Positions 1 to 64,000 of a stretch of DNA of 64,000 bases are shown here, one piece after another (position 1 is the stretch's first letter; every line of letters begins with the position of its first letter). The notes beneath the pieces were generated by a model that worked only from the letters and a program-made list of their open reading frames with translations, ran no database searches and was not told where the DNA came from. The position numbers and the translations under genes were made by a program. Origin of the DNA: Olsenella sp. An293 (lineage in GTDB: Bacteria; Actinomycetota; Coriobacteriia; Coriobacteriales; Atopobiaceae). Location: the NCBI RefSeq assembly GCF_002159495.1, contig NZ_NFIT01000008.1, forward strand, positions 1 through 64,000, given 5' to 3'.

Positions 1-227
1 GACGAGGTGGTGCATGGCCTGGGCGGCGCGCACGTCCTCGAAGGGCTCGGCGCAGAGCTCGAGGGTGCGGTTCGCCGCGCCCTGCTGCGTCGAGGAGCCC
101 ACGATGGGGTCTCGCCCGTGGCGATGGTGAGGCTGCGCCAGCTGCCCGCCCGCATTATCGTCCGGTCGGCGTTGAGCGCACCGCGCTCGTGCCCGAGCGA
201 GAGTATCAGAGCAGACCCTCGACGCAT
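1..227 (-). pseudogene. DUF927-type ATPase remnant, frameshifted and cut by the window edge
   Basis: Reading the minus strand from an ATG at 225-227 gives residues SLGHERGALNADRTIMRAGS followed by WRSLTIATGETP, which resembles the conserved centre of DUF927 phage/plasmid-type helicase-like ATPases (compare the family pattern WRT..L.TGE.P). At the G run 106-109 the sense jumps by one base, and the next frame reads IVGSSTQQGAANRTLELCAE onward and stays open to position 1. The upstream P-loop half of such a protein is not visible, so this is an N-terminally truncated, frameshifted fragment. Family assignment is by recalled motif only. The homopolymer break could also be a sequencing error. Confidence 0.5.
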
Positions 228-305
228 TGGCGCTTGCCCGAGCCTTCGAAACAGCAACAAAAACGAAGACACCTGGTAGCCTGGACGCAGACGGAAGGAG
301 GCGCC

Positions 306-1094
306 ATGCCACGCAGGAACTGGACGCGCCGGGAGACCCTCATGGCGCTCGCCTTCTATCTGTGCCCTCCCCTGCCCCGCAAGAACTGGGACGACAACGA
401 TGCGGAAGTTCGGCTCCTCGCCGAGAGAATCGGGCGCTCGGAGTCCGCCGTCTGCCTCAAGATCGGTAACCTCAAGGCGTGCGATCCCAATCGCTCAGGT
501 AACGGCTTTGCCCATGCTGCGGCGATGGACGCCCAAGTCATGGCCGAGTACCTCGCCGAACCTGACGAGGCAATGTCCGAGGCGATGTGGGAGCTCGAGC
601 AGACCGGAATCCAGATCTCCTACGACGGAAGAATCGAGGCGCCGAGTCCTTCTCGCCCCAATCGACCGCAGCAGCTTGGGCTGGAACGCGTCGAGCAGGT
701 TCGCACGCGCGTCAACCAGAACTACTTCCGCAGCGTGCTACTTTCCAACTATGACGGCACCTGCTGTATCACGGGCATCGACATTCCTGCCCTGCTCACG
801 GCGAGCCACATCAAGCCGTGGTCGGCGGCAACGCCGAGCGAGCGCCTCATGTCGTCGAACGGCCTTTTGCTAAACGCGCTGCACGACCGCGGCTTCGACC
901 GCGGCCTCATCACGCTCGATGACCGCTACCGCGTCGTAGTCTCCTCGCGCGCGCCGCACACGCCCACCAACGACCAGTGGCTCTACGCCTTCGACGGGAG
1001 GAAAATCGCCCTACCGGGCAAAGACAAGTCAACCTGGCCGAGCCTCGACTTCATCCACTACCACAACGACTGCGTCTTCGAGCAGTGCGCTTAG
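306..1094 (+). CDS. HNH endonuclease (HNH_2-type), restriction-like
   Basis: A 262-residue protein. The C-terminal half carries an HNH_2-like nuclease domain: CCITG at about 153-157, LLTASHIKPW with H168, the ER...NGLLLN stretch with N185 and N190, and HDRGFD with H193. Such domains cut DNA with a beta-beta-alpha metal fold and are common in restriction or mobile-element neighbourhoods. The N-terminal part (about 1-60) looks like the small helical domain seen in many HNH_2 proteins with unknown targets. The ATG at 306 follows GGAAGGAG with good spacing; the frame is open further upstream (from 189) but without a ribosome site. No methyltransferase partner is nearby, so a role in restriction is only inferred. 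Confidence 0.75.
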   Translation: MPRRNWTRRETLMALAFYLCPPLPRKNWDDNDAEVRLLAERIGRSESAVCLKIGNLKACDPNRSGNGFAHAAAMDAQVMAEYLAEPDEAMSEAMWELEQTGIQISYDGRIEAPSPSRPNRPQQLGLERVEQVRTRVNQNYFRSVLLSNYDGTCCITGIDIPALLTASHIKPWSAATPSERLMSSNGLLLNALHDRGFDRGLITLDDRYRVVVSSRAPHTPTNDQWLYAFDGRKIALPGKDKSTWPSLDFIHYHNDCVFEQCA

Positions 1095-1119
1095 CCGAGC
1101 CATTAATCACTACCGACAC

Positions 1120-1227
1120 TCAAAGTCCTATAGGCCACTCCTCATCGAGCGCGGCCATTGCCTCCTTGACGGTGTGATGGAGACCAAAGAGGCTCCTGCT
1201 TTCGCGGCAATTGACTCGATACGCCAC
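1120..1227 (-). other. possible 35-codon ORF directly after the lipoprotein stop
   Basis: After the TAG stop of the lipoprotein gene (1228-1230) the same frame continues with GTG and runs 35 codons to a TGA at 1120-1122. It includes SRSLFGLHHTVKEAMAALDE and ends EEWPIGL. The composition looks protein-like rather than random. No ribosome site precedes the GTG, so this may be a stop-codon-separated tail of the upstream gene, a remnant of an older gene, or chance. No family is recognised. Confidence 0.25.
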
Positions 1228-2628
1228 CTACATTCGCACGAGAAGCGTGGGCGCGTCAGCAAACAGCTCAGGCTCGCTGTACTGAAAGCCGTTCGCCAGC
1301 GTCTCCGTGCGCATCGCAATCACCTCGTAGGGAGGAGCGCTGTCGACGTCCTCGGCGGCGGGGTTCTTCTCGACCCGATAGAGCGTGGGCGCAAGGCCGC
1401 CCGGCGTGACGCCCAGCTCCGCAAGGCCCGTCTGCGGGTCCTGGTTGTCATACGCCAGCCTGATGTTAAACCAACCTTTGTCCCGCACGCTTTCCGGCAG
1501 ACGCGCAAAGAGGTCTGGGGCCACCGCTAGGCTATAGGCCTCAAAGGCCCCCGGTGCGAACTCGCGCTCGTCAAAGCGCTCGAGGCTCCCACTCTCCTGG
1601 AGTTCCTCCAGCGAGACGGGACTCTCCACGGTCTCCAGCTCCACATCACCCGTGCGCAGACGCACGCCGCACTCATCGGAGGTGACGTAAACGCCCTTGC
1701 CCACGGGGAACCACTCCACGATGAGCCAGCTGCCAATGTCATCGGCACCCGTATCACTATCGTCAAAGGGACTGAGCTCGCCGAGCTTGCCGTTCTCCGC
1801 GTCGCTGAGAACGGCGGCGTCGGTGTCTTCGGGCACCCCATCGCGACACCCGCCCTGGTAGACGACCACCCGCGTCTCCGTGTCCCCGTCCGTCAGAGGA
1901 AGCAGCGCGCGGCACGCCCCCTCGATGGGCGCCACCCACGCGGGCGTCTCGGGAACGTCTGTCGGGAAGCCGTCCGCATAGTCCGCGTCCGCACCGGAGA
2001 GCTCGATCTTAACGTACGGCACACCCAGGCTGACGCGCGAGGCCTCCTGCTCGAAAAAGCTGTCGTCGCCCGTGTAGCGCGCGTAGAAGAACGAGGCGCT
2101 CTGCTCCACGGTCGTCTCGACCTCGCCGTTCTTCTCGCCAGCTGGATCCTCCGGCCAGTAGTACGTCGAGATGCACCCCTCAAAGAAGCCGTCCTCCTCA
2201 AGCGGGACGCCGTTCACAGTCACGGATGCAACGTCGCAGCCCGCGTCCCCCAGGCGCTCGCAGCAACCCTCGAGCTCCTCGCGGAAGCGCTGCTCGTAGG
2301 CTGCCGTGACCTCGTCCTGCTGCCGGTTGTCGCCAACGACGCCGTCCTCAAAGTCCACGAGCACCGTCTGACCGTCGCTCATGGTGCAGAACGCCCGACC
2401 GGACGACTGGTAGCCAAACAGGGCGTACGACCGGTCCTCCCAGACGTCGACCACGTGGGCGTTGTCACCGTACTTCTCGGCGTAATACCGCTCCGCCTGC
2501 CTGGCAACGCCCTCTTCGTCGAACTCCCCCAGGTTGCCGCAACCCACAAGGGCAAGAACGGTCACCATGGCGAGAAGAACGAGCGGGGCGAGCCTGCGGC
2601 GCAAAATCGGAGCGGTGGCATACGTCAT
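1228..2628 (-). CDS. secreted lipoprotein of unknown function
   Basis: A 466-residue protein with an N-terminal signal peptide (RRRL followed by APLVLLAMVTVLALVGC) ending in a lipobox, so it should be lipid-anchored on the outer face of the membrane. The mature part is acidic, with several cysteines (for example CERLGDAGCD and CGVRLRTGDVE) and no motif I recognise. The start ATG at 2628 is preceded by GGGAGG at normal spacing; an upstream ATG at 2664 in the same frame lacks one. It is convergent with the HNH gene. Nothing in the context fixes its role. Confidence 0.65.
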   Translation of the reverse strand: MTYATAPILRRRLAPLVLLAMVTVLALVGCGNLGEFDEEGVARQAERYYAEKYGDNAHVVDVWEDRSYALFGYQSSGRAFCTMSDGQTVLVDFEDGVVGDNRQQDEVTAAYEQRFREELEGCCERLGDAGCDVASVTVNGVPLEEDGFFEGCISTYYWPEDPAGEKNGEVETTVEQSASFFYARYTGDDSFFEQEASRVSLGVPYVKIELSGADADYADGFPTDVPETPAWVAPIEGACRALLPLTDGDTETRVVVYQGGCRDGVPEDTDAAVLSDAENGKLGELSPFDDSDTGADDIGSWLIVEWFPVGKGVYVTSDECGVRLRTGDVELETVESPVSLEELQESGSLERFDEREFAPGAFEAYSLAVAPDLFARLPESVRDKGWFNIRLAYDNQDPQTGLAELGVTPGGLAPTLYRVEKNPAAEDVDSAPPYEVIAMRTETLANGFQYSEPELFADAPTLLVRM

Positions 2629-2691
2629 GGGGAACCTCCCGCGCGAGGGGGATTGTGGCCCCATTGTCGCAGAACGAACGCCAGGGGCCCG

Positions 2692-4122
2692 CTACTTGTC
2701 CCTGAACGACAGCATCCCGCTGTAGTCCGCGTCCCGCGGGCGCCGGAGGTCGGGGTCGCGGAAGAAGTCCGCGGCAAGCCGGCTGATCACGGGCGAGAGC
2801 GCGATCAGCGCGATGAGGTTGGGGATCGCCATGAGGCCGTTGAAGCAGTCGGCGAACTCCCAGACCACGTCGAGGTTGGTCACGCAGCCCGCGAACACCA
2901 TGGCGACATAGGCAACCTGGTAGACGCGCACGGCGGCGCGCTGGGCGCGGCTCTTGCGGAAAAGGTACTCCACGCACTTCTCGCCGTAGTAGTACCACGC
3001 GATGAGCGTGGCAAACGCAAAGAGCATGAGGCCCACAGTCACGATGTACTGACCGCCGGGGATGCTCTGCCCAAAGGCCGCCGAGCTCATGGCGCCCTCG
3101 GACATCATGGGGTCGGCGTGCCACAGCCCCGAGGTGATGATCACGAGACCCGTGATCGTGCACATGACGATGGTGTCGAAGAACACCTCGAAGGTGCCCC
3201 ACAGGCCCTGACGGGCGGGGTGGTCGGTGTCGGCAGAGGCATGCGCGATGGGCGCCGAGCCCATGCCCGCCTCGTGCGTGAACACGCCGCGCGACATGCC
3301 CACGCGGCACGCGTACATGACCGTGGCGCCCAAAAAGCCGCCCGTGGCGGCCGTGCCGGTGAAGGCGTCGCGGAAGATCTGGGCGATCGCGGCGGGGATC
3401 TCGCCGGCGTTGACCACGAGCACCGCCGCGGCGCCGAGCAGGTAGAAGATGGCCGCGAAGGGCACGAGCTTCTCGGTGATCTGCGCGATGCGGGTGATGC
3501 CGCCGATGAGCACCAGACCCGCGAGCAGCGCCACCACGGCGCCGATGACGGGCAGCGGCACCCCGAAGGTGGCGTTCACGCTGCCGGCAAGCGAGTTGGC
3601 CTGCACGCTCGCCCCGATGCCGAACGACGCGAGGAAGCCGAAAGCGGCGAACAGCATCGCGAGCCAGCCAAGCCCCAGGCCGCGCGAGATGTAGTACATG
3701 GGGCCGCCCACGATCTCGCCGCGCTCGTTGCGCGTGCGGTATGCCACCGACAGCGTGACCTCGCAGAACTTGATGACCATGCCCGCAAGCGCGGAGAGCC
3801 ACAGCCAGAAGATCGCGCCCGGGCCGCCCGTTGCCACCGCGAGCGCCACGCCCACGATGTTGCCGGTGCCGAGCGTCGCCGCGAGCGCGGTGCACACCGC
3901 CTGGAAGGGCGAGATGGTGCCCTCCCCCGCCTCGGACGGGTCGGCGCGCCGGAAGAGCGTCTTGGTGGTGTAGCGCATGACCACGTTGAAGCGCGTGAAC
4001 ACGACGCCGCGGGTGACGAAGAGCAAAAACACGCCGGTCCCGAGCATCAGCACGACCATGGGGGCGCCCCACAGCACGTTGTCGTTCAGGGCGGTGATGG
4101 CGGACATGAAGAAGTCAAACAT
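2692..4122 (-). CDS. sodium:alanine symporter (AGCS family)
   Basis: A 476-residue, highly hydrophobic protein with about 10-11 membrane segments. It imports alanine or glycine with Na+. Family hallmarks are near the N-terminus: TRGVVFTRF, then SPFQAVCTALAATLGTGNIV, GGPGAIFWLW and GGPMYYISRGLG. Its length is typical of AgcS/AlsT proteins. It stands alone on the minus strand; the upstream 280 bases hold short inverted repeats rather than a gene. Substrate preference cannot be told from sequence. Confidence 0.9.
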   Translation of the reverse strand: MFDFFMSAITALNDNVLWGAPMVVLMLGTGVFLLFVTRGVVFTRFNVVMRYTTKTLFRRADPSEAGEGTISPFQAVCTALAATLGTGNIVGVALAVATGGPGAIFWLWLSALAGMVIKFCEVTLSVAYRTRNERGEIVGGPMYYISRGLGLGWLAMLFAAFGFLASFGIGASVQANSLAGSVNATFGVPLPVIGAVVALLAGLVLIGGITRIAQITEKLVPFAAIFYLLGAAAVLVVNAGEIPAAIAQIFRDAFTGTAATGGFLGATVMYACRVGMSRGVFTHEAGMGSAPIAHASADTDHPARQGLWGTFEVFFDTIVMCTITGLVIITSGLWHADPMMSEGAMSSAAFGQSIPGGQYIVTVGLMLFAFATLIAWYYYGEKCVEYLFRKSRAQRAAVRVYQVAYVAMVFAGCVTNLDVVWEFADCFNGLMAIPNLIALIALSPVISRLAADFFRDPDLRRPRDADYSGMLSFRDK

Positions 4123-4255
4123 GGAGGGCCTCTCGACGGGGCACGGGCAGTTTCAGCTACATAAAGGGCAACTTTGCCCTACCTGTGTTTCCGTAGCGTG
4201 ACGGGAGCGTTGATTGATGGGCAGCGCTTGAAGCGCCGCGTTCTTCTCGGCTGCA

Positions 4256-4352
4256 AGATTATTCTCCGCAGAATAATTCTCAGCAGAATAATCTTGGCCT
4301 CCGCGCCGATAGGCGTTTTACCGCCACTGGCGGTAAAGATTTGGCGGTAATA
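4256..4352. repeat. AT-rich palindromic intergenic element
   Basis: Between the alanine symporter and the broken Abi gene sit two adjacent inverted-repeat units. The first is AGATTATTCT ... AGAATAATCT with a third AGAATAATTCT between the arms. The second is TACCGCC-ACT-GGCGGTA followed by another GGCGGTAA. The AT-rich unit stands out from the GC-rich surroundings. It could terminate the Abi transcript or be a small mobile repeat. A minus-strand ORF through it looks like translated repeat, not a gene. Confidence 0.5.
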
Positions 4353-4405
4353 ACAAGCAAGCGGTCGAGCAAAAGACGGAGGTTCTGAGACGTCTTCCCA
4401 GTTGG

Positions 4406-5379
4406 TCACTGCAGAACACCCGAGATTTGCACAAACTCCTGGTCAAGGTTTGCCAAATGACGCTTCCAAATCGGGCATTCATGCCATCCCTCAACGAACC
4501 CCATTCGTCTCAGCTCATCGTCATTCAGATTCTTCAATAGACTGAAGAGCCTCTCACGCCAGGAAGTCTCCGGAGCAATCCTATCGAGCAGGTAGCTCAA
4601 TATGGTCAGAATGCCAAACATGTTGTCCGACCGTACCTTGAACGGCTCGTGCCACTCAGGGTCCTTCTCCGCTGCAGGAATAATCGGCCTGGTACCAATG
4701 CCCCTGTTCCAGAGGCGGCCATGATGTGCACAGATGTTTCGCACGGTGTTGATGGCAACAAGCCAGGACTTTAGAACCCGAGACGAGACGCCCAAATCAC
4801 CGGACAGCTTGTTTCTGATTGCCGGTGAGGCCCCGTTATAGAGACGAAGCATCGTGCCAAAGTCCATTATATTCACGAGAATCCAATACGGAGGGAGGCT
4901 GTGAACATCGCCGTACTGCTCTCTGAAGTGAACAGCAAAAGGCTCGCGAGATCGTTCGAACTCGCTCTCACATCGCTCAAGAAACTCCTCGTAATCCTCC
5001 TTCGTTAGACGGGGAAGGTTCTTGGAATCCAGAAAGCCAAACGGCCCTGTTGCCCCGGCAAGTTCATACGCGAGTTGCGTGCGAAAAAAACCTCAATGCG
5101 CTCAATGGCATCGAGCACAACGAGCCTAAACTGACGATCGAAGACGTAGAGCTTCCACACCTGCTCGAAGGTCGTTCCCTCGACAAACCGCTCGTCCTTC
5201 TCACCATCCTCATCGGAAACAGGCTTGCGCTTGAAGTTGTACCAGTATCCGCTCAGTCGGTAATACCCAATATCAGCAAGATGAGCGATAAGACAGTCAC
5301 GGTCAGCGATGAGCCCTCGCTCATTAATCAGCAGGTCAGCCTGCCTCTCAAAGGTGAGCCAAGGCTTTGAATACTCCAT
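4406..5379 (-). pseudogene. Abi family (Abi_2, AbiD/F-like) protein, single frameshift
   Basis: The N-terminal part (from ATG 5379) reads KPWLTFERQADLLINERGLI and DIGYYRLSGYW, typical of Abi_2 phage-abortive-infection proteins. At the A run 5084-5090 (+ strand) the frame is lost. One base on, the sense resumes as FRTQLAYELAGATGPFGFLD, continues through NIMDFGTMLRLYNG and VRNICAHHGRLWNRG, and stops at 4406. A one-base change in the 7-A run would restore a protein of about 324 residues. Family members have been linked to aborting phage infection or to RNase-like activity. Base composition is lower in GC than the neighbours, which suggests transfer. True decay, phase variation and a read error cannot be separated here. 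Confidence 0.8.
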
Positions 5380-5498
5380 CGCACCCCCGCATCGAGATAA
5401 AAGAAGACCCGCCAGTGTGCATCGTTGAGAGGCCAGACGGGTTTACTGATTTCATCCTACCACAGCATGAAAGAACCTATACGCGGGCGAGAAAAGCG

Positions 5499-5532
5499 AG
5501 GGCCCGCCGGGCATGGCAAACCGACGGGCCCT
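5499..5532 (-). terminator. hairpin terminator of the xdhD operon
   Basis: A 12-bp stem (5499-5510 with 5521-5532; AGGGCCCG core, one G-T mismatch) lies 60 bases beyond the xdhD stop. On the minus strand it is followed by CGCTTTTC, a short U-run, as in an intrinsic terminator. Confidence 0.65.
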
Positions 5533-5591
5533 TAGCAAGGGATGTGCGACGAGGCGGAGCTTCCTGGTCGCGGGGTATGTCAGTCGCGCCC

Positions 5592-8363
5592 CTAGTCGCG
5601 CGCGTAGTACGAGTGTCGCAGCGGGAGCTCGCACTGCAGCTCGCCGGTGAGCGCGCGGTAGGCATTCTGCACCGCGGGCGCCGTCGGGATCGTGGCGATC
5701 TCTCCGATGCCCTTGCCGCCGTACGCCACGTCCAAGAGCTCGTCCTTCTCGACGTAGATCGCGTGGATGTCCGGGATGTCCGTCGCCCTGAAGAGGCCCA
5801 GCGTGCCGAACTTCACCTGCGGCACGCAGTCCTCGAGGTCAAAGCGCTCGGTCAGCGCGTAGCCCATGCCCATGAGCACGCCGCCCTCGATCTGGCCCTG
5901 GATGGCGATGGGGTTCACGACCTTGCCGGAGTCGTGCGCGGCGTGGACCTCGGTCACGCGCCCGTCGTCGTCCAGGATCACCACGTGCGTGGCGTAGCCG
6001 TAGGCCACGTGGCTCTTGGGGTTGGGGACGTCCGCGCCGAGCTTGTCGGTCTTCTCGAGGTACTCGTAGGAGAACTCGCGGCCCTCGAGCGCGGCCAGCG
6101 CCGCCACCGGGTCGCTCGCGTGGTAGCCCGCGCCCGGCCCCACGTAGGGCGTGCCGTCGGCGTACTCCACCACGAAGCCGTCGCCGTGCGCGACCACCGG
6201 CTCGGAGCCGGTCTCCGTACCCTCCTCCACCGCGAGCATGGCGTCGCGCAGCAGGAACGCGGCGCCGCGCACGGCCTCGCCGGTGATGAGCGTCTGGCGC
6301 GAGCCGGAGGTGGTGCCGGAGTCGGGCGCGTTCTCGGTGGAGCACTCGCCGTTGGCGATGTGCGACAGGGGCAGCCCCGTGGCCTCGGCCACGTCCTGCA
6401 GGAAGACCGTGTTGCAGCCCTGGCCGATGTCGGAGGTGGCGGAGTAGACCACCGCGCGGCCGTCCTCCACGCGGATCTTGCAGCGGCCCGCGTCGGGCAG
6501 GCCCACGCCCACGCCGGAGTTCTTCATCGCGCACGCGATGCCGGCGTGGCCGGGATGCGCCTCGTAGACGTCCTTGACCGCGAGCAGGGTCTCCTTGAGG
6601 GCCGTGGAGCGGTCGGCGATCTGGCCGTTGGGCAGGACCTTGCCGGGCTCGATGGCGTTGCGGTACCGGATCTCCCACGGGGAGATGCCCACCTCGTCGG
6701 CGAGAAGGTCGATGAGGCTCTCCAGCGCGAACTCGCTCTGGCAGACGCCGAAGCCGCGGAACGCGCCGGCCGGCGGGTTGTTGGTGTACCAGCCAAAGCC
6801 GCGAATGTCCGTGTTCTGGTAGCAGTACGGGCCCACGGAGTGCGTGCAGGCGCGCTCGAGGACCGGGCCGCACAGCGACGCGTAGGCTCCGGTGTCGAAG
6901 TTGATCTCGCAGTCCAGGCCCACGAAGGTGCCGTCCTCGTCGCAGCCGAGGGTGAAGGTGCCCTCCATGTAGTGGCGCTTGGGGTGGAAGTTGATGGACT
7001 CCTGGCGCGTGAGGCGCACCTTGACCGGCCGGTTCACGGCGAGCGCGGCGAGCGCGGCCAGGTGCTGCACGGAGACGTCCTCCTTGCCGCCAAAGCCGCC
7101 GCCCACGAGCATGGTCTCCACGACCACCTTCTCGGGCGTGGCGTCCCAGCCCAGCATGTGGGCGATCTCCTTGCGGGAGTCGTAGGCGCCCTGGTCCGAC
7201 GAGCACACCTTGACGCCGCCCTTGTACGGGAAGGCGACGGCGCACTCGGGCTCGAGGAACGCGTGCTCGGTGAACGGGGTCTTGAAGGTGCGCGTCACCT
7301 TGTGCGCGGCGCCCGCGAGCGCGGCGGCCGCGTCTCCGCGGACCACGTGGCGCTGCTGGCAGATGTTGTTCTCGGGCGTGACCCAGTTGCCGAAGGCGAG
7401 ATAGGGCTTGTGGAGGACGGGCGAGCCCTCCGCACGGGCCTCCTCGATCGAGCGCACCGGCTCGAGCACCTCGTACTCAACCTTGACGGCCTTCTTGGCC
7501 TTCTCGAGCGTGGCGGCGTCCTCGGCCACCACGAGCGCGATGGCGTCGCCCACGCAGTGGGTGATGTCGCCCTCGGCGGTCATGACGTCCCAGTCGTAGA
7601 GCAGGTGTCCGACCGCGTTCACGGGCACGTCGGCGGCCGTGAGCACGGCCAGGACGCCCGGCATGGCGCGGGCCTTCTCGGCGTCGATCTTGACCACGCG
7701 GGCGCGCGGGTACTTGGAGCGGACGGCGCTCGCGTAGGTGAGGTCGGGGAAGTCGCGCTCGTCGATGTCGTCGGGGTACTTGCCGTACCCGAGGACCTTG
7801 CGGCGCACGTCAACGCGGAAGGCGCGCTTGCCCACGCCGTAGTCATCGCCGCGCTCGAGCTCCGGGTCGATCTGGGCGTCGCCCCGCAGGATCGCGGCGG
7901 CGAGCAAGATCCCCTCGATGATCTTCTTGTAGCCGGTGCAGCGGCAGACGTTGCCGCGGATGGCCGCCTTGACCTGGTCCTCGGTGGGGTCGGGCACCTT
8001 GTGGACGAGGGCCGCGCCCGCCATGACCATGCCGGGGATGCAGAATCCGCACTGGACGGCGCCCACGGCGCCGAAGGCGTAGACGAAGGCCTCCTGCTCC
8101 TCGTGGGGCAGGCCCTCCACGGTCACGATGTCGCGCCCGTTGGCCAGGCGCGTGGTGAGGACGCACGCCTTGGTGGCGCGGTCGTCCACGAGCACGGTGC
8201 AGGTGCCGCACGCGCCCTCGGAGCAGCCGTCCTTGACGGAGGTGAGCTTGAGGTCATCGCGCAGGTAGCGCAAAAGCGGCTTGTCGCAGGTGACGACCTG
8301 CTCCTCGCCGTTGACGGTGAAGCGGTACTCGGCGGGTGCCTTGACGGCGGTTCCAGCAGCCAT
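5592..8363 (-). CDS. xdhD: selenium-dependent-type xanthine dehydrogenase, fused FeS and Mo subunits
   Basis: A 923-residue molybdenum hydroxylase. The first ~170 residues form a [2Fe-2S] domain (C47, C52, C55 in GCSEGACGTC; then CGFCIPGM and GNVCRCTGYKKI). The rest is the molybdopterin domain, with GGGFGGKED near 418, PPAGAFRGFG, DIGQGCN and the catalytic glutamate in GGKGIGEIA near 883. There is no FAD domain, as in the XdhD/Se-dependent XDH subfamily (TIGR03311-type). It should oxidise a purine such as xanthine or hypoxanthine; the selenium is a labile cofactor, not selenocysteine, and no in-frame UGA is present. The ATG at 8363 follows GGGGAGGAG. It is the last gene of the cluster; electrons probably pass to the ferredoxin and YgfK. 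Confidence 0.85.
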   Translation of the reverse strand: MAAGTAVKAPAEYRFTVNGEEQVVTCDKPLLRYLRDDLKLTSVKDGCSEGACGTCTVLVDDRATKACVLTTRLANGRDIVTVEGLPHEEQEAFVYAFGAVGAVQCGFCIPGMVMAGAALVHKVPDPTEDQVKAAIRGNVCRCTGYKKIIEGILLAAAILRGDAQIDPELERGDDYGVGKRAFRVDVRRKVLGYGKYPDDIDERDFPDLTYASAVRSKYPRARVVKIDAEKARAMPGVLAVLTAADVPVNAVGHLLYDWDVMTAEGDITHCVGDAIALVVAEDAATLEKAKKAVKVEYEVLEPVRSIEEARAEGSPVLHKPYLAFGNWVTPENNICQQRHVVRGDAAAALAGAAHKVTRTFKTPFTEHAFLEPECAVAFPYKGGVKVCSSDQGAYDSRKEIAHMLGWDATPEKVVVETMLVGGGFGGKEDVSVQHLAALAALAVNRPVKVRLTRQESINFHPKRHYMEGTFTLGCDEDGTFVGLDCEINFDTGAYASLCGPVLERACTHSVGPYCYQNTDIRGFGWYTNNPPAGAFRGFGVCQSEFALESLIDLLADEVGISPWEIRYRNAIEPGKVLPNGQIADRSTALKETLLAVKDVYEAHPGHAGIACAMKNSGVGVGLPDAGRCKIRVEDGRAVVYSATSDIGQGCNTVFLQDVAEATGLPLSHIANGECSTENAPDSGTTSGSRQTLITGEAVRGAAFLLRDAMLAVEEGTETGSEPVVAHGDGFVVEYADGTPYVGPGAGYHASDPVAALAALEGREFSYEYLEKTDKLGADVPNPKSHVAYGYATHVVILDDDGRVTEVHAAHDSGKVVNPIAIQGQIEGGVLMGMGYALTERFDLEDCVPQVKFGTLGLFRATDIPDIHAIYVEKDELLDVAYGGKGIGEIATIPTAPAVQNAYRALTGELQCELPLRHSYYARD

Positions 8364-8374
8364 GGTCTCCTCCC

Positions 8375-8587
8375 CTACTGGGCCGGGGCGTAGATGCCCA
8401 GTGTGTCGTGGATGACGCCCTTGCGGCACTTGGTCGCGCACATGCCGCAGGCGATGCAGAGGCTGTAGTCGATGCGGGCCCGCTTGTCCTCGACGTGCAT
8501 GGCGCCCGCGGGACACGCGCGCTCGCAGAGGCGGCACCCTATGCAGCCCTCGTCGGCGACCCAGATGCGCCTGGTCTCGTCGTCCAT
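8375..8587 (-). CDS. 2[4Fe-4S] ferredoxin-like protein
   Basis: A 70-residue protein with two cluster motifs, CIGCRLCERACP and CIACGMCATKC. It stops 11 bases before xdhD and follows ygfK, so it is very likely an electron carrier between the hydroxylase and YgfK. The ATG at 8587 has GAGGGGAG at good spacing; an in-frame ATG seven codons upstream does not. A YgfS-like role is inferred from context. Confidence 0.85.
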   Translation of the reverse strand: MDDETRRIWVADEGCIGCRLCERACPAGAMHVEDKRARIDYSLCIACGMCATKCRKGVIHDTLGIYAPAQ

Positions 8588-8602
8588 GTCTCTCCCCTCG
8601 TC

Positions 8603-8631
8603 GGTCAAAACGGGACGGGCCCCTTTTGACC
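8603..8631. repeat. GGGAC-core palindrome between ygfK and the ferredoxin
   Basis: Arms GGTCAAAA and (CC)TTTTGACC enclose a CGGGACGGGCC core. It belongs to the same kind of dispersed palindrome as those at 11702, 33046 and 63780: a GGGAC/GTCCC centre with different outer arms at each place. Confidence 0.6.
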
Positions 8632-8689
8632 CCTCGTCGCGTGCGAGGCCCGCGGGCGAGAAGAACCTCGGCCCGCGGGTCGCACGAAG

Positions 8690-11686
8690 TTACTTGGCCA
8701 GCAGGTAGGCGTAGTCGTCGCAGACCGCGCAGATGGTGAGGCGCACGTCCTCGGGCAGGCCGCACGCGGCGTCGCGCACGTCATAGGTGCCCTCGCCGCC
8801 GGCGAGGCGCACGCGGACGCGTCCGTCCGACAGCGGCAGGAAGCCGCGGTTCTCGCTCGCGTCCATGTCCTCGGCGCTCCAGAAGAGCGTGAGCTTGTCC
8901 TTGTAGGGACGGCCGCTCCACGGGCAGAAGACGGCGCAGTTGCCGCACTCGTTGCACATGCCGTCCACGTGGACGACCTGCTGCTGGGCGAGGCCCGGGA
9001 CCTTGATCGCCACGTTGGCGCGGTTGGGGCAGACGTCGCAGCAGACCTCGCAGACGGTGGCGCAGCCCAGGCAGCGGCTCGTGCGGTCGGCGGCCACGTC
9101 GACGCAGACGTCGCCCTTGCGCGCCATGATGGCGTCGAGCTTGTCGGCGCGGACGTTCTTCTCCTCAAAGGCCTCGAAGGTAGCGCCGACCATGGCGCGC
9201 GCCACGGCCTGCGCGTCGGCGATGGCCTCGACGAAGGTGGCCGGCCCGCGGCGGCAGTCGCCGGCGGCCCAGACGTGGTCCACGCCGGTGGCGGTGCCGG
9301 CCGGACGGCCGCGACGGTCGAGCTCCACGCCCGCGCCCTCGTAGAGGCCGCGCTCGATCTGCTCGCCCACCGCGCAGATCACGGCGGTGGCGGGCACCTT
9401 CACGGTCTCGCCGGTGCCCTCGGGGCGACGGCGGCCGGACTCGTCGGGCTCGCCGAGGCGCATGACCTCGCAGGCCAGCACGTCATCGGTCACGCCGAGC
9501 GGGGCGAGAAGCTCGCAGAGCTCCACGCCCTCCTCGAGGGCCAGCTGCAGCTCCTCCTCGTCCGCCGGCATCTCCTTCTTGGTGCGGCGGTAGACGATGC
9601 GCACGTTCTGCACGCCGACGGCGCGCTTGGCCACGCGCGCGGCGTCCATGGCGGTGTTGCCGGCGCCCACGATCACGACGTCGGTGCCCAGCGCCATGGG
9701 CTCGCCGGCCTTGGCGGTCTCGAGGAACTCGAGGACGTCTATCTCCTCGCCGGCCTTGAGGCCCACCTTGCCGGGCGCCCACGCGCCGGTGGCCACCACG
9801 ACGTCGGTGAAGCCCTCGTCAAGCAGCGCCTGCACGCTCGTGACCTCGCGATCGAGCACGACCTTGGCGCCAAAGGCGAGGCAGAGCTCGACGTCGCGGT
9901 CGATGTCGTCGTGGGAGATGCGGAACTCGGGGATGATGTGGCGCGCGACGCCGCCGAGGGCGCTCGTGCGCTCGAAGATCGTGACCTCGGCGCCCGCGCG
10001 CGTGAGGAAGAACGCCGTGGCGAGGCCGGCCGGGCCGCCGCCGATGACGGCGACGCTCTTGCCCGCGGCGCCCGGGACTGGCGCCACCGGGGTGGCCTTG
10101 AGCTCGCGCAGGACCTCGTCGAAGCCGCCGCGGGCGGCGTCGAGCTTGTGGTCACGGATGCGCGCGCCCTCGGGCTCGTAGAAGGCGCGCTCGCACTTGG
10201 CGCCGCAGGGGTGCGGGCAGAGGTTGCCGGTGATGTGCGGCAGCGCGTTCTTCTCGACGATGATGCGCAGGGCCTCCGCGAACTTGCCCTCGTCGACGCG
10301 GGAGAGGTAGGCCGGGATGTCCTGGCTGATGGGGCAGCCGGTGCGGCAGGGCGCCGTGAAGCAGCTCATGAGTGGCAGCTCAGCGTCGATCTTGTGCGGC
10401 TTGGCCGGCTTGATGGGCTTCTGGTAGTCCTTGCCGGAGGCAACGCGGGCGGCGAGCTCGGTCACGGCGTCCACGTCAACGACCTCGGCGCGCTTCTCGC
10501 CGGCGAGAAGACCGGCGATCTGGAAGAAGCGCTCGTAGCCGCCGGGCTTGAGGACGTTGGTCGCCATGGTGATCGGCCAGATGCCGGCCGCGTAGAGCGC
10601 GCGGATGTTGCGTGCGTCGGCACCTCCCGAGTAGGAGATGCGCAGGCGGCCGTCGAACTGCTGGGCGATGCGGCGCGCGAGCTCGATCGTGAGCGGGAAG
10701 AGCGAGCGGCCCGACATGTACATCTCCTCGGAGGGCAGCTCGCCGCGGGTCACGTCCACCGGGAAGGTGTTGGTGAGCTTGACGCCAAAGGCGAGGCCCT
10801 TCTCGGCGCAGAGCTTGATGAGGCGCTCGAACATGGGCACGGCGTCGGCCCACTGCAGGTCCTCGCGGAAGTGCGTGTCGTCGAAGACGATGTAGTCAAA
10901 GCCGAGCTCGTTGAGGCGCTCGCGGGCGAAGTCATAGCCCAAGAGCGTCGGGTTGCACTTGATGTAGGTGTTCACGCCCTTCTCGGTGATGAGGTAGGTG
11001 GCGATGCGCTCGATCTCGTCGGGCGGGCAGCCGTGGAGCGTGGACTCGGTGACGGAGTTGGAGACCTGCGGGGAGACGGAGTTCACGAAGTCCGCGTCGA
11101 CGTTGTCGAAGCGGTCGAGGTTGGCGAGCGCCCAGTCGCGGCACTCGGCCCAGACGTCGCTCCCGGAGGCGTCCTTCATGCCCTCGATGTAGGCGTCGAC
11201 CTTGGGGCTCTGGATGCCCTCGAGGCTGTAGCCCACGGACATGTTGAAAACGAAGCCGTCCGGGTCGCCGAGGCCGTACTCGCGGGCGATGAGCTTGCAC
11301 GCCCACCAGGCCTTGACGTACTCGGCGAAGGCGTCGGGCACCGTGAGCTCGGTGGACCACTCGCAGTTGTAGCACTCGTCCTCGGCCACGATGCAGGGCT
11401 TGTTCACGCAGGCGGAGAGCTCCTCGCCGTCCATGATCTGAACGGTCTTGAGCTCGAAGAAGCGCGAGCCCGCCACGTAGGAGGCCACGATGTTCTGCGC
11501 GAGCTGGGTGTTGGGGCCGGCCGCCGGGCCAAAGGGGGTCTCGATCTTCTCGGCAAAGATCGGCTCGGCGCCGCCCTCGTGGACGTAGGCCTTGCGCACG
11601 CCGAAGATGCTTGCCTGGGTGTCGTGCTCGGTCAGAATCCAGTCCATGACCTGCGCAAACGGAATCGGCCTCATGACGTCGCTCAT
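8690..11686 (-). CDS. ygfK: YgfK-type flavin/FeS oxidoreductase (formerly putative selenate reductase subunit)
   Basis: A 998-residue fusion. Residues ~1-430 resemble a dihydroorotate/dihydropyrimidine dehydrogenase-like barrel (SYSGGADARNIRALY). Next comes a GltD-like FeS region (CFTAPCRTGCPISQD near 442), an FAD site (VAVIGGGPAGLATA near 544) and an NAD(P) site (VVIVGAGNTAMDAA near 668). The C-terminus has cysteine clusters CLGCATVCEVCCDVCP (~868) and CNECGNCAVFCPW (~908). The family (TIGR03315-type) travels with xdhD and ssnA and has been tied to anaerobic purine/uric-acid breakdown in gut bacteria; the exact reaction is not settled. It may link XdhD electrons to NAD(P). ATG 11686 follows GGAGAGGAG. 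Confidence 0.85.
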   Translation of the reverse strand: MSDVMRPIPFAQVMDWILTEHDTQASIFGVRKAYVHEGGAEPIFAEKIETPFGPAAGPNTQLAQNIVASYVAGSRFFELKTVQIMDGEELSACVNKPCIVAEDECYNCEWSTELTVPDAFAEYVKAWWACKLIAREYGLGDPDGFVFNMSVGYSLEGIQSPKVDAYIEGMKDASGSDVWAECRDWALANLDRFDNVDADFVNSVSPQVSNSVTESTLHGCPPDEIERIATYLITEKGVNTYIKCNPTLLGYDFARERLNELGFDYIVFDDTHFREDLQWADAVPMFERLIKLCAEKGLAFGVKLTNTFPVDVTRGELPSEEMYMSGRSLFPLTIELARRIAQQFDGRLRISYSGGADARNIRALYAAGIWPITMATNVLKPGGYERFFQIAGLLAGEKRAEVVDVDAVTELAARVASGKDYQKPIKPAKPHKIDAELPLMSCFTAPCRTGCPISQDIPAYLSRVDEGKFAEALRIIVEKNALPHITGNLCPHPCGAKCERAFYEPEGARIRDHKLDAARGGFDEVLRELKATPVAPVPGAAGKSVAVIGGGPAGLATAFFLTRAGAEVTIFERTSALGGVARHIIPEFRISHDDIDRDVELCLAFGAKVVLDREVTSVQALLDEGFTDVVVATGAWAPGKVGLKAGEEIDVLEFLETAKAGEPMALGTDVVIVGAGNTAMDAARVAKRAVGVQNVRIVYRRTKKEMPADEEELQLALEEGVELCELLAPLGVTDDVLACEVMRLGEPDESGRRRPEGTGETVKVPATAVICAVGEQIERGLYEGAGVELDRRGRPAGTATGVDHVWAAGDCRRGPATFVEAIADAQAVARAMVGATFEAFEEKNVRADKLDAIMARKGDVCVDVAADRTSRCLGCATVCEVCCDVCPNRANVAIKVPGLAQQQVVHVDGMCNECGNCAVFCPWSGRPYKDKLTLFWSAEDMDASENRGFLPLSDGRVRVRLAGGEGTYDVRDAACGLPEDVRLTICAVCDDYAYLLAK

Positions 11687-11701
11687 TGTTGCTCCTCTCC
11701 G

Positions 11702-11732
11702 ATGAGGCGAGGGGACGGTCCCCTTGCCTCAT
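11702..11732. repeat. GGGGAC-core palindrome between ssnA and ygfK
   Basis: Arms ATGAGGC and GCCTCAT flank AGGGGACGGTCCCCTT, giving a nearly continuous 31-base palindrome in the ssnA-ygfK gap. A second GC-rich inverted repeat follows (CGCCGGCGAG ... CGCCGGCG). Confidence 0.65.
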
Positions 11733-11829
11733 GTGGTCCGCCGGCGAGACCGCGCGCCGGCGAAAGGTGACGATCGGCCCCGCGGAGGCCGAGTGGGGCC
11801 GAGCGCCCCTCGCGCCCGGCCAACGGTTC

Positions 11830-13173
11830 CTAGTACGTGCGCTCGTTGAGCGTGCCCCAGAGCTTCTTGCTCTGCTCGAGGGTCCAGGCGTTGATGCGCT
11901 CCTCGTCAAAGGCCACGAACTCGCGGTCCTTGTAGAGCACCTTGCCGTTGACGATCGTGGTGCGGCAGTTCTTGCCCATCATGCCAAAGAGCATGTGGCC
12001 GTCGATGTTCTCGTCCGAGAAGGGCGTGAAGACCGGGTAGTCCATCACGATGACGTCGGCCGCGGCGCCCGGCTTGAGGACGCCGACCTCGCGCCCGAAG
12101 TAGGCGCTCGCCATCGCGGGGTTGTTCTGGAAGAGCATCGTCATGGCCTCGACCCAGCCCACGTTGGGCATGGCCGCGTTGTGGCGCTGGATGATGAGGA
12201 AGACCTTGAGACTCTCGAGCATGTCGTGCGTGTAGGCGTCGGTGCCCATGTGCACGGGGATGCCGCGGCGGAAGAACTCGAGCACCGGCGCGCAGCCCAC
12301 GGCGTTGCCCATGTTGGACTCGGGGTTGTTGACGATGTGGGTGCCGGTCTCCTTGATGATGTCCATCTCGGCGGGCGTGACGTGGATGCAGTGGCCGAGC
12401 ATCGTGCGCGGGCCGAGAAGGTCGTGCTGCAGCAGGCGCTCGATCGGCGAGATGCCGCCGCGGTTGAGACGGGAGTCCCAGACGTCGTTCATGCCCTCGC
12501 AGACGTGGATGTGGAAGCCCGTGAGGCCGCCATTGGCCTCGGCCATCTTGTCCATCGTCTCGTCGGAGAGCGTGAAGGTGGCGTGCCCGCCGAACATCGC
12601 GGCGATCATGCCGGAGTCCTGCTTGGCGGCCCACTGCGCGAACTCGGCGTTCTCGGCGATGGCCTGGTCGCGCTTCTCGTCGCCGCGACGGTCGGAGGTC
12701 TCGTAGCACAGGCACGCGCGGATGCCCGTCTCCTCGCAGACGTCCTTGATGGCAAACAGGGAGCCCGGGATCTCGCAGAAGCTCGCGTGGTGGTCGAAGA
12801 TCGTGGTCACGCCGTCGCGCAGGCTGTCCAGCACGGTGGCGTAGGCACTCGCGCGGGTGCCGTCGAGCGTGAGGTTGTCGTCGATCTTCCACCACTGCTG
12901 CTCGAGGTTCTCGAGGAAGTTGGTGGGGTTGCAGCCCTTGATGGACAGGCCGCGGGCCAGGCCGGAGTAGATGTGGGTGTGGCAGTTCACCAGGCCCGGC
13001 ATGATGACGCCGCCGTGGGCGTCCACGACCTCGGCGCCCGGGTACTTCTCGGCGAGCTCGGAAGCGGGGCCGACCTCGGCGATCTTCTCGCCATCGATGG
13101 CGACGGCGCCATCCTCGAGGTAGGCGTTGCCGGCATCGCGCGTGATGACGCGACCGTTGGTGACGAGCAGCAT
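11830..13173 (-). CDS. ssnA: SsnA, amidohydrolase/aminohydrolase of the purine-selenium cluster
   Basis: A 447-residue metal-dependent amidohydrolase. The metal site HxH is in VNCHTHIYSGLARG near residue 62, with later ligand regions GFHIHVCEG and LGHCIHVTPAEMD, and GTDAYTHD near the end of the barrel. It belongs to the SsnA group (TIGR03314-type) found beside ygfK and xdhD; a deaminase/hydrolase role on a purine product such as guanine or a later intermediate is likely but unproven. ATG 13173 follows GAAGGAGGAG. It lies 100 bases after the permease in the same direction, with only hairpins between, so it is probably co-transcribed. Confidence 0.85.
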   Translation of the reverse strand: MLLVTNGRVITRDAGNAYLEDGAVAIDGEKIAEVGPASELAEKYPGAEVVDAHGGVIMPGLVNCHTHIYSGLARGLSIKGCNPTNFLENLEQQWWKIDDNLTLDGTRASAYATVLDSLRDGVTTIFDHHASFCEIPGSLFAIKDVCEETGIRACLCYETSDRRGDEKRDQAIAENAEFAQWAAKQDSGMIAAMFGGHATFTLSDETMDKMAEANGGLTGFHIHVCEGMNDVWDSRLNRGGISPIERLLQHDLLGPRTMLGHCIHVTPAEMDIIKETGTHIVNNPESNMGNAVGCAPVLEFFRRGIPVHMGTDAYTHDMLESLKVFLIIQRHNAAMPNVGWVEAMTMLFQNNPAMASAYFGREVGVLKPGAAADVIVMDYPVFTPFSDENIDGHMLFGMMGKNCRTTIVNGKVLYKDREFVAFDEERINAWTLEQSKKLWGTLNERTY

Positions 13174-13273
13174 GGCTCCTCCTTCTATCTGGCGAGAAGA
13201 ACGCTCTTCTCGGCACGTTGCGTGTGGTCGGGCGCCGGGGCTCGGGCGGGGGCGGGGCGCCCCCGCGCCCTCG

Positions 13274-14674
13274 TCACTCCTTGCTGGCGGGCATGACCTT
13301 GGCGACGGCCTGCTCCTTGGTCGCCGCGGTGCGGATCTCGTGCGGCGGGTCGACGGGCAGGATGAGGTTGAGCAGGATCGCCATGAGGGCGGCCGGGGTG
13401 ATGGCGTTGGAGCCGATGACGGTGGTCACCCAGGAGGGCATGCCGGGGCCGGCGAGGCACCCGGTCGCCATCCAGATGCCCAGGCCAAACACGACAGAGG
13501 TGCCCACGATGGTCGTGGTGCGCGGCGTGAGGCCGTCCTTGGTGAACATGCGGACGCCGTTCATGGTGATGGTGCCGAACACGCCCACGGTGGCGCCGCC
13601 GATGACGGGCTGCGGGATGGCCGTGAGCAGAGCAGAGAGCTGCGGGAGCAGGCCGGCGGCGGCAAAGACCACCGCCACGATCACGAAGACCCACCTGTTG
13701 ACGACCTTGTTGGAGCAGATGATGCCCACGTTCTGGCCGAGCGCGGAGGTGGGCAGGCCGCCGATGAAGGCGGAGACGAGCGACGTGCAGCCCTGGGAGA
13801 CGATGGCGCCCGAGAGCTCGCGCTCGGTGGGCATGCGGTCCATGGAGCCCAGGCACGCGGCCGAGACGTCGCCGATGACCTGGATGGCGACCATCGGGTA
13901 GACCACGGCGAGCGTGATGCAGACCTCGGGGTGGAACTCGATCGCGTAGGGCATGATCTTGGGGAAGGCGAAGACGCCGGCGGAGCCCACGGCGGAGAAG
14001 TCGAGCATGCCGAAGGGCGCGGACACGATGATGCCGGCGATCATGCCGAAGAAGACGCTGCCGAGCTTGAGCGTGCCCTTGGCGAAGTTGTTGAGGCCAA
14101 AGACCACGGCAAACGTGACGAGGGCGACGGCCCAGGCCTGCGGGGTGCCCCAGAGCGCGGTGCCCTCGCCGCCCGCCATGTACTTGATGGCCGTCGGGTA
14201 GAGCGAGACGCCGATGGTGAAGATCACCGTGCCCGTGACCACCGGCGGGAAGAACTGCTTGAGCTTGCCGTAGAAGACGCCAAACAGGATGGCCGCGACG
14301 CCGCCCACGATCTCGCCGCCGAGCAGCGACCCAAAGGAGAACGTGGCCCCCATGGCCTGCAGCGCCGGCAGGAACGCGAACGAGACTCCCATGACGATGG
14401 GCAGGTTTCCGCCGATGCGGCGGAAGGGCGCGAACGCCTGCAGGGCCGTGTCGATGGCCGAAAGGATCAGCGCGACCTGGATGATGTCGGTGCGCTGCTG
14501 CGTCGTGAAGTCAAACGTCGCGGCGATGAGGATCGCCGGGGTGATGATGCCGGCGAACGACGCCAGCACGTGCTGAAGCGCACAGGGGATCATGTCGCCG
14601 ATGGGCGGCATCCCCTCACGCTGGAACAGGTAGTCATGCGCCTCCTTGACCTCTGCGGTCTGCGTTTTCGCCAT
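13274..14674 (-). CDS. NCS2 xanthine/uric acid permease
   Basis: A 466-residue, 12-14 segment membrane transporter of the NCS2 (nucleobase:cation symporter 2) family. Visible hallmarks are the N-terminal PCALQHVLASFAGIITPAIL, the QVIGDVSAACLG helix and the signature region GGLPTSALGQNVGIICSN. It brings a purine (xanthine or urate most likely) into the cell for XdhD. The ATG at 14674 has GGAGAGGA upstream; a GTG five codons earlier would overlap that site. First gene of the ssnA-ygfK-xdhD operon and divergent from the YheO-like regulator. Confidence 0.88.
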   Translation of the reverse strand: MAKTQTAEVKEAHDYLFQREGMPPIGDMIPCALQHVLASFAGIITPAILIAATFDFTTQQRTDIIQVALILSAIDTALQAFAPFRRIGGNLPIVMGVSFAFLPALQAMGATFSFGSLLGGEIVGGVAAILFGVFYGKLKQFFPPVVTGTVIFTIGVSLYPTAIKYMAGGEGTALWGTPQAWAVALVTFAVVFGLNNFAKGTLKLGSVFFGMIAGIIVSAPFGMLDFSAVGSAGVFAFPKIMPYAIEFHPEVCITLAVVYPMVAIQVIGDVSAACLGSMDRMPTERELSGAIVSQGCTSLVSAFIGGLPTSALGQNVGIICSNKVVNRWVFVIVAVVFAAAGLLPQLSALLTAIPQPVIGGATVGVFGTITMNGVRMFTKDGLTPRTTTIVGTSVVFGLGIWMATGCLAGPGMPSWVTTVIGSNAITPAALMAILLNLILPVDPPHEIRTAATKEQAVAKVMPASKE

Positions 14675-14967
14675 AATCGTCCTCTCCACGATGCTGACTC
14701 TGTTTCGATAGTATTGCGTGGGGTGGCTAACAATTTGTCTGCTTTGATGAAAATCTGTTAGACGGTAGGTTGCGGGGCGTGAGCGGTCGGGTTATGGCGA
14801 GCGGGCCAAGATTTTTCCGTTATTTACGACGGGATATAACGCGACGTCAGGGGCGGTTTTGCGCGATCGTACGGCGGGACCCGCACCGTTTGTGTGCCTA
14901 ACAAAAAGTAAGAACGCGCAGCAAATCCGTTACCATGTTTCAAGCACAACGCTTTCGAGGAGGCCCC
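14675..14967. promoter_or_regulatory. divergent control region of the purine operon and its regulator
   Basis: These 293 bases separate the permease (minus) and the regulator (plus) and must hold both promoters. They are more AT-rich than the genes and contain CTAACAA ... TCTGTTAG half-sites near 14725-14761 and a GATATAACGCG stretch near 14831. No binding site can be assigned with certainty. Confidence 0.5.
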
Positions 14968-15618
14968 ATGACCGAGGAGCAGCTCGACTTCTACAAGAGG
15001 CTCGCCCACGCCCTCGCCCTGCAGTTTGGCAGCGGCTGCGAGGTCGTCGTGCACGACCTCGAGACCAAAGACCCCAGCCACTCCATCGTGGCTATCGAGA
15101 ACGGCCACGTCACCGGCCGCAAGCTCGGCGACGGCCCGAGCCACGTGGTGCTCGAGGCGCTGCACGCCGGCGACGCCAAGCTCGAGGACCGTCTCGCCTA
15201 CCTCACCAAGACGGCGGACGGCAAGATCCTCAAGTCCTCGACCGTCTTCATCCGAGACGAGCACGGGCGCGCCGTGGGTATCTTCGCGCTCAACTACGAC
15301 ATCACGCTGCTGCGCGCCATGGGCGACACCATCGCCGAGGTCGTGGGCACAGGTCCCAGCGCGCCGCGCGAGCCCGAGCCCATCGTCCGCAGCGTCGCCG
15401 ACCTTCTCGACGACCTCATCGAGCAGAGCGTGGAGCTCGTGGGGACCCCCGTTGCGCTCATGACCAAGGAGGAGAAGGTCAGCGCGATCCGCTACCTCAA
15501 CGACACGGGGGCGTTTCTCATCACGAAGTCCGGGCCCAAGGTCTGCAAGTACTTCGGCATCTCCAAGTACACGCTCTACAGCTACCTCGACGAGGCCAAG
15601 AACGGGCCGAAGGAGTAG
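14968..15618 (+). CDS. YheO/DauR-type PAS-HTH transcription regulator
   Basis: A 216-residue protein. The N-terminal ~120 residues form a YheO-like PAS sensor (FYKRLAHALALQFGSGCEVV, IVAIENGHVTGR, EHGRAVGIFALNYD). The C-terminus holds a helix-turn-helix (AIRYLNDTGAFLI, then VCKYFGISKYTLYSYLDE), as in DauR. Such regulators sense small metabolites, and the divergent position makes the purine cluster its probable target. ATG 14968 follows CGAGGAGG; the frame opens earlier at 14935 without a site. Confidence 0.85.
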   Translation: MTEEQLDFYKRLAHALALQFGSGCEVVVHDLETKDPSHSIVAIENGHVTGRKLGDGPSHVVLEALHAGDAKLEDRLAYLTKTADGKILKSSTVFIRDEHGRAVGIFALNYDITLLRAMGDTIAEVVGTGPSAPREPEPIVRSVADLLDDLIEQSVELVGTPVALMTKEEKVSAIRYLNDTGAFLITKSGPKVCKYFGISKYTLYSYLDEAKNGPKE

Positions 15619-15626
15619 CGGGCCGG

Positions 15627-15647
15627 CGGGCGCTTTCGAGGCGCCCG
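15627..15647. terminator. hairpin between convergent regulator and toxin genes
   Basis: A perfect 7-bp GC stem CGGGCGC (15627-15633) pairs with GCGCCCG (15641-15647) around a TTTCGAG loop. It lies just past the regulator stop and just before the toxin stop, so it can serve both strands. No U-tract is visible. Confidence 0.5.
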
Positions 15648-15654
15648 CGGGACG

Positions 15655-16074
15655 CTACCCGAGCAAGGCACAGTACGCGCGGGAATCCATGCTGGGGACG
15701 TGCGACCCGCGGTAGGCGGACGCGTCGCGCGTGACGATTGCTTCCGCGCCCAGAAGCTCCGCAGTCGCACGGACGATGCCGTCCTCGAGGTCCGGCTCGT
15801 CCGATGCGAAGGCCCCATCTAGGACGGGACCCGTCAGCTCCGCCACCTCCATCAGCGCGCGGAAGTCGTCCAGCCGCGTCCGCACGAGCGCCTCGTCATG
15901 ATAGTGGCGGCACAGGATGTAGTAGGCGTCCTTGATGCCGGCGGCAAGTATCACGGGCGTCTTGTCCTCCGAGGAGAGCAGCGCCTCAAGCAGGTCAACG
16001 GCATCGCGGTGCCTCTCGCGCGTCGCGCTGAGGTAGTCGAGGATGATGTTGGTGTCGAGCACGACCCTAGCCAA
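15655..16074 (-). CDS. PIN-domain toxin (VapC-like RNase)
   Basis: A 139-residue PIN-fold protein. The N-terminal VVLDTNIILDYL carries the first acidic residue, DEPDLEDGIVRATA gives the central acidic cluster, and AEAIVTRDASAYRGS is the C-terminal metal-site segment. VapC toxins cleave RNA, often initiator tRNA, when the antitoxin is lost. It overlaps the antitoxin gene by 8 bases and is translated after it, the usual order. Confidence 0.85.
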   Translation of the reverse strand: MARVVLDTNIILDYLSATRERHRDAVDLLEALLSSEDKTPVILAAGIKDAYYILCRHYHDEALVRTRLDDFRALMEVAELTGPVLDGAFASDEPDLEDGIVRATAELLGAEAIVTRDASAYRGSHVPSMDSRAYCALLG

Positions 16075-16357
16075 AGCGCCTCATCCTCTCCTCGTCGAGC
16101 AGCTCGCGGTCGCTCTTGTCCGCCGCCCAGGCCGGCTCATGCAAGACATTCTGCTCGATGGAGGCCGTAAGCGAATGAAAGCGCTCGAGCCGCGCGCGAC
16201 GGCTGGCCGCCTCGGGATCAGCCGGGTGGATGGTGACCCAAGGCTTGTTGTTCTTGAGCACCACAAGCGTCGACCCCAGCTCATTGACCTGCGCGGTCAG
16301 CTCGCTGAATCGGTTCTTCGCCTCGCGGACGCCCACCGCGTCGAGCGTCGTTGACAT
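16067..16357 (-). CDS. Phd/YefM-type antitoxin
   Basis: A 96-residue protein with the Phd/YefM N-terminal pattern VREAKNRFSELTAQVNELGS and VVLKNNKPWVTI, which forms the DNA-binding dimer. The variable C-terminus (HEPAWAADKSDREL) would wrap the PIN toxin. It is the first gene of the pair, so it can repress the operon from the palindrome at 16376-16402. Confidence 0.85.
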   Translation of the reverse strand: MSTTLDAVGVREAKNRFSELTAQVNELGSTLVVLKNNKPWVTIHPADPEAASRRARLERFHSLTASIEQNVLHEPAWAADKSDRELLDEERMRRFG

Positions 16358-16375
16358 CTCGCCCTCCTTTAACTA

Positions 16376-16402
16376 TAGCCACAGTATAACAGATTGTGGC
16401 TA
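16376..16402. promoter_or_regulatory. operator palindrome of the toxin-antitoxin pair
   Basis: TAGCCACA (16376-16383) and TGTGGCTA (16395-16402) form a perfect 8-bp inverted repeat with an 11-base AT-rich spacer, 19 bases upstream of the antitoxin start. Position and symmetry fit an autoregulatory Phd-type binding site overlapping the promoter. Confidence 0.65.
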
Positions 16403-16457
16403 CAGTCAGAGGAGTCGCGGGCTGAGCTCCTTCTCGCCAGCGCGCCCTTCTCGCACT

Positions 16458-16549
16458 ACTTTTGTACGACCACTGAAGTCGCACATATTCTCTTAGACTA
16501 GTTTCATAGTGTAATACTGTGGCGTCACACCTCATGGTCGTACAAAAGT
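16458..16549. repeat. 92-bp MITE-like element with 15-bp terminal inverted repeats
   Basis: ACTTTTGTACGACCA (16458-16472) is exactly repeated in inverse at 16535-16549. The 62 bases between are AT-rich compared with the surroundings and have no ORF. Perfect ends, small size and an intergenic site suggest a non-autonomous mobile element or a long regulatory foldback. No target duplication could be made out. Confidence 0.55.
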
Positions 16550-16602
16550 CGGGAAACGCCGGGGGCGGTGGCGGGGGCGGTGCCCCGCGCCCTTCTCGCC
16601 CC

Positions 16603-17547
16603 CTAGTTGACGCCGCGGAAGCCGCGCCCGATGATCTCGGAGCTGCTGGTGATGGTGATGAAGGCGCCCGGGTCGGTGGCGCGCACAAAGAGGCGCAGCT
16701 TCATGGCCTCGCGACGCGACAGCACGCTCGTGAGGATGACGACGCGCTTGCCGGAGTAGGCGCCCCAGCCAAACTGCAGCGTGGCGGTGCGGCCGAGCTT
16801 CTTGACGATGAACTCCTCCACGTCGCGTGGGTGGTCGCAGATGACCTGGCAGACCTTGCGCTGGCGGATGGACTCGATGAAGCCGTCGACCACGAAGGTC
16901 TTGCCGATGAGCGCGAGCACGCAGTAGAGGCCCACGCGCGCGCCAAAGATCCCGATCGCGGCCACCACGACGGCCACGTCCACGGCGAAGAGTGCCTTGC
17001 CGATCTCGATGTCGGTGTGCTTGCGCAAGATCATGGCCAGGATGTCCGTGCCGCCGGTTGACGCGCCGATGTCAAAGACGATGGCCGAGCCAACGGCCGG
17101 CAGCAGCACGGCAAAGCAGACGTCGAGCCAGAGGTCTCCGGTGATCGAGCTCGTGACCGGGAACAGCCACTCGAAAAGCGACGTGTAGCCAGAGAGCGCA
17201 AACGACGCGAAGGCGCTCCACAGCACCGCCTTGCGGTCCAGGAAGATAAGGCCCAGGAGCACGAGCACGGCGTTCATGATCCACATGTAGACCGAGACGG
17301 GCAGGGCCGGGATCGCCGCGTTGAACAGGATCGCAAAGCCCGTGGTGCCGCCGAAGGCCAGGTGGTTGGGCGTCTTGAAGAGCACGAGCGCCACCGCCGT
17401 GAGGATGAGGCCCACGTTGAGCAGACCAAAGAACTGCGGGAAGCTGTAGGCCATGCGCTTCTTTGAGAGCCGCTCGGCGCGTTGCGCCTCGTCCTCGCTC
17501 ACGACCTCCGAGACCGGCTCGACCGCCGTCTCGATCTGCTCGTCCAC
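16603..17547 (-). CDS. YitT family membrane protein (DUF2179 C-terminus)
   Basis: A 314-residue protein with about five to six membrane segments (FPQFFGLLNVGLILTAVALV, GGTTGFAILFN, DIGASTGGTDILAMI) followed by a soluble DUF2179 domain (CQVICDHPRDVEEFIVKKLG, then GWGAYSGKRVVILTSVL). The molecular role of YitT proteins is unknown. The chosen start is a GTG at 17547 after GAAGGGAG; another GTG one codon upstream is possible. It stands apart from gatB, separated by a hairpin repeat. Confidence 0.8.
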   Translation of the reverse strand: MDEQIETAVEPVSEVVSEDEAQRAERLSKKRMAYSFPQFFGLLNVGLILTAVALVLFKTPNHLAFGGTTGFAILFNAAIPALPVSVYMWIMNAVLVLLGLIFLDRKAVLWSAFASFALSGYTSLFEWLFPVTSSITGDLWLDVCFAVLLPAVGSAIVFDIGASTGGTDILAMILRKHTDIEIGKALFAVDVAVVVAAIGIFGARVGLYCVLALIGKTFVVDGFIESIRQRKVCQVICDHPRDVEEFIVKKLGRTATLQFGWGAYSGKRVVILTSVLSRREAMKLRLFVRATDPGAFITITSSSEIIGRGFRGVN

Positions 17548-17653
17548 CACGCGCTCCCTTCGGGAATCAGACAACACCTCGAGCACGGCAGTCTAGCAGG
17601 TTTGCGACGGCCCGGACCCCAGAACGTGATCCCGGCCTCGCGACGAACGAGAG

Positions 17654-17755
17654 GCGAGAAGGGCCTGCCCCCGCAAGGTCCGCCTCGAGTTCTTGCCACG
17701 CCCTTTGCGGCAAGCTGTCCGAGCGCCGGATCTTGTGGGGGCAAGCCCTTCTCGC
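17654..17755. repeat. variable-arm hairpin element, conserved core (copy D)
   Basis: 29-base arms (17654-17682 and 17727-17755, three mismatches, all allowing G-U pairing) enclose a core that reads CGAGTTCTTGCC ... TGCGGCAAGCTGTCCGAGCG. The core matches those at 43341, 53021 and 53151 although the arms differ. It lies just past the gatB stop, where it may also act as the operon terminator. The arm ends carry the frequent CGAGAAG word. Confidence 0.7.
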
Positions 17756-19263
17756 TACCCCTCGAGCCTCTCGGCGAGCATCTTGTTGAAGGCCTTGGGG
17801 TTGCCGGAGCCCTTGGCCGCCTTCATGCACTGGCCCACGAGGAAGCCGAGCACCTTCTTGTTGCCATCGCGGTACTGCTGGACCTGGTCGGTGCAGCGGC
17901 CGAGCACCTCGTCGACGATCGCGCCGAGCGCGCCCTCGTCCGTGGACTGGCGCATGCCGCGGGCGTCCACGTAGGCGACCGCGTCCTCGTCCGTGCCGTT
18001 GATCGCGTCGAGCACCTCGCGCGCCTGGGCGAACGTGAGCGCGTCCTCGGCGAGAAGGCCGGCGACGCCGCGGACCTGCCCCACGGTGAGGGCGTCGTAG
18101 CTCGGCGCGAGGTTGACCATGACGTTGGCCAGCGTGGGCACGTTCTTCTCGCCCACGCCCTCGAGGGCCTCCTCGAAGAAGGCGGCCACCTTGGGGTCGC
18201 CGGCGAGCTGGGCGGCGTCGGCGCGCTTGAGGCCGTAGTCGGCGACGTAGCGGTCGCGCTTGGCATCGGGCAGCTCGGGGATGCGAGCGCGGCAGCGGTC
18301 GATGAACTCGTCGGTGAGGTCGAAGGGCGCGAGGTCCGGGTCCGGGAAGAGGCGGTAGTCGTCCGCGGTCTCCTTGACGCGCATGACCACGGTGCGGCGG
18401 CGCGAGGGCTCCCAGTGGCGCGTCTCCTGGTAGACGATGCCGCCCTCCTCGAGGACCTCGGCCTGGCGGCAGATCTCGTACTCGAGCGCGTCGTGCAGGC
18501 TCTTGAACGAGTTGATGTTCTTCATCTCGGTCTTGGTGCCAAACTCCGTGGTGCCGCGACGACGCAGCGAGATGTTGCCGTCGCAGCGCATCGAGCCGCT
18601 CTCGAGCGAGCAGTCGGAGATGCCGAGCGTGAGGAAGGTCTGGCGCAGCTTCTCCATGAAGAGGCGCGCCTCCTCGGGCGTGCGCAGGTCGGGCTCGGTG
18701 ACGAGCTCGATGAGCGGGGTGCCGCAGCGGTTGTAGTCGATGAGAGACTCGGTCGCCGCGGTGATGCGGCCCTCCTCGCCGCCCACGTGCACCATCTTGG
18801 CGGCGTCCTCCTCCATGTGGATGCGCAGGATCCGGATGGGCGCGACGTAGCCGCCGTCGGCGTCCTTCTCCACGGTGGCGTCCGGGCGCTCCTTGGCGCC
18901 GGCGCCGGAGACCTCGAGGTCCAGGTGGCCGTGCATGCAGAAGGCCACGGGGCCCTGCGTGGTCTGGAAGTTCTTGGCCATGTCCGGGTAGAAGTAGTGC
19001 TTCCGGTAGAACATGGAGTGGCGCATGATCTCGCAGTTGGTGGCCAGACCCGCCATGACGATCGACTCGATGGCCTTCTCGTTGGGGACGGGCAGGGCGC
19101 CCGGCATGCCCAGGCACACGGGGCAGACGTTGGTGTTGGGCGGGTCGTCGTGGGAGAGGCGGCAGTTGCAGAACATCTTGGTCTCGAGCGTGGTGAGCTC
19201 GGTGTGGACCTCGAGGCCGATCACGGCCTCCCAGTCCCTGAGGACCTCGGCGAGCTTCTTCAT
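17755..19263 (-). CDS. gatB: aspartyl/glutamyl-tRNA(Asn/Gln) amidotransferase subunit B
   Basis: A 502-residue GatB, which phosphorylates and amidates mischarged Glu-tRNA(Gln) or Asp-tRNA(Asn) with ammonia from GatA. Hallmarks are WEAVIGLEVHTELTT at the N-terminus, CPVCLGMPG, the central DYNRCGTPLIELVTEPD and a YqeY-like C-terminal tail (GFLVGQCMKAAKGSGNPK). Its start overlaps the gatA stop by four bases (ATGA), so translation is coupled. Last gene of gatCAB. Confidence 0.95.
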   Translation of the reverse strand: MKKLAEVLRDWEAVIGLEVHTELTTLETKMFCNCRLSHDDPPNTNVCPVCLGMPGALPVPNEKAIESIVMAGLATNCEIMRHSMFYRKHYFYPDMAKNFQTTQGPVAFCMHGHLDLEVSGAGAKERPDATVEKDADGGYVAPIRILRIHMEEDAAKMVHVGGEEGRITAATESLIDYNRCGTPLIELVTEPDLRTPEEARLFMEKLRQTFLTLGISDCSLESGSMRCDGNISLRRRGTTEFGTKTEMKNINSFKSLHDALEYEICRQAEVLEEGGIVYQETRHWEPSRRRTVVMRVKETADDYRLFPDPDLAPFDLTDEFIDRCRARIPELPDAKRDRYVADYGLKRADAAQLAGDPKVAAFFEEALEGVGEKNVPTLANVMVNLAPSYDALTVGQVRGVAGLLAEDALTFAQAREVLDAINGTDEDAVAYVDARGMRQSTDEGALGAIVDEVLGRCTDQVQQYRDGNKKVLGFLVGQCMKAAKGSGNPKAFNKMLAERLEG

Positions 19264-20762
19264 GCGAGCTCACCCCCCTTCCCCACAAAGCCGGGCGCGA
19301 CGGGGGCCCCGCCGTCGGCCGAGTTGGACCGCTCGATCGCGCGCGCAAAGGTGAGCAGCCGCGCGTCGGCGAAGGCCGGGCCCTGCAGCTGAGCCGACAC
19401 GGGCAGACCGGTCGCCGCGCCCAGGCCCAGCGGCACCGAGACACCGCCGTTGCCGGCGATGTTGTTGGAGATCGTGAACATGTCCGACGCGTACATCTGC
19501 GTGGGGTCGGAGAGCTCGCCGAACTTGAACGCGGTGCGCGGCGCGGTCGGCATGAGGATGACGTCGCACTTCTCGTACGCGCGGGCGTAGTCGGCCGTGA
19601 TGAGCGTGCGGACCTGCTGCGCCGGGTAGTAGTACGTGTCGTAGACGCCGCTCGAGAGCAGATAGGCGCCCAGCATCTGGCGGCGCTTGGCCTCCTCGCC
19701 AAAGCCGTGCGCGCGGGAGAGCGAGGTCTGCTCGGCAAGGGTGGCCTGGCCGGGCTCCTGGTAGCCGTAGCGGACGCCGTCGAAGCGCGCGAGGTTGGAG
19801 AAGGCCTCGCACGGCGCGATCACGTAGTAGGCCGCGATCGCCGAGGCGATGTTGGGCAGCTCCACCTCGACGAGCTCGGCGCCCTGGTCGGCGAGTGCGC
19901 GGCCCGCGGCGGTGACGGCGTCGCGGACCTCGTCGGTGAGGCCTGCCGCCTCCATGAGCGCGGGCACGACGCCCACGCGGCGACCCTCAATGGAGTCATC
20001 GAGGTGCGCGAGGAAGTCCGTGGCGACGGGTTGACTCGTGGAGTCCCACGGGTCGCGCCCGCCGGCGGTGAGCGCGTTCATGGCCAGGGCCACGTCCTCG
20101 ACGCGCCGGCCGAAGGGGCCGACCTGGTCGAGCGAGGAGCCAAAGGCCACGACGCCGTAGCGGCTAACCGCGCCGTAGGTGGGCTTGAGGCCCACGACGC
20201 CGCACAGGGACGCCGGCTGGCGGATCGACCCGCCGGTGTCGGAGCCCAGGGAGATCGTGACCTCGCCGGCGGCGACGGCCGCGGCAGAGCCGCCCGAGGA
20301 GCCGCCGGGGACGCGCTCGGTGTCCCACGGGTTGGCGGTGGGATGGAAGGCCGAGGACTCCGTCGAGGAGCCAAAGGCAAACTCGTCCATGTTGGTCTTG
20401 CCCACGGGCGTGGCGCCGGCGTCGAGCATGCGCTGGACGCAGGTGGCCGTGAACGTGGACTCGTAGTTCTCGAGCATGCGCGAGGCGCAGGTGGTGCGAG
20501 TGCCCACGAGGTGCATGTTGTCCTTGAAGGCAACGGGCACGCCGGCGAGGGGTCCCAGCTTCTCTCCGGCGGCGCGGGCGCGGTCGGTGGCCTCGGCCGC
20601 GGCGAGCGCGAGGTCGGCGGAGACCTGCAGGAACGCCTTGACCTCAGGCTCGCGGGCCTCAATGGCATCGAGCGCGGCGCGGGCGACCTCGACGGCGGTG
20701 AAGTCGCCGGCCGCGACGCCCGCGGCGATCTGGCTCGCGGAGAGCTGGTCGAAGTTCGCCAT
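19260..20762 (-). CDS. gatA: Asp/Glu-tRNA amidotransferase subunit A
   Basis: A 500-residue amidase-signature enzyme that releases ammonia from glutamine for GatB. The catalytic triad region is clear: the lysine in GVPVAFKDNMHLVGT, then GGSSGGSAAAVAAGE and the serine-rich LGSDTGGSIRQPAS. The first base is shared with the last of gatC. Length and motifs are standard for GatA rather than a general amidase, and the flanking gatC and gatB confirm it. Confidence 0.95.
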   Translation of the reverse strand: MANFDQLSASQIAAGVAAGDFTAVEVARAALDAIEAREPEVKAFLQVSADLALAAAEATDRARAAGEKLGPLAGVPVAFKDNMHLVGTRTTCASRMLENYESTFTATCVQRMLDAGATPVGKTNMDEFAFGSSTESSAFHPTANPWDTERVPGGSSGGSAAAVAAGEVTISLGSDTGGSIRQPASLCGVVGLKPTYGAVSRYGVVAFGSSLDQVGPFGRRVEDVALAMNALTAGGRDPWDSTSQPVATDFLAHLDDSIEGRRVGVVPALMEAAGLTDEVRDAVTAAGRALADQGAELVEVELPNIASAIAAYYVIAPCEAFSNLARFDGVRYGYQEPGQATLAEQTSLSRAHGFGEEAKRRQMLGAYLLSSGVYDTYYYPAQQVRTLITADYARAYEKCDVILMPTAPRTAFKFGELSDPTQMYASDMFTISNNIAGNGGVSVPLGLGAATGLPVSAQLQGPAFADARLLTFARAIERSNSADGGAPVAPGFVGKGGELA

Positions 20763-21079
20763 TAGCGGTCACCCCCCTGGTCGCCGAGGATGGACGGGAC
20801 GCGGAAGCTGCGGTCGCGGGACGCGCCGGCGTTCGAGAGCGCCACGTCAACGGGCAGGTGACGCACCGCGTCGTCCGGCACGTCCTCCCCCATCACGTTG
20901 GAGAGGTCCCCGATGGGGTGGAACGTGGGCTCCACGCCCTCGAGGTCGTACTGGCGGATGGGATCGAGCAGCGCCACGGCGTCGTTCATGTAGACGGTCA
21001 TCTCGTCGAGCTCGGCGTCCGTGAGGGCGATCCGCGCGTAGTCCGCGATGCCCGCGACGTCTTCTCTGGTAAGGGGCAT
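20762..21079 (-). CDS. gatC: Asp/Glu-tRNA amidotransferase subunit C
   Basis: A 105-residue GatC, the small belt-like subunit that stabilises the GatAB complex. It has the family N-terminus LTREDVAGIADYARIALTDA and the DLEGVEPTFHPI segment, and ends with FRVPSIL. First gene of the gatCAB operon; ATG 21079 follows AGGAGG in the 5' gap. Confidence 0.93.
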   Translation of the reverse strand: MPLTREDVAGIADYARIALTDAELDEMTVYMNDAVALLDPIRQYDLEGVEPTFHPIGDLSNVMGEDVPDDAVRHLPVDVALSNAGASRDRSFRVPSILGDQGGDR

Positions 21080-21255
21080 GGGTCCTCCTATCTTGGCTGC
21101 GGCCTATTCTACGCCAGGGGCTGGCGGCGTGCGGAACCCTGTCGCAACATCGCAACCTTACGAAAGCGAAAGCCGGCGGTAAGGCACGTCGATGGCCCCG
21201 CGCGGTGTGCGCGACGAGAATGCAGGGCAAGGTAACGAGGATTAGGGAGGTTGCC

Positions 21256-21351
21256 GTGAAGAAGATCATCTTCATCGCCGTCGTGGCGATCGCCGCGCTC
21301 GCCGTCATCCTGGACGACGGGCGGCCGCGCCGCCGCTGGACCCGCGGCTAG
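21256..21351 (+). CDS. 31-residue single-pass membrane peptide
   Basis: GTG at 21256, preceded by TTAGGGAGG at ideal spacing, opens a 31-codon frame: KKIIFIAVVAIAALAVILDD, then a basic tail GRPRRRWTRG and TAG. It has a single hydrophobic helix with a Lys-Lys start and an arginine-rich end. The layout recalls the short actinobacterial membrane peptides such as the DLW-39 type, but the family's DLW motif is absent. It is divergent from gatC. The function is unknown; the ribosome site makes translation plausible. Confidence 0.5.
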   Translation: MKKIIFIAVVAIAALAVILDDGRPRRRWTRG

Positions 21352-21381
21352 GGCGCCGTGGCGCGCCGGCACGGCTGCGTG

Positions 21382-21613
21382 CCTGCAAAACAGGTCTTCG
21401 ATCCATATTTTTTGCTCGGCCAAAACAAAATGCCGCTTCGATCCATGACTTTTTGGCGCTCGGGGGCGTCGCAAAGCGACCGCCCACGACGTTTGCCCAG
21501 TTGACGGAAAGCCCGCCGCCACCCAGAACCCCGTTGCGCCCCATTTTTACATGGATCGAAGGCGGGTTTTGTTTTCTGAGGGGCGGCGTTATGGACCGAA
21601 GCTCGATTCTGCA
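21382..21613. repeat. ~232-bp imperfect foldback element with four TTCGATCCAT-type words
   Basis: This fills most of the gap between the small peptide and the BASS gene. The left 66 bases and the right 66 bases are imperfect inverse copies: TTCGATCCAT recurs at ~21398 and ~21437, and its reverse ATGGATCGAA at ~21551 and ATGGACCGAA at ~21591, with AAAACAAAA opposite TTTTGTTTT. The centre is GC-rich and contains smaller hairpins. No ORF looks coding. It has the look of a MITE or a decayed foldback. The rest of 21080-21647 holds only the peptide gene and the gatC promoter side. Confidence 0.55.
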
Positions 21614-21647
21614 GCAAGGTCGCGGGGCGACGGCGGGCGCGGGCGCC

Positions 21648-22610
21648 TCACGCCTCGCGCGGCGTGTCCTCGCGGCCCATCCGGCGCAGCGCCGAGCCAA
21701 ACCCCGCCGCCAGCACCTGCTGAAAGAGCGTCCCGATGACCACGGGAAACATCACCTCGCCGGGGAAGTACTCCCCCGCGATCACGGCGCCCGCCGAGAT
21801 GTTGCGCATGCCCACGAGATAGGTCATGGATGCGATCTGCGGGCGGGGAAGGCGCAGCGCCCGGGCAGCCACGAGGCCGAGCGCGTACCCGCACGCCGCG
21901 AAGGCGCAGATGAAGGCCGCCACGCACACGAGCTGGGGCGTGAGCGAGCGCACGTAGGGCGCCACGCCCGTGGCGTTGCAGAGGATCACCAGCACGAGCG
22001 CGATCTTGGCCGCCGGCGCGATGACCGGCGAGAGCTCGCGAGCCGCACGGCCGCGCGTGACGTCGTTGAGAGCCGTTCCCGCAAGCGCCGGCAGCGCGAT
22101 GGAGACGACCATCTCCCCCATCATGCGCGCGGCGTCCACCTCGACGACCTGCCCGAGCATCAGGTGCAACGTGAGCGGAATGGTGACGGGCGAGGCCACC
22201 GTGGAGACGAGGATCGTCGCCAGCGTGAGCGCCGGGTCGCCGCCGAGCATGTTGGTCCACATGGCCGAGATCACGGCGACGGGCACGCTGTACTCGAGCA
22301 CGATGCCGCAGACCAGGTTGGGGCTCTCACCGAAGAGCATCGTGCCGAGCGCGCACGCCGCGACCGGCATGACAATTGCCGTCAGGGCAAGGGCCACGGC
22401 CATCGGGGCCGGCCTGCGCACCACCCGCGTGAGGTTTCCCAAGGTGTTGGAGAGCGAGCTCTGAAACGTCATGAACGCAAACAGCGCCGTCACGGCGGGC
22501 TTGAGGACGCAGAGCTGGTCCGGGAAGAGCACGCCCAGCACCACGCACGCCGGCGAGACAAACGCCATGCGGCTCCCGATGAAGCCGCCGAGCCGCTTCC
22601 ACGCCTCCAT
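21648..22610 (-). CDS. BASS family transporter (bile acid:sodium symporter-like)
   Basis: A 320-residue, ~10-segment membrane protein: FVSPACVVLGVLFPDQ, ALFAFMTFQSSLSNTLGN, GIVLEYSVPVAVISAMW and the late YLVGMRNISAGAVIAGEYFP, which match the BASS family fold and its sodium-site region. Substrates in the family range from bile acids to pantoate, so the substrate is open. The start is uncertain: ATG 22610 has GGGAGG at slightly long spacing, while ATG 22655 has a weaker GAGAAG. Confidence 0.78.
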   Translation of the reverse strand: MEAWKRLGGFIGSRMAFVSPACVVLGVLFPDQLCVLKPAVTALFAFMTFQSSLSNTLGNLTRVVRRPAPMAVALALTAIVMPVAACALGTMLFGESPNLVCGIVLEYSVPVAVISAMWTNMLGGDPALTLATILVSTVASPVTIPLTLHLMLGQVVEVDAARMMGEMVVSIALPALAGTALNDVTRGRAARELSPVIAPAAKIALVLVILCNATGVAPYVRSLTPQLVCVAAFICAFAACGYALGLVAARALRLPRPQIASMTYLVGMRNISAGAVIAGEYFPGEVMFPVVIGTLFQQVLAAGFGSALRRMGREDTPREA

Positions 22611-22773
22611 GCCGCGAGGGACCTCCCGCCGTTGTCGCCAGCCAACCTGCGTCATGGTACTTCTCACCCGACGCGGCGCGCCCGCCCGTAACGCACCCGC
22701 AAACGAGCGCGCCTGAAAATGCCTCCAAGCTAGTAGGATTTGTTGCGGAGCGTCGGTTTTTCTCGCCCGGCCC

Positions 22774-22801
22774 TTGCCTTTAATTCCCCACTCATTAGTA
22801 T
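22774..22801 (+). promoter_or_regulatory. candidate promoter of the suf operon
   Basis: TTGCCT (22774-22779), a 16-base spacer and TAGTAT (22796-22801) lie 60 bases upstream of sufC. The surrounding AT-rich TTAATTCC ... ATGAATTAGG stretch is unlike the GC-rich neighbours and could also bind the Rrf2 regulator encoded at the operon's end. Confidence 0.4.
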
Positions 22802-22860
22802 GAATTAGGCTAGCGAATCAAGCGCGGACCCGCCGCGGCCCGCGAGGAGAAAGGCGGACC

Positions 22861-23667
22861 ATGGCATCCCAGCTACTCAACGTGAGCGCCCTCTCGGCGG
22901 GCACCGAGGACAAGCCCATCCTGCACAGCGTCGACCTTGCCGTGGGCGCGGGAGAGTGCCACGTCCTCATGGGCCCCAACGGCGCGGGCAAGTCCACGCT
23001 CGGGCACGTCATCATGGGCGACCCCGCCTATCGCGTGACCGGGGGCCGCATCGAGTTCGACGGCGCGGACGTGACCGAGCTCTCCGCCGACAAGCGCTCG
23101 CTCGCCGGCATCTTCCTCTCCTACCAGGCCCCCGTCGAGGTGCCCGGCGTGCCGCTCTACAGCTTCCTGCGCACCATCTGCCAGAAGCGCCCCGAGCTCA
23201 AGACCACCGCGCGCAAGTTCCGCACCCGCGTGGGAGAGATCGCCGACCAGCTCGAGCTCGACCAGAGCTTCCTCATGCGCGAGCTCAACGTGGGCTTCTC
23301 CGGCGGCGAGAAGAAGAAGATCGAGATGCTGCAGCTGCTGCTGCTCCAGCCCAAGCTCGCCATCCTCGACGAGACCGACTCGGGCCTGGACGTGGACGCG
23401 CTGGGCATCGTCTCCCGCGGCATCCAGGCCTATCGCGAGCAGGTGAGCGGCGCGCTCATCGTGATCACGCACAACACGCGCATCCTCGAGCGCCTCGAGG
23501 TCGACCGCACGCACGTCATGGTCAAGGGCCGCATGGTCGCCGAGGGCCCGGCCGAGCTCATCGCCCAGATCGACGCCAACGGCTTCGAGCGCTTCGAGCG
23601 CGGGGACGAGCAGGGCGAGGCGTGCGCCGAGTGTCCGGGCTGCCCCAAGGCCGGTGATGCCGAGTGA
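22861..23667 (+). CDS. sufC: SUF system ATPase SufC
   Basis: A 268-residue ABC-type ATPase that powers the SufBCD scaffold for iron-sulfur cluster assembly. Walker A GPNGAGKST at 38-46, signature GFSGGEKKKIEM, Walker B LAILDETDSGLD. The C-terminal tail ends in ECPGCPK, a short cysteine-containing extension that is not part of the usual fold. ATG 22861 follows GAGGAGAAAGG. First gene of sufCBDSU-rrf2. Confidence 0.95.
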   Translation: MASQLLNVSALSAGTEDKPILHSVDLAVGAGECHVLMGPNGAGKSTLGHVIMGDPAYRVTGGRIEFDGADVTELSADKRSLAGIFLSYQAPVEVPGVPLYSFLRTICQKRPELKTTARKFRTRVGEIADQLELDQSFLMRELNVGFSGGEKKKIEMLQLLLLQPKLAILDETDSGLDVDALGIVSRGIQAYREQVSGALIVITHNTRILERLEVDRTHVMVKGRMVAEGPAELIAQIDANGFERFERGDEQGEACAECPGCPKAGDAE

Positions 23668-25085
23668 GCGATCAGCGCCGTCGCACGCAGGTCGCCGACG
23701 TCAACCGCTCCCTCTACGACTTCACCAAGTCCGAGGAGGGCTACGAGCGCTACGACGACGGCCTGACGCCCGAGATCGTCCGCGCGATCTCCGAGAAGAA
23801 GGACGAGCCCGCCTGGATGCTCGAGATGCGCCTGCGCGCGCTCGACCTCTATCACGCGCGCCCGATGGCGCCCAACTGGGGCCCGAGCATCGCGGGCCTC
23901 GACCTGGACCACATCTCCACGTACGTCTCGCCCAAGACCAAGCAGGCCAAGAGCTGGGACGACGTGCCCGCCGACATCAAGGACACCTTCGAGCGCCTGG
24001 GCATCCCCGAGGCCGAGCGCGAGAGCCTCGCCGGCGTGGGCGCCCAGTACGACTCCGAGATCGTCTACCACAACATGCGCGACGACGTGGCCAAGCAGGG
24101 CGTCGTCTACACCACCATCGAGGACGCGCTGCACGACCCCCAGTGGGAGCCCGTCGTGCACGAGTACTTCGGCACGCTGATCCCGCCCACCGACCACAAG
24201 TTCGCGGCGCTGCACTACGCCGTGTGGTCGGGCGGCTCGTTTGTCTACGTGCCCGCGGGCGTGACGCTGCCCTACCCGCTGCAGAGCTACTTCCGCCTCA
24301 ACGCCGCCGGCGCGGGCCAGTTCGAGCACACGCTCATCATCGTTGAGCCGGGCGCCGACCTGCACTTCATCGAGGGGTGCTCCGCGCCCAAGTACTACGA
24401 GGCCAACCTCCACGCCGGCGCGGTGGAGCTCTTCGTGAAGGACGGCGCGCGCCTGCGCTACTCCACGATCGAGAACTGGTCCAAGAACATGTACAACCTC
24501 AACACCAAGCGCGCCACCATCGGGGCCGACGCCAAGATGGAGTGGGTCTCCGGATCCTTTGGCAGCCACGTGAGCTACCTCTACCCCACCACCATCATGG
24601 CGGGCGACCGCGGCAGCTGCGAGTTCACCGGCATCACGTTCGCCGGCGCCACGCAGGACCTCGACACCGGCTGCAAGGTCATCATGAACGGCGCGGACAC
24701 CACCGCCTCCGTCTCCACCAAGTCCATCTCCAAGGACGGCGGCGTCAACACGTTCCGCAGCTCCGTGGTCATCGGCCGCCATGCCGACCGCGCGCGCTGC
24801 TCGGTGAGCTGCCAGAGCCTCATGCTCGACGACATCAGCCGCTCCGACACCATCCCCGCGATGGACGTGCGCAACGCCACCGCGCAGGTGGGCCACGAGG
24901 CCACGATCGGCCGCATCTCCGACGACACGGTCCTCTACCTCATGAGCCGCGGCTGCTCGGAGGCCGAGGCGCGCACGCTCGTGGTCAACGGCTTTGCCAA
25001 CCCCGTCTCCAAGGAGCTCCCGATGGAGTACGCCGTGGAGATGAACAACCTCATCAAGCTCGAGATGGAAGGGGCGATCGGATGA
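23664..25085 (+). CDS. sufB: Fe-S cluster assembly scaffold SufB
   Basis: A 473-residue SufB, the core scaffold on which the cluster is built. Visible family blocks include HYAVWSGGSFVYVPAGV, FEHTLIIVEPGADLHFIEGC, NWSKNMYNLNTKR and the C-terminal HEATIGRISDDTVLYLMSRG. It begins at a GTG that overlaps the sufC stop by four bases, so translation is coupled. Confidence 0.95.
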   Translation: MSDQRRRTQVADVNRSLYDFTKSEEGYERYDDGLTPEIVRAISEKKDEPAWMLEMRLRALDLYHARPMAPNWGPSIAGLDLDHISTYVSPKTKQAKSWDDVPADIKDTFERLGIPEAERESLAGVGAQYDSEIVYHNMRDDVAKQGVVYTTIEDALHDPQWEPVVHEYFGTLIPPTDHKFAALHYAVWSGGSFVYVPAGVTLPYPLQSYFRLNAAGAGQFEHTLIIVEPGADLHFIEGCSAPKYYEANLHAGAVELFVKDGARLRYSTIENWSKNMYNLNTKRATIGADAKMEWVSGSFGSHVSYLYPTTIMAGDRGSCEFTGITFAGATQDLDTGCKVIMNGADTTASVSTKSISKDGGVNTFRSSVVIGRHADRARCSVSCQSLMLDDISRSDTIPAMDVRNATAQVGHEATIGRISDDTVLYLMSRGCSEAEARTLVVNGFANPVSKELPMEYAVEMNNLIKLEMEGAIG

Positions 25086-26191
25086 TGGCCGAGAAGAACG
25101 GCGCGCCCGCGGCGGCCGCTGACGCCACGACGCCCGAGGTCACGCTCGAGCGCGTCAACGTGGCCCCCGCGCAGACCTGGAACCGCCTGCGCACGAACGA
25201 CATCACGCTCACCGTGCCCGCACGCGGGCGCGCCGGTGACGTGTATTTCTCGCTGCCGCGCCTCTTCGAGGGCGTGGAGTGCGGGATGGGCCGGGCCGTG
25301 ACCGAGTGGGCGGAGTCCCAGGCCGCCGGCGCCCGCTACGTGGAGATCCCGCGCGGCGAGCGCCGCGCGGAGCCGGTCGTGGTCGCCGTGGGCACGGACG
25401 AGGTCGCCGACACCGGCGTCATGGTCCGCGAGGGCGCCGAGGTCACCATCGTCGTGGCCGCAGGGGCCGACGCAGGGGCCGAGAAGGACGGCGAGGCCGG
25501 CACCTCCGCGTCACTGCTGCGCGTGATCGCCGAGGCCGGCGCGCGCGTGCACCTCTACGAGTACGTGCTCGTGGGCGCGGGGCAGCAGCATCTCGAGAGC
25601 GTGGGCATCACCGCCGGGCGCGACGCGCGCGTCGACGTGCACCAGCGCCTGCTCGGGGGCGACACCGTCGCTCTGGGACTGGCCTGCGACCTGGCGGACG
25701 CCCGGGCGCGGATCGACCTCGACTGCCGCTATCACGCCGGCGGCTCCGAGGTGCTCGACATCAACGAGATCGTGCGCCAGCGCGGCCGTAACACCCGCTC
25801 CGAGCTCTCCTACTCCGGCGTCCTCGAGGACGCCGCCCGAAAGGGCCTTCGCACCACGATCGACCTCGTCCACGGCGCCAAGGGCGCGCAGGGCAACGAG
25901 GCCGAGACCGTGCTCGTGCTGGGCGACGACGTGGTCAACAAGACGCTGCCCACGATTCTGTGCGACGAGGACGACGTCGCCGGCAACCACGGCGCCACCA
26001 TCGGCTCGGTGAGCCCCGAGCAGCTGACCTACCTCGCCGACCGCGGACTCTCCCGCGAGGATGCCGAGCAGCTCTTCGTGCGCGCCCTCTACGAGGAGGC
26101 CCTCATGAACGCCCCCTGCCCCGAGGCCCGTCTGTTAATTGGGGACAGCCCCCAATTAACAGAAACTTTTGATGAGGTCGAGGAGGCGTGA
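25082..26191 (+). CDS. sufD: Fe-S assembly protein SufD, with a palindromic insert near its end
   Basis: A 369-residue SufB/D-fold protein that pairs with SufB. The conserved late block is DDVVNKTLPTILCDEDDVAG, then NHGATIGSVSPEQLTYLADR, followed by LFVRALYEEA. The N-terminal half is more divergent, as usual for SufD. It starts at ATG 25082 overlapping the sufB stop. A perfect 13-bp-arm palindrome (26132-26162) lies inside the frame and encodes about residues 351-360 (LLIGDSPQLT), ten codons before the stop. The frame is kept, so the insert is tolerated. Confidence 0.9.
   Translation: MMAEKNGAPAAAADATTPEVTLERVNVAPAQTWNRLRTNDITLTVPARGRAGDVYFSLPRLFEGVECGMGRAVTEWAESQAAGARYVEIPRGERRAEPVVVAVGTDEVADTGVMVREGAEVTIVVAAGADAGAEKDGEAGTSASLLRVIAEAGARVHLYEYVLVGAGQQHLESVGITAGRDARVDVHQRLLGGDTVALGLACDLADARARIDLDCRYHAGGSEVLDINEIVRQRGRNTRSELSYSGVLEDAARKGLRTTIDLVHGAKGAQGNEAETVLVLGDDVVNKTLPTILCDEDDVAGNHGATIGSVSPEQLTYLADRGLSREDAEQLFVRALYEEALMNAPCPEARLLIGDSPQLTETFDEVEEA
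26132..26162. repeat. AATTGGGGAC-type palindrome inside sufD
   Basis: CTGTTAATTGGGG (26132-26144) and CCCCAATTAACAG (26150-26162) are perfect inverse copies around ACAGC. The same AATTGGGGAC word forms the arms of the palindromes at 27887, 47101 and 48240. Confidence 0.8.
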
Positions 26192-26193
26192 CG

Positions 26194-27429
26194 ATGGGCA
26201 TCGAGAAGAGCCCGTGGCGCGCGGACTTCCCGCTGCTCGCCGCGAACCCCGAGATCGCGTTTCTCGACAGCGCCGCCACCGCGCAGCGCCCCGTCTGCGT
26301 CCTCGACGCCCAGCGCCGCTTCTACGAGACCATGAACGCCAACCCGCTGCGCGGACTCTACAGCCTCTCGGTGGAGGCCACCGCGGCCATCGCGGCGGTG
26401 CGCGCGCAGGTCGCGGACCTCATCGGCGCGCCCGACGCCCGCGACGTGGTCTTCACGCGCAACACGAGCGAGAGCCTCAACCTCGTGGCCAAGTCCTTCT
26501 CGCCCTGCGTCCTTACGCCCGGCGACGAGGTGGCCATCACGATCATGGAGCACCACTCCAACCTCATCCCGTGGCAGGAGGCCTGCCGCGCCGCCGGCGC
26601 GCGCCTGGTCTACCTCTATCCAAAGAAGGACGGCACGCTCGCCGACGCGGAGATCGCCGAGAAGATCGGCCCGCGCACGCGCATCGTCTCCGCCGCGCAC
26701 GTCTCCAACGTCATGGGCTGCGAGCTGCCCATCCGGCACCTCGCGGACGCCGCCCACGCCGTGGGCGCCGTGATGGTCGTGGACGCCGCGCAGTCCGTCC
26801 CGCACCTGCGCGTGGACGTGAACGAGCTCGGCGCGGACTTCCTCGCGTTCTCCGGCCACAAGGCGCTCGGCCCGATGGGCGTGGGCGTGCTCTGGGGCAA
26901 GCGCGAACTCCTCGAGCAGATGCCGCCGATGCTCACCGGCGGCGAGATGATCGACTCCGTTCGCGAGCAGGACGCCACCTGGGCGCCCGTGCCCGAGAAG
27001 TTCGAGGCGGGCACGCAGGACGCCGCCGGCATCTACGCCACCGGTGCCGCGCTCGCCTACCTCACAAAGGCCGTGGGCATCGACGCCGTGGCCGAGCGCG
27101 AGGCGGCGCTTGTGTCCTATGCGTGGGAGCGCCTGGAGGGCCTGGGATTTGTCGAGCTCATCGGCCCCGCCGACCCCGCGCGCCACCACGGCGTCATCAG
27201 CTTCAACGTACGCGGCGTCCACCCGCACGACGTGGCGAGCATCCTCGACGCCTCCGGCGTGTGCATCCGCGCCGGGCATCACTGCGCGCAGCCGCTGCTG
27301 GCGTGGCTCGGCGTGGAGAACCTCGCCTGCTGCCGCGCGAGCCTCGCGTTCTACAACGAGAAGTCCGACGTCGACCGCCTGGTCGACGGCCTGAGCCAGG
27401 TCTGGGGGATCTTCAATGGCAGTGACTGA
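26194..27429 (+). CDS. sufS: SufS-type cysteine desulfurase
   Basis: A 411-residue PLP enzyme that strips sulfur from cysteine and hands it to SufU. The PLP lysine is K223 in FSGHKALGPMG; the active-site loop is RAGHHCAQP with C364, the class II (SufS) pattern. VVDAAQSVPH provides the cofactor aspartate. ATG 26194 has GAGGAGG seven bases upstream; a GTG two codons earlier overlaps the sufD stop and is less likely. It overlaps sufU by 14 bases. Confidence 0.95.
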   Translation: MGIEKSPWRADFPLLAANPEIAFLDSAATAQRPVCVLDAQRRFYETMNANPLRGLYSLSVEATAAIAAVRAQVADLIGAPDARDVVFTRNTSESLNLVAKSFSPCVLTPGDEVAITIMEHHSNLIPWQEACRAAGARLVYLYPKKDGTLADAEIAEKIGPRTRIVSAAHVSNVMGCELPIRHLADAAHAVGAVMVVDAAQSVPHLRVDVNELGADFLAFSGHKALGPMGVGVLWGKRELLEQMPPMLTGGEMIDSVREQDATWAPVPEKFEAGTQDAAGIYATGAALAYLTKAVGIDAVAEREAALVSYAWERLEGLGFVELIGPADPARHHGVISFNVRGVHPHDVASILDASGVCIRAGHHCAQPLLAWLGVENLACCRASLAFYNEKSDVDRLVDGLSQVWGIFNGSD

Positions 27430-27853
27430 CCTCTACAACGCGGCCTTCATGGACCACGTCTCGCACCCCGACTACAAGTACCAGATGGCAGACGCCGACT
27501 GCAGCCACGAGGGCGTGAACCCCTCCTGCGGCGACGAGCTCACGTTCTCCGTGCGCTTTGCCGACGACGGCACCATCGAGGAGGCCGCCTTCACCGGGCA
27601 CGGCTGCGCGATCTCCCAGGCGAGCGCCGACATCATGAGCGACCTCATGATCGACAAGACGCCCGAGGAGGCGCGCGAGCTCTGCGCCCTGTTCATGCGC
27701 ATGGTGCGCGGCGAGGAGACCGACGAGGCCGCGCTCGACGCCCTCGAGGACGGCGTGCTGCTGCGCGACATCGCGCACATGCCGGCGCGTGTGAAGTGCG
27801 CCGAGCTCGCTTGGCGCACCCTCGACGAGATGCTCGAGGCCCGGAATCTGTAA
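27416..27853 (+). CDS. sufU: SufU/IscU-type sulfur-transfer scaffold
   Basis: A 145-residue SufU-like protein with the three conserved cysteines: C38 in NPSCGDE, C64 in GHGCAISQAS and C128 in PARVKCAELAW, plus D40, the zinc-site aspartate. In Gram-positives SufU accepts persulfide from SufS. It carries the insertion between the second and third cysteine that marks SufU against IscU. Its start lies inside the end of sufS. Confidence 0.93.
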   Translation: MAVTDLYNAAFMDHVSHPDYKYQMADADCSHEGVNPSCGDELTFSVRFADDGTIEEAAFTGHGCAISQASADIMSDLMIDKTPEEARELCALFMRMVRGEETDEAALDALEDGVLLRDIAHMPARVKCAELAWRTLDEMLEARNL

Positions 27854-27855
27854 CG

Positions 27856-27919
27856 TGGGGACAGTCCCCAATTCGCATAAAACATTTCTGCCAATTGGGG
27901 ACTCTCCCCAATTGGCAGA
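27856..27919. repeat. two GGGGAC palindromes in the sufU-rrf2 gap
   Basis: A short palindrome TGGGGACAGTCCCCA (27856-27870) is followed by a longer one with 15-bp perfect arms (27887-27901 and 27905-27919; TCTGCCAATTGGGGA) and a 3-base apex. The longer one ends four bases before the GGGGAG ribosome site of the rrf2 gene, so its folding could affect rrf2 translation or cause partial termination after sufU. Confidence 0.75.
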
Positions 27920-27930
27920 GGGGAGACGAG

Positions 27931-28371
27931 ATGGCAGGAATGTTCTCGACCAAGGGGATGTACGCGCTGCGCGCGATGGCCGACCTCGCCGCGCACGACG
28001 GCTGGGTCTCGCTCGGCGACGTCTCGCGCCGCCAGAACATCTCGCGCAAGTACCTCGAGCAGGTCATCTCGCTCATGCACAAGGCCGGCTACGTCACGAG
28101 CCAGCGCGGCAAGGGCGGCGGCTACAAGCTCACGCGCGCGCCCGAGGACTACACGCTCGGCGAGCTGCTGCGCGCCGCCGAGGGGTCGCTCGCGCCCGTG
28201 AGCTGCCTCGACTGCAGAAGCGACGAGCTCTGCCCCAATCGGGAGAGCTGCACCACCGTCGACGTCTGGCGCGACCTCGGCCGCATGACCTCTAGCTACC
28301 TCGACAGCCGCACGCTCGCGGACCTCATCCGCCCGGACGACGCCGGTCCCTGCACCGCCAATCCCATCTAG
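27931..28371 (+). CDS. Rrf2 family regulator of the suf operon
   Basis: A 146-residue Rrf2 protein. The winged helix is MFSTKGMYALRAMADLA to RQNISRKYLEQVISLMHKAG, followed by the wing SQRGKGGGYKL. Four cysteines at CLDCRSDELCPNRESC can hold an Fe-S cluster, so it probably senses cluster supply like IscR/SufR and represses the genes upstream of it. ATG 27931 has GAGGGGAG. Placement as the last gene of the suf operon gives autoregulation. Confidence 0.88.
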   Translation: MAGMFSTKGMYALRAMADLAAHDGWVSLGDVSRRQNISRKYLEQVISLMHKAGYVTSQRGKGGGYKLTRAPEDYTLGELLRAAEGSLAPVSCLDCRSDELCPNRESCTTVDVWRDLGRMTSSYLDSRTLADLIRPDDAGPCTANPI

Positions 28372-28385
28372 CGCTAGCGAGAAGG

Positions 28386-28460
28386 ACGCGCCTCCGCGTC
28401 CCTCCCCGGCACGACGACCGCCTCAGACGACGCCCGGCCCCGCACGCTGCGGGACCGGGC
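28386..28460. terminator. two GC hairpins between convergent rrf2 and aldolase genes
   Basis: GGACGCG/CGCGTCC (28386-28403) and a GCCCGG-CCCGCA stem (28432-28460, around a CGC loop, one bulge) lie between the ends of the two convergent genes. They are followed by CGTTGCC and the TTCTTCTCGCC word, and presumably stop transcription from both sides. Confidence 0.5.
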
Positions 28461-28521
28461 GCTTGCGTTGCCTATGGCGTCTGCGGCGCGCGGTTCTTCT
28501 CGCCCGCCGCGGGACCTGGAC

Positions 28522-29394
28522 TTACGCCCAGCCCTTGCCCTGGGAGCCAAACTCGACGATGAGCTCCTTGGTGCGGTCGACGATGGCGTCGCGGCCGGGC
28601 TTGAGGAGCTTGCGCGGGTCGTAGCCCTTGCCCTGCTGGTCCTTGCCGGCCTCGATGTAGGCGCGGGTGGCCTCGGCGAAGACGACCTGGAGGTCGGTGT
28701 TGACGTTGATCTTGGAGATGCCGAGCGAGATGGCCTTCTTGATCTGGTCCACGGGGATGCCGGTGCCGCCGTGAAGGACGAGCGGCAGGTCGCCGGTCAG
28801 GGCCTTGATCTCACCGAGGCGCTCGAAGGACAGGCCGGCCCAGTTCTCGGGGTAGATGCCGTGGATGTTGCCGATGCCGCAGGCGAGGAAGTCGACGCCC
28901 AGGTCGGCGATGGCCTTGCACTGCTCGGGGTCGGCGAGCTCGCCGTTGGAGGCGACGCCGTCCTCGACGCCACCGATGCCGCCGACCTCGGCCTCGACGG
29001 AGATGCCCTTGGCGTGGGCGGCCTTGACGACCTCGGCGGTGCGCTTGAGGTTGAGGTCGAAGGTCTCCTCGTGGGAGCCGTCGTACATGACGGAGGTGAA
29101 GCCGGCCTCGATGCACTTGAAGACGTCCTCGTAGGTGCCGTGGTCGAGGTGCAGGGCCACGGGCACGGTGATGTTCTTGTCCTCGACGAGCTGCTTCACG
29201 ATGTCAGCCACGACCTTGTAGCTGATCTGCCACTTGGCGGCACCGCTCGTGCACTGGATGATGACCGGGGACTGCAGCTCCTCGGCGGCGTCGAGGATCG
29301 AGGACGCCCACTCGAGGTTGTTGGTGTTGAAGGCGCCCACGGCGTAGTGACCCTTGGCCGCGGCCTGAAGCATGGCAGTAGCGTTGACGAGCAT
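28522..29394 (-). CDS. fba: class II fructose-bisphosphate aldolase
   Basis: A 290-residue zinc aldolase that splits fructose-1,6-bisphosphate into two triose phosphates. Motifs include VGAFNTNNLEWASSILDAAE, ALHLDHG with the zinc histidine, SVMYDGSHE, VEAEVGGIGG and LVLHGGTGIP, and the late SKINVNTDLQ. ATG 29394 has GGAGGT at the right distance; the in-frame ATG four codons earlier overlaps that site. Tagatose-bisphosphate aldolase is the alternative reading; the housekeeping role is more likely as it stands alone. Confidence 0.88.
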   Translation of the reverse strand: MLVNATAMLQAAAKGHYAVGAFNTNNLEWASSILDAAEELQSPVIIQCTSGAAKWQISYKVVADIVKQLVEDKNITVPVALHLDHGTYEDVFKCIEAGFTSVMYDGSHEETFDLNLKRTAEVVKAAHAKGISVEAEVGGIGGVEDGVASNGELADPEQCKAIADLGVDFLACGIGNIHGIYPENWAGLSFERLGEIKALTGDLPLVLHGGTGIPVDQIKKAISLGISKINVNTDLQVVFAEATRAYIEAGKDQQGKGYDPRKLLKPGRDAIVDRTKELIVEFGSQGKGWA

Positions 29395-29581
29395 GTTGAC
29401 CTCCATACGTGTCTGAAAGCCCGGAAGGACCGTACAGACCCATGATACCGCGTCGCATCGGGGAAATCGGTCTCACATACACATTTTGGGGAAACGGTTT
29501 GTCAGGTCTTCGTGACGACGCACATTGCGCGTCGCTTGGGTATGACAATGGCGTCAGGTGGCTCAGTCACAGGGAGGGCAC

Positions 29582-30433
29582 ATGGCCGAGAAGAACGGGC
29601 GCGCGGGAGGCATCCTGGGGGACTTCTCCGTGTCCCAGATCATCGCGACGGGGCTCGCCGCGGCGACCTCCTTCGCGCTTTCCGCGCAGATCGGCATCGC
29701 CGGCTCGATCATCGGTGCGGTCATTGGCGCCGTCGCCTCGAGCGTGGCGACGCAGGTCTACCGCAACATCCTCTCCGCGTCCGCGGAGAAGCTCCGCGCG
29801 CTCGGACCCGACCAGCCCGCACGTCCCGAGGAGGGCCTGCGCGAGGGCGAGACGCGCGTGATGCCCTCTGCGGACGCCGCGCGGGCGCGCGCTGCCGCGT
29901 CGGGCACCCCCATCGCCCCGCCCGAGCTCTCCGAGGCCGCGCGCAGTCGCGAGCGGGCGCGCCTGGCGCGACGCGTAGCCGTGTTCGCCGCGTTCGCCGC
30001 CGTTGTCGTGGTGCTGGCCTACGCGCTGGTGGTGAGCCTCGCCACGCGCGGCGCGGGCATCGGCCCGAGCCTTGCGACCAGCGCACCGGCAACGGTGGAG
30101 GAACAGGACGGCCCCGCGGCGCCCGAGGCACCCGCCGAGCAGGAGGCCCCGCAGCAGGAGCCCGAGGGCACCACGGACACGAACGAGCCCACGAGCGCGC
30201 CTGACGGCACGGACCCTGCGGAGGGCGGCGACGAAGCCCCGACTCAGCCGGACGCCGGCTCGGACGATGACGCGAGCGCGCCCGAAACCGATGCCGATCC
30301 GAGCTCGGGCGATGACGCGGGCAATGCGGCGGACGGCGGCGCCGACAGCCCCGACACGGGGGTGGGCGCAGGCGATGACGCAGGCACCGGCACCAACACG
30401 GGCGCCGAGGCAGACGCCGGAACAGCCGGTTGA
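29582..30433 (+). CDS. membrane protein with glycine-zipper segment and acidic low-complexity tail
   Basis: A 283-residue protein with no recognised family. The N-terminus has a hydrophobic glycine-zipper stretch (IGIAGSIIGAVIGAVASSVA), the middle an RRVAVFAAFAAVVVVLAYAL membrane helix. After about residue 170 comes a long disordered tail rich in D, E, P, G and A, probably on the outer face. ATG 29582 follows GGGAGGG. The tail's repeats suggest a spacer to the cell surface. Confidence 0.65.
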   Translation: MAEKNGRAGGILGDFSVSQIIATGLAAATSFALSAQIGIAGSIIGAVIGAVASSVATQVYRNILSASAEKLRALGPDQPARPEEGLREGETRVMPSADAARARAAASGTPIAPPELSEAARSRERARLARRVAVFAAFAAVVVVLAYALVVSLATRGAGIGPSLATSAPATVEEQDGPAAPEAPAEQEAPQQEPEGTTDTNEPTSAPDGTDPAEGGDEAPTQPDAGSDDDASAPETDADPSSGDDAGNAADGGADSPDTGVGAGDDAGTGTNTGAEADAGTAG

Positions 30434-30443
30434 GCGCCGCGCC

Positions 30444-30459
30444 GGCGCCATGTGGCGCC
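30444..30459. terminator. GGCGCC hairpin after the acidic-tail protein
   Basis: GGCGCC-ATGT-GGCGCC forms a tight stem 11 bases past the stop, extendable by flanking GCG. No U-tract follows, so termination is only likely. Confidence 0.4.
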
Positions 30460-30488
30460 GCCTCTCGCGTCTGTGGGCGCCCCCCTCG

Positions 30489-30610
30489 CGTTGTATGCAG
30501 TTTTTTGAGGGCGCCCCGGTAAGCGGCCTTTCTGCTTGCTGCAAAACCGCAGGTAGAAAGGTTCTGTCATGAGGTGCCAGGAGGGGTCCTTCCGCAAACT
30601 GCATACAACG
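30489..30610. repeat. 122-bp MITE-like element, copy 1
   Basis: CGTTGTATGCAGTTT (30489-30503) is mirrored exactly by AAACTGCATACAACG (30596-30610). An internal GCAGGTAG lies about 60 bases in. A second element at 54721-54841 has the same length, the same ends (one base different) and the same internal word at the same offset, but otherwise different interior. This supports a mobile or dispersed structured family. Confidence 0.7.
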
Positions 30611-30729
30611 TGCGGAACCCGCCGACTCGGAAGTGACGGAGGTGTGAGAACGCCCAACCGGTTTGGTGGCGCGCCCCGACTGAGCTAAAATTCCGAGCCG
30701 TCGCGTCTGTCCCCAATGAAAGGAACTCC

Positions 30730-32136
30730 ATGGAGCGTCCCAACGCTTGGAAGGGCTACGACGAGCAGCAGCTCGCCGACCTCAACCGCATCTGCGAGGA
30801 CTACAAGTCCTTCATCTCCGACAACAAGACCGAGCGCGAGTGCTGCACGGCCGCCGTCGAGCTGGCCCGCGCGGCCGGCTACGTCGACCTGAACGAGCGC
30901 ATCGCCTCCGGCGAGCCGCTCAAGGCCGGCGACAAGGTCTACGCCATCAACCGCGGCAAGAGCCTCATGCTCGCCCAGCTGGGCACCGCGCCGCTGGCCG
31001 AGGGCGTGAACATCCTCGGCGCGCACATCGACTCGCCGCGCCTCGACGTCAAGCAGGACCCCGTGGACGAGAGGAACGAGCTCGTCACGCTCGACACCCA
31101 CTACTACGGCGGCATCAAGAAGTACCAGTGGGTCGCCATGCCGCTCGCCATCCACGGCGTCGTGGCCAAGAAGGACGGCAGCGTCGTGAACGTGGTCATC
31201 GGCGAGAAGGCCGACGACCCCGTCTTCTGCATCTCCGACCTGCTCCCCCACCTCGGCGCGCAGCAGATGTCCAAGAAGGCCACCGAGGTCATCGAGGGCG
31301 AGATGCTCGACGTGCTCGTGGGCAACCGCCCGATCGTGGTGGACGCCGACGCCGAGAAGGACGAGGAGGCCGAGAAGAGTCCGGTCAAGGCCGGCATCCT
31401 CAACATCCTGCGCGACACCCTCGGCATCGAGGAGGAGGACCTGCTCTCCGCCGAGCTCGAGGTCGTGCCCGCCGGCGCCGCCCGCGACCTGGGCCTGGAC
31501 CGCTCGATGATCCTCGGCTACGGCCAGGACGACCGCGTCTGCGCCTACACGAGCCTCGTCGCCCAGCTCGAGTGCGAGGCCCCCGCGCGTACCGCGGTGA
31601 CCCTGCTCGTGGACAAGGAGGAGATCGGATCGGTGGGCGCCACCGGCATGACGAGCAACTTCTTCGAGAACGTCATGGCCGAGATCCTCGAGCTCGCCGG
31701 CGAGCGCGGCCCGCTCGCGCTGCGCCGCTGCCTCGCGAACTCCAACATGCTCTCCTCCGACGTCTCCGCCGGCTTCGACCCGGCGTTCGCGAGCGTCTTC
31801 GAGCCCAAGAACTCCTGCTACCTCGGCCACGGCCTGACGTTCAACAAGTTCACCGGCTCGCGCGGCAAGGGCGGCTCCAACGACGCCGACGCCGAGTACA
31901 TCGCCACGATCCGCCGCGTCATGGACGAGGGCGGCGTCGCCTGGCAGACCGCCGAGCTCGGCAAGGTCGACGCGGGCGGCGGCGGCACGATCGCCTACAT
32001 CCTCGCCGTCTACGGCATGAACGTCATCGACTGCGGCGTGCCCGTGCTCTCGATGCACGCGCCGTGGGAGGCCACGAGCAAGGCCGACGTCTACGAGGCG
32101 TATCGCGGCTACCGCGCGTTCCTCAAGCTGGCGTAA
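30730..32136 (+). CDS. M18 family aminopeptidase
   Basis: A 468-residue metallo-aminopeptidase of family M18 (DNPEP/ApeA group), cutting N-terminal, often acidic, residues from peptides in the cytoplasm. Metal-site motifs are ILGAHIDSPRLDVK (His and Asp), the catalytic glutamates in LLVDKEEIGSVGATG, and the late SMHAPWEATSKADVYE histidine. Its length fits the family. The upstream gap holds the 122-bp foldback; the transcript ends at the strong hairpin at 32159-32226. Confidence 0.9.
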   Translation: MERPNAWKGYDEQQLADLNRICEDYKSFISDNKTERECCTAAVELARAAGYVDLNERIASGEPLKAGDKVYAINRGKSLMLAQLGTAPLAEGVNILGAHIDSPRLDVKQDPVDERNELVTLDTHYYGGIKKYQWVAMPLAIHGVVAKKDGSVVNVVIGEKADDPVFCISDLLPHLGAQQMSKKATEVIEGEMLDVLVGNRPIVVDADAEKDEEAEKSPVKAGILNILRDTLGIEEEDLLSAELEVVPAGAARDLGLDRSMILGYGQDDRVCAYTSLVAQLECEAPARTAVTLLVDKEEIGSVGATGMTSNFFENVMAEILELAGERGPLALRRCLANSNMLSSDVSAGFDPAFASVFEPKNSCYLGHGLTFNKFTGSRGKGGSNDADAEYIATIRRVMDEGGVAWQTAELGKVDAGGGGTIAYILAVYGMNVIDCGVPVLSMHAPWEATSKADVYEAYRGYRAFLKLA

Positions 32137-32158
32137 CAGACTGACTCACCGGTAACGG

Positions 32159-32226
32159 GGCCGCCCCCAACATGCACGCAGGACTGCGCTTCGCGGAAGA
32201 TCCTGCTTAGCATGTTGGGGGCGGCC
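32159..32226. terminator. long hairpin with 16-bp perfect arms
   Basis: GGCCGCCCCCAACATG (32159-32174) pairs exactly with 32211-32226. The 36-base apex contains its own GCAGGA/TCCTGC stem. The T-rich CTCTTGCTG follows on the plus strand. It lies 23 bases past the aminopeptidase stop and probably ends that transcript. The layered build (outer stem, separate inner stem) resembles the variable-arm elements elsewhere in the window, though the core differs. Confidence 0.65.
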
Positions 32227-32335
32227 TCTTGCTGTCGAGGTTGTCTGGCAGCGAGAAGAACGCGCGGGGTGCACGCTACTGGGCCTGTCCGGAAGGGTGC
32301 GGACTGCGCGTTCTTCTCGCCTGTCGCGTTGTCTC

Positions 32336-33013
32336 CTACAGGTCGGCCATGGTCTTGCCGGTGCCGACGAGGCCCTCGAAGTCGGCCGTGAAGGCGTCCA
32401 CGGCAGCGTCGATGGCGGCGTTTTTGGTCAGGCCCTCGATCACGGAGGAGGCGGCCGTCACGGCGCCCACGCCATAGCGCGCGAGCTCGAGGATCTGCTG
32501 GGAGTTCTTGAAGCTCGCGGCGAGCACCTCGCAGGGCAGGCCGTTGGCACGGAAGATGTCGTGGATCTCCATGGCCACGCCCACGCCGTCATAGCCCATG
32601 TTGTCGATGCGGTTGATGTAGGGCGCGGCGTAGGAGGCGCCGGCCTTGGCCGCGAGGAACGCCTGCATGGGGGTGTAGATGGCCGTGGCCGTGGTGCGGA
32701 TGCCCTCGGCGGCGAGCATGCGGATGGCCTTGAAGCCCTCGGGGACGCTCGGGACCTTGGGGAAGGTGTTCTCGCCGAGCTCGGCGACGATGCGCTTGCC
32801 GTCCGCGACCATGCCCTCGGCGTCTCGGGCCACGACCTGGGCGTGAAGCTCCATGTCGGGGCCGATGATGTCGCGGATCTCGCGCAGGACCTCGAAGGGC
32901 GCCCGGCCGGAGGCGGCCAGGATCGAGGGGTTGGTGGTCACGCCGTCGACCGGGTAGTACTCCACCAGGCGCTTGATGGCGTTGACGTCGGCGTCGTCGA
33001 TGATGAGCTTCAT
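32336..33013 (-). CDS. fructose-6-phosphate aldolase / transaldolase-like
   Basis: A 225-residue member of the small FsaA/TalC transaldolase group. DDADVNAIKRL and GVTTNPSIL at the N-terminus, the Schiff-base lysine K86 in FPKVPSVPEG, and TAIYTPMQAFLAAKAGA are typical. FsaA-type enzymes split fructose-6-phosphate or 1-deoxy analogues to glyceraldehyde-3-phosphate plus a hydroxyketone. It lies 53 bases after the glycyl-radical enzyme gene, the same partnership as E. coli ybiW-fsaA, which suggests it processes that enzyme's product. Confidence 0.85.
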   Translation of the reverse strand: MKLIIDDADVNAIKRLVEYYPVDGVTTNPSILAASGRAPFEVLREIRDIIGPDMELHAQVVARDAEGMVADGKRIVAELGENTFPKVPSVPEGFKAIRMLAAEGIRTTATAIYTPMQAFLAAKAGASYAAPYINRIDNMGYDGVGVAMEIHDIFRANGLPCEVLAASFKNSQQILELARYGVGAVTAASSVIEGLTKNAAIDAAVDAFTADFEGLVGTGKTMADL

Positions 33014-33045
33014 GGATGCTTCCTTTCGCTTTGCCGGATGAGACA

Positions 33046-33060
33046 AAGGGACCGTCCCTT
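33046..33060. repeat. GGGAC-core palindrome between the radical enzyme and aldolase genes
   Basis: AAGGGA-CCG-TCCCTT sits just upstream of the aldolase ribosome site, with weaker matching arms beyond. It is the same centre as in the palindromes at 8603, 11702 and 63780. Confidence 0.5.
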
Positions 33061-33066
33061 CGTATC

Positions 33067-35487
33067 CTACAGGGTCTGCTCGGTGCGGGCGATGATGTCG
33101 TCCTGGGTGGCGCGGGAGAGCACGTTGAAGAAGGCGGAGTAGCCTGCCACGCGGACGATCAGGTCCTTATGCTTCTCGGGGTGGGCCTGCGCGTCGAGCA
33201 GGGTCTCTCGGCTCACGATGTTGTACTGCACGTGGTAGCCGTGAAGGCGGTCGAAGAACGTGGAGATGAGCAGCTCGAGCTTCTGCTTGTTGCGCTCGGA
33301 GGCGAGCATCGTGGGCGCCATCTTCTGGTTGAGCAGCACGCCGCCCGTGATCTTCTCGGTGGGGAGCTTGGAGACGGACTTGAAGACCGCCGTGGGACCG
33401 TGGGTGTCGGCGTTGTGCGCGGGGCTGCAGCCCTCGGCAAGCGGCTCGTGGGCGCGGCGGCCGTCGGGCGTGGCCATGGTGCCCATGCCCTGGCCCACGT
33501 TGGCGCTGATCGAGGAGGTGCCGGCGTAGCGGATGCCGCCGATGGGCCCGCGGCCGTGGCGCGTGTTGGGGTACTTGGCGATCTCGTCGATGTAGGACTG
33601 GTAGGCATCCACCACGAGCTGGTCCACGGAGTCGTCGTCGTTGCCGTACTTGGGCGCGTCGTTCACGAGCATGGACTGGATGCGCTGGCTCTCCGGCGAG
33701 GTGAAGTCGTCCTCGAGCGCGGCCCAGAGCTCGGCCGGCGTGATGCGCTTCTCGTCAAAGACGAGCTTCTTGATCGCGGCGAGCGAGTCGGCCATGTTGG
33801 CGATGCCCACCTGCAGGCCGGAGATGAAGTCGTAGACCGCCCCGCCCTCCTTGATGGTCTTGCCGCGGCCGATGCAGTCGTCGGTGAGCGCGGAGCAGAG
33901 AATGTCCGGCACGTCGCGCTCGGAGGCCAGGTCGATGGCGTTCTCCACGATGACGCTCGCGCGGGTAATCTCGCGGATGGTCTTGTCCCAGGCCTCCATG
34001 AGCTCGTCGTAGCTCTTCATGTCCTTGAAGGAGCCGTAGCCCTTGGCAAAGCGCTTGCCGGTGGTCATGTCCACGCCGTCGTTCATCACCACGAGCAGCA
34101 TGCGCGGGAAGTTCACGTAGCTCATGCCCGTGCAGCGGTAGCCCCACTTGCCCGGGACAGCCGTCTCCACGCAGCCGATGGCGGAGTAGTTGTAGGCGTC
34201 CTCCTCGGCCACGCCCCACTTGATGAAGGACGGGATGATGACCTCGTCGTTGTTGAGGGCGGGCATGCCAAAGCCGAGCTTCATGACCTCGATGCACTCG
34301 TCGTAGAACTCCTTGTTGAGCCCCGCGTGGTAGCGCACCGTGAGGTTGGGCTGGGTGAGGCGGGTCTGCGCCACGGACTGCAGCACGAGGAAGGAGAGGT
34401 CGTTGACGGCGTCCTTCTTGTCCGTGGTCTGGCCGCCGATGGTGACGTTTTGGTACATGGGGCTGCCGGCGGAGGAGAGGGTGTGCGCCTGGCTGCGGAC
34501 CTTGTTGACCGAGAGCGTCTTGATCCAGAGGCACGTGAGCAGCTCGAGCGCCTCGTCGCGCGTGATGGCGCCGGAGGCGACGTCGGCCTCGTAGTACGGG
34601 AACATGTACTGGTCGAAGCGTCCGTAGGAGAGGCTGTGGCCGTTGGACTCGATCTGCAGGATGAGCTGGATGAACCAGACGGACTGCACGGCCTCGCGGA
34701 AGGAGCGGGCGGGCTCGTAGGGCACGCGCTCGCAGGTCTTCGCGATCTGGAGCAGCTCGGCGGCGCGCGCCTCGTCCTTCTCGGTCTCCGCCATCTCGCG
34801 GGCGAGCGCGGCGTAGCGAGCGGCAAAGCGGCGCACCGCGGAGATCACCACGAGGACGGCCTTGTAGAAGACGTTCTTGTCGATGGAGGCGGGGTCGGTG
34901 AGGTCGAGGGCGGCGCGGCACGCGCGGACGCGCTCCTCGTAGCCGGCGAGGCCGTCCGAGAGCACGCGGGCGTAGTTCACGGCCAGGTGGGCGTCGCCGG
35001 CGTTGAGCTTGCCCTCCATGCCAAACAGGCCGGTCTCCATGTAGACCTTGACCTCGTCGGGCAGCAGGGCCTCGCCGCGGGAGCGCAGGTTGTTGTTCTC
35101 CCAGAAGGGCGCGAGGTCGCGGAGCTGCTGCTTGGTCTGATCGGTGATGTAGAAGACGTCGCCGTCGCGCTTCTCGAAGGTGTCGAGCTCGTTCAGGACG
35201 AACTCCATCGTGTACTCGGGAAAGACCGGGGCGTTGCGGTTCTTGGTGGCCTGGTTGCCCACGATGAGGGTCTTATCCTCGATGTAGACCGTCATGTTGT
35301 CGAGGATCTTCTCGAGCATGAGAGCGCGCTTCATGACGTTGGGCTGGTTCTGGCACGCCTTGTAGGCCTCCGTTGCCAGCACCGCGCGCTCGGCGTCGAC
35401 GTAGGGCTTCTCGTCGAGCATCTCCTCGCGGAAGGCCTGCATGCGGGGCGTGAGCTCTCCGAAGTGGCTGCTGTTGGTCTGGGACAT
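33067..35487 (-). CDS. glycyl-radical enzyme, YbiW/PflD-like (probable anhydrohexitol-phosphate lyase)
   Basis: An 806-residue glycyl-radical enzyme. The thiyl cysteine is C439 in AIGCVETAVPG and the radical glycine is G782 in RVAGYSAFF. A single cysteine followed by V-E points to the C-O-cleaving eliminase/dehydratase branch rather than true pyruvate formate-lyase, which has two adjacent cysteines. The neighbouring FsaA-type aldolase and divergent activase copy the E. coli ybiW set, whose product has been reported to open 1,5-anhydroglucitol-6-phosphate (PflD the mannitol analogue). Substrate here is inferred from that. ATG 35487 follows GGGGAG. Confidence 0.85.
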   Translation of the reverse strand: MSQTNSSHFGELTPRMQAFREEMLDEKPYVDAERAVLATEAYKACQNQPNVMKRALMLEKILDNMTVYIEDKTLIVGNQATKNRNAPVFPEYTMEFVLNELDTFEKRDGDVFYITDQTKQQLRDLAPFWENNNLRSRGEALLPDEVKVYMETGLFGMEGKLNAGDAHLAVNYARVLSDGLAGYEERVRACRAALDLTDPASIDKNVFYKAVLVVISAVRRFAARYAALAREMAETEKDEARAAELLQIAKTCERVPYEPARSFREAVQSVWFIQLILQIESNGHSLSYGRFDQYMFPYYEADVASGAITRDEALELLTCLWIKTLSVNKVRSQAHTLSSAGSPMYQNVTIGGQTTDKKDAVNDLSFLVLQSVAQTRLTQPNLTVRYHAGLNKEFYDECIEVMKLGFGMPALNNDEVIIPSFIKWGVAEEDAYNYSAIGCVETAVPGKWGYRCTGMSYVNFPRMLLVVMNDGVDMTTGKRFAKGYGSFKDMKSYDELMEAWDKTIREITRASVIVENAIDLASERDVPDILCSALTDDCIGRGKTIKEGGAVYDFISGLQVGIANMADSLAAIKKLVFDEKRITPAELWAALEDDFTSPESQRIQSMLVNDAPKYGNDDDSVDQLVVDAYQSYIDEIAKYPNTRHGRGPIGGIRYAGTSSISANVGQGMGTMATPDGRRAHEPLAEGCSPAHNADTHGPTAVFKSVSKLPTEKITGGVLLNQKMAPTMLASERNKQKLELLISTFFDRLHGYHVQYNIVSRETLLDAQAHPEKHKDLIVRVAGYSAFFNVLSRATQDDIIARTEQTL

Positions 35488-35576
35488 CTGCAACTCCCCT
35501 TCTCCTGGGACGCCTTCTGGCTTTGTCATACTTATAGCAGCGTGCGGGCGGTGTGTCAACGTTCGCAATTGTATTT

Positions 35577-35592
35577 ACTTTCGTTCGTAAGT
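35577..35592. promoter_or_regulatory. probable DeoR operator, TTTCGTTCG type, radical enzyme/activase gap
   Basis: ACTTTCGTTCGTAAGT is an imperfect palindrome in the 167-base divergent gap. A matching TTTCGTTCGAAA lies at 36666-36677 before the deoR-like gene. The shared word in both gaps fits one regulator controlling the set and itself. Confidence 0.5.
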
Positions 35593-35654
35593 TTACTACC
35601 ATTGAGCTGCCGAGAAGAGCCGCTTGCCGCCAGTCCGCCCAGGAGGAGCCCGCC

Positions 35655-36563
35655 ATGCAGTCCGCCACCGTCTTCAACGTCCAGAAGTTCAGCCTCGACG
35701 ACGGCCCGGGCATCCGCACCGTGGTCTTTCTCAAGGGCTGCCCGCTGCACTGCTACTGGTGCTCCAACCCCGAGAGCCAGGCACGCGCGCCGCAGCTGGA
35801 ATGGAACGAGAAGAGCTGCGTGGGCTGTCGGGCGTGCCTCGCCGCGTGCCCGGGCGCGGCCGCCGCGGGCCCGGAGGACAGGCGCCACGTCGACGTGCGT
35901 GCCGTGGACGCGAGCTCGGTCGAGGCGGCGGCCGCGGTCGCGGGCTGCCCGGGGCGCGCGCTCACGGTGGCGGGCCGCACGCGCACGGTGGAGGACGTCT
36001 TCGAGGAGTGCATGCAGGACGAGCCCTTCTACCAGCAGAGCGGGGGCGGAGTGACGCTCTCGGGCGGCGAGCCGCTCACCTGGCCGGACTTCTGCGTCGA
36101 GCTGCTGGGGCGCCTGCGCGAGGCGGGCGTGGACACCAACGTGGAGACCACGGCGCACGTGCCCGCGCGCGACTTCGAGCGCGTGTGCGCGCTGCTCGAC
36201 CACGCCTACATCGACATGAAGCACTGGGACGCGGCCGCGCATCGCGAGGGCACGGGCGTGGGAAACGACCTCATCCTCGCCAACACGCGCGCCGCCATCG
36301 AGCGCGGCGTCGACGTGCTCGTGCGCACGCCCGTCATCCCCGGCTTCAACGACTCCGTCGAGGACGCGCGCCGCTTCGCCGAGCGCCTGCACGAGGTGGG
36401 CGCCACGCGCGTGCAGCTCCTCCCCTTCCACAACCTCGGCGAGAGCAAGTACGACCTCCTAGGCCGCGACTATCGCCTTCACGGGCTCACCAACCTGCAC
36501 GAGGAGGACCTCGAGGAGTTCCGCCAGGCGTACGAGGACACGGGAATCGACGCGTTCTTCTAG
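35655..36563 (+). CDS. glycyl-radical enzyme activating enzyme (radical SAM)
   Basis: A 302-residue radical SAM activase that places the glycyl radical on the enzyme encoded divergently. The SAM cluster is C29, C33, C36 (KGCPLHCYWCSNPE). A ferredoxin-like insert has one full cluster motif, C55VGCRACLAACP; where relatives usually carry a second CxxCxxCxxxC, only AGCPGRAL is left, so one auxiliary cluster appears lost. SGGEPLTWPDF and PFHNLGESKYDLLG are typical. ATG 35655 follows AGGAGGAG; the frame opens earlier without a site. Confidence 0.9.
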   Translation: MQSATVFNVQKFSLDDGPGIRTVVFLKGCPLHCYWCSNPESQARAPQLEWNEKSCVGCRACLAACPGAAAAGPEDRRHVDVRAVDASSVEAAAAVAGCPGRALTVAGRTRTVEDVFEECMQDEPFYQQSGGGVTLSGGEPLTWPDFCVELLGRLREAGVDTNVETTAHVPARDFERVCALLDHAYIDMKHWDAAAHREGTGVGNDLILANTRAAIERGVDVLVRTPVIPGFNDSVEDARRFAERLHEVGATRVQLLPFHNLGESKYDLLGRDYRLHGLTNLHEEDLEEFRQAYEDTGIDAFF

Positions 36564-36580
36564 GGTGGCTTGAGGGCAAC

Positions 36581-36637
36581 CTCGCATGACACCTGTTTTT
36601 GACCACCTTTTGTGGTTCAAAATGGGCGTCGTGCGAG
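36581..36637 (+). terminator. nested hairpin after the activase gene
   Basis: The outer arms CTCGCATGAC and GTCGTGCGAG (9 of 10 pairs) enclose an inner stem TTTTGACCAC / GTGGTTCAAAA (one bulge) around a CTTTT loop. It lies 18 bases past the activase stop and separates it from deoR. Function as a terminator is likely but the U-tract is inside the structure. Confidence 0.4.
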
Positions 36638-36665
36638 ATGCGTCATTTGGCTCGTGTGTTGCTGT

Positions 36666-36677
36666 TTTCGTTCGAAA
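36666..36677. promoter_or_regulatory. probable DeoR operator before the deoR-like gene
   Basis: TTTCGTTCGAAA, symmetric apart from the two central bases, lies about 48 bases upstream of the start, next to a possible -10 (TATACT at ~36692). It matches the site at 35577-35592 and suggests autoregulation. Confidence 0.5.
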
Positions 36678-36724
36678 GCGCAAAAGACGGCTATACTTTC
36701 GAATAGTCAATCGAAGGAGCCGTC

Positions 36725-37474
36725 ATGCCCGCACGTACCAACCGCATCCTGGAGATCCTGACCGAGCGCGAGCGCGTGGAGGTCTCGGCTCTGGCCGAGG
36801 AGCTCGGCGTCTCGCAGGTCACCATGCGCAAGGACCTCACAGAACTCGAGCGGCGCGGCCTCATCCGCCGCGAGCACGGCTTCGCGGTGCTGCGCAGCGC
36901 CGACAACGTCGAGGGTCGCCTCGCCTACCACTATGAGGAGAAGCGACGCATCGCCCGGCGGGCCGCGGAGCTCGTGCGCGACGGCGACACCATCATGGTG
37001 GAGAGCGGAAGCTGCTGCGCGCTGCTCGTGGCCGAGCTCGCCGCGTCCGGCCGCGAGGTCACGGTCGTCACCAACAGCGCCTTCATAGCGGGCTACGTGC
37101 GCGACGCCGCGAGCGTTCAGACCGTGCTGCTCGGCGGCATCTACCAGAAGGACTCCCAGGTCATGGTGGGCCCGATGGTGCGCTCGTGCGTCGAGGGGTT
37201 CTACGTCGACCTGCTCTTCGCCGGAACGGACGGCTTCTCCCCGCGCACCGGCTTCACCAACAGCGACCAGATGCGCGCCCAGGCCGTGCGCGACATGGCC
37301 TCGCACGCCGAGCGCGTCGTCCTGCTCACGGAGAGCGAGAAGTTCAGCCGCCACGGCACCGTGCCGCTTTCCCTAGGCGAGAAGGACCTCGCCGTGATCA
37401 CCGACGCCCACGTGAGCGACGAGGCGCGCGCAGAGCTCGAGGCCGCCGGCGTCGAGCTCGTCTGCGCGGGCTGA
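36725..37474 (+). CDS. DeoR family transcription regulator
   Basis: A 249-residue DeoR-type sugar-phosphate-responsive regulator. The N-terminal helix-turn-helix reads VEVSALAEELGVSQVTMRKD, followed by LERRGLIRREHG. The sensor domain has DTIMVESGSCCALLVAEL, VVTNSAFIA and DLLFAGTDGF. It follows the activase gene and probably represses the radical-enzyme operon until a sugar phosphate binds. Confidence 0.88.
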   Translation: MPARTNRILEILTERERVEVSALAEELGVSQVTMRKDLTELERRGLIRREHGFAVLRSADNVEGRLAYHYEEKRRIARRAAELVRDGDTIMVESGSCCALLVAELAASGREVTVVTNSAFIAGYVRDAASVQTVLLGGIYQKDSQVMVGPMVRSCVEGFYVDLLFAGTDGFSPRTGFTNSDQMRAQAVRDMASHAERVVLLTESEKFSRHGTVPLSLGEKDLAVITDAHVSDEARAELEAAGVELVCAG

Positions 37475-37484
37475 CCCTCTCGCG

Positions 37485-38666
37485 CTACTCCGTCGAGCCG
37501 CCCTCGCCGTCTCGGTTCATGCGCTCGGCGTAGGTCCGGGCGCGCTCGAGCTGGTCGTTCAGCACGTCAATCGTCTTGGAGAAGGACTCGTTGGCCTGCT
37601 CGCGGAACTTATCGATGCTGTCGAGCGTGGAGAAGACCGCATCGTAGGCACGCCGCAGCGTCTCGGGGGAGACGCCGCTCGAGACGGCCTGCTGCTGCGT
37701 GCGCAGGGAGTTCTCCTGAAGAAGCTTGCTCGTGCGGTCGATCATGGCGTCCGTGGTCTTGTTGACGGCGTCGATCTGGTCGAGCACGAGCTTTTGGTTC
37801 TCGAGCGACTGCGCCACGATCACGGCGGTGCGCAGCGCCGTCACCGTGGTGGTCTTGGCGCGCTCGACGCCGCGCACGAGCTGGTCGTTGTTCTGCTGGA
37901 TAATGCCCATCGAGAGGTAGGCCTGGATGGTCACGGCCGCCTGCGTCTGCACGTCCTGGCGGCGCTGCCGCACGGCGAAGAGGGCGTCCCTCTCGAGCGA
38001 GGACGCCAGCTCGACGTTGCCCGCCGCGCGCTCGCGGTCGATGCGCGCCACCAGCTCGTCGTCGATGTTGGTCAGCAGCTCGTAGGCGCGCTTGAGGGTG
38101 CCCAGGTTGCCCCAGAGGCTGCGGCGCTCCACGTTGAGGGCGGCGTTGTCCCTGCGCAGCAGGTCCTGCCCCTTGTTGAGCGAGAGGAGGATGGCGTTGA
38201 GCTGCTTCTGGTTGGACTCGTAGCGCTTGAAGTAGCGCTTCACGCGGCTGGCAAAGGGCAGCGCGCCGAGCAGGCGCTCGGCGAAGGTGTCCTCTCCGGG
38301 AGCGAGCTCGTCGACCTCGTTGCGCAGGTCGACGAGGCTCTTGGAGACCTGCTCCTGCGTGCCGCCGCTCTTGGACGTGGCCAGGGACTGCTCGAGGAAG
38401 CGGCTTGAGGTGCTGGCGGTCTCTCGGAAGGCGTCGGACCCCACCTCAAAGATCGCGTCGACCTCCTGCTTGAACTCCAGGCTCTGAGGCGGCAGAGCGG
38501 CCACGCGGGAGACCCAGGAACTTGCGTTGCCGCTCAGGCGCAGCAGCTCCTCGGAGCTCGGCGCGGGTACCTGCGCGAGGGCGCCCTCGGTCTTGACGGG
38601 CTCCGGCGCCGGCGTCACCTCCAGGTCGAAGCTGTCGTCGGGGGCGTCGAGAAGATCGTGTGCCAT
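37485..38666 (-). CDS. telA: TelA/YaaN-like toxic anion resistance protein
   Basis: A 393-residue, mostly helical cytoplasmic protein of the TelA family. Characteristic stretches are LLGALPFASRVKRYFKRYES, LNAILLSLNKGQDLLRRDNA, QTQAAVTIQAYLSMGIIQQN and AKTTTVTALRTAVIVAQSL. The family is linked to tellurite and envelope stress resistance by an unknown mechanism and often sits beside an XpaC gene, as here. Last gene of a four-gene minus-strand set. Confidence 0.88.
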   Translation of the reverse strand: MAHDLLDAPDDSFDLEVTPAPEPVKTEGALAQVPAPSSEELLRLSGNASSWVSRVAALPPQSLEFKQEVDAIFEVGSDAFRETASTSSRFLEQSLATSKSGGTQEQVSKSLVDLRNEVDELAPGEDTFAERLLGALPFASRVKRYFKRYESNQKQLNAILLSLNKGQDLLRRDNAALNVERRSLWGNLGTLKRAYELLTNIDDELVARIDRERAAGNVELASSLERDALFAVRQRRQDVQTQAAVTIQAYLSMGIIQQNNDQLVRGVERAKTTTVTALRTAVIVAQSLENQKLVLDQIDAVNKTTDAMIDRTSKLLQENSLRTQQQAVSSGVSPETLRRAYDAVFSTLDSIDKFREQANESFSKTIDVLNDQLERARTYAERMNRDGEGGSTE

Positions 38667-38703
38667 GGTGGTCTCCTATCCTTGTGTCGAATCGTTCCGT
38701 CGA

Positions 38704-39393
38704 TTACGACAGTTCATCGGTCGGCTCGCCCAGGGAGAGCTCGCTCGGGCGGTGCCCCAGGCGCTGCCGCAGGTAGTCGGAGCCCGTCTCTATCTGCGTC
38801 GAGGCACCCTCGACGATGCCCGTGCGCATGCGGTCGAGCGCTCCGGCGACGTCAGCGCATTGCTCGTCGAGAGCCGTGACGTTTCTGCGCGCGCGATTGC
38901 TGGCGCGCCCGCCAAAGCCGAGGTAGCGTACGTTGGTCACAAGCTGCTCCCACGCTCCGGGCAGCCAGGACGTCGCGAGCGAGAGCACGAGGTGGCGGTC
39001 CTCCTCGGCGCCTGCGGTCGTGAACTCGGGCAGCTCCACGAGCTCGGCCATCGAGCCCACCACGGTACGCAGACGCTCGGCCTCGGCGGAAATGCCACGC
39101 GGCTCGTCTGCCTCGCACGCTGCCTCGATGCGCGCCGCCATGTCGTTCACGGCCTGCGCGGATTCCTTGAGCGTGGGGTCGGCTCCCACGAGCGCGTCGA
39201 GGTCGATGGCGGCCACGTGCTTTGGCATGTTGAGCGAGGTCAGCAGCATCCAGGAGCCCGCGGACATGGCAGCGCCTGCCACGACGAGAGCAAGCTGCGA
39301 GACAAGGGTCGAGGCGAGAAGGACCGCGGAGGCAGCAAAGACAACAAAGACCGTCACCGCGACGCCCGTCACCAGTGCCTTGTCTCCTTGCAT
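38704..39393 (-). CDS. XpaC-like membrane protein paired with TelA
   Basis: A 229-residue protein with two N-terminal membrane helices (LVTGVAVTVFVVFAASAVLL, LALVVAGAAMSAGSWMLL) and a helical cytoplasmic part. The arrangement matches the XpaC-type partner that accompanies TelA/YaaN in other bacteria; sequence similarity is too low for me to be sure. It probably anchors the TelA protein at the membrane. Confidence 0.5.
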   Translation of the reverse strand: MQGDKALVTGVAVTVFVVFAASAVLLASTLVSQLALVVAGAAMSAGSWMLLTSLNMPKHVAAIDLDALVGADPTLKESAQAVNDMAARIEAACEADEPRGISAEAERLRTVVGSMAELVELPEFTTAGAEEDRHLVLSLATSWLPGAWEQLVTNVRYLGFGGRASNRARRNVTALDEQCADVAGALDRMRTGIVEGASTQIETGSDYLRQRLGHRPSELSLGEPTDELS

Positions 39394-39480
39394 TCGCCCC
39401 CCCTCTCGAGCCTGATGGCCTGTCCCTTTTTGTCTGAACGAAAAAACACGTCCCCAATGTGCAGAAAACCTGTCCCGTTT

Positions 39481-41124
39481 TTACAGATAGCCGCGAATCT
39501 CCTTGAAGGCGGCCGTGAGGTCGCCGTCGCCCGCGTCGAAGACGCGGCCGCCCGTGAGCTCGGCGAGGCGGCCCATCTCGTCGGCGCTCGCCTCGCCAAA
39601 CAGAATCGCGTAGACGGGGATGCCCTGCACCGCCTCGTTGGCCTCGTACCACTGCGCAAAGCCGTCAATGCCCGGGGCGTCGGTGTTCTCGCCGTCCGAG
39701 AAGAGCACGACGGAGGTCACGTTGTCGTCCGCGCGGGTCTGCGCCGCCAGCTCGAGCGCGTGCTGGAGCGTGCCGTAGAGCGCCGTGCCGCCGAGCGCGG
39801 AGAGGTCGTTCACGTAGGAGCTCACGTCGGCGAGGTTCCCGTCCTCCCCCACCACGAGGTCCTTCTCGCTTTTTATTCCGGAGGCAAACTCCACAAAGCG
39901 AATCATCTCGCGCGGCTGGAAGGTGAGCAGCGCCGCGGTGCCGTCCGCACCCGTCTCGGTGAGCGAGAGCAGGGCTGCCTTGAGGGCATCGAGGCGCTCG
40001 CCGCCCATGGAGCCCGAGGTGTCGATCTGGAAGACCATGTTTGCGGGCTTGCGCACCTCAGAGACCCAGCTGGAGAGCAGGGCGCGCACCGTCGCAAGCC
40101 GGTTGGGAAAGGGAATCTCGAAGACCATCCGCTCGTCGTCGGGCGTGGTAGCGTCCGTGCGGCGGTGCGTCTCGTCGGCGATGCGCTGCTGGACGTCGTC
40201 GCGACGCAGGTAGTCCACCAGCGCGCCGTAAGCCGCCTCGACCTTCTCGCCCCGGCCGGAGAGCAACGTAAGCGGATAGTCGGCCGTGATGACGCCGTCT
40301 TGCGGGATCACCTCGACGAGGTCGGGATCCTGCAGGATGAGCGACTCGTAGTTGAAGACGCCGTCGACGGCTGAGGAGTCCTTGTCGTAGGCCTCCATGA
40401 GCCAGCCCGAGGAGCCGCTCGTGAGCGCCTGGCCCTGCGCAAAGCGCGTGAGGTCGGAGGCCACGACGTCGACGTCGGCGGCCGTGATCGCGGCCCCCGT
40501 GCCCGAGATCGCCGTCGCCAGCTCGACGAGCGCAGAGAAGCCGCTGTTTGACGACACCGGACTCGACATGCCGTAGGCAAACTCCCCCGACGCCGCCGCG
40601 TCCACGACCTCCGCCCAGGTGGGGCTCTTCTCGTCCCAGCCCAGCTCCGCCGCACGGTCGCGCTTGACGCCGAGGACCACCGGCGTGCGCATGATCGAGG
40701 CCTCCTCCGAGACCAGCGCGCTCTTCTCGTCAAAGAGCGTCATGTAGGCGTTGGAGGGGAACCACGTTGCGTCGAAGTCGCCCTCGCCGGCCATGACCGT
40801 CTCGGTGCCGTCGAGCGTGCCCTGGTAGGTGAGCTCCACGGTAATGCCCAGCTCCGCCTGCGCGTCCTCGAGGATGGGCAGCATGTCCTTGATCTCGGAG
40901 CCGGCGAGGACCCGCAGGGTCGTGCCGGCGACGTCGGGGTCGGCCTCAGGGTCGGAGCTGGGATCGGGATTGGTCGCCGGCTGCTCCCGGGCGTCGTCGG
41001 GCGCGGGCTCGGCGGCCTCATCGCGCGAGCACGCGGGCAGCGCCACGGCGCAGACGAGCGCGCAGACCAGGGCGAGAAGAACGGCGAGCGCGCGAGAGCG
41101 CGAGTGCGCGACGACAGCTGTCAT
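39481..41124 (-). CDS. lipoprotein: solute-binding domain fused to a VWA domain
   Basis: A 547-residue lipoprotein (lipobox in ALVCAVALPAC). Residues ~50-340 look like an ABC-type extracellular solute-binding domain (TLRVLAGSEIKDMLPILEDA, MAGEGDFDATWFPSN, GVITADYPLTLL). Residues ~365-547 form a von Willebrand factor A domain with a MIDAS motif (VFQIDTSGSMGGERLDALKA, then TALYGTLQHALELA and VVLFSDGENTD). It probably works outside the membrane as a metal-dependent adhesion or scaffold unit. Followed 87 bases later by the XpaC-like gene. Confidence 0.8.
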   Translation of the reverse strand: MTAVVAHSRSRALAVLLALVCALVCAVALPACSRDEAAEPAPDDAREQPATNPDPSSDPEADPDVAGTTLRVLAGSEIKDMLPILEDAQAELGITVELTYQGTLDGTETVMAGEGDFDATWFPSNAYMTLFDEKSALVSEEASIMRTPVVLGVKRDRAAELGWDEKSPTWAEVVDAAASGEFAYGMSSPVSSNSGFSALVELATAISGTGAAITAADVDVVASDLTRFAQGQALTSGSSGWLMEAYDKDSSAVDGVFNYESLILQDPDLVEVIPQDGVITADYPLTLLSGRGEKVEAAYGALVDYLRRDDVQQRIADETHRRTDATTPDDERMVFEIPFPNRLATVRALLSSWVSEVRKPANMVFQIDTSGSMGGERLDALKAALLSLTETGADGTAALLTFQPREMIRFVEFASGIKSEKDLVVGEDGNLADVSSYVNDLSALGGTALYGTLQHALELAAQTRADDNVTSVVLFSDGENTDAPGIDGFAQWYEANEAVQGIPVYAILFGEASADEMGRLAELTGGRVFDAGDGDLTAAFKEIRGYL

Positions 41125-41142
41125 GGCGGTTCCCCTCCTGCG

Positions 41143-42294
41143 CTAGTACAGCGCCTCGATGGTCTGGAGCATCACGTCTGCCACCTCGTAGCTGGGCGCC
41201 TGGGCGGCGTCGATGAAGGTGCCGTCGGCGGCGTAGCCGGTGAGACCGGCTGCGCCCACCTGCTCGGAGAACGCGGCGGAGTTCGCACCGTTCACGCGGA
41301 AACCGTGACGCGCTATGACACGTGCCATGTCGGGGTCGTTCTCGAGCACGTCCTGGACCTTCTGACCAGCCTCGGAGAAGGCCACGACCACGTGGTCCGA
41401 GAAGATCGTGGGCGCGGGGTAGCAGATCCTCATGGAGGAGGTCACGCGCGAGGGCTCGTTCATCTGGGCCTCGAGGTATTGGCTCTCGTAGATGAGGGTC
41501 AGCGGCTGGTTCATGGGGCCCTTGGAGAGGAAGGACTCCCACGGGCCCGACGAGGACGACTGCGAGTAGCCCTGGTCGAGGAAGAGCCTGGCGAGCGAGT
41601 CGGTTGCCTGCTGGCGGGCGGCGTCCTCGCTCGTGATTACGGCGTAGCCGTTGAGCACGTAGCTCGAGAGACTGAGGTACATGAGGGCCGAGTTGGAGGA
41701 GCGCACGTCGGTGGTGGTGATCATGACGTTGCGACTCGAGGGGTAGGCGTCCGACCCGGCGAGGTCCGTCCAACGACGGCCGTTTGCGACGGCGTCAAGA
41801 TAGGCAGCCATGTCGAGATACCAGACGCCGTCGCGCCGCTCTGCGATGCCGTTTTGCTCGAGGACCGAGAGTACCGCGTCGCCCGTCGCGACGGCGAGCG
41901 GCGAGTAGAACGGTCGCGTGGTGGAGAGCACCGCGCCGCCATGGACGTCGACGAGGTGGGCGGCGGAGATCTCGGAGGAGGGGGAGGCGAAGTCGGACTC
42001 CTCGATGCCGGCGCGCTCAGCCATGGCCCACGATCCCGAGGTCGTGACCTGCACGTCAAGACCGTAGCTGTTGAAGATCGCCTGGGCCTCGGGGTCGCTG
42101 AAGAGCGACTCCTTCTCCGAGCCGATGACACCGTGGACCACGGTGAGCTGCTGGCCCTGGGCGTCGGACGCGTCATGCGCCGCCGACTCGCCCCCGGCCT
42201 CCGCGCCCGGGCCGAGCGCGATGGCGCCTGCCACCACGACCGCGGCGAGGATGAGGACCACGCCTGCCACCAATATCTTGGCTCTCGAGCCCAC
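41143..42294 (-). CDS. membrane-anchored solute-binding-like protein
   Basis: A 383-residue protein with one N-terminal membrane helix (KILVAGVVLILAAVVVAGAI) and an extracellular domain that resembles periplasmic binding proteins (QLTVVHGVIGSEKESLF, YLDMAAYLDAVANGRRW). No permease accompanies it. The chosen start is a GTG at 42294 with AAGGGAG; an ATG at 42312 has no site. It ends 18 bases before the VWA lipoprotein gene, so they share a transcript and perhaps a complex. Confidence 0.6.
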   Translation of the reverse strand: MGSRAKILVAGVVLILAAVVVAGAIALGPGAEAGGESAAHDASDAQGQQLTVVHGVIGSEKESLFSDPEAQAIFNSYGLDVQVTTSGSWAMAERAGIEESDFASPSSEISAAHLVDVHGGAVLSTTRPFYSPLAVATGDAVLSVLEQNGIAERRDGVWYLDMAAYLDAVANGRRWTDLAGSDAYPSSRNVMITTTDVRSSNSALMYLSLSSYVLNGYAVITSEDAARQQATDSLARLFLDQGYSQSSSSGPWESFLSKGPMNQPLTLIYESQYLEAQMNEPSRVTSSMRICYPAPTIFSDHVVVAFSEAGQKVQDVLENDPDMARVIARHGFRVNGANSAAFSEQVGAAGLTGYAADGTFIDAAQAPSYEVADVMLQTIEALY

Positions 42295-42578
42295 CTTGCT
42301 CCCTTCGGACATATCCGTAGCACCACGATACGTCCGTTGGCGAGCCCTCCCCCTTCTGCGGGGCAGGGCCTTGCGGGAGCCTTACGGGAGCCTTACGAGC
42401 AGATGACACCGCCGAGGGGACGGCACGGACGCGCGCCGGGACATGCGCGCCGAGCCGATAGGATATGCACACGCCACCCCCAAGTCCTTCTCGCATATCC
42501 GCAGGTCAAAGGCTTGGGCGAGAAGAACGAAGGGTCGGGAGGTGTACATACCCTCAAAGGGCAGTGATTCGAGGGGGC

Positions 42579-43469
42579 CTACCCCAACAGGGCCATGACC
42601 TGGCGCTTGGCGGCGAGGTACTCGTCGGTGAGCTCGAAGTGCTCGCTCTCGACGCGGCTGACCTCGACGACGCCCGCCACGTGACTGGGCTCCCCCGCCG
42701 ACGGCGCGCCCGCGAGCACGTAGATGCGGCTCGCCATGGAGACCGCCTCGTCAACGTCGTGCGTGATCACCAGGGCGGAGAGCCCAAGCTCGGCCGCCAC
42801 GCCCACGAACCAGCGACGCACGTCCGTGCGCGTGAGGGCGTCGAGCGCCGAGAAGGGCTCGTCGAGCAGCGTCACGTCCGCGCCCATGAGGTAGGTGCGC
42901 AAAAACGCCGCGCGCTGGCGCATGCCGCCGGAGAGCTCGCTCGGCCACTTGAGCTCGCAGCCCGCGAGGCCAAAGCGCTCGAAGAGCGGCGCCGCCTTCG
43001 CGCGGGCCTCCGCCTTCTTCGCGCCGGCGAGCACGAGCGGCAAGCACACGTTGTCGATGATGCGGCGGCTCGGCAGCAGCAGGTCCTTCTGGAGCATGTA
43101 GCTCACGCGACCGGGACGTCCGGTCACGTCCTCCCCATGCAGGAGGACGTGACCGGACACAGGAGTCGTGAGGCCGGCGAGCGCATGCAGGATCGTGGTC
43201 TTTCCGCAGCCGGAGCGGCCCACGAGGCAGCAGACCTCGCCCGGCGCGACGTCAACGGACACGCCCTGGACGACGATGTGCTCGCCGTCCCAGGAGAGCG
43301 TCAGGTCGCGCGCCTCGAGCGCAGGCGTTCCCGTCCCTCCGTCGACGTGGCGAGCAGCCCCGGCGCTCGGACAGTCCTCGCCACGCACAGGACGCGCGGC
43401 TGCGGAACTCGCGGCGGGGCTGCTCGCCACGTCGACTGCCCGCACGTGCTTCTCGCCAGCCTCTGCCAT
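42579..43469 (-). CDS. thiZ: ABC transporter ATPase of the thiamine-precursor importer, with palindromic N-terminal insert
   Basis: A 296-residue ABC ATPase. Walker A GRSGCGKTT, signature KWPSELSGGMRQRAAFL, Walker B ADVTLLDEPFSALDALT. It energises import of a pyrimidine thiamine precursor with the adjacent binding protein and permease. Residues ~12-43 are encoded by a 96-bp foldback element (43341-43436) in frame, giving an unusual Ala/Ser-rich N-terminus before the domain begins at LEARDLTLSWDG. The ATG at 43469 is two bases past the binding-protein stop. The symbol follows ThiXYZ usage and the exact substrate is inferred. Confidence 0.85.
   Translation of the reverse strand: MAEAGEKHVRAVDVASSPAASSAAARPVRGEDCPSAGAARHVDGGTGTPALEARDLTLSWDGEHIVVQGVSVDVAPGEVCCLVGRSGCGKTTILHALAGLTTPVSGHVLLHGEDVTGRPGRVSYMLQKDLLLPSRRIIDNVCLPLVLAGAKKAEARAKAAPLFERFGLAGCELKWPSELSGGMRQRAAFLRTYLMGADVTLLDEPFSALDALTRTDVRRWFVGVAAELGLSALVITHDVDEAVSMASRIYVLAGAPSAGEPSHVAGVVEVSRVESEHFELTDEYLAAKRQVMALLG
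43341..43436. repeat. variable-arm hairpin element inside the thiZ-like frame (copy C)
   Basis: Perfect 22-bp arms (43341-43362 and 43415-43436, GTCGACGTGGCGAGCAGCCC and two more bases) enclose a core which in reverse reads CCGCGAGTTCCGCAGCCGCG ... GAGGACTGTCCGAGCGCC, the same core as at 53178-53226. The gene's reading frame passes through it. Confidence 0.75.
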
Positions 43470-43471
43470 GC

Positions 43472-44536
43472 TTACTCCAGGAAGGAGAGGTCGTAGCCGG
43501 CGTTGACGTCGAGCTTGTTGGCCACGAGGTCGTTGTCGTTGAGCCACTGGTAGAACGCGGCCCAGCGCTCGGGGTCGATGACGCCCCAGCTCTCGGCCTC
43601 GGCGGTGTACTGGCCGGCCAGGAAGGTCTGGCTCTGGTGGACGAGGTCGGCGTCGAGCTCGGGCACCTGGGCGCAGAGGATGTCCGCGGCGCCGTCGGGG
43701 TTGTCCACCGCGTACTCGTAGCCCTTCTTGACCGCGCGCAGGAAGGCCTTCACGGCCTCGGGGTTCTGAGCCGCGAAGTCGTCGTTGGCGGCAATGACCG
43801 GCGTGTAGTAGTCAAAGACCGGGTCCACCGAGATGAAGCTGAAGTAGTTGTACGGGAAGTCCTGGACCACGGCGTTCTGGACGGCCCACGCCTCGTAGAC
43901 CCACACGGTGTCGAACATGTTGGCGCGCAGGCCGGAAACCTCGTCATCGACCTCGTACGGCACGAGCTCGACCTTGGACCAGTCGCCGCCGTCGGCCTCC
44001 ACGCAGCGCTTGACCGTGGCCTGCTCGACGGGCATGTTCCAGGTGGCGTAGGTGTGGCCCTCCATGGCGGCCGGGTGCGTGATGCCGTCTTCCTCGCGGC
44101 TCATGATGCCGGAGGTGTTGTGCTGGATGATCGCGGCCACGGCCGAGTAGGGCATCGGCTGGTCGGAGGCCAGGTTGTTGGCGATGTAGTCCTGGTAGGA
44201 GACGCCCATCTGCGCGCCGCCGGCCCCGATGAGGGCGTCGGCGCCGTCCGCGGGCGGCTGCACGATCTCGACCTCGAGACCCTCGTCGGCAAAGTAGCCC
44301 TGGTCGAGGGCCACGTAGATGCCCGTGTGGTTGGTGTTGGGCGTGTAGTCCAGGACAAAGGAGATCTTGGTCTTCTCGGCGTCGCCGGCGTTGTCGTTCG
44401 AGGAGGCCGTGCCGTCCGGGCCCTCGACGACGCCGGAGTTGTTGTCGCAGGCGGCCAGGGCGACGCTTGCCGCGGCGGCGCCGGCGGCGACGAACTGGCG
44501 GCGGTTGAGGTTCTTGGCGAGGTTCTTATCGCTCAT
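43472..44536 (-). CDS. thiY: thiamine-precursor ABC transporter substrate-binding lipoprotein
   Basis: A 354-residue NMT1/THI5-like binding protein. The N-terminus has a twin-arginine motif (NRRQFVAAGA) and a lipobox ending at C30 (SVALAAC), so it is exported folded and lipid-anchored. The mature domain reads ISFVLDYTPNTNHTGIYVAL, ADEGLEVEIVQPP and GAGGAQMGVSYQDYIA, the pattern of ThiY-type HMP-precursor binders. Its start overlaps the permease gene by 11 bases. Confidence 0.87.
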   Translation of the reverse strand: MSDKNLAKNLNRRQFVAAGAAAASVALAACDNNSGVVEGPDGTASSNDNAGDAEKTKISFVLDYTPNTNHTGIYVALDQGYFADEGLEVEIVQPPADGADALIGAGGAQMGVSYQDYIANNLASDQPMPYSAVAAIIQHNTSGIMSREEDGITHPAAMEGHTYATWNMPVEQATVKRCVEADGGDWSKVELVPYEVDDEVSGLRANMFDTVWVYEAWAVQNAVVQDFPYNYFSFISVDPVFDYYTPVIAANDDFAAQNPEAVKAFLRAVKKGYEYAVDNPDGAADILCAQVPELDADLVHQSQTFLAGQYTAEAESWGVIDPERWAAFYQWLNDNDLVANKLDVNAGYDLSFLE

Positions 44537-45323
44537 TGTTGTTCCTTTCGACCCTCTTCCAGGGCATGAGCACGCGCTGGGCAAGCTCCACGAGCTTCAT
44601 GAGGCCCAGCGACAGGGCGGAGATGACGATGATCGCGGCAAACATGCGGTCGTACGAGAAGGACTTGCGGACGCGCGTCATGTAGACGCCCAGTCCCTCG
44701 TTGCCGCCGAGCCACTCGGCGATGACGGCGCCGACGATGGCGTAGGTGGCGGAGATCTTGAGGCCGCTGAAGAACTGGTCGGCCGCGGCGGGCAGCTTGG
44801 CGTACCAGAAGATCTGCCAGCGCGAGGCGTTCATGGTGCGCATGAGGTCGACGACGTCCGGGTCCACCGAGCGAAAGCCCGAGGCCAGCGAGACCGTGAT
44901 CGGGAAGAACGTCGAGATGATCACGAGCACGATCTTGGGCAGGGCGCCGTAGCCGAGCCACAGCACCAGAAGCGGCGCGATGGCAACGGTCGGGATGGTC
45001 TGGGAGATGGTCATGAGCGGCTCGAACGCCAGGTAGAAGGACTCGAACCGGTCCATGAGCACCGCGAAGACAAACCCCAGGGCAACGCCTGCGGCAAGGC
45101 CGGCCGCGGCCTCGGCGAGCGTGGTCACGCAGTGGCTCGCGAGCAGCGCCGCGTCCTCGGCGAGGGCCTGGACCACCTGCACCGGCGTGGGCAGCAGGAA
45201 GTTGGGAACCAGGCCCACCGCCACCACGGCCTGCCACAGGGCAAGAAGGGCCACGATGGTCAGCAGCGGCGTGAGGACGCGACGGGCGCGGCTGGGCTCG
45301 GGACGGGCGACGGAGCGCGCCAT
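44526..45323 (-). CDS. thiX: thiamine-precursor ABC transporter permease
   Basis: A 265-residue permease with about six membrane segments and the EAA loop (STFFPITVSLASGFRSVDPD, MRTMNASRWQIFWYAKLPAA). It closes with the late GAVIAEWLGGNEGLGVYMTR, typical of the SsuC/ThiX group. Its start is one base before the thiamine-binding protein's stop, in one riboswitch-controlled transcript. Confidence 0.87.
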   Translation of the reverse strand: MARSVARPEPSRARRVLTPLLTIVALLALWQAVVAVGLVPNFLLPTPVQVVQALAEDAALLASHCVTTLAEAAAGLAAGVALGFVFAVLMDRFESFYLAFEPLMTISQTIPTVAIAPLLVLWLGYGALPKIVLVIISTFFPITVSLASGFRSVDPDVVDLMRTMNASRWQIFWYAKLPAAADQFFSGLKISATYAIVGAVIAEWLGGNEGLGVYMTRVRKSFSYDRMFAAIIVISALSLGLMKLVELAQRVLMPWKRVERNNNER

Positions 45324-45324
45324 G

Positions 45325-45666
45325 CTAGGCCGCCGCGTCCGCGCTCTTGGGGGCGAACTCGGGGTCGCCGGGGTGGTACTTGCCGACCTTGCGGTCCGTG
45401 GACATGACGTCGCCGTCGGGGCGATAGTTGATCTTGGCGTAGCACATCATGTGCTTGCACCCCGCCTTGGCACCCACGAGCTGGCAGTTCTTGAGGATCT
45501 CCATGCAGGTCTCGTAGTCGCCCTCGATCGCCGTCTCGAAGGGGCCGACGAAGTAGTCGATCCCCGTGGAGTCGATGTAGGCGATGACCGCGTCCACCGC
45601 GTCGCACGTGGCGTCGTCCGTGGTGGCGTCCATGGGCAGGAACTGAATCGCAACCGAGCAGTTCAC
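45325..45666 (-). CDS. YkoF/MTH1187-type thiamine-binding protein
   Basis: A 113-residue ferredoxin-fold protein of the thiamine-binding YkoF/MTH1187 family: VNCSVAIQFLPMD, AVIAYIDSTGIDYFVGPFET, IEGDYETCMEILKNCQLVGA. Members bind thiamine or its hydroxymethylpyrimidine part and often travel with such importers. The start is a GTG at 45666 after GAAGGGAGGG. First gene behind the TPP riboswitch. Confidence 0.8.
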   Translation of the reverse strand: MNCSVAIQFLPMDATTDDATCDAVDAVIAYIDSTGIDYFVGPFETAIEGDYETCMEILKNCQLVGAKAGCKHMMCYAKINYRPDGDVMSTDRKVGKYHPGDPEFAPKSADAAA

Positions 45667-45676
45667 GCGCCCTCCC

Positions 45677-45720
45677 TTCCGGGTGCCCCAAGGCACCCCG
45701 TCTCTCGTAGGTGCCTCGTT
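45677..45720 (-). promoter_or_regulatory. expression platform of the TPP riboswitch
   Basis: Two stems compete: GGGTGCC with GGCACCC (45681-45687/45692-45698), directly next to the ribosome site, and AGGCACC with GGTGCCT (45691-45697/45710-45716). They share bases, so only one can form. This fits a switch that hides or frees the GTG start, or terminates early, when TPP binds. Confidence 0.55.
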
Positions 45721-45730
45721 GCGCGCGAAG

Positions 45731-45838
45731 CTCTTCCCTACGCCGGCATTACCCGGATCAGGTTCCTGGGTCAGGGCCGCTCTCGGACGCGCGTCCGATC
45801 TCCTGGGCCCAATCTCAGCCGGCGTGCGCCAGCCCCCC
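45731..45838 (-). ncRNA. TPP riboswitch (THI box)
   Basis: The minus strand reads GGGGGGCTGGCGC, GCCGGCTGAGATTGGG, then CCTGACCCAGGAACCTGATC and CGGGTAATGCCGGCGTAGGG. The CUGAGA and ACCUGAUC...GGGUAAUGCCGGCGUAGGGA blocks are the universal thi-box core. It precedes the thiamine transport genes and should turn them off when thiamine pyrophosphate is plentiful. Confidence 0.93.
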
Positions 45839-45949
45839 GTTGTCGGTTGGTAGTGTAGCACGGCCGGCCGGACCCAGCGGCGAGCTCTTCTCGGCCGGCG
45901 CGCGATGCGTAACAATGCCTTATGGGAAGCCGAGAAGAACGGAGCGCTC

Positions 45950-46555
45950 GTGACCGGGAAGACGCACGTCATCGTCGGGGCCGCGGCGGGGCTGGCCGCG
46001 GCGTCGGCGCTTGGGCCGGGCCTTGCGTCGCCGGCGGCACTCGCCTGCGCCGCCGCGGGCGGGGCGCTCGGCGGCATGCTCCCCGACCTCGACGTGAGAA
46101 ACACCGCGCACCCGCTGCAGGAGCGGCTCGCGCGCGTGGGGTGCGCTGTCCTGCTCGTCTTTGCCCTGGGGGCGGAGGCCGCCGCCGGCTGGCCGCTCGC
46201 GCGTCGGGCGGCGGAGGCGGGGCTCGACGCGGTCGCCGCCGGCGCCATCGCTCTCGTGGCCCTTGGCTGCGCGGCGCGGCTCTCGGCGCATCGCGGCTTC
46301 TCGCACTCGCTCGCGGCGCTCGCCGGGTTTGCCGCGGCGACGTGGCTCGTCTGCCCGCCACTCGCCGCGCCCGTTGCGACCGGCATGGCCTCCCACCTCG
46401 CGCTCGATGCGCTCACCCATCGGGGGCTGCGCCTGCTCTGGCCCGCGAGGCGCGGACTCAGCCTCAGTCTTTGCCGCACGGACGGCGTCGTCGAGGCGTG
46501 CTGTCTCGTGGCGGGCCTGGCCGTGGCTGCCTACGTGGTCCTTCTCGCCCTGTAG
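45950..46555 (+). CDS. YdjM-type membrane-bound metal-dependent hydrolase
   Basis: A 201-residue, membrane-embedded protein of the YdjM group (PF04307-like). Conserved residues show in VTGKTHVIVGAA, LGGMLPDLDVRNTAHP, SAHRGFSHSLAAL and GMASHLALDALTHRGL, whose histidines and aspartates form the metal site. Relatives are linked to the LexA/DNA-damage set in E. coli, but the role is unclear. The GTG at 45950 has GGAG; the frame runs further upstream without a site. Confidence 0.75.
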   Translation: MTGKTHVIVGAAAGLAAASALGPGLASPAALACAAAGGALGGMLPDLDVRNTAHPLQERLARVGCAVLLVFALGAEAAAGWPLARRAAEAGLDAVAAGAIALVALGCAARLSAHRGFSHSLAALAGFAAATWLVCPPLAAPVATGMASHLALDALTHRGLRLLWPARRGLSLSLCRTDGVVEACCLVAGLAVAAYVVLLAL

Positions 46556-46608
46556 CCGGGCTCAGTGCACGATTCCCGCCCCCTGTGAGGGGACAAGGGC
46601 GGCGCGCT

Positions 46609-47061
46609 CTATGCCTCCGCGCGGACGCCGAGCTCGCGGCAGAGGATCTGGGCCGCGGCGCCGGCCGCGAGTGCGCAGTGATACTGGCACTGGGAGACGC
46701 GCTCCTCACCCCACCACTCCATCCCACGCGTGAGCACGCGGCAGCAGGTCACGTGCTTTGCCGTGCCCGCGCAGAAGGCGTCGTGCAGCTCGGCCGCGAG
46801 CGGCTTGGCGCGCTCCTTGGTGCCCACCATGAGGCCGAGAAACGCGACGGCGCCCGCGAGCGCCCCGCAGACGCAGCCCGAGCCTCCGATGCCCGCGCCC
46901 ATGCCGGCGCCCATCGCCACGACCGAGCGCGGGAAGTCCGGCTCGAAGGCGTCCCAGAGCGCCGCGATCACGGACTCACCGCAGTTCATGTGGTCCGGCC
47001 CGGGCTTGTTGTTGGCTCGCGCCGCGGCCTCCACGGCGCCGATGCTCACGCTGTCGCGCAT
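46609..47061 (-). CDS. C_GCAxxG_C_C family redox/metal protein
   Basis: A 150-residue protein of the C_GCAxxG_C_C family: NCGESVIAAL, then MGAGMGAGIGGSGCVCGALA and later CCRVL and CQYHCALAAGAA. The cysteine set suggests an Fe-S or other metal site; many relatives belong to electron-transfer loci. ATG 47061 follows GGGGGAGC. It is divergent from the 2-hydroxyacid dehydrogenase across a large palindrome. Confidence 0.82.
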   Translation of the reverse strand: MRDSVSIGAVEAAARANNKPGPDHMNCGESVIAALWDAFEPDFPRSVVAMGAGMGAGIGGSGCVCGALAGAVAFLGLMVGTKERAKPLAAELHDAFCAGTAKHVTCCRVLTRGMEWWGEERVSQCQYHCALAAGAAAQILCRELGVRAEA

Positions 47062-47100
47062 TGCTCCCCCTCTGGTCGAAGTCACGTCGATTCTAGCAGC

Positions 47101-47195
47101 CAATTGGGGACGTGTTATTTCGTGCAGACGGTTTGGGACAGGTCAAACAGAGACCTGTCCCAAACCGTCTGCACGAAATAACACGTCCCCAATTG
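47101..47195. repeat. layered palindrome with 44-bp perfect arms (copy 1)
   Basis: 47101-47144 and 47152-47195 are exact inverse copies around a 7-base apex. The outer 30 bases (CAATTGGGGACGTGTTATTT and ten more) are identical to the arm segment at 48253-48282. The inner part (GTTTGGGACAGGTC and its inverse) is a further palindrome that occupies the apex position where the other copy has only GAAAG. Confidence 0.9.
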
Positions 47196-47261
47196 ACACA
47201 CTTGCTACACTGGGCCTGTGAATTGGGAACTGTCCCCAATTAACAGAACGGGGAGAGGGAC

Positions 47262-48242
47262 ATGAGGATCTTTGCGTATGCGCTTCGGCCCTACGACGAG
47301 CTGGGCTATCTCGACGCGCTGAGCCATGAGCTGGGCTTTGAGTACGGCTGGACGCCCGACTACCCCACGCTCGACAACGCGGGCCTGGCAGAGGGCGCCG
47401 ACGCCCTGTGCATCATCACCAACCCCATGACGCCGGAGCTGCTCGACCGCTACCACGCGCTCGGGATCCGCGGGATTGCCACGCGCTCGATCGGCTACGA
47501 CCACATCGACGTGGAGCACGCCCGCAAGCTGGGCATTCGCGTGGCGCACGCCGCCTACCCGCCCGAGGGCGTGGCCGACTACGCGATCATGCTGATGCTC
47601 ATGGCGCTGCGCAGGGTCAAGTTCGTCCAGCGCTGCGCCGCCGCGCAGGACTTCTCGCTCGAGGGCAAGATCGGCCGGTCGCTCGGAAGCTGCACCGTGG
47701 GCGTGGTGGGGACCGGAGCCATCGGCTCATGCGTGGTCCGCGAGCTGCAGGGCTTTGGCTGCCGCGTCCTCGCGTGCGACCCGGTCGAAAAGGACGAGCT
47801 CTCCGGGCTCGTCGAGTACGTGAGCCTGCCCGAGCTGCTCGCTGCCTCCGACGTGGTGACGCTGCACGCGCCGGGCCTGCCCGAGAACCGTCACATGATC
47901 GGCGCGGGCGAGCTCGCGCGCATGCGGGAGGGCGCGGTACTCGTGAACGCGGCGCGAGGCAGCCTCGTGGACACGGCGGCGCTACTCGACGCGCTCGAGT
48001 CCGGGCATCTGGGCGGGGCCGCGCTCGACACCATCGAGGACGAGGCGGGGCTCTACTACCTCGACCGCAGCCGTGACGTGCTCGCGGGCCGCGACCGGGC
48101 GGCCCTCATGGCGCTTCCCAACGTCGTCGTGACACCGCACATGGCGTTCTACACCGCCGAGGACGTCGAGGGCATGGTGCGCAGCAACATCGAGGCGCTG
48201 CTCGCCTTCGCCGCCGGCGAGGACACCCCCTACGAGGTGTAG
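47262..48242 (+). CDS. D-isomer-specific 2-hydroxyacid dehydrogenase (D-lactate dehydrogenase/VanH-like)
   Basis: A 326-residue NAD-dependent dehydrogenase that interconverts a 2-keto acid, probably pyruvate, and its D-hydroxy acid. NAD site GVVGTGAIGSCVVREL; catalytic Arg, Glu and His lie in VLVNAARGSLVDTAALL, LDTIEDEAG and VVVTPHMAFYT. GIATRSIGYDHIDVEHARKL is shared with VanH and LdhA types. The stop lies within the 43-bp palindrome arm that follows. ATG 47262 follows GGGGAGAGG. Confidence 0.87.
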   Translation: MRIFAYALRPYDELGYLDALSHELGFEYGWTPDYPTLDNAGLAEGADALCIITNPMTPELLDRYHALGIRGIATRSIGYDHIDVEHARKLGIRVAHAAYPPEGVADYAIMLMLMALRRVKFVQRCAAAQDFSLEGKIGRSLGSCTVGVVGTGAIGSCVVRELQGFGCRVLACDPVEKDELSGLVEYVSLPELLAASDVVTLHAPGLPENRHMIGAGELARMREGAVLVNAARGSLVDTAALLDALESGHLGGAALDTIEDEAGLYYLDRSRDVLAGRDRAALMALPNVVVTPHMAFYTAEDVEGMVRSNIEALLAFAAGEDTPYEV

Positions 48243-48330
48243 GGTTCTCTGCCAATTGGGGACGTGTTATTTCGTGCAGACGGAAAGCGTCTGCACGAAA
48301 TAACACGTCCCCAATTGGCAGAGAACCCTA
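48240..48330. terminator. layered palindrome with 43-bp perfect arms, bidirectional terminator site (copy 2)
   Basis: 48240-48282 and 48288-48330 are exact inverse copies with a GAAAG apex. The outer 13 bases (TAGGGTTCTCTGC) are unique to this copy; the inner 30 match copy 1 at 47101. It lies between the ends of convergent genes and includes the dehydrogenase stop codon, so it can act as a terminator for both. Confidence 0.9.
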
Positions 48331-48337
48331 GCCAGAG

Positions 48338-48883
48338 CTACTCGGCGTCGTCGGCGGCGTCCTTCTCCTCCTTCTTGGAGGCGGCCGCAGCGCGACGGCT
48401 GCGCTGCTCGACCTCCTCGGGGGTGAGGACGTCCTCGATGCGCAGGTTGACGCCCGCGACCTCGAGGCCCGTCATGCCCGTGACCTGCTTGACCACGGCC
48501 TTCTTGACGTCCTCGAAGACCTGCGGCGCATAGGCGCCGTACTCGATGAGCACGGAGATGTTCACGCGCACTGCGCTCTCGGGGGTGACCTCGACGGTCA
48601 CGCCCTTGGTGGAGTCGCTCGCGCCAAAGGCGTCCTGGACGCGGTTGAACCAGGTCCCCTTCATGCCCACGACGCCCGGGACCTCGCGCATCGCGATGGC
48701 CACGATCTTCTCGATGACGCCGTTGGAGAAGGTCAGGGAGTCCTCGGAGTCGAGGTCCTCCTCGTCGGAGAAGGCCTCGATGTCCGTGCCCGTCTCCGTC
48801 ACCTCGGCAAGAGTCGTCTGATCGGAGGCGACCTCCGGCTCCGGGGTGACCTGCTCGACCTTGTCGCTCGTCGTGTTGCTCAT
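48338..48883 (-). CDS. Asp23/Gls24 family envelope stress protein
   Basis: A 181-residue Asp23-domain protein: LTFSNGVIEKIVAIAMREVP, GVVGMKGTWFN, VRVNISVLIEYGAYAPQVFE and VTGMTGLEVAGVNLRIEDVL. Asp23 proteins coat the inner membrane face and are held there by AmaP. The acidic N-terminus and Lys/Ala-rich C-terminus are variable tails. Last gene of an amaP-DUF2273-asp23 set. Confidence 0.9.
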   Translation of the reverse strand: MSNTTSDKVEQVTPEPEVASDQTTLAEVTETGTDIEAFSDEEDLDSEDSLTFSNGVIEKIVAIAMREVPGVVGMKGTWFNRVQDAFGASDSTKGVTVEVTPESAVRVNISVLIEYGAYAPQVFEDVKKAVVKQVTGMTGLEVAGVNLRIEDVLTPEEVEQRSRRAAAASKKEEKDAADDAE

Positions 48884-48925
48884 GTCCCGCTCCTTGCTGC
48901 CGGGACTTCCCGGCGACGTCGATGG

Positions 48926-49300
48926 CTACTGGCTGTTCCGGTTGAAGAGGTGCCTCAACGTGTTCACGATCTTGGGGTCGCCGTCGAGGACCTGCCCCGC
49001 GGCCACGCCCACAAAGACAAAGACCACGACCACAAAAAGCGGCCACGGTCCCACGGCGAGAAACACGACCGCCGCGATCAGGCCCAGGATGGCGCCCCAG
49101 AAGGCCTTCTCCTGCCCCGGGAAGGTTCTCCGCACCCAAGCGCTGACGAGGCCCACGCCGTTTCGCAGGGCGTCACCCACGCGGCGTCCCTCGTTCGCGG
49201 CGGGCTTGGCCTCGGGGGTCTCCGCGGCCGGCGCCTCCTGGCGCTCCGCGTCCTTCTCGCCCACGTTGATCTTGGGCTTGTGGGTCTTCTCGTCCGCCAT
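48926..49300 (-). CDS. DUF2273 membrane protein
   Basis: A 124-residue protein with a charged N-terminal ~65 residues and two membrane helices (AFWGAILGLIAAVVFLAVGP, LFVVVVFVFVGVAAGQVLDG). Small DUF2273 proteins normally lie between amaP and asp23, as here, and help anchor the complex. The N-terminal extension is longer than usual. It begins four bases after amaP. Confidence 0.82.
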   Translation of the reverse strand: MADEKTHKPKINVGEKDAERQEAPAAETPEAKPAANEGRRVGDALRNGVGLVSAWVRRTFPGQEKAFWGAILGLIAAVVFLAVGPWPLFVVVVFVFVGVAAGQVLDGDPKIVNTLRHLFNRNSQ

Positions 49301-49303
49301 TGC

Positions 49304-49960
49304 CTACACCTCCCTCTCGGGCTCGCGCGAGCCGCCCATGGACACCGTGATCTCGCTCGTTGTGTCGGGCGTTGGGGCCTTGGGCGCCGGCCTGGCGGCA
49401 GCCTCGGCCGCCTGCTCGGCGTCCTCGTCCCCGCCGGCGAGCGTGACGGACTCGGGCTCCACGAACTCCAGGCTCACGTCCTCGACCTTGTCGCCGCACA
49501 CGGCGGCGAGGCCGTCCATGAGCTCCTCGTGCAGCTCGGCGCCCTTGGCGACCACGTCCACCGTCTCGTGCGGGAGCACCCGCACGTGCACGCGGATGTG
49601 CCCGCGGGCCTTGGCGTCCACGCGCACGCGCGCGGCGTCGCAGGTGCCGTCCGCCTCGACGATGTGGGAGGCCTGCGCGGCGATGGCGTCGCGCGTGACG
49701 GAGATGACGCCGCCGTCCACCGTGGCGATCTCGACGGTGCGGACGGTCCGACGGGAGAAGAGGGCCCGCCCCAGCAGCACCAGGAGGCCCAGCGCACTCA
49801 CCGCGAGGCACGCGACCACGGCGAGGGCGAACGGCTCGAGGTTGAACAGCGCCGAGACCTCGGCCGTCCACGGGCCAAACCACGTGAGCGCAAAGGCCGC
49901 GAGCGCGAAGGCGCAGGCGAGCACAAAGACGACCGTGCATAGGCGCTTGAGTCCACTCAT
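49304..49960 (-). CDS. amaP: alkaline shock response membrane anchor protein
   Basis: A 218-residue protein with two N-terminal membrane helices (LCTVVFVLACAFALAAFALT, FALAVVACLAVSALGLLVLL) and a cytoplasmic Asp23-like domain (ISVTRDAIAAQASHIVEADG, HIRVHVRVLPHETV). It tethers Asp23 to the membrane. ATG 49960 is used; an upstream ATG at 49990 has no better site. Confidence 0.83.
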   Translation of the reverse strand: MSGLKRLCTVVFVLACAFALAAFALTWFGPWTAEVSALFNLEPFALAVVACLAVSALGLLVLLGRALFSRRTVRTVEIATVDGGVISVTRDAIAAQASHIVEADGTCDAARVRVDAKARGHIRVHVRVLPHETVDVVAKGAELHEELMDGLAAVCGDKVEDVSLEFVEPESVTLAGGDEDAEQAAEAAARPAPKAPTPDTTSEITVSMGGSREPEREV

Positions 49961-50026
49961 GCGAGTCTCCAATCGGGCGTCGTCCCCCAAAACGTCATGG
50001 GACTAGGATACCCCTAGGACCGGACA

Positions 50027-51418
50027 TTAATTGCGTGGGCGCCCCCGACGGCGCCGAGAGGGGCGCTCGGGCCGCTCTCCGGCGCGAAGGGCGAGCCGCG
50101 CGAAGAGGATGCCGAGAAGCGCCGAGCTCACAGACCCCAGCAGGATGGCGCACTTGGCGGCGATCGCGTCCTCCGGGCTCGAGAACGCGAGGCCGGTGAT
50201 GAGGATCGACATCGTAAAGCCCACGCCGCCCATGATGCCGACGGTCACGACCTGCGGCCAGTTCATGCCGCGCGGCAGGCGCGCAAAACCCAGGCGCACG
50301 AGCAGCCAGGTCACGCCGATGATGCCCAGGGGCTTGCCCACCACGGCGCCGAGGTAGACGCCGTGAGCGACGGGGCTCGCGAGCAGCGCCCCGAAGTTCT
50401 CCCCCACCAGGTGCAGCTCCGCGTTGACGAAGGCAAACAGCGGCAGCACGAGGAAGTTCACGAAGACCGAGACGTAGCGCTCCATGCGCTGCAGCGGCGG
50501 CGTGACGTGGTGCATCACGCGCTCGGTGCGCCAGGCGCCCTCGGTGAAGTCGTGCTGGCCGAGGACGTGATGCTCGTCGTCGTAGGTGTCGTCGAGGTCG
50601 TGGGCGCGCCGCTCGAGCCAGCCGCCGAGCTCGGAGAGGCGCACGTCGGAGCGGCTCGGAAGGGCGAAGGCGAGGATGACGCCCGCGAGCGTGGCGTGAA
50701 TCCCCGAGTTGAACATGCACGCCCAGAGCACCAGGCCCACGGCCACGTAGGGCGCCACGGAGTAGACGCGGGCGCGGTTGAGCGCGGCGAGCACGCCCAC
50801 GAGGGCGAGCGACGCGAGGCACCATCCCAGCTGCGGGACCTGCCCGTAGAAGAGGGCTATCACCACGATAGCGAGGATGTCGTCGGCGATGGCGAGCGTC
50901 TGGAAGAAGACCTTGGTGGCAGGCGATATGCGGTCGCCCAGCAGCGACACCACGCCCAGCGCGAAGGCGATGTCGGTCGCGATGGGCACCGCCCAGCCGC
51001 GCGCCTCCCCGCCCAAGTTGAGGACCAGGTAGATCAGGGCCGGCATGCAGACGCCGCCCACCGCCGCGAGCATCGGAAGCGCCGCCTGGCGGGGGCGCCG
51101 GAGCTGGCCCACCGTGGTCTCGTACTTGAGCTCGATACCCACGAGCAGGAAGAAGACGGCCATGAGGAAGTCGTTCACGAACTGCTCGACGGTGAGCGAG
51201 ACCTCGAGCCGGCCCACGCCCACGATCAGCGGCAGCCCCAGGACGTGCTCGACCCCCTCGTAGAGCGGGGTGTTGGCCACCACCAGGGCGAGAAGTGCCG
51301 CGGCCACCATGACCGCCGCGGCGACGGTGGAGCTGCCGGTCACCGCCGCGAGCGCGCTCCTGCGCTCCAGGCGCCTCACGACTGCCGGCTCGTCGAAGAT
51401 CGCACCCGGGCGCGACAC
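50027..51418 (-). CDS. nhaA: Na+/H+ antiporter NhaA
   Basis: A 463-residue NhaA with about 12 segments. The transport aspartates lie in VPIATDIAFALGVVSLLGDR and FFQTLAIADDILAIVVIALF; FVNDFLMAVFFLLVGIELKY near the start is also typical. A hydrophilic loop at ~265-325 (RRAHDLDDTYDDEHHVLG) is longer than in E. coli NhaA. The start is a GTG at 51418, after GGGGGAG, six bases past the DUF1836 stop. Confidence 0.9.
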   Translation of the reverse strand: MSRPGAIFDEPAVVRRLERRSALAAVTGSSTVAAAVMVAAALLALVVANTPLYEGVEHVLGLPLIVGVGRLEVSLTVEQFVNDFLMAVFFLLVGIELKYETTVGQLRRPRQAALPMLAAVGGVCMPALIYLVLNLGGEARGWAVPIATDIAFALGVVSLLGDRISPATKVFFQTLAIADDILAIVVIALFYGQVPQLGWCLASLALVGVLAALNRARVYSVAPYVAVGLVLWACMFNSGIHATLAGVILAFALPSRSDVRLSELGGWLERRAHDLDDTYDDEHHVLGQHDFTEGAWRTERVMHHVTPPLQRMERYVSVFVNFLVLPLFAFVNAELHLVGENFGALLASPVAHGVYLGAVVGKPLGIIGVTWLLVRLGFARLPRGMNWPQVVTVGIMGGVGFTMSILITGLAFSSPEDAIAAKCAILLGSVSSALLGILFARLALRAGERPERPSRRRRGRPRN

Positions 51419-51423
51419 GGAGC

Positions 51424-52014
51424 TCACTCCCCCTTCTCGCCGAGAAGCAGCGTCTGCTCGACGACCACCTTGGACGCCAGGGCGTCGGTCGCGGCGCCGA
51501 GCAGCCACGCGAGCTCGGGGGCGGCGGGGTCGCCCGACTGGTCGCGCAGCTCGAGCACGGGGCGCGCGTCCTTCTCGCCCGGCGACACGTAGGCGGCGAG
51601 CGCGTGCTCGAGGGCCTCGCAGGAGCTGTCGTAGAGCGCCTCGAGGTCGAGGTCGGAGGCCCAGATGAGCGCCGCGAGCTGGCTCACCTGCGCGATTGAG
51701 AACACGCGCTTGAGGGCGCAGACAAACAGCAGCGCCGCAACGTGCCGGCGGGTATAGCGCTTCTTGCGCGGCGCCGGAATGACCCCCTGCTTGACGTAGT
51801 TGTTGACCATCGATCCCGTCACGAGCGTCTCGCCGGGAAGCTGCATGAACTCGAGCTCCTGGGAGACGAGCGTGAGCAGCTGATCGAGGTAGAGCTCGAT
51901 GCGAGGCATCTCACGGATGCGCGAGATGTGCACCGACCCCAGACGTTCGGCGAGCTCTCGGCGCCGCTCGTCGGTGACGCGCACAGGAACCAGCGCCTTC
52001 GTCTTGTCTGCCAT
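51424..52014 (-). CDS. DUF1836 family protein, MerR-like DNA-binding
   Basis: A 196-residue DUF1836 protein: LTLVSQELEFMQLPGETLVT, SMVNNYVKQGVIPAPRKKRY and TRRHVAALLFVCALKRVFSI form a winged helix like that of MerR regulators. No effector domain is obvious. It sits directly upstream of nhaA and may control it. ATG 52014 is the likely start, with a weak GGGGGTGGG site; the frame extends to 52068. Confidence 0.75.
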   Translation of the reverse strand: MADKTKALVPVRVTDERRRELAERLGSVHISRIREMPRIELYLDQLLTLVSQELEFMQLPGETLVTGSMVNNYVKQGVIPAPRKKRYTRRHVAALLFVCALKRVFSIAQVSQLAALIWASDLDLEALYDSSCEALEHALAAYVSPGEKDARPVLELRDQSGDPAAPELAWLLGAATDALASKVVVEQTLLLGEKGE

Positions 52015-52143
52015 GCCGCCCACCCCCGTAATATCTTCAAAAGCGGAGTATCTAGTATTCAAAACCATATGAAAGGGCTATAGTCTGTTCAACATGATAC
52101 CCACCGTGGCGCCGAGCGTCACGTCGCGAGGGAGAGCAGAGTC

Positions 52144-52998
52144 ATGAACGAGCAGCGCATCGCCATCATCACGGACTCGGGCACGGACACCCCGGCGGAC
52201 TTCGTCGCCGCCCATGACATTCGCGTCCTGCCGCTGCGCATCAACTACTCCGACGGCTCCACGTACGAGAACGGCGTCGACATCACCGCGCAGGAGGTCG
52301 TCGAGCGCTTTGCCGAGGAGATCCCCACCACGTCGCTGCCCTCCCCCATGAAGATCCGCGACACCTTCGAGCGGGCGCGGCGCGACGGCTACGTGGGCGC
52401 CGTCGTGGTGACCATCTCCTCGGGCCTCTCGGCCACGTTCGAGACCATCGGCATGGTGGCGCGCCAGATGGAGGACTTCCCGGTGGTCATGGTGGACACC
52501 AAGAGCATCGGCATCGCGGCGGGCTTCGTCGTGATGGAGGCTGCGCGCCAGATCGAGGCGGGCATGCCGCTCGACCGCCTGGGCAGCGTCCTTACGGCGG
52601 TGAGCGAGCGCGTGCGCGTGTTCTTCTCGGTCCAGAAGCTCGACTTCCTGCGCAAGGGCGGCCGCATCAGCGAGGCCGTCTACCGCGTGGGCTCCGTCCT
52701 CAACATCAAGCCCGTCCTCACCTGCAGCCCTGAGGGCAAGTATGTCATTGAGAAGAAGGCCCGCGGGTGGCAGCGCGCGCTCGACACGCAGATTTCGCTG
52801 GTGGCCGAGCAGGCTGCGCGCTGGCCGCAGGTGCGCCTGGCGGTCTGCACGTACGACCCCGCGCTGCGCGAGGAGCTCGCGGGGCGCCTGCGCGAACGCA
52901 TCGGCAACGCGGTCGAGATCCTGCAGACCGGGCTCTCCGCCGACCTTCTCGTCCACACCGGCCCCACCCTCGTGGGCATGGGCGTGATGGGGCTGTAG
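52144..52998 (+). CDS. DegV family fatty-acid-binding protein
   Basis: A 284-residue DegV protein. RIAIITDSGTDTPADFVAAH, then VLPLRINYSDGSTYENGVDI, TSLPSPMKIRDTFERA, SSGLSATFETIGMVA and FLRKGGRISEAVYRVGSVLN match FakB-like proteins that present fatty acids to FakA for phosphorylation. No FakA gene is in the window. ATG 52144 follows GAGGGAGAG. Confidence 0.88.
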   Translation: MNEQRIAIITDSGTDTPADFVAAHDIRVLPLRINYSDGSTYENGVDITAQEVVERFAEEIPTTSLPSPMKIRDTFERARRDGYVGAVVVTISSGLSATFETIGMVARQMEDFPVVMVDTKSIGIAAGFVVMEAARQIEAGMPLDRLGSVLTAVSERVRVFFSVQKLDFLRKGGRISEAVYRVGSVLNIKPVLTCSPEGKYVIEKKARGWQRALDTQISLVAEQAARWPQVRLAVCTYDPALREELAGRLRERIGNAVEILQTGLSADLLVHTGPTLVGMGVMGL

Positions 52999-53020
52999 CT
53001 CTACCATTCCATACCTGTCC

Positions 53021-53111
53021 GCAGCGGGCGGGCCAACATCCGGCGCTCAAACAGCTTGCCGCAGAGAGCGCGGCAAGAACTCGCGACGGACGTTGGCCCG
53101 CCCGTCGCTGC
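53021..53111. repeat. variable-arm hairpin element (copy A)
   Basis: Arms of about 22-25 bases (53021-53042, 53087-53111; GCAGCG-GGCGGGCCAAC with a small bulge) enclose a core which in reverse reads TCGCGAGTTCTTGCCGCGCT ... GCGGCAAGCTGTTTGAGCGC. It matches the core of copy D almost base for base and lies 40 bases from copy B in the degV-mtnN gap. Confidence 0.75.
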
Positions 53112-53150
53112 TCAACCTGTTGCGCGACGACCGCAAGCACAGGCAGATAA

Positions 53151-53254
53151 GCCGACCCGAGCGCGCCGTTGACGTCCGCCGCGAGTTCCGCAGCCGCGCT
53201 CTTTGCGGCGAGGACTGTCCGAGCGCCGGATGTCAATGGCGCGCTCGGGTCGGC
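53151..53254. repeat. variable-arm hairpin element (copy B)
   Basis: 28-base arms (53151-53178 and 53227-53254; GCCGACCCGAGCGCGCC then TTGAC, two G-T differences) enclose CCGCGAGTTCCGCAGCCGCG ... GCGGCGAGGACTGTCCGAGC. The core equals that inside the thiZ-like gene except at its apex. Opposite orientation to copy A. Either copy could terminate the convergent degV and mtnN transcripts. Confidence 0.75.
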
Positions 53255-53265
53255 GGTCAGGTTGG

Positions 53266-53967
53266 CTAGAGGGCAGCGACCATGTGCTCGACGATCTTGG
53301 CGCAGCGCTCGGCGGAGGCGCGCTCGAAGGTGGCGTAGTCCATGGCCTGGCCCTCGGTTCCCGGCTTGTCGGAAATCGCGCGAACGATGGCGAAGGGCAC
53401 CCCGTTGGCCTCGGCCGCCTGGGCAATCGCGGCTCCCTCCATCTCGCAGCACATGGCCCCGAACTGCTCCACGATGCGACGACGGGTGGACTCGTGGCAG
53501 ACGAACTGGTCGCCCGACGCCACGCGGCCGGCGAGCACGTTGACCTCGGGCGCCGCCGCGGAAGCAGCGGTAAGCGCCGCCTCGCGCAGGGCCGCGTCAG
53601 CGACAAACTCCACCTGCTCGCGGCCGGGGATGAGACCCGGGGTGTAGCCGAGCCCCTCCACCGTGAAGTCGTGCTGGACGCAGTCCGTGGCCACGACGAG
53701 GTCGCCGATGTCGAGGCGGGCGGCGTCGAGCGATCCGGCGATGCCCGTGTTGATAAGGTGCGTGCAGCCGAAGTGGTCGGCCAGGGTCTGGGCGCAGATG
53801 CCGGCGTTCACCTTGCCGACGCCGCACTTGACCACGACCACGTCCTTCTCGCCCAGGCGCCCCGAGCAGAAGTCCGTGCTGGCCACGCGCTCCACGTGCG
53901 CGTCCGCGAGCTCGGCCTTGAGGTGCTCCACCTCGACGTCCATGGCCCCGATGATCCCGATTTTCAT
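53266..53967 (-). CDS. mtnN: 5'-methylthioadenosine/S-adenosylhomocysteine nucleosidase
   Basis: A 233-residue nucleoside hydrolase: MKIGIIGAMDVEVEHLKAEL, VVVKCGVGKVNAGICAQTLA, LINTGIAGSLD, CEMEGAAIAQAAEANGVPF and VRAISDKPG with the catalytic aspartate. It cleaves MTA and SAH; the SAH product feeds LuxS, whose gene is 168 bases upstream on the same strand. Confidence 0.93.
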   Translation of the reverse strand: MKIGIIGAMDVEVEHLKAELADAHVERVASTDFCSGRLGEKDVVVVKCGVGKVNAGICAQTLADHFGCTHLINTGIAGSLDAARLDIGDLVVATDCVQHDFTVEGLGYTPGLIPGREQVEFVADAALREAALTAASAAAPEVNVLAGRVASGDQFVCHESTRRRIVEQFGAMCCEMEGAAIAQAAEANGVPFAIVRAISDKPGTEGQAMDYATFERASAERCAKIVEHMVAAL

Positions 53968-53984
53968 GTGCTCCCCTTCCGTTC

Positions 53985-54128
53985 GTGAAATGGACGGTTT
54001 CTCGTCCCAGAGTGTCCAGAATCCGCACGCTAACGATTGAGGTGCGTGAAATGGACGGTTTTCTCGCCTAAAACGTCCAGAATCCGCACGTCAGCGGCTG
54101 AGGTGCGGGAGATGGACGGTCTGACGAG
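53985..54128. repeat. 61-bp tandem repeat, about 2.4 copies
   Basis: Units begin at 53985 (GTGAAATGGACGGTTTCTCG), 54046 and 54107, with the third partial. Each unit contains a TGGACG...CGTCCA inverted repeat around TTTTCTCGCC, then AATCCGCACG and TGAGGTGCG. The array fills the luxS-mtnN gap. Confidence 0.8.
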
Positions 54129-54135
54129 AAGGGCG

Positions 54136-54624
54136 TTAGTCCTGCGGGTAGACGAGGTGCGCCTCGTCGATGTCCGTCAGCGTGTCCGCGACATAGCGGC
54201 GCGCCCACCACTGGGCCTGCGCGAGATCGGCGTCGTGCCAGTTGCCGCACTCCTCCGGGCGCGCGCCGGGAATCTCGCCCTCGAAGTCGCGGACGAACTC
54301 GAAGGTCTCACGCACGAGCGGCGCCACCTCGACAGAGGTGTGCTCGCCAAAGAGGATGAGGTAGAAGCCCGTGCGGCAGCCCATCGGGCCAAAGTAGACC
54401 ACGCGGTCGCGCCATTCCGGGCTGTTGCGCAGATAGGTGGCGCCCAGGTGCTCGATGGCGTGGACGGCCGCGGTGTCCATCACGGGCTCGCGGTTGGGTG
54501 CGGTGAGCCGCAGGTCAAAGGTGGTTACCACGGCTCCGGTGGCCGGGTCCGCGTCCACGCGGGACACGTAGACGCCCGGCTCGAGCGCGAGGTGGTTGAC
54601 GGTGAAGCTGGCAATCTTCTCCAT
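54136..54624 (-). CDS. luxS: S-ribosylhomocysteine lyase (AI-2 synthesis)
   Basis: A 162-residue LuxS. Metal ligands H55 and H59 in HAIEH (with E58) and C126 in EECGNW; the catalytic cysteine is C83 in GPMGCRTGFY. It splits S-ribosylhomocysteine into homocysteine and DPD, the autoinducer-2 precursor. It is transcribed toward mtnN, giving a full SAH-to-AI-2 pair. Confidence 0.96.
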   Translation of the reverse strand: MEKIASFTVNHLALEPGVYVSRVDADPATGAVVTTFDLRLTAPNREPVMDTAAVHAIEHLGATYLRNSPEWRDRVVYFGPMGCRTGFYLILFGEHTSVEVAPLVRETFEFVRDFEGEIPGARPEECGNWHDADLAQAQWWARRYVADTLTDIDEAHLVYPQD

Positions 54625-54720
54625 GGGGCTCCCTGTGACGAGGCTCTTCTCAACGGTTCTTTGCTTCAGTTTAGCGTCCGCAAGCCTGCACGATGCCACG
54701 CTCCTGCGTAGACCCGGTGC

Positions 54721-54841
54721 CGTTGTAGGCAGTTTTTTGAAAGCGGCCCCAGTAGGCCCATCACTCGCAGAGAAAAACTGCAGGTAGTGGACTTGCGAAA
54801 AACTCGCTACTCAGGGGGTTGCTCAAAAACTGCCTACAACG
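54721..54841. repeat. 121-bp MITE-like element, copy 2
   Basis: CGTTGTAGGCAGTTTTTTGA (54721-54740) is mirrored by 54823-54841 (TCAAAAACTGCCTACAACG, one T fewer). GCAGGTAG lies 59 bases in, as in copy 1 at 30489. It fills half of the mscS-luxS gap. Confidence 0.7.
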
Positions 54842-54866
54842 TTGAAGGGCACCTCCTATGGATGCC

Positions 54867-55631
54867 CTACAACGCGCTGGCGAGCCAGGGCATGCCGGAG
54901 AGGGCCCGCGCAAGACGGTCCTGCGCCGTGGAGCAGACCACGTCGCGGCGCACGTGCAGGCGCACCTCGCCCTGCGTGCCGTAGGCGGTGAAGGCCGTGA
55001 AGACGACGTCGGTCTCGAAGGCGGGGTCGAGCAGGTCGGCGAGCTCGCGCGCCGCAACGCGGCAGCACTCGTCCGCCACGGCGTCGAGATCCGCGCCCGG
55101 CACCACCGCGATGGGAACGCCGCAGTAGCCCACGCTCCAGGGCGTGATGCGCGTGAGCGCGGTCTTGGAGAGCACCGAGTTGGGGATGACCTCCTGGGCG
55201 CCGCCGCGCATCATCACGGTGGTGCTGCGCCAGTTGACGTCGGTCACCTCGCCGGTGACGTCGCCCACGGAGATGTAGTCCCCGGGCTGGACGGCCTTGC
55301 TCAGCATGAGGCTGATGCCGCCGACGATGTTGGCGATCGTGTCCTGCATGCCCAGGGAGACGGCGATGGAGACCACGCCGAGGGCGGCGACAAAGCCCGC
55401 CGGGTCCACGCCAAAGACCGGCCTCATGACGCTGAGCAGCGCAAGCACCCAGATGACGGCACGGGCGATGTTGATGAACAGCGACGCGCTCGGCAGGTTC
55501 GAGGCGTCGAGCAGCTTGTGCATGAGCCGTATCACGAAGCGCTCGATCAGCCACGCTATGACCACCGCCACGACGAGCGTCACGCCCTTGTCGAGCCAGC
55601 CGCCCGCGTCGATACCCAGAAGATGCTCCAT
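54867..55631 (-). CDS. small-conductance mechanosensitive channel (MscS family)
   Basis: A 254-residue MscS channel with three membrane helices and the pore helix GVVSIAVSLGMQDTIANIVG, followed by the beta domain (VQPGDYISVGDVTGEVTDVN, then IPNSVLSKTALTRITPW). It opens under membrane tension to release solutes during osmotic shock. ATG 55631 follows AAGGAGGAG. Confidence 0.9.
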   Translation of the reverse strand: MEHLLGIDAGGWLDKGVTLVVAVVIAWLIERFVIRLMHKLLDASNLPSASLFINIARAVIWVLALLSVMRPVFGVDPAGFVAALGVVSIAVSLGMQDTIANIVGGISLMLSKAVQPGDYISVGDVTGEVTDVNWRSTTVMMRGGAQEVIPNSVLSKTALTRITPWSVGYCGVPIAVVPGADLDAVADECCRVAARELADLLDPAFETDVVFTAFTAYGTQGEVRLHVRRDVVCSTAQDRLARALSGMPWLASAL

Positions 55632-55654
55632 GTCGCGCCTCCTCCTTACGCGTA

Positions 55655-55691
55655 CGCATAAATCAACGGTCTCGTGCCTGAGATTTATGCG
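55655..55691. repeat. short AT-rich inverted repeat between mscS and pcrA
   Basis: CGCATAAATC (55655-55664) and GATTTATGCG (55682-55691) are exact inverse copies around a 17-base apex; a further GCGAACGCATAAAA follows. Both flanking genes are on the minus strand. It could be a terminator for pcrA or an operator for mscS. Confidence 0.5.
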
Positions 55692-55715
55692 AACGCATAA
55701 AACTCTATGAGCAGC

Positions 55716-58223
55716 CTACCCCTCGATCTTCACGAGCGGGGCAAAGCCCTTGAGGAGCTTCTTGGTCTTGCCCGTGCGCGTGAACTTGACCTCGATGGTG
55801 TCGCCGGAGACGGAGAGCACCTTGCCGGGGCCAAAGGTCTTGTGGGAGACCGCGTCGCCGGGCGAGAAGGACGCGCTCGCCGCAGGCCGTGCCGGAGCCG
55901 CGGCCGTGGGTGCCGCGGCAGGCCGCGCTCCCCCGCCGGTCGAGCGCGTGCGCGAACCGAAGACGTTGCCGCCGTAGACCGAAGACCCGCGCCCGCTGCC
56001 GAAGGTGCCGTGGCGGTCGCCGCGCTTCTCCCAGCCCACGCCGGCAAAGCCCGACGAGCCCACGCCCACGCGCTCCACGTCCGCGGACGGGATCTCGTTT
56101 AGGAAGCGGCTCGGCGGGTTTGCCTGGACCGAGCCAAAGGTGCGTCTGGTCACGGCATGCGTGAGGTAGAGCTTCTTGCGGGCGCGCGTGATCGCCACGT
56201 AGGCCAGGCGCCGCTCCTCCTCAACCGCCGCCGGGTCGCCGTCGTAGGAGGCGTGCGGGAAGATCCCCTCCTCCATGCCGGCGACGAACACCACCGGGAA
56301 CTCCAAACCCTTGGCCGAGTGAATGGTCATCATCGTCACCGCATGGGTCTGACCAGCCAGCGAGTCCAGGTCAGACCTCAGCGCCAGCCACTCGATGAGC
56401 GCGGGCAGCTTCTCGGACGCGACGGGCGGCCTGAGAGGGACAGGCGCCGAGGCGGCGTCCCCAGCGGGCGAATCGCCTTGGCGAGCGAGCGAAGCGAGCG
56501 CTGAGCCCGTCGGGGACGCCGCCTCAGCGCCGGACGGCTCGATCGCGCCCGCGGCACGCAGCTGCTCCAGAGACTCGAGGGTCTCCACGGCGTCGTGCGT
56601 CTCGTCGAACTCGGCGGCGACGCCCATGAACTCCTTGATGTTCTCGATGCGGCCGTCCGCCTCCACGGAGTGCTCGGCCTCGAGGGCGCGGATGAGGCCG
56701 GAGCGGTCCACGATCGCGTCGACCACGTCGGCCAGCTCGCCGGTGAAGTGGCGCCCGGCCTCGATCACGCCCGTGAACTCCGCGAGCGCCTGGCGCACCT
56801 TGGCGCCGAGCAGCCCCGTCTCCGCGATCGCCATCTCGCAGGCGGAGAAGAACGAGATGCCCTCGTCGGCCGCGAGCTCGCGAATCTTGTTAATGGAGGT
56901 GGTACCGATGCCGCGGCGCGGCGTGTTGACCACGCGCAGGGCAGCCACGTCATCGTCGGGGTTCACCACGAGCTTGAGGTAGGCCATGACGTCGCGCACC
57001 TCGGCGCGGTCGAAGAAGCGCGTGCCGCCCACGATCTTGTAGGGCACCCCCGCGCGCAGGAACATGTCCTCGAGGATGCGTGACTGCGCGTTGGTGCGGT
57101 AGAAGACGGCCATGTCGTCGTAGCTCGTGCCGCCGTCGTGGAGCTTCTCGATCTCCGAGCCGATCCAGCGGCCCTCGTCGCGCTCGTCGGAGGCCTGGAA
57201 CACGCGGATCCTCTCGCCGTCCCCGGCGTCCGTGAACAGGCGCTTGGGCTTGCGGCGGGCGTTGTTGGCCACCACGGCGTTGGCCGCGGCGAGGATGTGG
57301 CCCGTCGAGCGGTAGTTCTGCTCGAGGCGCACCACGCGGGCATCCGGGTAGTCCTTCTCAAAGTCTAGGATGTTCTGGATGTCCGCGCCACGCCAGCTGT
57401 AGATCGACTGGTCGTCGTCGCCAACGACCATGAGGTTGCGATAGCGCCCGGCCAAGAGGTTGGTGATCGCGTACTGCACGTGGTTGGTGTCCTGGTACTC
57501 GTCCACGCTGATCTGGCGGAAGCGATCCTGGTAGCGCTCCAGCACCTCGGGGCGGCGGGAGAGCAGCTCGAAGGTCTTGACGAGCAGGTCGTCGAAGTCC
57601 ATGGCGTTGGCCTTGGCGAGGCGCCGGTCCAGCTCGCGGTAGACGCGGGCGGCCGCGCGGTCGGCCGGGTTGGGCGAGCTCGCCATCTCGTCCGGGCCCA
57701 CCATCGCGTTCTTGGCGGAGGAGATCTTGGAGCGGATGGCGTTCATCGGGAACTGCTTTTGGTCGATGTCGAGGTCGGCCATGATGGTCTTGACCAGGCG
57801 GCGCGAGTCATCGTCGTCGTAGATGGTGAAGTTGGGCCGGTAGCCCACGAGCTCCGGGTCCTCGCGCAGCATCCGCACGCACATGGCGTGGAAGGTGCAG
57901 ACCCACATGCCACGCGTGCCGTAGGGCAGCAGGGCCTCCAGGCGCTCGCGCATCTCCGCGGCGGCCTTGTTGGTGAACGTGATGGCAAGGACCTGCCAGG
58001 GGCGCACGCCCTCGTCGGCGATCATGTGCGCGATGCGGTACGTGAGCACGCGCGTCTTGCCCGAGCCCGCGCCCGCGAGCACGAGCAGCGGCCCGCGCGT
58101 GCACTCGGCGGCCTCCCGCTGGGCGGGGTTGAGCCCCGAGAGGTCGATGGTCGGGGCAGGTGCGGGCGCAGGCGCCGCAAAGCCGCCCGCCTGCGGAAAG
58201 AGGGTCTGCTGGTCCTGGGTCAT
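55716..58223 (-). CDS. pcrA: UvrD/PcrA-type ATP-dependent DNA helicase with palindromic insert
   Basis: An 835-residue superfamily 1A helicase. Walker A at 51-57 (GAGSGKT), VDEYQDTNHVQY (motif II), VGDDDQSIYSWRGA (III), LEQNYRS (IV), TMMTIHSAKGLEFPVVFVAG (V) and EEERRLAYVAITRARKKLYL (VI); the C-terminus ends in a Tudor-like SPGDAVSHKTFGPGKVLSV. It unwinds DNA in repair and removes stalled complexes. Residues ~565-594 (EPSGAEAASPTGSALASLAR and on) are encoded by a foldback at 56443-56531 that lengthens a linker in frame. Confidence 0.93.
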   Translation of the reverse strand: MTQDQQTLFPQAGGFAAPAPAPAPTIDLSGLNPAQREAAECTRGPLLVLAGAGSGKTRVLTYRIAHMIADEGVRPWQVLAITFTNKAAAEMRERLEALLPYGTRGMWVCTFHAMCVRMLREDPELVGYRPNFTIYDDDDSRRLVKTIMADLDIDQKQFPMNAIRSKISSAKNAMVGPDEMASSPNPADRAAARVYRELDRRLAKANAMDFDDLLVKTFELLSRRPEVLERYQDRFRQISVDEYQDTNHVQYAITNLLAGRYRNLMVVGDDDQSIYSWRGADIQNILDFEKDYPDARVVRLEQNYRSTGHILAAANAVVANNARRKPKRLFTDAGDGERIRVFQASDERDEGRWIGSEIEKLHDGGTSYDDMAVFYRTNAQSRILEDMFLRAGVPYKIVGGTRFFDRAEVRDVMAYLKLVVNPDDDVAALRVVNTPRRGIGTTSINKIRELAADEGISFFSACEMAIAETGLLGAKVRQALAEFTGVIEAGRHFTGELADVVDAIVDRSGLIRALEAEHSVEADGRIENIKEFMGVAAEFDETHDAVETLESLEQLRAAGAIEPSGAEAASPTGSALASLARQGDSPAGDAASAPVPLRPPVASEKLPALIEWLALRSDLDSLAGQTHAVTMMTIHSAKGLEFPVVFVAGMEEGIFPHASYDGDPAAVEEERRLAYVAITRARKKLYLTHAVTRRTFGSVQANPPSRFLNEIPSADVERVGVGSSGFAGVGWEKRGDRHGTFGSGRGSSVYGGNVFGSRTRSTGGGARPAAAPTAAAPARPAASASFSPGDAVSHKTFGPGKVLSVSGDTIEVKFTRTGKTKKLLKGFAPLVKIEG
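56443..56531. repeat. foldback element inside pcrA
   Basis: GAGGCGGCGTCCCC (56449-56462) and 56512-56525 are perfect inverse copies, extended outward by 5 bp after one mismatch and inward by GCGGGC/GCCCGT. The core reads GAATCGCCTTGGCGAGCGAG then CGAAGCGAGCGCTGA. Same architecture as the other variable-arm elements but a different core. Confidence 0.75.
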
Positions 58224-58327
58224 GGAGCTCCCACGTTCTTCTCGGCAACTGATGCCCTACGAGTGTAGCGGCCCGACCGGACAGAAACTGCCGAGGAGCG
58301 AGAAGAACACAGGGCCTTGGGCGGAAG

Positions 58328-58879
58328 CTACGCGCGCTTCTTGTCGGACTCCCCGATCGAGATGTCCTTGTCGTAGGTGAGGCTGTAGGCGATCTCGAGG
58401 CCGCGCAGCAGCTCGCGCGCATCGTGCTCGCCCATCTTGCTCAGGGTCGCGGCGAGGCCCGAGACCCCGCCCGAGCTGTTGTCATGGGCGTATGCGCGCC
58501 CCTCGTCGGTGCAGTAGACGATCACGCGGCGACGGTCGTTCTCGTCCGGGACGCGCTTCACGTAGCCCTTGGCCTCCAGCGAGTCCAGGATGCGCGTCAT
58601 GCGGGGGCGGGTGTAGCCGAGCTTGCTGGCAAGGTCGGACGGGTTCATCCCCTCGTCCTGGCGAGAAAGATACTCGAGCACCGGGTCCTCGCCCATCGAC
58701 ATGCCATAGGCCGTGCCAATGGAGCCCTTGGCGACGCCTCGGGAGTACATGATGAGCTTCTTAGCCGCGTCCTCGTAGTCCATCCTCGCGCTACTCGTCC
58801 CTTCCAGCGAGCACACGGAGCTTGTCGCCCCACCAAACTCAAGTTGGTTAATGGTAGCAACTTTTTCCTGAGTTTGCAT
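58328..58879 (-). CDS. MarR family transcription regulator
   Basis: A 183-residue winged-helix protein: GMNPSDLASKLGYTRPRMTR, ILDSLEAKGYVKRVPDENDR and RRVIVYCTDEGRAYA form the MarR fold. The first ~35 residues are an unusual extension. ATG 58879 follows GGGAGG; a second ATG at residue 33 (MDYEDAAKKL) is possible if the extension is not translated. No target is evident. It is alone on the minus strand between pcrA and the HAD gene. Confidence 0.82.
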   Translation of the reverse strand: MQTQEKVATINQLEFGGATSSVCSLEGTSSARMDYEDAAKKLIMYSRGVAKGSIGTAYGMSMGEDPVLEYLSRQDEGMNPSDLASKLGYTRPRMTRILDSLEAKGYVKRVPDENDRRRVIVYCTDEGRAYAHDNSSGGVSGLAATLSKMGEHDARELLRGLEIAYSLTYDKDISIGESDKKRA

Positions 58880-58925
58880 GAAGAACACCTCCCGTGAAAG
58901 CGAGAAAAACGATCCTGTCGGGACG

Positions 58926-59771
58926 TCACGACTCCCCGAGAAGCGAGAAGATCGTCTCAGCGAGGCCGTCGTGGTCGTTGTCGAGCGCGGTCACGCGCGC
59001 GGCCGCGGCGCGCACCTCCGCGGGCGCGTTGGCCATGGCCCAGCTCTGCGACACCGCACGCAGCATGTCGATGTCGTTGCGGCCGTCGCCGAACGCCGCA
59101 GCGCGCTCGAGGGGCACGCCGAGGTGCTCGCACACGACGCCGATGCCCTCCGTCTTGCTCGCGCGCCCGTCCATGACCTCGCAGAGAATGGACGAGGACC
59201 TCACCACGGAGAGCTGCGGGAACGCCGCGCCCAGCTCGCGCTCCGCACGCTCGATGGCCGCGGGCTCGCCCACGAGCAGGAACTTGTGGAGCCCGCGCTC
59301 CGAGAAGTGCTCCTCGAGCGTCCCCTCGACGGACTCCACGCCCACGATCCGCTCCTCGCGCGCCACGCGCGGGTCACGACGGTCCGTCGTCACCCACGTG
59401 TGGTAGCCATACGCCATGCAGCAGAGCTCGGGGAACTCGCAGGCAACGTGGTCACGGACCTCGAGCGCGCACCCGAGCGCTATGGGCCTGCTCAGAAGCT
59501 CCTCGCCGGCGGCATCGATGACGTAGGCCCCGCTGTAGCACACCGTGGGACCGGAGCACCCCAGCTCGCGCCTTATCTCCTCCAGCGCCTCCGGCATGCG
59601 GGCCGAGACCAGCACGAGCGGCACGCCGCGCGCAGCGAGCTCGCGCGCCGCCGCGGCGGTCCGCGGGCTCACCCGATGCGCCGCATCGAGGACGGTCCCG
59701 TCAACGTCCGAGAACACCACCGAGGGCAGGGCACCGTCGCCCGACGCCCCGCAAAGCGCGTCAGCCATCAT
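58926..59771 (-). CDS. HAD superfamily (Cof-type) phosphatase
   Basis: A 281-residue Cof/YidA-like phosphatase. Motif I VVFSDVDGTVLDAAHRV, motif II VLVSARMP, the K-containing SKTEGIGVV, and motif IV AAFGDGRNDIDML. Probably acts on a sugar phosphate. Its start overlaps the end of the isomerase gene by four bases, so the two are coupled and may act on related sugars. Confidence 0.88.
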   Translation of the reverse strand: MMADALCGASGDGALPSVVFSDVDGTVLDAAHRVSPRTAAAARELAARGVPLVLVSARMPEALEEIRRELGCSGPTVCYSGAYVIDAAGEELLSRPIALGCALEVRDHVACEFPELCCMAYGYHTWVTTDRRDPRVAREERIVGVESVEGTLEEHFSERGLHKFLLVGEPAAIERAERELGAAFPQLSVVRSSSILCEVMDGRASKTEGIGVVCEHLGVPLERAAAFGDGRNDIDMLRAVSQSWAMANAPAEVRAAAARVTALDNDHDGLAETIFSLLGES

Positions 59772-61522
59772 CTCTCCTCCGTACCGCGCACGTGCGCGCG
59801 CATCAGCATCGCAGTCGATCGTCCGTCGTTTCTTATCGCGAAGGCGCCCGTCGCCGCCGGGACCACGAACGTCTCCGCGTAGTGCACCCTCATCGGCTCG
59901 AAGGCGCCCTCGGGGCTCTCCACGAGGACCTCCTCGCCCTCCACCAGGTTGAGCACGTTGACGGTGCCCGCCGTGTCGAGAAGGGCGCGCCCGCCGGGCC
60001 CCACCGTGTAGCGCCTGGTCTCCAGCGGCTCCAGCGCGTGGAGCCCGGTGCGCTCCACCCGCGCCGCACCGCAGGGCTCGTCGACGTCCGCCGCCTGGTC
60101 CACGAGGCTCTTCTCAACCCACCCCGTGGTGCGGTCCCATCGAATGACCTCGCGCCCGTGCTCGAGGTGCACCGGGCGCGGCCGGCCGTCCAGGCCAAGT
60201 CGGCCCCAGTCCCAGAGCTTGAACGTGAAGATGTAGGGCGTGGCGCTGATCTCCAGGACCATCGTGTTGGCCCCGGCGCCGTGGATGGTCCCCGCGGGAA
60301 TGAGGAAGTGGTCGTGCCTTCGCGCCGGGATGCGGTTGACGTAGCGCGACGCATCGAAGGGCTCGCCGCCCGCGTTGGCCTCCTCGAGGGCGCCCATCAC
60401 CTCCGCCGGGTCCACGCCCTCGCGAAGTCCCAGATAGACGCAGGCGTCCTCTCCCGCGTCCAGGATGTAGTAGCTCTCGTCCTGCGTGTAGGCCATGCCA
60501 AACGCCCGGCGGATGTAGTCCGTGGTGGGGTGCACCTGCAGGGAGAGGTTCTGCCCGCCCATGGTGTCCAGGAAGTCAAAGCGGATGGGGAACTCGGCCC
60601 CGTAGCGGGCATAGACCCCCTCGCCCAGCAGCGGCAGCGGGCACAGGAGCGTGAGGTCCATCGCGGGCACGCGCACCACGGCGTTGTCAAAGGCCAGGGC
60701 GAGCGCGTTCTCCTCGGGAACGCCGTCGAAGGCCCAGGCGTAGTTGGGGGCGTCATCCGGCAGTCCAAAGCGCTCGCGCATCCACTGGCCGCCCCACACG
60801 CCGGGGTCGAAGTACGGAACCGTGCGGAAGGGACGGCTCGCCGCAACGTCCAATGCGTCCTGGAGCGCCTCGCCTGTGACGGCGCGGGGCGCGCCCGCCT
60901 CCACGGTGTCCACCACGAAGTCCGCCCGGGGCAGCACGCGGGCCTTCACGCGGTCCGCCAGGCGCCACTCCACGAAGTAGCCGCGCTTGACCTTGCGCAG
61001 GACGTCCTCGCCCGCGTTGTCGCAGCCGTAGTTGGGCATGCCGGCGCGGTAGCGGAGCTGAATCTCCCAGCGCGTCACGTCCGCGTAGACGAGCACGTCA
61101 CCGGGGTGGACGAGCGTCGCTCCAAAGCCGCAGACCACCACGAGCCCCTCGGCGCTCGCCACCCGCTCGCGCGCGGCGGCAAGCGCGTCGGCGTCCATGA
61201 AGTCCTCGAGCTCGCCGAAGCACATGCGCCCGAAGACGCGGTCGTCCGTGAGGAAGGGCGCCATGCGGCGCGTGAGCTCCGCCGGCTCAGGGAAGAGCTC
61301 CCGCGTATCGAGAAGGACGTCCGGCCGCAGTCCGCGCAGGACGTCCAGCAGCTCGTCCTCCCGCACGCCCGGGTAGCACTCGCACGAGACCACGACGCGC
61401 GACGGGCCCGCCGCGCGGAGCTCGTCCACGCGGCGGGCCAGTGCGGCCAGCAGGGCGCCATAGCCAAGAAGGACCTCGTGCCCCGGAACGGGAACGGTGG
61501 GGAAGCGGTCGTACGAGCCCAT
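59768..61522 (-). CDS. class I mannose-6-phosphate isomerase-like protein with N-terminal extension
   Basis: A 584-residue protein. Residues ~220-584 form the cupin-type isomerase (FRTVPYFDPGVWGGQWMRER, GGQNLSLQVHPTTDYIRRAF, HDHFLIPAGTIHGAGANTMV) with the zinc histidines. The first ~210 residues (VPGHEVLLGYGALLAALARR, VVVSCECYPGVREDELLDVL) resemble a kinase-like P-loop fold lacking a clear GKS motif, as in some long ManA relatives. Next to a mannose-family PTS, it likely converts mannose-6-phosphate to fructose-6-phosphate. Confidence 0.8.
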   Translation of the reverse strand: MGSYDRFPTVPVPGHEVLLGYGALLAALARRVDELRAAGPSRVVVSCECYPGVREDELLDVLRGLRPDVLLDTRELFPEPAELTRRMAPFLTDDRVFGRMCFGELEDFMDADALAAARERVASAEGLVVVCGFGATLVHPGDVLVYADVTRWEIQLRYRAGMPNYGCDNAGEDVLRKVKRGYFVEWRLADRVKARVLPRADFVVDTVEAGAPRAVTGEALQDALDVAASRPFRTVPYFDPGVWGGQWMRERFGLPDDAPNYAWAFDGVPEENALALAFDNAVVRVPAMDLTLLCPLPLLGEGVYARYGAEFPIRFDFLDTMGGQNLSLQVHPTTDYIRRAFGMAYTQDESYYILDAGEDACVYLGLREGVDPAEVMGALEEANAGGEPFDASRYVNRIPARRHDHFLIPAGTIHGAGANTMVLEISATPYIFTFKLWDWGRLGLDGRPRPVHLEHGREVIRWDRTTGWVEKSLVDQAADVDEPCGAARVERTGLHALEPLETRRYTVGPGGRALLDTAGTVNVLNLVEGEEVLVESPEGAFEPMRVHYAETFVVPAATGAFAIRNDGRSTAMLMRAHVRGTEER

Positions 61523-61531
61523 GGGGAGGCG

Positions 61532-61873
61532 TCACCCCCGCCCGTTCTTCTCGGCACGCGAGCCCTTCTTGCCCCGCGCGTCCAGGTCCACGCCTGCGGC
61601 GTCGAGAATCGCCCGCACGTTCTTCTTGGCGTTGGTCGTGCCCACCTTGAGGACGACGGACATGACCGCGCCGACCACCAAGACGATGACGCCGAGCACG
61701 CCAAAGCCCGTCGATCCCCCGTCGTAGAAGCCCCAGTAGCCCACGAGGAAGCCGGCGGCCACGAGCGAGTAGCCCAGGCGCAGCCAGACGTTGAGGCGTT
61801 GGATGGCGTCGGTCTGGAGCTTGGCCTCGCGGACGAGGTCCTCGCGGGACCAGTTGGAGGTGTCGAGTGCCAT
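61532..61873 (-). CDS. small two-helix membrane protein
   Basis: A 113-residue protein with two membrane helices (LRLGYSLVAAGFLVGYWGFY and GFGVLGVIVLVVGAVMSVVL) and a basic tail. No family recognised. ATG 61873 is chosen; the frame extends upstream without a site. It lies between the PTS IID gene and the isomerase in the same direction and probably shares their transcript. Confidence 0.6.
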   Translation of the reverse strand: MALDTSNWSREDLVREAKLQTDAIQRLNVWLRLGYSLVAAGFLVGYWGFYDGGSTGFGVLGVIVLVVGAVMSVVLKVGTTNAKKNVRAILDAAGVDLDARGKKGSRAEKNGRG

Positions 61874-61976
61874 GGTCTTCCTCTCGGTAGCGGCGTGCCC
61901 GGGCCGCACAGGGGGAGACGGCGGCCCGGGCAGAAGGAGGTATGCGAACCTAAAGGTGCGGTGTGCCGAGCGGGGC

Positions 61977-62828
61977 TTACGCGGTCGGCGCAGCGATCGT
62001 GGCGGCGCCGAAGAAGCCCACGGCAGCGCCGACGAAGGCGATGACGAGCAGGATCAGCATCGTGACGATGGGGCTGACCTTCTTCTTGGTCATGAGCCAC
62101 CAGCACAGGATGGTGAAGCCGAGCGGAAGCAGCTTGGGGTAGATGCCGTCGAGCGTGCCCTGGAGCGTGCCGCCGCCGGGAAGCTGCAGCGACGTGGAGA
62201 TGGAGACCCAGGTGGCGCAGACGGCGCCGATGACCATGGTGCCGACCATCACGATGGCGTCGCGCAGGGCAGTGGCGTTGGGGCCGACGAGGGCCTCGAC
62301 CGCGGCGCCGCCGAGGTCATAGCCGCGATAGTACGCGAGGCGCATGCCGAAGTAGGCGAGCAGGTTCCACACCACGATGTAGAAGATGGCGCCGAGCGGG
62401 CTGCCGCCCTCGGAGAGGCCCATCGCGATGCCGAGCAGGATCGGGATGAGCGTGCCGACGATCAGGGAGTCACCGATGCCGGCGAGCGGGCCCATGAGGC
62501 CGGCGCGGATGCCGTTGATGGTCTCGTCGTCGATGGCCTCGCCGTTGGCGCGCGCCTCCTCGAGGCCCACGGTGACGCCGACGATCATGGAGCCGATCTG
62601 CGGCTCGGTGTTGAAGAACGCGGAGTAGGTGGTGAGGGCCTTCTGCTGGTCCTCCTTCTTGTCGTAGAGGTCCTCGACGATCGGCAGCATGGAGACTAGG
62701 TAGCCGAAGGTCTGCATGTGCTCCTGCGAGAAGCACGTGAGGTTGCCGTAGTACCAGTTGCGGAAGGACTTGGCGAGGGCCTTCTTGGAGACCTTCCTGC
62801 CTCCCTTGGCGGCGGTGGTGTCAGCCAT
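61977..62828 (-). CDS. PTS mannose/fructose/sorbose family IID component
   Basis: A 283-residue IID membrane protein: LAKSFRNWYYGNLTCFSQEH, MQTFGYLVSMLPIVEDLY, GLMGPLAGIGDSLIVGTLIP and YYRGYDLGGAAVEAL. With IIC it forms the channel for a mannose-type sugar that is phosphorylated on entry. The start shares one base with the IIC stop (TAATG). Confidence 0.92.
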   Translation of the reverse strand: MADTTAAKGGRKVSKKALAKSFRNWYYGNLTCFSQEHMQTFGYLVSMLPIVEDLYDKKEDQQKALTTYSAFFNTEPQIGSMIVGVTVGLEEARANGEAIDDETINGIRAGLMGPLAGIGDSLIVGTLIPILLGIAMGLSEGGSPLGAIFYIVVWNLLAYFGMRLAYYRGYDLGGAAVEALVGPNATALRDAIVMVGTMVIGAVCATWVSISTSLQLPGGGTLQGTLDGIYPKLLPLGFTILCWWLMTKKKVSPIVTMLILLVIAFVGAAVGFFGAATIAAPTA

Positions 62829-63685
62829 TAGATGTCCTCCTCTTCCTCGTCGTCAGCTGCGGTGAGCTCGCCGGACGCGGCAGCCACCACGGGACGGTTC
62901 TTGAGCGTGGAGATCTGGAAGTTGATGAGCGCGAAGAAGCAGGCGATCGCGGAGGCGGCGATGAGGTTGCAGCCCATGACCGCGGCGAGCGTGAAGCCGA
63001 AGAAGAAGGTCAGGAAGTCGGTGGGCTTGGCGATGACCTGCTTGAGCAGGATGGCGATACCGACGCAGGGAAGCAGGGAGCCGAGGGCGAACAGCGTCTT
63101 CATGGGCAGGCCGTCCATGGGCAGGCTGTTCATGATGAAGCTCACCATGTCCTGGCCAAAGTACACGATGACGAACGTGGGGATGAAGGAGCAGACGATG
63201 TGGGAGATCCAGGGCAGGACCATGTCCACGAGGTAGAGCTTGTGGGTGTCACCCTTCTCGAGCCACTTCCAGCCCATGCCCTGCCAGGCGAGGTTGATGG
63301 TGGCGGTGCCGTAGAAGAGGATGGCGCCGAGGGTGCCGCAGGTGGCGCCCAGGGTCGTGGCGAGAGCGGCCGCGTCGGCGCTGTTGGGGTCGAGGCCCTG
63401 GGCCTTGACGGCCATCATGGCCAGCGGGATGCCGATGTAGCAGGCCGCGCGGACGTCGGCGGAGACGGTGCCGCCGGGGGTGACGAGAGCGATGTAGACG
63501 ACCTGGATGGCCATGCCCACGATGATGCCGAGGGTCATGTCGCCCAGGATGAGGCCGACGATCAGGCCGGCGACGAGCGGGCGCCCGAGCGTGTAGTTGC
63601 CGATGGACGTGCCGCCGAGGCCGGGCATCGACGCCAGGCAGGCGAACAGTCCCAGCAGCGCCGCCTGGAACACGTTAATAACCAT
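62828..63685 (-). CDS. PTS mannose/fructose/sorbose family IIC component
   Basis: A 285-residue, multi-pass IIC protein: LGGTSIGNYTLGRPLVAGLI, VGLILGDMTLGIIVGMAIQV, VTPGGTVSADVRAACYIGIP. It binds the sugar in the membrane. ATG 63685 has AAGGTGG. A palindrome and a GC hairpin in the 129-base gap to the IIB gene may tune the ratio of the subunits. Confidence 0.92.
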   Translation of the reverse strand: MVINVFQAALLGLFACLASMPGLGGTSIGNYTLGRPLVAGLIVGLILGDMTLGIIVGMAIQVVYIALVTPGGTVSADVRAACYIGIPLAMMAVKAQGLDPNSADAAALATTLGATCGTLGAILFYGTATINLAWQGMGWKWLEKGDTHKLYLVDMVLPWISHIVCSFIPTFVIVYFGQDMVSFIMNSLPMDGLPMKTLFALGSLLPCVGIAILLKQVIAKPTDFLTFFFGFTLAAVMGCNLIAASAIACFFALINFQISTLKNRPVVAAASGELTAADDEEEEDI

Positions 63686-63779
63686 TGCTTACCACCTTTC
63701 CGTGAGTGGTGTCCCCTAGGGACATTATCCTTGCCGGAGCGGCGGCATCCCGGGACGTGCCGCCGCGAAGCAACGTGAG

Positions 63780-63808
63780 TGATGAAAAGGGACTGTCCCT
63801 TTTCATCA
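63780..63808. repeat. GGGAC-core palindrome in the PTS IIB-IIC gap
   Basis: TGATGAAAAGGGAC (63780-63793) and GTCCCTTTTCATCA (63795-63808) are perfect 14-bp inverse copies with a single-base centre. A second stem, GGCGGCA ... TGCCGCC, lies at ~63740-63765. Confidence 0.8.
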
Positions 63809-63814
63809 TGTCGG

Positions 63815-64000
63815 CTAGAAGCCGAACTGGCCGCGGAACTTGTCCCAGGTGCCGGTCTCCTTGTCGGGGATCAGGCGGAAGTCGACGGTGTAGCCCTTCT
63901 TGGAGATGGCCTCGAGCGCCTCGGCCTCCTCCTGGGTGATCGACTGGTTGTTGCCGATCTTGGTGGTGCCGGGACGGTCGTTGCACGGCCCCACGATGAC
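63815..64000 (-). CDS. PTS mannose-family IIB component, C-terminal part (cut by window end)
   Basis: The last 61 residues of an upstream gene, reading VIVGPCNDRPGTTKIGNNQS, ITQEEAEALEAISKKGYTVD and FRLIPDKETGTWDKFRGQFG before the TAG at 63815-63817. The pattern and position directly before IIC and IID fit a mannose-family IIB, which carries phosphate to the sugar. The active-site histidine would lie beyond the window. Confidence 0.75.
   Translation of the reverse strand, partial: VIVGPCNDRPGTTKIGNNQSITQEEAEALEAISKKGYTVDFRLIPDKETGTWDKFRGQFGF

Follow-up and report, generated by a model that had tools for sequence, protein, structure and literature searches.

Dispersed hairpins with a conserved core and locus-specific arms in Olsenella and other bacteria look like a family of small mobile palindromes

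Small repeats of bacterial genomes usually have constant ends. Families of Rickettsia palindromic elements (RPE), which can be inserted in frame within genes, share sequence along their whole length. Integron attC sites form folded hairpins behind genes and have variable parts, their outer boxes being conserved while the centre varies. Repeats of the REP/BIME type, associated with RAYT transposases, are short intergenic palindromes located at gene ends, present in many copies and in inverted pairs, with constant stems tagged by GTAG or CGTC (PMC3733652). Template switching between inverted repeats leads to homogenisation of arms and inversion of the spacer (PMC8604942), and has been reported as both the creator and the maintainer of hairpins (PMC8794818).

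The hairpins described here in Olsenella sp. An293 invert the usual anatomy. They are a variant of REP/RPE-like palindromic repeats, and look like small mobile palindromes of a family not described before, whose arms are made or rewritten locally. With REP/BIME they share the short palindromic form, the position at gene ends, the number of copies and the inverted pairs, but only their centre is constant and no association with RAYT was seen. Like RPE, they are palindromic and can be inserted in frame within a gene; they differ in having locus-specific arms, and the single intragenic site established is that at 43341-43436. The organization of attC sites is reversed in them, with variable outer arms and a conserved centre, and their copies are dispersed, no cassette arrays being seen. 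Perfect stems, multi-base paired changes and spacer inversion are shared with template-switched hairpins, which are however arbitrary inverted repeats, whereas a conserved core is repeated here (PMC8794818, PMC8604942).

The analysed window comprises 64,000 nucleotides, positions 1 to 64,000 of contig NZ_NFIT01000008.1. Four loci, in which the initial annotation had recognized a shared core, are listed in Table 1 with the adjacent genes. They are the strongest covariance-model matches in the window, scoring 79-97 bits with a model whose training copies included these four loci themselves, while the remaining matches reach at most 30 bits. The copies at 53151-53254 and 53021-53111 form a divergent pair, and the former has a folding energy of -81.7 kcal/mol (z = -8.2).

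Table 1. Hairpin copies in the window and genes associated with them
Feature	Position	Strand	Arms	Core	Context
Hairpin copy	17654-17755	+	17654-17679, 17730-17755	17680-17729	right behind gatB; core antisense to gatB
gatB	17755-19263	-			precedes hairpin 17654-17755
Hairpin copy	43341-43436	-	43341-43359, 43418-43436	43360-43417	in frame, near N-terminus of ABC-transporter ATPase
ABC-transporter ATPase gene	42579-43469	-			start codon 43467-43469; holds in-frame hairpin insertion
Hairpin copy	53021-53111	-		53040-53089	behind DegV-family gene; core antisense to it
DegV-family gene	52144-52998	+			precedes hairpin 53021-53111
Hairpin copy	53151-53254	+	53151-53175, 53230-53254	53176-53229	behind MTA/SAH nucleosidase gene; core antisense to it
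MTA/SAH nucleosidase gene	53266-53967	-			precedes hairpin 53151-53254

The 2.3-Mb genome has about 34 copies, compared with the four in the window, so the further copies anticipated initially do exist. Elements are about 80-110 bp long. Their conserved core is two-sided, consisting of CCGCCGCGAGTTC and, opposite it, CTGTCYGAGCGCCGG. Its halves enclose a small inner stem, for which at least two sequence types occur: TTGCCGCG/CGGCAAG and CCGCAGCCGC/GCGGCGAGGA. Outer arms of 16-30 bp pair nearly perfectly within a copy, and their sequence differs from locus to locus, in agreement with the proposed constant centre and varying ends. CGTC adjoins the core in only part of the copies, and a GTAG tag is absent from their aligned consensus.

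Alignment of 22 copies from the An293 genome confirmed that each arm matches its own partner. Pairing is kept in 91% of cells, and in 112 cells both partners have changed and still pair, in contrast to 32 in shuffles; when partners were slid by one to three columns, only 34-48% paired. Outer 12-nt segments of arms have a mean identity of 0.37 between loci. The description of arms as unrelated is slightly too strong for the innermost 2-5 nt (AGGT, ACGT), which are partly common to different loci. An Rfam search of the window gave no match to curated RNA families at gathering score, and a search of distant copies gave only weak chance matches of the miRNA type. Core sequences sought as text in papers returned only unrelated hits.

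The core is present in nearly all genomes of the genus. Of 299 genomes of the order, 52 contain a loose core pattern, many of them in several copies, as do 19 of the 107 genera sampled. The reversed control pattern gave only about ten hits in total, which excludes chance as a source of the core. Among GTDB genomes, exact core matches were found in Olsenella, Thermophilibacter and Atopobiaceae, and beyond Coriobacteriia in Candidatus Omnitrophota, one Eisenbacteria MAG and one Gemmatimonadetes MAG. Single matches in Halobacterium, Prauserella, Nigerium and an alphaproteobacterial MAG are armless and look like chance. Outside Olsenella, in other genera, the core shrinks to GCGAGTT...TGTCYGAGCG. 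In four genomes (G066, G091, G294 and G310) it is GCGAGTTCCGCAGCGMAGCGAGGACTGTCYGAGCG, with distinct arms in most copies, and one group of copies in G294 has alike arms. It had been considered initially that the core might elsewhere always be found with the same arms. This applies to UBA2337 and SH-MAG3, two of the Omnitrophota, Eisenbacteria and Gemmatimonadetes genomes, where the arms look near-constant; it does not apply to Coriobacteriia, Omnitrophota OFTM55 and the Eisenbacteria MAG, where arms are locus-specific. The core was not found in the viral contigs searched, and the plasmids searched gave no match. A minimal core, GCGAGTTCTTGCGAAGCAAGCTGTCTGAGCG, is identical in five species at one locus (L463, G000:C1:135280, with counterparts in G006, G013, G016 and G018). 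Its GCGAAGC loop is an unusually stable DNA mini-hairpin.

We have also addressed the placement of copies with regard to genes, which were predicted in this G+C-rich genome with a gene caller based on codon usage. Most copies in the An293 genome lie directly 3' of stop codons. In a tally by eye, the core is antisense to the preceding gene in 21 copies and sense in 2. The bias recurs elsewhere: counted likewise by eye, the ratio is about 18:3 in another family of the order and about 11:3 in Omnitrophota OFTM55. Close pairs in the An293 genome are divergent in 8 of 8 cases, as follows if each of two genes has its own antisense copy. Copies in OFTM55 are mostly on the same strand within a contig, and orientation by replication strand was considered as the cause. 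For copies in the An293 genome, the direction of the preceding gene seems the better explanation, because convergent genes bear opposite copies. In the 3.4-Mb genome G066, all eight copies are on the minus strand of contig 1, from 17 kb to 3.2 Mb. Regarding folding energy, neither strand is consistently better, and different genomes give opposite answers.

To characterize sites without the hairpin, orthologous sites of 21 loci were taken from relatives, and core-less sites were compared with a filled ortholog. Both arms were present in 0 of 40 core-less sites and one arm in two of them; the latter look like deletion remnants. Orthologous sites either have the entire hairpin or lack it, with no stem there beforehand, and copies are patchy and turn over between close relatives. 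Furthermore, sister species may bear quite different hairpins at one locus. Behind gatB, some relatives have the main core, and several others a second core, ACGCAGGACTGCGCTTCGCGGAAGATCCTGCTTA, in its own perfect arms. Given stemless core-less sites and differing hairpins of sister species, the core does not seem to drop into a standing stem, as one of two initial proposals had it; hairpin and core arrive together. The other proposal, creation of arms together with the core, fits better, as the clean empty site of 43341-43436 is stemless, although coordinated arm changes occur after insertion as well. Stem and core are gained and lost together. The ACGCAGGACTGCGCTTCGCGGAAGATCCTGCTTA-core hairpins make up a second family of like design, with two copies in the An293 genome; one is at window positions 32161-32224, where this core is placed in locus-specific arms (GGCCGCCCCCAACATGC).

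The copy at 43341-43436 is inserted in frame after the sequence MAQAGEKNV (MAEAGEKHV in the An293 genome) of the ABC-transporter ATPase. Alignable insertions at this site are present in G000, G006 and G013, while the core inserted in G016 has the reverse orientation. G018 and G009 carry the gene uninterrupted and read MAQAGEKNVAPALEARDL. The counted insert lengths, 114, 108 and 99 nt, are all multiples of three. MITEs have constant terminal inverted repeats and a target-site duplication; here the ends vary by locus outside UBA2337 and SH-MAG3, and inspection of the clean empty site by eye showed no duplication. Empty G018 and filled G006 differ by only 1.8% over the next 600 bp, and the insertion is present in G013, which is more distant (about 12%). 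Empty G018 is therefore nested among filled relatives, indicating exact filling or emptying more than once, or allele exchange.

Evolution of arms was followed in orthologous copies with arms at least 75% similar. In these pairs of species, which are not phylogenetically independent, 65 arm positions have undergone changes in both partners that preserve pairing, 27 by transitions and 38 by transversions. Transversion pairs cannot go via a G-U intermediate. Single changes in the same set amount to 37 outside arm position 2 and 13 at position 2. Orthologs diverge by 11.9% in arms and 4.0% in cores, i.e. arms change about three times faster. At several sites, including the one behind the nucleosidase gene, the core is inverted between orthologs with alike arms. 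Multi-base paired arm changes and spacer inversion, the two marks of template-switch-shaped hairpins, are thus both found. In genome G040, the locus behind the MTA/SAH nucleosidase gene (L123) contains a near-perfect palindrome, each arm measuring about 50 bp, which spans the interval between the TGA stop of one gene and the TCA stop of its convergent neighbour.

Paired arm change, core flips and stemless empty sites fit DNA-level template switching on a small mobile palindrome. Arm covariation is also expected if the hairpins are a structured RNA, either 3'-UTR or antisense, with an internal loop serving as the binding site of a protein or ligand and with arms that are simply stems under compensatory selection. 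Nucleotides conserved on both sides of the internal loop are in line with this, as are wobbles near the core. On the core strand, family f2 has 35 G-T against 1 A-C in this part, mostly at positions 3 and 5-7, and arm position 2 in Olsenella has 33 G-T against 0 A-C. Because of these strand-specific wobbles, the stem part next to the core is probably recognized jointly with it; the wobbles also argue against a purely mutational account and suggest that one strand, perhaps as RNA, is functional when folded. However, the rest of the Olsenella arms shows no G-T excess on the core strand (7 G-T, 18 A-C), and compensatory changes are mostly transversions. Patchy copies with turnover between close relatives, an intragenic copy, cores that run antisense to the neighbouring gene, the lack of an Rfam match and the absence of a consistently better folding strand also speak against structured RNA, which we regard as unlikely. 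Another explanation is that long terminator stems belong to the individual genes, and that a repeat core dropped into their loops. Location behind stop codons would be natural for terminators, and T content after the hairpin on the gene strand is raised in OFTM55 (0.45 vs 0.34), indicating that a terminator role is possible there. An intrinsic terminator consists of a stem and a U tract, and in the An293 genome there is no T tract (0.22 vs 0.18). The explanation is further weakened by the lack of a bare orthologous stem at any of the core-less sites and by the intragenic 43341 copy, the empty form of whose gene is stemless, and we consider it quite improbable.

Mobilization as REP-like repeats by Y1 (RAYT) transposases of the genus was weighed as well, given that most genomes of the genus have such transposases and that short palindromes behind genes, in inverted pairs, are typical of REP. 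None of the 12 Y1 loci searched contains the core (one weak 21-bit hit), three inspected Y1 loci adjoin GGGGAC palindromes or an unrelated stem, and G005 has 17 copies yet no Y1 match. REP stems are, in addition, constant. Y1 transposases are an unlikely mover, and the REP-like reading as a whole is highly improbable. The explanation that we favour, with about as much confidence as reservation, is a family of very small non-autonomous mobile palindromes, with arms built on site by fold-back synthesis and maintained or rewritten by template switching. Patchy spread over several phyla supports it; no mobilising gene was found. The core would be a binding site for a putative hairpin-recognizing enzyme or protein; such binding would account for its being conserved even where it interrupts a coding gene. 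As its imperfections are left "uncorrected", the core must be under selection or subject to recognition. Fold-back (template-switch) DNA synthesis may build or extend the arms, either during insertion or shortly afterwards; on-site creation is suggested by the absence of stems at empty sites and by unrelated arms, and no source of arms was traced to the flank. Later template switching between arms would keep them perfect, rewrite them in concert and flip the core. The position behind genes may reflect tolerance or use in transcription end, rather than a cause of spread. A bolder version, which we consider doubtful but worth stating, is a new kind of mobile DNA, a cross-phylum core of 35-60 nt that is exactly inserted and removed by a putative enzyme building locus-specific palindromic arms from the target. 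Making arms on site, if true, is to our knowledge an insertion mode not described for any known element. Small mobile palindromes of this kind bear on the origin of long perfect hairpins behind genes, and in close relatives they provide a natural replicate set for tracing how hairpins arise, change their arms in pairs, invert their core and disappear.

In addition, long perfect hairpins of a GGGGACGTGTTATTTCGTGCAGACG repeat were observed in the window at 47107-47189 and 48249-48321, the second being extended by further site-specific arms (AGGGTTCTCTGCC/GGCAGAGAACCCT) as far as a TAG stop codon. Palindromes with GGGGAC adjoin some of the Y1 transposase genes. The word GCGAGAAGRACG is strongly over-represented in the whole window (13 found, 0.4 expected), and GCGAGAAG is enriched between genes. 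The motif is met again in hairpin arms and may serve as a signal for uptake or chromosome handling.
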